Origin: Methanoregula sp.
GTDB lineage: Archaea; Halobacteriota; Methanomicrobia; Methanomicrobiales; Methanospirillaceae
Direction of reading: 5' to 3'
NCBI RefSeq assembly: GCF_002835825.1
Contig: NZ_PIZH01000034.1
Coordinates: 1-10,334, forward strand
DNA length: 10,334 nt
In this document: positions 1 to 10,334 of the stretch, piece by piece
How positions within the stretch are numbered: position 1 is the first letter of the stretch
Layout of the letters: each line of letters begins with the position of its first letter
The notes under the pieces: model-generated
What the model was told of the DNA's origin: nothing
What the model saw: the letters and a program-made list of their open reading frames with translations, nothing else
The model's database searches: none
Program-made: the position numbers and the translations under genes

Positions 1-778
1 CGCTGCCGAGCGTGGCGGCTGCGCCTACGACATTCTTCCGTAGGGGCACCTGTTCTTCCTTTATCCGGACACAGACGCCGGCCTTCTTTGCCACATCGTT
101 GATGGCACTCGCGAAACCGCCACGGGGCGGATCTTTCATGGCATGGATGGTACCGGCTTCGTGGACCTTCTCCATCATGCCGGAGAGGGGGGAGACATCC
201 GAGAGGATCTGTTCGCCAAGGTCGAACCCTTCGCGATGCGCCATGATGGCAAGGCCATGGTCACCGAGCGTGCCCGAGACGATGATCACATCGCCAGGAA
301 CGAGTCCGTTATCCCGGACAACCTTCTTCGCAATCCCGATACCGGCCGTGTTGATGGCGATCCCGTCCAGCGCCCCGCGTTCCACGACCTTCGTGTCGCC
401 CGTGACGATACTTGCCCCGGCCTCTCCGAGCGCCTCGTCCATGGAGGCAACGATCCGTTCCAGGTCGGCAGTATCGAAACCTTCCTCGATGATCATCCCA
501 CAGGAGAGCGCTATAGGCTTTGCCCCCATCATGGCAAGGTCATTGATCGTGCCGCAGACCGAGATCCGGCCAATGTCCCCGCCCGGGAAAAAGATGGGGC
601 GGACAACATGCGAATCCGTGGTGAAGACTAAATTTTCCCCGGCAAACGGGATCACGGCCCCGTCATCGAGCGCTTCAAGACCGATCCCGCCGGCATTGTT
701 GTGCTTGAACTTCGTGAGCGTCTGTAAGAGCTCGCCCATCACTTCACCGCCGGCCCCGTGCATCATGTTGACTTTCAT
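1..778 (-). CDS. hypE: HypE, hydrogenase expression/formation protein (partial, C-terminus outside window)
   Basis: HypE dehydrates the carbamoyl group received from HypF to a thiocyanate on its C-terminal cysteine, making the cyanide ligands of the [NiFe]-hydrogenase iron. From ATG at 778, 259 residues are readable and the frame is open to the window edge; the family is usually about 330-350 residues, so the C-terminal catalytic Cys is outside. Seen: HGAGGE at residues 7-12, TTDSHVV near 53-59, GDIGR at 67-71 followed by NDLAMMGAKP, SGTLGDHG at 168-175 and DPPRGG at 216-221, all typical of the PurM/AIR-synthase-like ATP-binding fold. A TTGAGG ribosome site lies inside the end of hypA, about 8 nt before the ATG. 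The gene starts 3 bp after the hypA stop, so it is the third gene of a hypC-hypA-hypE operon. Identification is firm. Confidence 0.95.
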   Translation of the reverse strand, partial: MKVNMMHGAGGEVMGELLQTLTKFKHNNAGGIGLEALDDGAVIPFAGENLVFTTDSHVVRPIFFPGGDIGRISVCGTINDLAMMGAKPIALSCGMIIEEGFDTADLERIVASMDEALGEAGASIVTGDTKVVERGALDGIAINTAGIGIAKKVVRDNGLVPGDVIIVSGTLGDHGLAIMAHREGFDLGEQILSDVSPLSGMMEKVHEAGTIHAMKDPPRGGFASAINDVAKKAGVCVRIKEEQVPLRKNVVGAAATLGS

Positions 779-781
779 GGT

Positions 782-1120
782 TTAATCCTCAATATCGATC
801 TCGATGTTTGTCACAACAATCTCCCGTCCCTTCACCAGCTCGGGAAGCGCCCCGCACTTCGGGCAGACATAGACCTCACTACCCTCGTACCCACACGGGC
901 ACCGGGTCTGCGGCTCGATCTCCTTACAGTCAAGCACAGCGTCATGGAACAGGGGGTCATCCTCTTTGATGGTGTCAAACAGGTAGACAACCTGCTCCGG
1001 GTTCACCATTGCCATCTTCCCGACCTCGACATTGATCTTCATGACCTTTGTCGCCTTGTGCCCGAGCGCGGCAGTCCGTGCCGTAGCGTACAGGTCATAT
1101 GCAATGGAGTACTCGTGCAT
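782..1120 (-). CDS. hypA: HypA, nickel-insertion hydrogenase maturation protein
   Basis: HypA delivers nickel to the large subunit of [NiFe] hydrogenases, usually with the GTPase HypB, which is not in this window. The 112-residue length is normal for the family. The N-terminus MHEYSIA supplies the Met1-His2-Glu3 nickel site. A zinc site is visible as CPCG (about residues 74-77) and CPKCG (about 87-91), two CxxC-like pairs. The ATG at 1120 shares its A with the TGA of hypC (TGATG overlap), which implies translational coupling; a GGAG ribosome site is 5 nt before the start. hypE follows after 3 bp. Confidence 0.95.
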   Translation of the reverse strand: MHEYSIAYDLYATARTAALGHKATKVMKINVEVGKMAMVNPEQVVYLFDTIKEDDPLFHDAVLDCKEIEPQTRCPCGYEGSEVYVCPKCGALPELVKGREIVVTNIEIDIED

Positions 1121-1344
1121 CAGTTCTCCATAGCGGAAAAGACGTCCTTGAAGAGTGCCCGGGTCTCGAGGCCCTCCTCGCGGGAGAGGCGCTGGATAGC
1201 GAACCCTACATGGACGAGGACGAATTCCCCGACCTTGACGTCAACGAGGTCAAGCCGCACCTCCTGTCTGAGTTCGCCGTAGTCCACGACGCCAATATTT
1301 CCATCCTTGATCTCAATGACTTCTGCGGGAATTGCAACACACAT
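1120..1344 (-). CDS. hypC: HypC/HupF-family hydrogenase maturation chaperone
   Basis: HypC binds HypD and the hydrogenase large-subunit precursor and carries the Fe(CN)2CO unit. The protein is 74 residues, normal for the family, and begins MCVAIPAEV, which has the essential Cys2 exposed after Met removal. The open frame extends further upstream (to 1473), but that part has no family resemblance; the ATG at 1344 gives the conserved N-terminus and has a GAGAGG ribosome site just upstream. It is the first gene of hypC-hypA-hypE, with a TATA-like box about 50 bp upstream. Confidence 0.95.
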   Translation of the reverse strand: MCVAIPAEVIEIKDGNIGVVDYGELRQEVRLDLVDVKVGEFVLVHVGFAIQRLSREEGLETRALFKDVFSAMEN

Positions 1345-1384
1345 CGATAGTCCTCTCAAAGAGTGTCTGAATGGTACTGTGGGC

Positions 1385-1416
1385 GTTCCCATTACATAAA
1401 AACACTGAAAGGGAAC
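1385..1416. repeat. Inverted repeat GTTCCC-N20-GGGAAC framing the hyp TATA box
   Basis: GTTCCC (1385-1390) and GGGAAC (1411-1416) are perfect inverted arms separated by 20 bp, with the TATA-like box in the middle. A dimeric regulator binding both arms would cover the core promoter. Six-base arms can occur by chance, so an operator role is only an inference from the position. Confidence 0.35.
1392..1402 (-). promoter_or_regulatory. Probable promoter (TATA box) of the hypCAE operon
   Basis: On the minus strand this reads TTTTTATGTAA, an archaeal TATA-like box. A transcript starting about 25 bp downstream (near 1370) would leave a leader of roughly 25 nt containing the GAGAGG ribosome site of hypC. 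The box lies between the two arms of an inverted repeat, listed separately. Another T-rich stretch (1434-1440) is an alternative. Confidence 0.5.
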
Positions 1417-1507
1417 ACAGGGGAATGCTCGCCTAAAAAAGAGATCACAGCCGGCAGACCTGACAATGAACATTCAATGAAACAGGTGTTCGATCATGAC
1501 CATCGTT

Positions 1508-1525
1508 ACCAAAAACAGGAAATAA
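1508..1525 (-). terminator. T-rich end signal after tRNA-Ser
   Basis: Immediately after the discriminator base the minus strand reads TTATTTCCTGTTTTTGG, a T-rich tract of the kind that ends archaeal transcription without a hairpin. Confidence 0.4.
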
Positions 1526-1610
1526 CGCCGGGGAAGAGATTTGAACTCTTGAGGTGCAGGGCACCAGTAGCTTTCAAGGCTACCGCCTTCCCGGACTAGA
1601 CTACCCCGGC
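1526..1610 (-). tRNA. tRNA-Ser, anticodon UGA
   Basis: The minus strand folds as a class II tRNA. The acceptor stem is GCCGGGG (1610-1604) with CCCCGGC (1533-1527), discriminator G at 1526. The anticodon arm is GTAGC-CTTGAAA-GCTAC with anticodon TGA. The long variable arm GGTGC-CCT-GCACC is diagnostic of Ser or Leu, and the T-arm is GAG-TTCAAAT-CTC. No CCA is encoded and no intron is seen. It reads UCA (and probably other UCN) codons. Confidence 0.96.
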
Positions 1611-1633
1611 AGTGCTCCATATGTTGGCTCCGA

Positions 1634-1644
1634 TATATAAAAAA
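1634..1644 (-). promoter_or_regulatory. TATA box of the tRNA-Ser gene
   Basis: The minus strand reads TTTTTTATATA here, 24-34 bp upstream of the tRNA 5' end at 1610, the expected distance for a TBP site giving a start at or a few bases before the mature end. Confidence 0.75.
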
Positions 1645-1689
1645 GGCTTCTTTAGAAAAAGACAGGTGCAGGGCGATCCGGAATAACGC

Positions 1690-1721
1690 CCGGTTGCCAA
1701 CCGGTCAGGTGCGTGACCGGT
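1690..1721 (-). repeat. Two overlapping hairpins at the 3' end of the surface-protein gene
   Basis: ACCGGTCA (1700-1707) and TGACCGGT (1714-1721) form a perfect 8-bp stem with a 6-nt loop that spans the stop codon. CCGGTT (1690-1695) and AACCGG (1699-1704) form a second, 6-bp stem with a 3-nt loop just after the stop. The two share bases and cannot form together. There is no T-run directly after, so a terminator or 3'-end stabiliser role is an inference. Confidence 0.4.
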
Positions 1722-2808
1722 TCCACAGGAAGATGCCTGCTGCAAGGGCTGCTGCCCCTAACAGGGGGAAGAGGGAGGCCCGTTGTGTCTCCGAGGCAGA
1801 CATATCCCCGGATGACCGGAACGGCGCCGGGACCGTGCGGCTCACGTCAATCAACCCCACATTCTCGCCAAAGAGGAAAACATCATCCGTAACAGAATAC
1901 TGGTACGGGTAGATCTTGAAGTACAGGGTCTGGCCGTTTCCGAGGATCTCGACACGTTCCGGGTTCTGATCTCCCTGTTCGTTCACCATATGGAGGATCC
2001 CGGAATCATCGCTGTACTCGACAACCCAGTCAAGGGTCTTTGAGGTATACAGGGTGACCGGGCCGCTGCTGGCCCGAACAATGAAATAGGCCGGCGATCC
2101 CCGCGAGGACCGGGCCTGGGCCGACAGAATTCCGGAGGTGCCTCCCGCGGGAGCAACAGTCTGCACGGGCGTTGCGATAACACCGCTGCCGGAATTCGTG
2201 GTGGTGATGGTGCGTGAGCCGGCATACCCGCGTGCATCCGTGAAACTCACTTCATAGGAGCCCGGGGCGGGAACCGTTACCTCGAACGCGAAATGAGCAT
2301 TATTGTCCGTGTGGACGTACTGCGGCCCGAACACCACGGCCCCGGAGGGATCAATGACCTCGACCTGGATCCCGGCATTCTCCAGTCCACGGATGTCCCC
2401 GGAAAGGTAAATCTTGCCGGTAAATTCCTGGGTTAAAGGCGTGTCAAGATGGATATCTGCTGACCGGTCGTAGATTGTGACCATGCGCATGGTGACATCG
2501 TCGCTGTTTGCCGTTGACGGGACCTCGACTTTATAGGTTCCGGTTTTCAGGCCGGTGGTATCAAACACGGTCCGGAAACTCTTGTCGGAAAGGACATAGG
2601 CGATCTTGCGCTGTACTTCGGTGGTCGTTGTCAGCTGGTAATACAGGACAACATCTATAGGGGTCCCGGTCCCGAATGTTGTTATGCCGGTCACGACAAG
2701 GGGTTTCCCTACTGACACAGAATCCGGTGCCTGGATGTTGATCTGGTATGCCAGCACCGGGGCTGACAGCAACAGAAGTCCCATGATCAGCAGTACAGCC
2801 TTTTTCAT
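1705..2808 (-). CDS. Secreted, membrane-anchored surface protein with Ig-like domains, function unknown
   Basis: I do not recognise a named family. The 367-residue protein begins with a clear Sec signal peptide (MKKA then LLIMGLLLLSAPVLA, likely cleaved near residue 20). The body is Thr/Ser/Val-rich and beta-like: about residues 21-110 resemble an Ig/filamin-type domain, about 115-205 a second one (PGSYEVSFTDARG is typical), and about 225-335 form a different module rich in aromatics. A Thr/Pro-rich linker (TPVQTVAPAGG) lies between. Residues about 345-361 are one hydrophobic helix followed by WNRSRT, so the protein should sit outside the cell with its C-terminus anchored in the membrane. Methanomicrobiales carry many such envelope proteins. 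ATG at 2808 is preceded by a weak GGGGAA. It is divergent from the radical SAM gene and appears monocistronic. Confidence 0.85.
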   Translation of the reverse strand: MKKAVLLIMGLLLLSAPVLAYQINIQAPDSVSVGKPLVVTGITTFGTGTPIDVVLYYQLTTTTEVQRKIAYVLSDKSFRTVFDTTGLKTGTYKVEVPSTANSDDVTMRMVTIYDRSADIHLDTPLTQEFTGKIYLSGDIRGLENAGIQVEVIDPSGAVVFGPQYVHTDNNAHFAFEVTVPAPGSYEVSFTDARGYAGSRTITTTNSGSGVIATPVQTVAPAGGTSGILSAQARSSRGSPAYFIVRASSGPVTLYTSKTLDWVVEYSDDSGILHMVNEQGDQNPERVEILGNGQTLYFKIYPYQYSVTDDVFLFGENVGLIDVSRTVPAPFRSSGDMSASETQRASLFPLLGAAALAAGIFLWNRSRT

Positions 2809-2854
2809 TCACTATTCCCCGCTGACCCCGGATTAACCGTCCCATGAGCGGAAA

Positions 2855-2904
2855 CCTTATTTCAGGGTCATGTTTCGATCAATGGTAAGTTTCGTGGATA
2901 TAAT
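2855..2904. promoter_or_regulatory. Divergent promoter region between surface protein and radical SAM gene
   Basis: Two AT-rich candidates are visible: AAATAAGG on the minus strand (about 2857-2864), placed to start the surface-protein transcript about 25-30 nt before its ATG, and GGATATAATAG (about 2896-2906), the best box for the rightward radical SAM gene. The 2809-3065 gap holds no convincing gene. Confidence 0.35.
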
Positions 2905-2922
2905 AGCATTCTCCTGATGCAG

Positions 2923-2957
2923 GATCGCTGCGGAGACTGGTGCAACTCTGCCCGATC
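2923..2957 (+). other. Hairpin in the probable leader of the radical SAM gene
   Basis: GATCG (2923-2927) pairs with CGATC (2953-2957). Inside, GCGGAG (2930-2935) pairs with CTCTGC (2946-2951) with one G-U pair, leaving a small internal loop and a 10-nt terminal loop. A transcript from the TATA-like box at about 2896-2906 would begin at about this point. Function unknown. Confidence 0.3.
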
Positions 2958-3065
2958 ACTATGGCTCTCTGAAAATGTTCCCGTACCCTTTCCTGCATAG
3001 TGGCCAATACAGGGGGTCGCCAGCAGAGTGTATTTCATCCCTCCGGACCAACACATACGATAGAA

Positions 3066-4052
3066 ATGAACGTGGAAACACCGGAAAAGCCCCTCGCCTC
3101 CTGGCGGGGGAAAGAGAGGCACGGCAGTGAACAACTGGACTGCCTCACCATCATCTTCAAAAGCGGTGGCTGCAGCTGGTCAAAGTGCCGGATGTGCAGT
3201 TACCGGCATGAGCGATACGGGAAAACCGACTGCAGCGAACTTCTCTCCCGCCTCCGCGCCCAGCTGGCATGGGTAATCCGGGAAAACAAGCCGGAAGAGT
3301 ACCGGATGGTAAAGATCTTCACCTCCGGGAGTTTCTTCGACCCGGTAGAGGTCCCCCCGGCATTTCTTGCCGATGTTGCCACTGCGTTCCATGGGAAATT
3401 ACTGATCGCGGAGACACGCCCTGAATATATCAGCCGAGAAACTCTGGTCCCGTTCATTGAAAGCCTTGATGACGGGAGCTGGAAGACGCCACTCTACTGC
3501 GCAATAGGACTTGAGACAAGCAATGATTTCATCCGGGAAAAATGCATCAACAAGGGCTTCTCCTTCTCTGACTTTACGAATGCTGCATCAGCTGCCCGCT
3601 CTGCCGGTGCCGGCGTCAAGGCATATCTTCTCTTCAAACCGCTCTTCCTGACGGAAGGGGAAGCAACCCGGGACATGGAGACGACATTCCGGGATATCCT
3701 CCCGTATGCCGATCTCGTCTCCATGAATCCCTGCACCGTCCAGCGGAGCACGGAACTGGAATACTACTGGAAACGCGGGGCGTACCGGCCGCCCTACCTG
3801 TGGAGCGTCCTGAACTTACTGAAGAATGCGCCCGTGCACATGACCTGCGACCCACTCGGCGGGGGACAGAAGCGCGGGCCGCACAACTGCGGGAAGTGTG
3901 ATTACGAGATTGTCAGGGGTATACGGGACTATTCCCTGAATGCCGACCGTGAGCTCATCGCGGCGCTGCTTGAGACAGAGTGTGCGTGTAAAAACGAGTG
4001 GCAGTATGTCCTCGAAAACGAGAGGCCGTACTGCATGCCGCTGACGGGATGA
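3066..4052 (+). CDS. Radical SAM protein of the archaeosine RaSEA / TIGR01210 family
   Basis: RaSEA-type proteins act with the lysine transferase ArcS to turn preQ0-lysine at position 15 of tRNA into archaeosine. Taking ATG 3066, the product is 328 residues. The N-terminal part has SWRGKERHGSE and then GGCSWSKCRMCSY, in which Cys36, Cys41 and Cys44 (Cx4Cx2C followed by Ser-Tyr) would bind the [4Fe-4S] cluster, as in the Elp3/MiaB-like TIGR01210 group. Further on are TSGSFFDP (near 86-93), IGLETSND (near 145-152), and near the C-terminus GPHNCGKCDYEIV plus a late Cys pair (ECACKNEW). The frame stays open to a GTG at 3000, but the longer N-terminus lacks family character. No arcS is nearby. Identification as RaSEA is from motif recall; another TIGR01210-like tRNA enzyme is possible. 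Confidence 0.82.
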   Translation: MNVETPEKPLASWRGKERHGSEQLDCLTIIFKSGGCSWSKCRMCSYRHERYGKTDCSELLSRLRAQLAWVIRENKPEEYRMVKIFTSGSFFDPVEVPPAFLADVATAFHGKLLIAETRPEYISRETLVPFIESLDDGSWKTPLYCAIGLETSNDFIREKCINKGFSFSDFTNAASAARSAGAGVKAYLLFKPLFLTEGEATRDMETTFRDILPYADLVSMNPCTVQRSTELEYYWKRGAYRPPYLWSVLNLLKNAPVHMTCDPLGGGQKRGPHNCGKCDYEIVRGIRDYSLNADRELIAALLETECACKNEWQYVLENERPYCMPLTG

Positions 4053-4055
4053 AAA

Positions 4056-5303
4056 TTACTTTTTTCCGGTGGCTGCTGCCTGGCTCTGGATCTCAAGCTG
4101 CCGGGCAAGCAGCGGGAGGAAGGTTCCGGCATCCGACACTACTCCGATAGCCTGGGTAGTCCCGCGGTCCATCAGTTTTGTCACATGGGCCGGGTTGATG
4201 TCCACGCAGATGGTCTTGACGCTGGAGGGGAGGCAGTTGCCGACCGCGATAGAATGGAGGAGCGTTGCCACCATCAGCACCATGCTGCAGCCATGGATGT
4301 GCTTACGCATGGCATCCTGGGCAACCATGACGTCCTGGATGACATCTGGCAGCGGCCCGTCATCGCGGATGGAACCTGCAAGGACATACGGCACATTGTG
4401 TTTTATGCACTCGTACATGATCCCGTTTTTCACCACGCCTTTTTCCACGGCTTTCCGGATCGATCCGGCACGCATGATCTCGCTGATGGCGTACAGGTGG
4501 TGATTGTGACCCCCGGTAACCGGCTTGCCGGTGGTAATGTCCATACCGAGCGAGGTTCCGTACAGGCTGTTCTCGATATCGTGGGTTGCCAGGGCATTTC
4601 CGGCAAAGATTACATCGATGTACCCGTTGCGGACCATGGATGCCACGGCATTTCCCGCGCCAGTATGAATGATTGCCGGGCCGCCGACAAGGGCGATCTT
4701 ACCGCCTTTCTTCCGAAGGTCGAGGATCTCTTTTGCAATCTGGGCGATAAGCGTCTCGCTGGGGCGTTCGGACGAGACCGTTCCGTGCATGAACTCGAAC
4801 GTGCTCTGCTCGCGGGGACGTTCGGGATAGGTAACACTGACCCCCTGTTCCCCGACAACCACCAGGTTGCCTTTCCGGATCTTCCCAAGGGGCATGGCGG
4901 TTGCCGTCTTCCTGTCAGGGTCAACGACGATGAGGAAATCCATCTCGATAGAGCCGACCGGAACCCATTCGCCATTGTATTTCACCTGCGTCGGGTGGTT
5001 GGATGTGGTGTAGAAGCCCTTTGGAACAACGCGGTCAGCTTCGGCAGGGACGAGGCGGATGTCTTTTACTTCGACCGGGCTGCCACCGAGACGGTGGACT
5101 TCCGAAAGGATGGCATGGAGTTTCTCTTTGCCGGATGCGCCGATGCGAAGCCGTGCGTAACTCGTATCGGTCTTTTTCTTACCCACTTCAAAGACAAGGA
5201 TCTCGAAGTTTCCGCCCATATCCATGACCCGGTCCGTGAGCTGCATCATGACACCGGAAGCAATGATATGGCCCCGAAGCTCGATCTCCTGCGTCTCTAC
5301 CAT
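4056..5303 (-). CDS. TIGR00300 / LOR-SDH domain protein, probable archaeal ornithine cyclodeaminase
   Basis: This family equals the C-terminal region shared with cyanobacterial AgrE/ArgZ and with annotated lysine-ketoglutarate reductase/saccharopine dehydrogenase region proteins; an archaeal member has been reported as an NAD-dependent ornithine cyclodeaminase making proline. From ATG 5303 the product is 415 residues and starts ETQEIELRGHIIASG, the usual family N-terminus. Seen: a first domain to about residue 85, YTTSNHPTQVKYNGEWVPV near 98-116, then a Rossmann-like segment GKIALVGGPAIIHTGAGNAV near 200-219, FAGNALATHDIENSLYG near 234-250, and GCSMVLMVATLLHSIAVGN near 333-351. No amidinotransferase domain is attached. 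An upstream in-frame ATG at 5345 would add 14 residues; the shorter start is preferred by family likeness. The stop lies 3 bp from that of the converging radical SAM gene. Family assignment is strong, the substrate inferred. Confidence 0.87.
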   Translation of the reverse strand: MVETQEIELRGHIIASGVMMQLTDRVMDMGGNFEILVFEVGKKKTDTSYARLRIGASGKEKLHAILSEVHRLGGSPVEVKDIRLVPAEADRVVPKGFYTTSNHPTQVKYNGEWVPVGSIEMDFLIVVDPDRKTATAMPLGKIRKGNLVVVGEQGVSVTYPERPREQSTFEFMHGTVSSERPSETLIAQIAKEILDLRKKGGKIALVGGPAIIHTGAGNAVASMVRNGYIDVIFAGNALATHDIENSLYGTSLGMDITTGKPVTGGHNHHLYAISEIMRAGSIRKAVEKGVVKNGIMYECIKHNVPYVLAGSIRDDGPLPDVIQDVMVAQDAMRKHIHGCSMVLMVATLLHSIAVGNCLPSSVKTICVDINPAHVTKLMDRGTTQAIGVVSDAGTFLPLLARQLEIQSQAAATGKK

Positions 5304-5327
5304 ACTACAGAAATCTAGGGCGATGAT

Positions 5328-5337
5328 CCTTAATATG
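5328..5337 (-). promoter_or_regulatory. TATA-like box giving a possible leaderless mRNA for the TIGR00300 gene
   Basis: The minus strand reads CATATTAAGG 25-34 bp before the ATG at 5303, so a transcript would begin almost at that ATG, and no ribosome site precedes it. A competing box, GTTTATCAAA (about 5373-5382), would instead make a leader that includes the upstream ATG at 5345. Confidence 0.35.
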
Positions 5338-5403
5338 CCTTCCATAAGAAACCCTAACCTCTCGTATTCTGTTTTGATAAACTCAATTTGGGAAGAATTC
5401 GGA

Positions 5404-6027
5404 TTATTCTATTTGAACCGGCCGGTCAGGGGACGGATTCTGCCGTATAAACGCCTCAGCACGTTCATAATCTGCCGGCGTATTGACATTCAGGGCAAGA
5501 CGGGGATCGTTTACAAGAAGACGATACTCGTCCTGTTCTTCACCGGCACGATTCCCGCGGATGATATTAATACCCACCGGGCTCGCTTCTGTGCCCCCGA
5601 TCTTTTCGCGGTAGGGCATACTCTCGCGGCAGCTGGTCACCGCTGTTGCGGGCACCCAGGTTGAAAGCGCGTCTTTTCCGGATTTTTGGTAGGCTTGCCT
5701 GATGGATAGCACCACGGATTCCGTGATGCAGGGGATGTCTGCAACCGATACGAAAAGGGGGCCGTCCTCGTCAAGCGATCGTACGGCCTGGACCATATCA
5801 TCGATATAGCCACGTCCATCCGTACGGCAGAAGACAATACCATTTGCCCGGCACCAGTTTGCCGTCATGGGAGTCTTCGGGGAGCCGGCAACAACCGGTT
5901 CACACCCGGCGTTCTGAAAGGCGTGAATGACATATGCGATCATGGGCCGGCCACAGATGAGGGCAAGGGGTTTTTCCCCGCTACTGAGCCGGCTGCCGGA
6001 ACCTCCGGCCATAATCAGTGCACGCAT
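5404..6027 (-). CDS. cobY: CobY, GTP:adenosylcobinamide-phosphate guanylyltransferase
   Basis: CobY attaches GMP to adenosylcobinamide phosphate to give AdoCbi-GDP, the activated precursor of the nucleotide loop in archaeal cobamide synthesis; it replaces bacterial CobU. The 207 residues begin MRALIMAGGSGSRL, the NTP-transferase nucleotide-binding loop, followed by EKPLALICGRPMIAYVI. TDGRGYIDDM (near 69-78) and FVSVADIPCI (near 92-101, metal-binding Asp) fit the MobA-like fold of CobY. Near the C-terminus is NVNTPADYERAE, usual for this fold. The start overlaps the end of the upstream cobD-like gene by 13 bp, with GAGG about 10 nt before the ATG, so the two are translationally coupled. MobA or a general sugar nucleotidyltransferase is less likely given the partner. 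Confidence 0.88.
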   Translation of the reverse strand: MRALIMAGGSGSRLSSGEKPLALICGRPMIAYVIHAFQNAGCEPVVAGSPKTPMTANWCRANGIVFCRTDGRGYIDDMVQAVRSLDEDGPLFVSVADIPCITESVVLSIRQAYQKSGKDALSTWVPATAVTSCRESMPYREKIGGTEASPVGINIIRGNRAGEEQDEYRLLVNDPRLALNVNTPADYERAEAFIRQNPSPDRPVQIE

Positions 6028-7022
6028 GCTCTAAATGCCTCGATGAGGGCCCGGTTTTCTTCACGGGACATGACCGCGATTCGGATGCAGGTTGGCAGGC
6101 CAAAGGACGTACAGTCACGGACAAGAACGCCATGATCCGCAAGCATCTCACAGAGCGGGGATGCATTCTGTCCGCAATCGAACAGGATGTAGTTTGCGCG
6201 GGTGGGGGTACACTTCATGCCGAGCGCTTCCAGCTCTGCTACCAGGAATGCCCGCTCATGTTCAATTGCTGCCCTGGACGCAGCCAATTCATCAAGATGA
6301 AGGAGCGCTTCCATAGCATAGGCCTCGGCATAGGCATTCACGCACCAGGGCGAGCGGGCTGTCTCGATCTTCCGGATGAGATCCGGATCGCCAAAACCGT
6401 AACCAAACCTGATACCCGGGACGGCAAAGCACTTGGTGATCGAGCGCAGGACAAAGAGAGAGGCGTCGCGGATATCGACTACGCTCTGCTGCGGATCGGA
6501 GAGCTCGATGAATGCCTCATCGCAGAAAAGGATGGAACCAGTATCTTTTGCAGCGGAGAGTTTTATCCTGACTTCATCCTTTGAGACCAGCTGCCCTGTG
6601 GGATTATTGGGATTGCAGAGGAACTGCACGGATGCGCTGCGGGGATCTGTGACGCGGGAAGCACCGGCAAGTGCGGCGGAGAGTTCGTATTCGCCGAATG
6701 TCGGGGATTCTGCAAAGAATGTGCGGGGGATTTCCGGGTCGCGGTAGCGTACTGAACAGAATGCCCGGAGCACTTCGATGGACCCATTTCCCACGCATAT
6801 CTCTTCAGGATTGCGGTGGAAGACCTTCCCTATCCGGTCCTTGAGCGAAGAATAGGAGTCATCCGGATAATATTTCAGGCACTCAGGGTCCAGGTGCCAC
6901 GCGAACCGGGGGACGCTGGGATTAACGCTCGCGCTGAAATCCAGCACGGATTTACGGGTTTTTTCCTGCTGCCGCTTCCCGATTCCCCCATGTACGACCC
7001 GTTCCGGAAAGCCGGCAACCAA
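6015..7022 (-). CDS. cobD: CobD/CobC-like PLP enzyme, L-threonine-O-3-phosphate decarboxylase
   Basis: The reaction expected is decarboxylation of threonine phosphate to (R)-1-amino-2-propanol phosphate, the linker of cobamides. The 335-residue protein is a fold-type I aminotransferase-like enzyme: VVHGG near residues 9-13 (HGG is typical of CobD/CobC N-termini), LDFSASVNPSVP at 27-38, NPNNPTG at 137-143, DEAF at 168-171, and the PLP lysine in SITKCFAVPGIRFGY (Lys197), with Arg314 in CIRIAV. The start is a TTG at 7022, chosen because GGAG lies 8 nt before it and the HGG motif follows at once; no ATG or GTG fits. It overlaps cobY by 13 bp, which argues for CobD over histidinol-phosphate aminotransferase HisC, its closest relative. 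Confidence 0.85.
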   Translation of the reverse strand: MVAGFPERVVHGGIGKRQQEKTRKSVLDFSASVNPSVPRFAWHLDPECLKYYPDDSYSSLKDRIGKVFHRNPEEICVGNGSIEVLRAFCSVRYRDPEIPRTFFAESPTFGEYELSAALAGASRVTDPRSASVQFLCNPNNPTGQLVSKDEVRIKLSAAKDTGSILFCDEAFIELSDPQQSVVDIRDASLFVLRSITKCFAVPGIRFGYGFGDPDLIRKIETARSPWCVNAYAEAYAMEALLHLDELAASRAAIEHERAFLVAELEALGMKCTPTRANYILFDCGQNASPLCEMLADHGVLVRDCTSFGLPTCIRIAVMSREENRALIEAFRACVH

Positions 7023-7060
7023 AGAATTCCGCTCCTTTTCTCAAATACTTGGTAATTCTG

Positions 7061-7070
7061 CCATAAATGC
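7061..7070 (-). promoter_or_regulatory. TATA-like box of the cobD-cobY operon
   Basis: The minus strand reads GCATTTATGG, about 40-48 bp before the TTG start of cobD. Transcription starting about 25 bp downstream would leave a short leader that includes the GGAG ribosome site at about 7031-7034. Confidence 0.45.
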
Positions 7071-7094
7071 GTTGTGAAGCCGCCTTTGCCGGCA

Positions 7095-7114
7095 GAGAAA
7101 AAAGTATTTATAGG
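7095..7114 (+). promoter_or_regulatory. BRE and TATA box of the cdrS-ftsZ operon
   Basis: A purine run AGAAAAAAG (BRE-like) is followed by TATTTATAGG (7105-7114), a near-consensus archaeal core promoter. The expected start is about 7132-7138, leaving a leader of about 80-87 nt before cdrS. It is back to back with the cobD promoter. Confidence 0.65.
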
Positions 7115-7144
7115 CAAACGTGTTAGTTAGAATCATCTGGTTAA

Positions 7145-7205
7145 GTCAGACACAAGGGTTCTCTTTGTCTGACATATGAACGACAAATGCCAGACATATG
7201 TCAGA
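7145..7205. repeat. Phased direct and inverted repeats in the cdrS leader (candidate operator or RNA switch)
   Basis: GACATATG occurs at 7171-7178 and 7193-7200 with a variant GACAAATG exactly between at 7182-7189, so three units step by 11 bp; GACACAAG at 7149 is also in phase, 22 bp upstream. Overlaid on these are a perfect 8-bp inverted repeat, GTCAGACA (7145-7152) with TGTCTGAC (7166-7173), and a perfect 11-bp inverted repeat, TCTGACATATG (7168-7178) with CATATGTCAGA (7195-7205). GACATATGTC (7193-7202) is itself palindromic. Spacing by one helical turn suits dimers of a ribbon-helix-helix protein, and CdrS is encoded just downstream. The inverted repeats share 7168-7173, so as RNA they would be alternative hairpins. 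Confidence 0.7.
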
Positions 7206-7218
7206 AATGTGAGATACA

Positions 7219-7398
7219 ATGATGCAAAGAATCACGCTCCGGTTGCCAGAACAGCAGATCAACCTGCTCCAGCAGATGGTGGATTCGGGAGAATACCCGA
7301 ATGTATCAGAAGCGGTCCGGGCAGCGGTCCGTGAACTTGTTGAAAAACGAGCGAGTCGTGTCCTTAAGGAAAGTGACCAGGTTTCATTCAAGGTTTGA
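7219..7398 (+). CDS. cdrS: CdrS-like ribbon-helix-helix transcriptional regulator of cell division
   Basis: Translated by eye, this 59-residue protein begins [17 protein letters not shown] and continues with [20 protein letters not shown], the strand-helix-helix pattern of MetJ/Arc ribbon-helix-helix proteins: RITLRLP is the DNA-contacting strand, NVSEAVR the turn and second helix. It closely resembles haloarchaeal CdrS, a short regulator encoded immediately before ftsZ2 that controls division genes. The second ATG (7222) could be the start instead; a GTGA-type ribosome site at 7209-7212 is weak. The stop is 13 bp before the ftsZ ATG, so the two are one operon. The repeats in its own leader suggest autoregulation. 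The CdrS name rests on sequence pattern and synteny. Confidence 0.88.
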
Positions 7399-7411
7399 GA
7401 GGGTAGTAGAA

Positions 7412-8584
7412 ATGCAGAGTATAATCAACGACGCTTTAAAAAATGCCGAGCTGGAAAAAGAGATCAACAAGCCCGGCAGTGCAAATGCAATGGAAGATGA
7501 CTTTGTCGGCCAGCCGAGGATCGTTATTATCGGCTGCGGTGGTGCAGGAAACAACACCGTGAACCGTATTCACCACATGGGTGTTTCCGGTGCTGAGACC
7601 ATCGCCATCAACACCGATAAGCAGCACCTGGACATGATCCAGGCTGACAAGCGCATCCTCATCGGCAAGTCCCTGACCAAAGGTCTCGGCGCCGGTGGTT
7701 ACCCCGATGTCGGTAAGAGGGCAGCCGAGATGGCACGCCCGACACTCGAGGCAATCCTCGAATCCGCAGACCTCGTCTTCATCACAGCAGGTATGGGTGG
7801 AGGTACCGGTACAGGCTCTGCACCCGTTGTCGCACAGATTGCAAAGGAACAGGGCGCAATCGTCGTTGGGATGGTCAGCTACCCGTTCCAGGTCGAGAAG
7901 GCGCGCCTGATCCGTGCAGAAGAGGGTCTCGAGTCACTCGCCTCCGCAGCAGACTCTGTCATCGTCCTCGACAACAACCGCCTCAAGAACTTCGTCCCGA
8001 ACCTGCCGCTCGGCCAGGCCTTCTCGGTCATGGACCAGCTCATTGGTGAGACCGTCAAGGGTATCTCCGAGACCATCACCGAGCCGTCGCTCATCAACAT
8101 CGACTACGCTGATGTCCGCGCCATCATGTCCAAGGGCGGCGTTGCCGTCATGCTCGTCGGGGAGAGCAAGCAGCAGAACAAGGCAGAGAGCGTTGTCCGC
8201 GAGTGCCTCTCCAACCCGATGCTCGACATCGACTACCGCGGAGCAACCGGCAGCCTGATCCACATCACCGGCGGCACGGACCTTACCCTGCAGGATGCAG
8301 AGGAAGTCGCAACCTCGCTTACGTACGAGCTCGACCCCCACGCAGATGTCATCTGGGGTGCCCGAGTCCGGCCCGACATGGAAGGCAAGATCCGCGTCCT
8401 CGCGATCATGACCGGCGTCAAGAGCGCACAGATCCTCGGCACCCGCCAGTCCTACAAGACCGTTGTCCAGGAGATCGACGCCAAGCGCGCCAACCCCCGC
8501 GCAGTCGAAATGCCCGTACAGCGCAGGACCAGCGGCGGCAGAGACCAGCCCAGCGGTGGCGGCGTCCTTGAATGGGTCGGTTAA
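7412..8584 (+). CDS. ftsZ: FtsZ, cell-division GTPase
   Basis: FtsZ is the tubulin-like GTPase that polymerises into the division ring at midcell. The 390-residue product has an N-terminal extension of about 35 residues and then [17 protein letters not shown] (37-53), NTDKQHL at 67-73, the tubulin signature [10 protein letters not shown] at 129-138, DNNRL at 187-191, and the T7 synergy loop NIDYADV at 229-235 (Asn229, Asp231, Asp234 in the catalytic positions). After about residue 355 comes a short polar tail ending GGGVLEWVG, a candidate partner-binding peptide. The frame runs upstream to 7301, overlapping cdrS, but ATG 7412 has GAGAGGGT 7 nt before it and gives the normal N-terminus. Linkage to CdrS suggests the archaeal FtsZ2-type locus, though the paralogue cannot be settled here. 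Codons are strongly C-ending, consistent with high expression. Confidence 0.97.
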
Positions 8585-8646
8585 CCACGCACAACCTGAA
8601 TCAATTACCATTCCAGCCCAACCCCAAAATCCATAATCCAAAATCC

Positions 8647-8680
8647 GTTGGTCCCTCAAATACCAACTAACACCCTTTTT
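8647..8680 (+). terminator. Probable terminator of cdrS-ftsZ
   Basis: GTTGGT (8647-8652) and ACCAAC (8662-8667) form a 6-bp hairpin with a 9-nt loop, followed after a short gap by TTTTT (8676-8680). It lies 63 bp after the ftsZ stop, in an otherwise gene-free 128-bp gap. Confidence 0.45.
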
Positions 8681-8684
8681 GCCA

Positions 8685-8704
8685 TTTTATAAAAACGCAG
8701 GAGA
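8685..8704 (+). promoter_or_regulatory. TATA box and ribosome site of the small gene at 8713
   Basis: TTTTATAAAA (8685-8694) is a strong TATA-like box centred only about 24 bp before the ATG, and GGAGA (8700-8704) is a good ribosome site 8 nt before it. A transcript from this box would start near the ATG itself and lack that ribosome site, so either the mRNA is leaderless or it comes from read-through of ftsZ. Confidence 0.45.
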
Positions 8705-8712
8705 TTATCGCC

Positions 8713-8964
8713 ATGGCATCACGACGCTACATCACAAACGAGAACCCGGTCCGGGAAGTGAACCTGCAGAGCGCAAAACTCTTTGAAAGCGACCTGGAAT
8801 TCCTCCGGGCACGGGGGATACCGGTGCGTACAGCGCTGCGCGAAGCTCTTCACGAGCACGTGAAGAAGATCCGGTCACGGGGACTCCCGGCCATGACCCC
8901 TGAACAGCGGGCAGCATTCATCCTGAATGGTAAAGTAGTGGCGGGAGATGTGCCCCGGGAATAA
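8713..8964 (+). CDS. Small protein with ribbon-helix-helix-like pattern, function unknown
   Basis: I recognise no named family. The 83-residue basic protein has VREVNLQSAK (about 13-22), which could be a beta strand, then LFESDLEFLRARG and IPVRTALREALHEHVKKI (about 36-53), two amphipathic helices joined by a Gly turn. That is the order expected of an Arc/MetJ-type DNA-binding dimer, but the basic strand motif is less clear than in CdrS. The C-terminal part (LPAMTPEQRAAFILNGKVV) looks like another short helix. ATG 8713 has a GGAGA ribosome site 8 nt upstream. It follows ftsZ after 128 bp on the same strand. The coding call is supported by the ribosome site, promoter and codon use; the fold is a suggestion only. 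Confidence 0.7.
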   Translation: MASRRYITNENPVREVNLQSAKLFESDLEFLRARGIPVRTALREALHEHVKKIRSRGLPAMTPEQRAAFILNGKVVAGDVPRE

Positions 8965-9020
8965 CCGCAGGCCGCTGTATGATGTGCCCGGTTGTGATGG
9001 CAGGATTCCCAACACCCGAT

Positions 9021-9058
9021 AAAAAAAGCCCCCGTTTCAGCCGGAGTCACGGCGAAAC
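9021..9058 (-). terminator. Minus-strand terminator-like hairpin with T-run, no leftward gene known
   Basis: GTTTC-A-GCCG (9034-9043) pairs with CGGC-GAAAC (9050-9058) with one bulged A and a 6-nt loop. Read leftward, it is followed by GGGGGC and then seven T (9027-9021). Neighbouring genes run rightward, so it may end an unseen leftward RNA. Confidence 0.4.
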
Positions 9059-9078
9059 ACTTAATAGCCCACTCCTCC

Positions 9079-9090
9079 TTTAAAATATAG
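9079..9090 (+). promoter_or_regulatory. Probable promoter of the coiled-coil gene
   Basis: TTTAAAATATAG is a strong archaeal TATA-like sequence. Transcription from about 9110 would make a leader near 280 nt before the ATG at 9389. The box is nearly symmetrical, so leftward use cannot be excluded. Confidence 0.5.
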
Positions 9091-9109
9091 TACATTCGAC
9101 CAATCCTTC

Positions 9110-9388
9110 ACTGGGAGAATGGGGGCGACATTCCGCAGGAATGATAATGCCCCGGTATCGGGAGTTGAACATCATGAACAGAGTGTCGAACAAAGACTTC
9201 GAAGCGGAGTCTTCCCTGAATTCTGCGCTAAGTATCTTTTCTGATGTTTTTCGTCCTGCATCCTGTATGCAGAGCACGCAAACTTTCGGGTCGGGAAGCC
9301 AGCACAAGGCTCCCGTGATTCCGGAGATCTCGCACGGACTGGTGTGTGCTTTCCCAGGAAGGACAATCTGATGAGGAGTTGGTAACGC
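9110..9388 (+). other. Long gene-free, hairpin-rich leader or ncRNA candidate before the coiled-coil gene
   Basis: This is the core of the 424-bp stretch (8965-9388) without a convincing gene. Four separate hairpins are visible: GGGGC (9122-9126) with GCCCC (9149-9153) enclosing CATTCC (9129-9134) with GGAATG (9138-9143); AAGACTTC (9193-9200) with GGAGTCTT (9206-9213); CTGCAT (9256-9261) with ATGCAG (9267-9272); and CGGGAAGCC (9292-9300) with GGCTCCCG (9308-9315), one bulge. An open frame at 9141-9371 (76 codons) has no ribosome site or family likeness and is probably not a gene. The stretch does not look like SRP RNA, RNase P RNA or a tRNA. It could be a structured 5' UTR or an independent RNA. 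Confidence 0.4.
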
Positions 9389-10249
9389 ATGTTGAATGAC
9401 CTGATGGAAAAGAGAAAGAAAACCCTTGCTGAGTCTGAAGAACACAAAAACCACCGGAACGAGCTGAATGCGAATGCCAGCAAGTTCGCCCGCGAGCGGA
9501 ACACCTTAAATAACCAGACCCGCGAGTTTGTCGAAGAGGCGCAGAAGAACAAGGACCTCCGGGACAAGTACAACCAGGAAGTCCTCGATATCAAGGCCCA
9601 GAGAAACGAGCTCAACGACAAGGCAAACGTCCTGTTCGAGGACATCGAGTCCTTCAAGAAGGAACACGGCACCCAGAAGAACCGCGGCGTCAAGGAACTC
9701 CAGAAGCAGATCGAGTACATGGAGTACCGCCAGCAGACCGAGGTCTTCACCACTGACAAGGAACGCGAGCTGATCGAGAAGATCAAGCAGATGAAAGGCC
9801 AGGTCCGCGAACAGGAGGCCGAGCTCGAGCAGAACAAGGAGATGCGGACCAAGATCACCGAGGCACGGGATTTCCGGAAGGCTGCATCCGACCTCCACGC
9901 GAAGGTGACCGAAGTAGCAGAGCTCGCCCAGAAGCACCACGACCTGATGGTCGAATCCTACCGCAAGGCCGACAAGTCACGTGAAGCTGCCGATGCCGCC
10001 CACAAGAGCTTTGTCGAGGCACAGGAGTCCGCAGATTCCGAGCACAAGTTCTTCATCGCCTGCCAGAAAGAACTCCGCGACTACGACAAGGTCATCTCCG
10101 GCCTGCGCAAGAAGACCAAGAAGGTCAAGGTCACCAAGGAACAGAAGGCTGTCCGGAAAGAAGCAGAGAGCCTGTTCAAGAACTTCCGCGCCGGCGAGAA
10201 ACTTACCACTGACGATATCCTGCTCCTCCAGCGCTCAAAACTCATCTGA
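9389..10249 (+). CDS. Archaeal coiled-coil protein (COG1340-like), function unknown
   Basis: The 286-residue protein is almost entirely charged coiled coil. Residues 1 to about 160 are Glu/Lys/Arg/Asn/Gln-rich heptads (for example NELNANASKFARERNTLN), broken near residue 95 by HGTQKNRGVKEL, which may be a hinge, and they resume from about 165 to 245. The C-terminus ends GEKLTTDDILLLQRSKLI, a conserved-looking tail in archaeal COG1340 proteins as I recall them. There is no signal peptide or membrane helix, so it is cytoplasmic and probably forms long dimers or filaments. GAGGAG lies 10 nt before ATG 9389. Codons are strongly C/G-ending as in ftsZ, which suggests high expression. Its function is unknown; closeness to ftsZ allows but does not show a structural or division role. 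Confidence 0.88.
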   Translation: MLNDLMEKRKKTLAESEEHKNHRNELNANASKFARERNTLNNQTREFVEEAQKNKDLRDKYNQEVLDIKAQRNELNDKANVLFEDIESFKKEHGTQKNRGVKELQKQIEYMEYRQQTEVFTTDKERELIEKIKQMKGQVREQEAELEQNKEMRTKITEARDFRKAASDLHAKVTEVAELAQKHHDLMVESYRKADKSREAADAAHKSFVEAQESADSEHKFFIACQKELRDYDKVISGLRKKTKKVKVTKEQKAVRKEAESLFKNFRAGEKLTTDDILLLQRSKLI

Positions 10250-10258
10250 TCTCTTCAC

Positions 10259-10275
10259 TCCTTTTTTGTTTTTCT
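10259..10275 (+). terminator. T-rich terminator after the coiled-coil gene
   Basis: TCCTTTTTTGTTTTTC begins about 10 nt after the stop codon, a typical hairpin-less archaeal oligo-T terminator. Confidence 0.6.
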
Positions 10276-10306
10276 GCCGCCAGCAATGATTTAATAGATT
10301 TACGGC

Positions 10307-10316
10307 ATTTTTATAG
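10307..10316 (+). promoter_or_regulatory. Promoter for a gene beyond the window
   Basis: ATTTTTATAG is a TATA-like box whose start point (about 10338) would fall just outside the window. The ATG at 10321 lies before that point and is therefore unlikely to be the start codon; the AGAGGGG at 10325-10331 might instead be part of a leader. Confidence 0.4.
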
Positions 10317-10334
10317 TACAATGACAGAGGGGCG

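Follow-up and report, generated by a model that had tools for sequence, protein, structure and literature searches.

A conserved, helically phased GTC-N-GAC array in the cdrS-ftsZ leader of Methanoregula as a candidate operator for CdrS

What is a row of evenly spaced repeats doing in the short leader of an archaeal cell division operon? The question is raised by a 10,334-nucleotide stretch of DNA from Methanoregula sp. (the whole of it is termed the window below), in which the gene of CdrS, a small ribbon-helix-helix (RHH) protein, precedes ftsZ. How the amount of FtsZ is set in archaea is poorly known. The reading to which we give a probability of about three in four is that CdrS has a six-unit operator in this leader, and that its dimers cooperate on one face of the DNA to block transcription, i.e., negative autoregulation. 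The features on which the argument turns are as follows.

7105..7112, plus strand: TATA-like box TATTTATA of the cdrS-ftsZ promoter, from sequence, with a similarly placed box in relatives
7145..7151, plus strand: unit 1, GTCAGAC, by sequence and phase
7156..7162, plus strand: unit 2, GGGTTCT, degenerate (in phase, though diverged in sequence)
7167..7173, plus strand: unit 3, GTCTGAC, by sequence and phase
7178..7184, plus strand: unit 4, GAACGAC, by sequence and phase
7189..7195, plus strand: unit 5, GCCAGAC, by sequence and phase
7200..7206, plus strand: unit 6, GTCAGAA, by sequence and phase
7168..7205, plus strand: inverted repeat TCTGACATATG/CATATGTCAGA, a possible RNA hairpin whose 5' arm overlaps the pairing 7145-7152/7166-7173
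7219..7398, plus strand: cdrS, 59-aa RHH protein (RHH_1), the proposed binder
7412..8584, plus strand: ftsZ, the second gene of the operon (TIGR00065, 415.5 bits)

The array and its conservation

The initial annotation of the window pointed to three octamers, GACATATG at 7171, GACAAATG at 7182 and GACATATG at 7193, and to a fourth GACA at 7149; the positions, the 11-bp steps and the common phase of the fourth copy are all borne out by the sequence. When the leader is shuffled with its dinucleotides preserved, the trio does not appear once in 2000 trials. The best score for 11-bp-phased GTCNGAC between 7135 and 7218 is 30, while 5000 shuffles reach 25 at most; on the two strands of the window there are 20142 other 84-base stretches, and the highest value among them is 24. 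The number of GACANATG copies in the window is by itself only weakly unusual (5 against a mean of 1.44, with 2 of 200 shuffles reaching 5); the case for the array is built on phase and conservation. Nor could GACANATG be upheld as the repeat unit, since the part that stays constant across relatives is GTC-N-GAC; GACATATG is simply the Methanoregula form of unit plus spacer. The leader thus contains, between 7145 and 7206, six GTC-N-GAC units phased at 11 bp, unit 2 being degenerate.

A transcription start near 7135 was predicted, which is plausible in view of TATTTATA at 7105-7112. The predicted leader is then about 84 bases long and the array makes up most of it, running from about 10 bases past the predicted start to 12 bases short of the cdrS start codon (7219), entirely downstream of the TATA-like box. 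At the predicted start itself lies ATCTGG (window 7135-7140), which is not in the 11-bp phase. In 123 of 139 array leaders, duplicate records being counted twice, an RTCTG sequence precedes unit 1 by no more than 18 bases, and it may be a start-site element.

The proposal had been made dependent on conservation in close relatives, and the alignment of cdrS upstream regions in related Methanomicrobiales shows the repeats conserved and their phase kept. The named relatives (48 loci) comprised Methanoregula, Methanolinea, Methanofollis, other Methanomicrobiales, Methanoregulaceae and Methanospirillaceae. From 161 leaders, many of them duplicate records of one locus that were collapsed to a single representative, 45 representatives less than 80% identical were retained; six loci without cdrS were excluded from the leader comparison, a paralog leader of genome G017 (L056) was set aside before the 161 were counted, and 14 haloarchaeal leaders and two of family f9 (L128, L130) were kept outside the clustering. 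The strand residues of these two f9 loci differ from the R-T-R described below, and both were outside the array scoring. Sites that match GTCNGAC at 5 or more of its 6 positions number 191 in the 45 leaders, compared with a mean of 22.3 and a maximum of 37 in 300 shuffles. The sites form 64 pairs at a distance of 11 bp, 83 at 22, 59 at 33 and 32 at 44, and no other distance up to 45 has more than 3 pairs; shuffled leaders give at most one 11-bp pair, and the region 200-450 bases ahead of the start codon gives none. All six units could be placed in 43 of the 45 leaders (L122, with a single clear pair, and L129, with a weak one, were omitted), and the array begins 69 to 77 bases ahead of the start codon in 42 of these and 84 bases ahead in the remaining one. 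Position frequencies for units 1 and 3-6, unit 2 being left out, are G87 T73 C93 W94 G93 A85 C80 A77 percent. The array also precedes cdrS in two further families of the phylum (L112 and L113, which belong to one genus, and L121).

Near-palindromic subsites at a fixed helical spacing, as in RHH operators of the Arc/MetJ/CopG/NikR type, are thus found, and they lie over the predicted start region of the regulator's own gene. The units are, however, not independent of each other: unit 4 resembles the reversed unit 5 (0.708 against 0.630; 0 of 5000 shuffles). Such mirroring is more than independent units would need and counts against a simple single-unit reading; it fits pairs of units forming 18-bp dyads, comparable to the haloarchaeal ftsZ1 pair, as well as it fits a hairpin.

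CdrS, its haloarchaeal targets and the joint loss of gene and array

The product of cdrS matches PF01402 (RHH_1) with an E-value of 1.3e-07 and 31.7 bits, above the cut-off of 20.5. It consists of a single RHH domain of about 60 aa, and its gene lies directly upstream of an ftsZ that is taken, from its position after cdrS, as FtsZ2-type. The best NCBIfam match is NF058555 (TransRegCdrSHalo, a name that points to haloarchaea), at 71.2 bits under an equivalog cut-off of 100. The predicted monomer (mean pLDDT 77.9, 18 sequences) has an extended N-terminus followed by two helices, and its top Foldseek matches are RHH antitoxins at E-values of 0.12 and above, which, given the middling confidence of the model, is consistent with an RHH fold and no more; a sequence search of the PDB likewise returned RHH antitoxins as weak matches (5ceg the best of them, with an E-value of 1.6e-4). 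RelB and other RHH proteins contact bases through strand positions 3, 5 and 7 (PMC2812701, PMC5569661). In CdrS the residues at positions 3, 5 and 7, counted from the second Met, are R, T and R; they are invariant among the listed CdrS proteins that come with an array, and the same strand is common to methanogens and inferred haloarchaea. The G017 paralog (L056) has an R-T-S strand, and its leader contains other inverted repeats (TGATGTATCAT type) and no GTCNGAC array; the different third strand residue is a possible specificity switch. Downstream of ftsZ the window encodes an 83-aa ORF without Pfam match (8713-8964) and a DUF7121 protein (PF23435; 9389-10249).

The CdrS regulator was studied by ChIP-seq in Haloferax, where 18 sites with a symmetric motif were reported, among them ftsZ1 (-50) and dacZ (-47), with psmB and panA also on the list of targets (PMC8406309). 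The corresponding promoters were searched for the methanogen unit in genomes whose haloarchaeal status is inferred. With ftsZ1 defined as the second-best FtsZ match (44-47% identity) in ten such genomes, two of them congeneric (G125, G150), a GTCNGAC pair at 11 bp with at least 10 of 12 matches was found in all ten regions, with at least 11 in nine and with a perfect match in four. The pair lies at -63 to -68 from the ATG, immediately upstream of a BRE/TATA-like GGGGAAAGGTAATTAA or a variant of it. At dacZ a pair with at least 10 of 12 matches was found in 7 of 22 regions (shuffles: mean 0.23, maximum 2), at least 11 in four and a perfect one in none. Three more dacZ loci (L259, L260, L264) have pairs with 11 of 12 matches in a scan that used a different window and in which some strands were wrong; they are absent from the 7 of 22 because of the chosen start. 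No pair was found in the 22 regions of a proteasome set (PF00227, in which the subunit was not identified and some starts were misplaced). The perfect dyad GTCNGAC-N4-GTCNGAC occurs at 72 places in 22 inferred haloarchaeal genomes, 1 to 6 in each, against none for the reversed control; among the 22 places looked at more closely, 7 precede an ftsZ1-type start and 13 lie inside some open frame, and none of the 72 is at dacZ. From these shared promoters we infer that the unit of the methanogen leader is the same as that at the Haloferax CdrS targets ftsZ1 and dacZ.

The dependence of the array on cdrS can be followed in three genomes of one genus from another family of the phylum (G121, G126 and G069). 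The ftsZ of G121 is 95% identical to those of both G126 and G069, and between G121 and G126 cdrS is 99% and the array 92% identical. In G069 cdrS is a broken remnant (66% identity, 3 gaps), lying between a retained promoter and an intact ftsZ (L352), so that the gene appears dispensable in this lineage. The G069 array is 69% identical and all eight of its phased 7-mers are changed, while the promoter remains at 92% and ftsZ at 95%. Within the array, decay was similar at unit bases (31 of 42 kept) and outside the units (27 of 42), as it would be in a stretch free to decay, and the units were not singled out. A broader comparison examined 17 out of 30 loci, all 17 of ftsZ2 type and with or without cdrS: phased units are present at all three loci with cdrS, and of the 14 without it 11 have no phased pair, two (of one genus) have one pair and the last is the G069 relic. 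As the array is decayed where cdrS is broken and mostly absent where cdrS is missing, its retention seems to depend on cdrS. G069 may thus serve as a natural loss case.

It is on the ftsZ1 and dacZ pairs, the joint decay with cdrS and the invariant R-T-R strand that CdrS is proposed as the binder. That CdrS has an operator at its own operon, as the initial annotation proposed, is well supported by the conserved array, by the recurrence of its unit at haloarchaeal ChIP targets and by the common decay of array and gene; that CdrS binds the array in methanogens, that it does so cooperatively and that it represses are steps we infer.

Mode of action and alternative explanations

In the proposed mechanism one CdrS dimer would read each near-palindromic GTCNGAC unit with its beta-ribbon, neighbouring dimers would be placed one helical turn (11 bp) apart on the same DNA face, and rising CdrS would fill the array cooperatively. 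The filled array would stop RNA polymerase from starting or from moving on, and its occupancy would set the level of CdrS and FtsZ. With most of the predicted leader taken up by the array, transcription should be blocked once CdrS is bound. Only about 10 bases separate the predicted start from the array, so that a roadblock and the shutting of polymerase out of the start region both fit, the two being equally compatible with the position of the array.

One may ask whether CdrS on the array mainly activates or organises the promoter instead of repressing it. Most Haloferax CdrS sites are reported to precede the start by 41 to 110 bases, and repression of cdrS lowers ftsZ1, so that CdrS is more activator-like there (PMC8406309). 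The whole methanogen array, however, comes after the TATA-like box and lies over the predicted leader; a protein bound to an archaeal promoter or to the DNA downstream of it is described as usually inhibitory (PMC8406309), and archaeal-virus RHH factors are described as occluding their own start sites and spreading along the DNA (PMC5569661). We regard an activating role as unlikely.

A second question is whether the array is occupied by a regulator other than CdrS, some RHH protein or a CdrL-like factor. In Halobacterium the RHH protein CdrL binds the cdrS-ftsZ2 promoter, which is reported as its single binding region (PMC7439475), and the cdrS-ftsZ2 promoter itself is missing from the Haloferax CdrS ChIP list given in PMC8406309. 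Yet CdrL is reported absent outside Halobacteria (PMC7439475), and the haloarchaeal leader carries a different element. Fourteen inferred haloarchaeal cdrS leaders (L114-L120, L123-L127, L131, L141) contain GTAAGAC-N4-GTCTTAC or a variant, not the GTCNGAC array, whereas GTCNGAC pairs are found at CdrS ChIP targets. Of 20 inferred haloarchaeal genomes, 14 have a single copy of the exact element, located 81-117 bases ahead of the first matched cdrS codon, and the other 6 have no exact match; a CdrL-like double-zinc-ribbon frame was seen upstream of cdrS in 11 of 14 stretches. Place and uniqueness make GTAAGAC-N4-GTCTTAC a candidate CdrL operator. The window differs on both counts: the long frame upstream of cdrS (6015-7022) is on the minus strand, and the leader units are GTCNGAC. 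The decay of the array where cdrS decays also speaks against a foreign regulator, which we consider improbable. For the absence of the Haloferax cdrS-ftsZ2 promoter from the CdrS list, and for the activator-like behaviour of CdrS there, we offer the hypothesis that CdrL took over the leader in haloarchaea.

Finally, the leader could act as RNA, with the mutually exclusive hairpins 7145-7152/7166-7173 and 7168-7178/7195-7205 switching cdrS translation. In an alignment of 31 of the 32 Methanoregula-group leaders (L006 omitted) the outer stem is 97.9% paired, and 4 of its cells, which belong to 2 pairs, carry changes on both sides; none of 500 shuffles has as many such cells, and 7 of 500 have as many such pairs. 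The number of its pair types, on the other hand, does not exceed what shuffles give (129 of 500), the central pair of the unit is disrupted in 5 of the 31 leaders, and the competing stem is without covariation. Template switching within inverted repeats could also yield compensating changes. The window leader folds with a z-score of -2.17 (5 of 200 shuffles as good), RNAalifold gives -9.5 kcal/mol for the Methanoregula-group leaders, and Rfam at gathering score matches only a tRNA in the window, with no leader or riboswitch. Spacers 3 and 5 match each other's complement more often than expected (0.610 against 0.529, P 0.0026, 43 leaders), but they are equally alike in direct comparison (0.628 against 0.538, P 0.0008, 43 divergent leaders), and repeated AAAT spacers separate the units in some leaders, e.g., L101 and L134. 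The mirroring of units 4 and 5, a 38-base perfect palindrome spanning units 3 to 6 in the G042 leader (L033:466-503) and the decay in G069, which would suit an RNA element serving cdrS only, all agree with the RNA reading. As the sole explanation an RNA switch was rejected, since the inferred haloarchaeal ftsZ1 pair lies upstream of the TATA-like box, should not be transcribed and does not fit RNA; we hold this reading to be very unlikely, and a secondary RNA role of the leader possible.

Other sites and comparison with known systems

If CdrS acts through GTCNGAC, does it act on other division genes as well? The regulon envisaged by the initial annotation was found only in part: GTCNGAC pairs are present at inferred haloarchaeal ftsZ1, but no broad set was found in methanogens, where none of nine Methanomicrobiales ftsZ1 upstream regions has two sites at 11 bp, a test limited by the fact that these regions look like coding DNA. 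Within the scope of these comparisons a broad methanogen regulon was also rejected on the one-mismatch dyads, which in ten genomes of the group, forward strand, are rarer than the reversed control (22 against 48). The genome scan for 11-bp tandems, with which that idea was to be checked, recovered cdrS-ftsZ but no wide set of division genes. Across 60 genomes of the order the two-unit pattern matched in 62 rows and its control gave 8 counts; across 120 genomes, 37 of which had a match, the three-unit pattern matched in 47 rows and its control again gave 8 counts. Of 30 three-unit loci inspected, 19 are at cdrS-ftsZ and 11 elsewhere. The three-unit pattern was found in none of ten genomes of the window's own genus because units 4 to 6 deviate there.

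The sole other conserved array found in the Methanoregula group with the patterns used precedes a small gene of unknown function. In the window's genome (contig C788, L140:581-609) it consists of GTCTGAC, GTATGAC and GTCATAC in 11-bp phase, and a TATA-like box of the small gene follows some 75 bases further downstream. Arrays of this type precede the small conserved gene, which has no Pfam match, in 8 of 10 genomes (not in G015 and G017 with these patterns), and 7 of these 8 stretches also encode a YGR210-like GTPase; homologs that are named among the best 120 of 552 are called hypothetical protein. A different 11-bp direct array (ATCGGACATTT and variants, 3-4 copies) was observed in other Methanomicrobiales (L336:1501-1540, L333:1501-1529, L330:1501-1529), at L336 right after a 452-aa ORF.

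A GTCNGAC code for CdrS would span methanogens and haloarchaea and predict sites of CdrS action. More tentatively, and with rather less confidence than an even chance, it may be supposed that the six-site array is the ancestral state in the phylum and acted as an FtsZ2 dosage sensor, on which a growing CdrS filament gave a threshold shut-off, and that haloarchaea rewired it, with CdrL at the cdrS leader on a changed unit and CdrS at activator sites of ftsZ1 and dacZ. Such CdrS/CdrL rewiring between lineages is a prediction testable in cultured archaea.

Autoregulation by RHH proteins is well known; among the matches listed from the open-access PMC literature no title concerned a CdrS operator in methanogens. 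The closest system is CdrS of Haloferax volcanii and Halobacterium salinarum, with which the methanogens share the cdrS-ftsZ2 gene order and, through the inferred haloarchaeal genomes, the R-T-R strand and the GTCNGAC pairs at 11 bp at ftsZ1 and dacZ; the haloarchaeal pairs, however, lie upstream of the TATA box in an activator position, whereas the six-unit methanogen array is downstream, in the leader of cdrS itself. The putative CdrL operator is similarly one element at the cdrS-ftsZ2 promoter with 11-bp spacing and an inner GAC-N4-GTC, but differs in its outer bases (GTAAGAC/GTCTTAC), and CdrL is a reportedly halophile-specific protein. AmrZ of Pseudomonas is described as an RHH dimer of dimers that represses its own gene at one site and activates at another (PMC3325190), though on two half sites with a 5-bp linker and not on a six-unit array. 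At relO the dimers of the RHH protein RelB line up along one face of the DNA on spaced repeats (PMC2812701), and SvtR and F55, RHH repressors of archaeal viruses, occlude their own start sites (PMC5569661); these proteins serve toxin-antitoxin or viral genes, and their operators are of other sequences and sizes.
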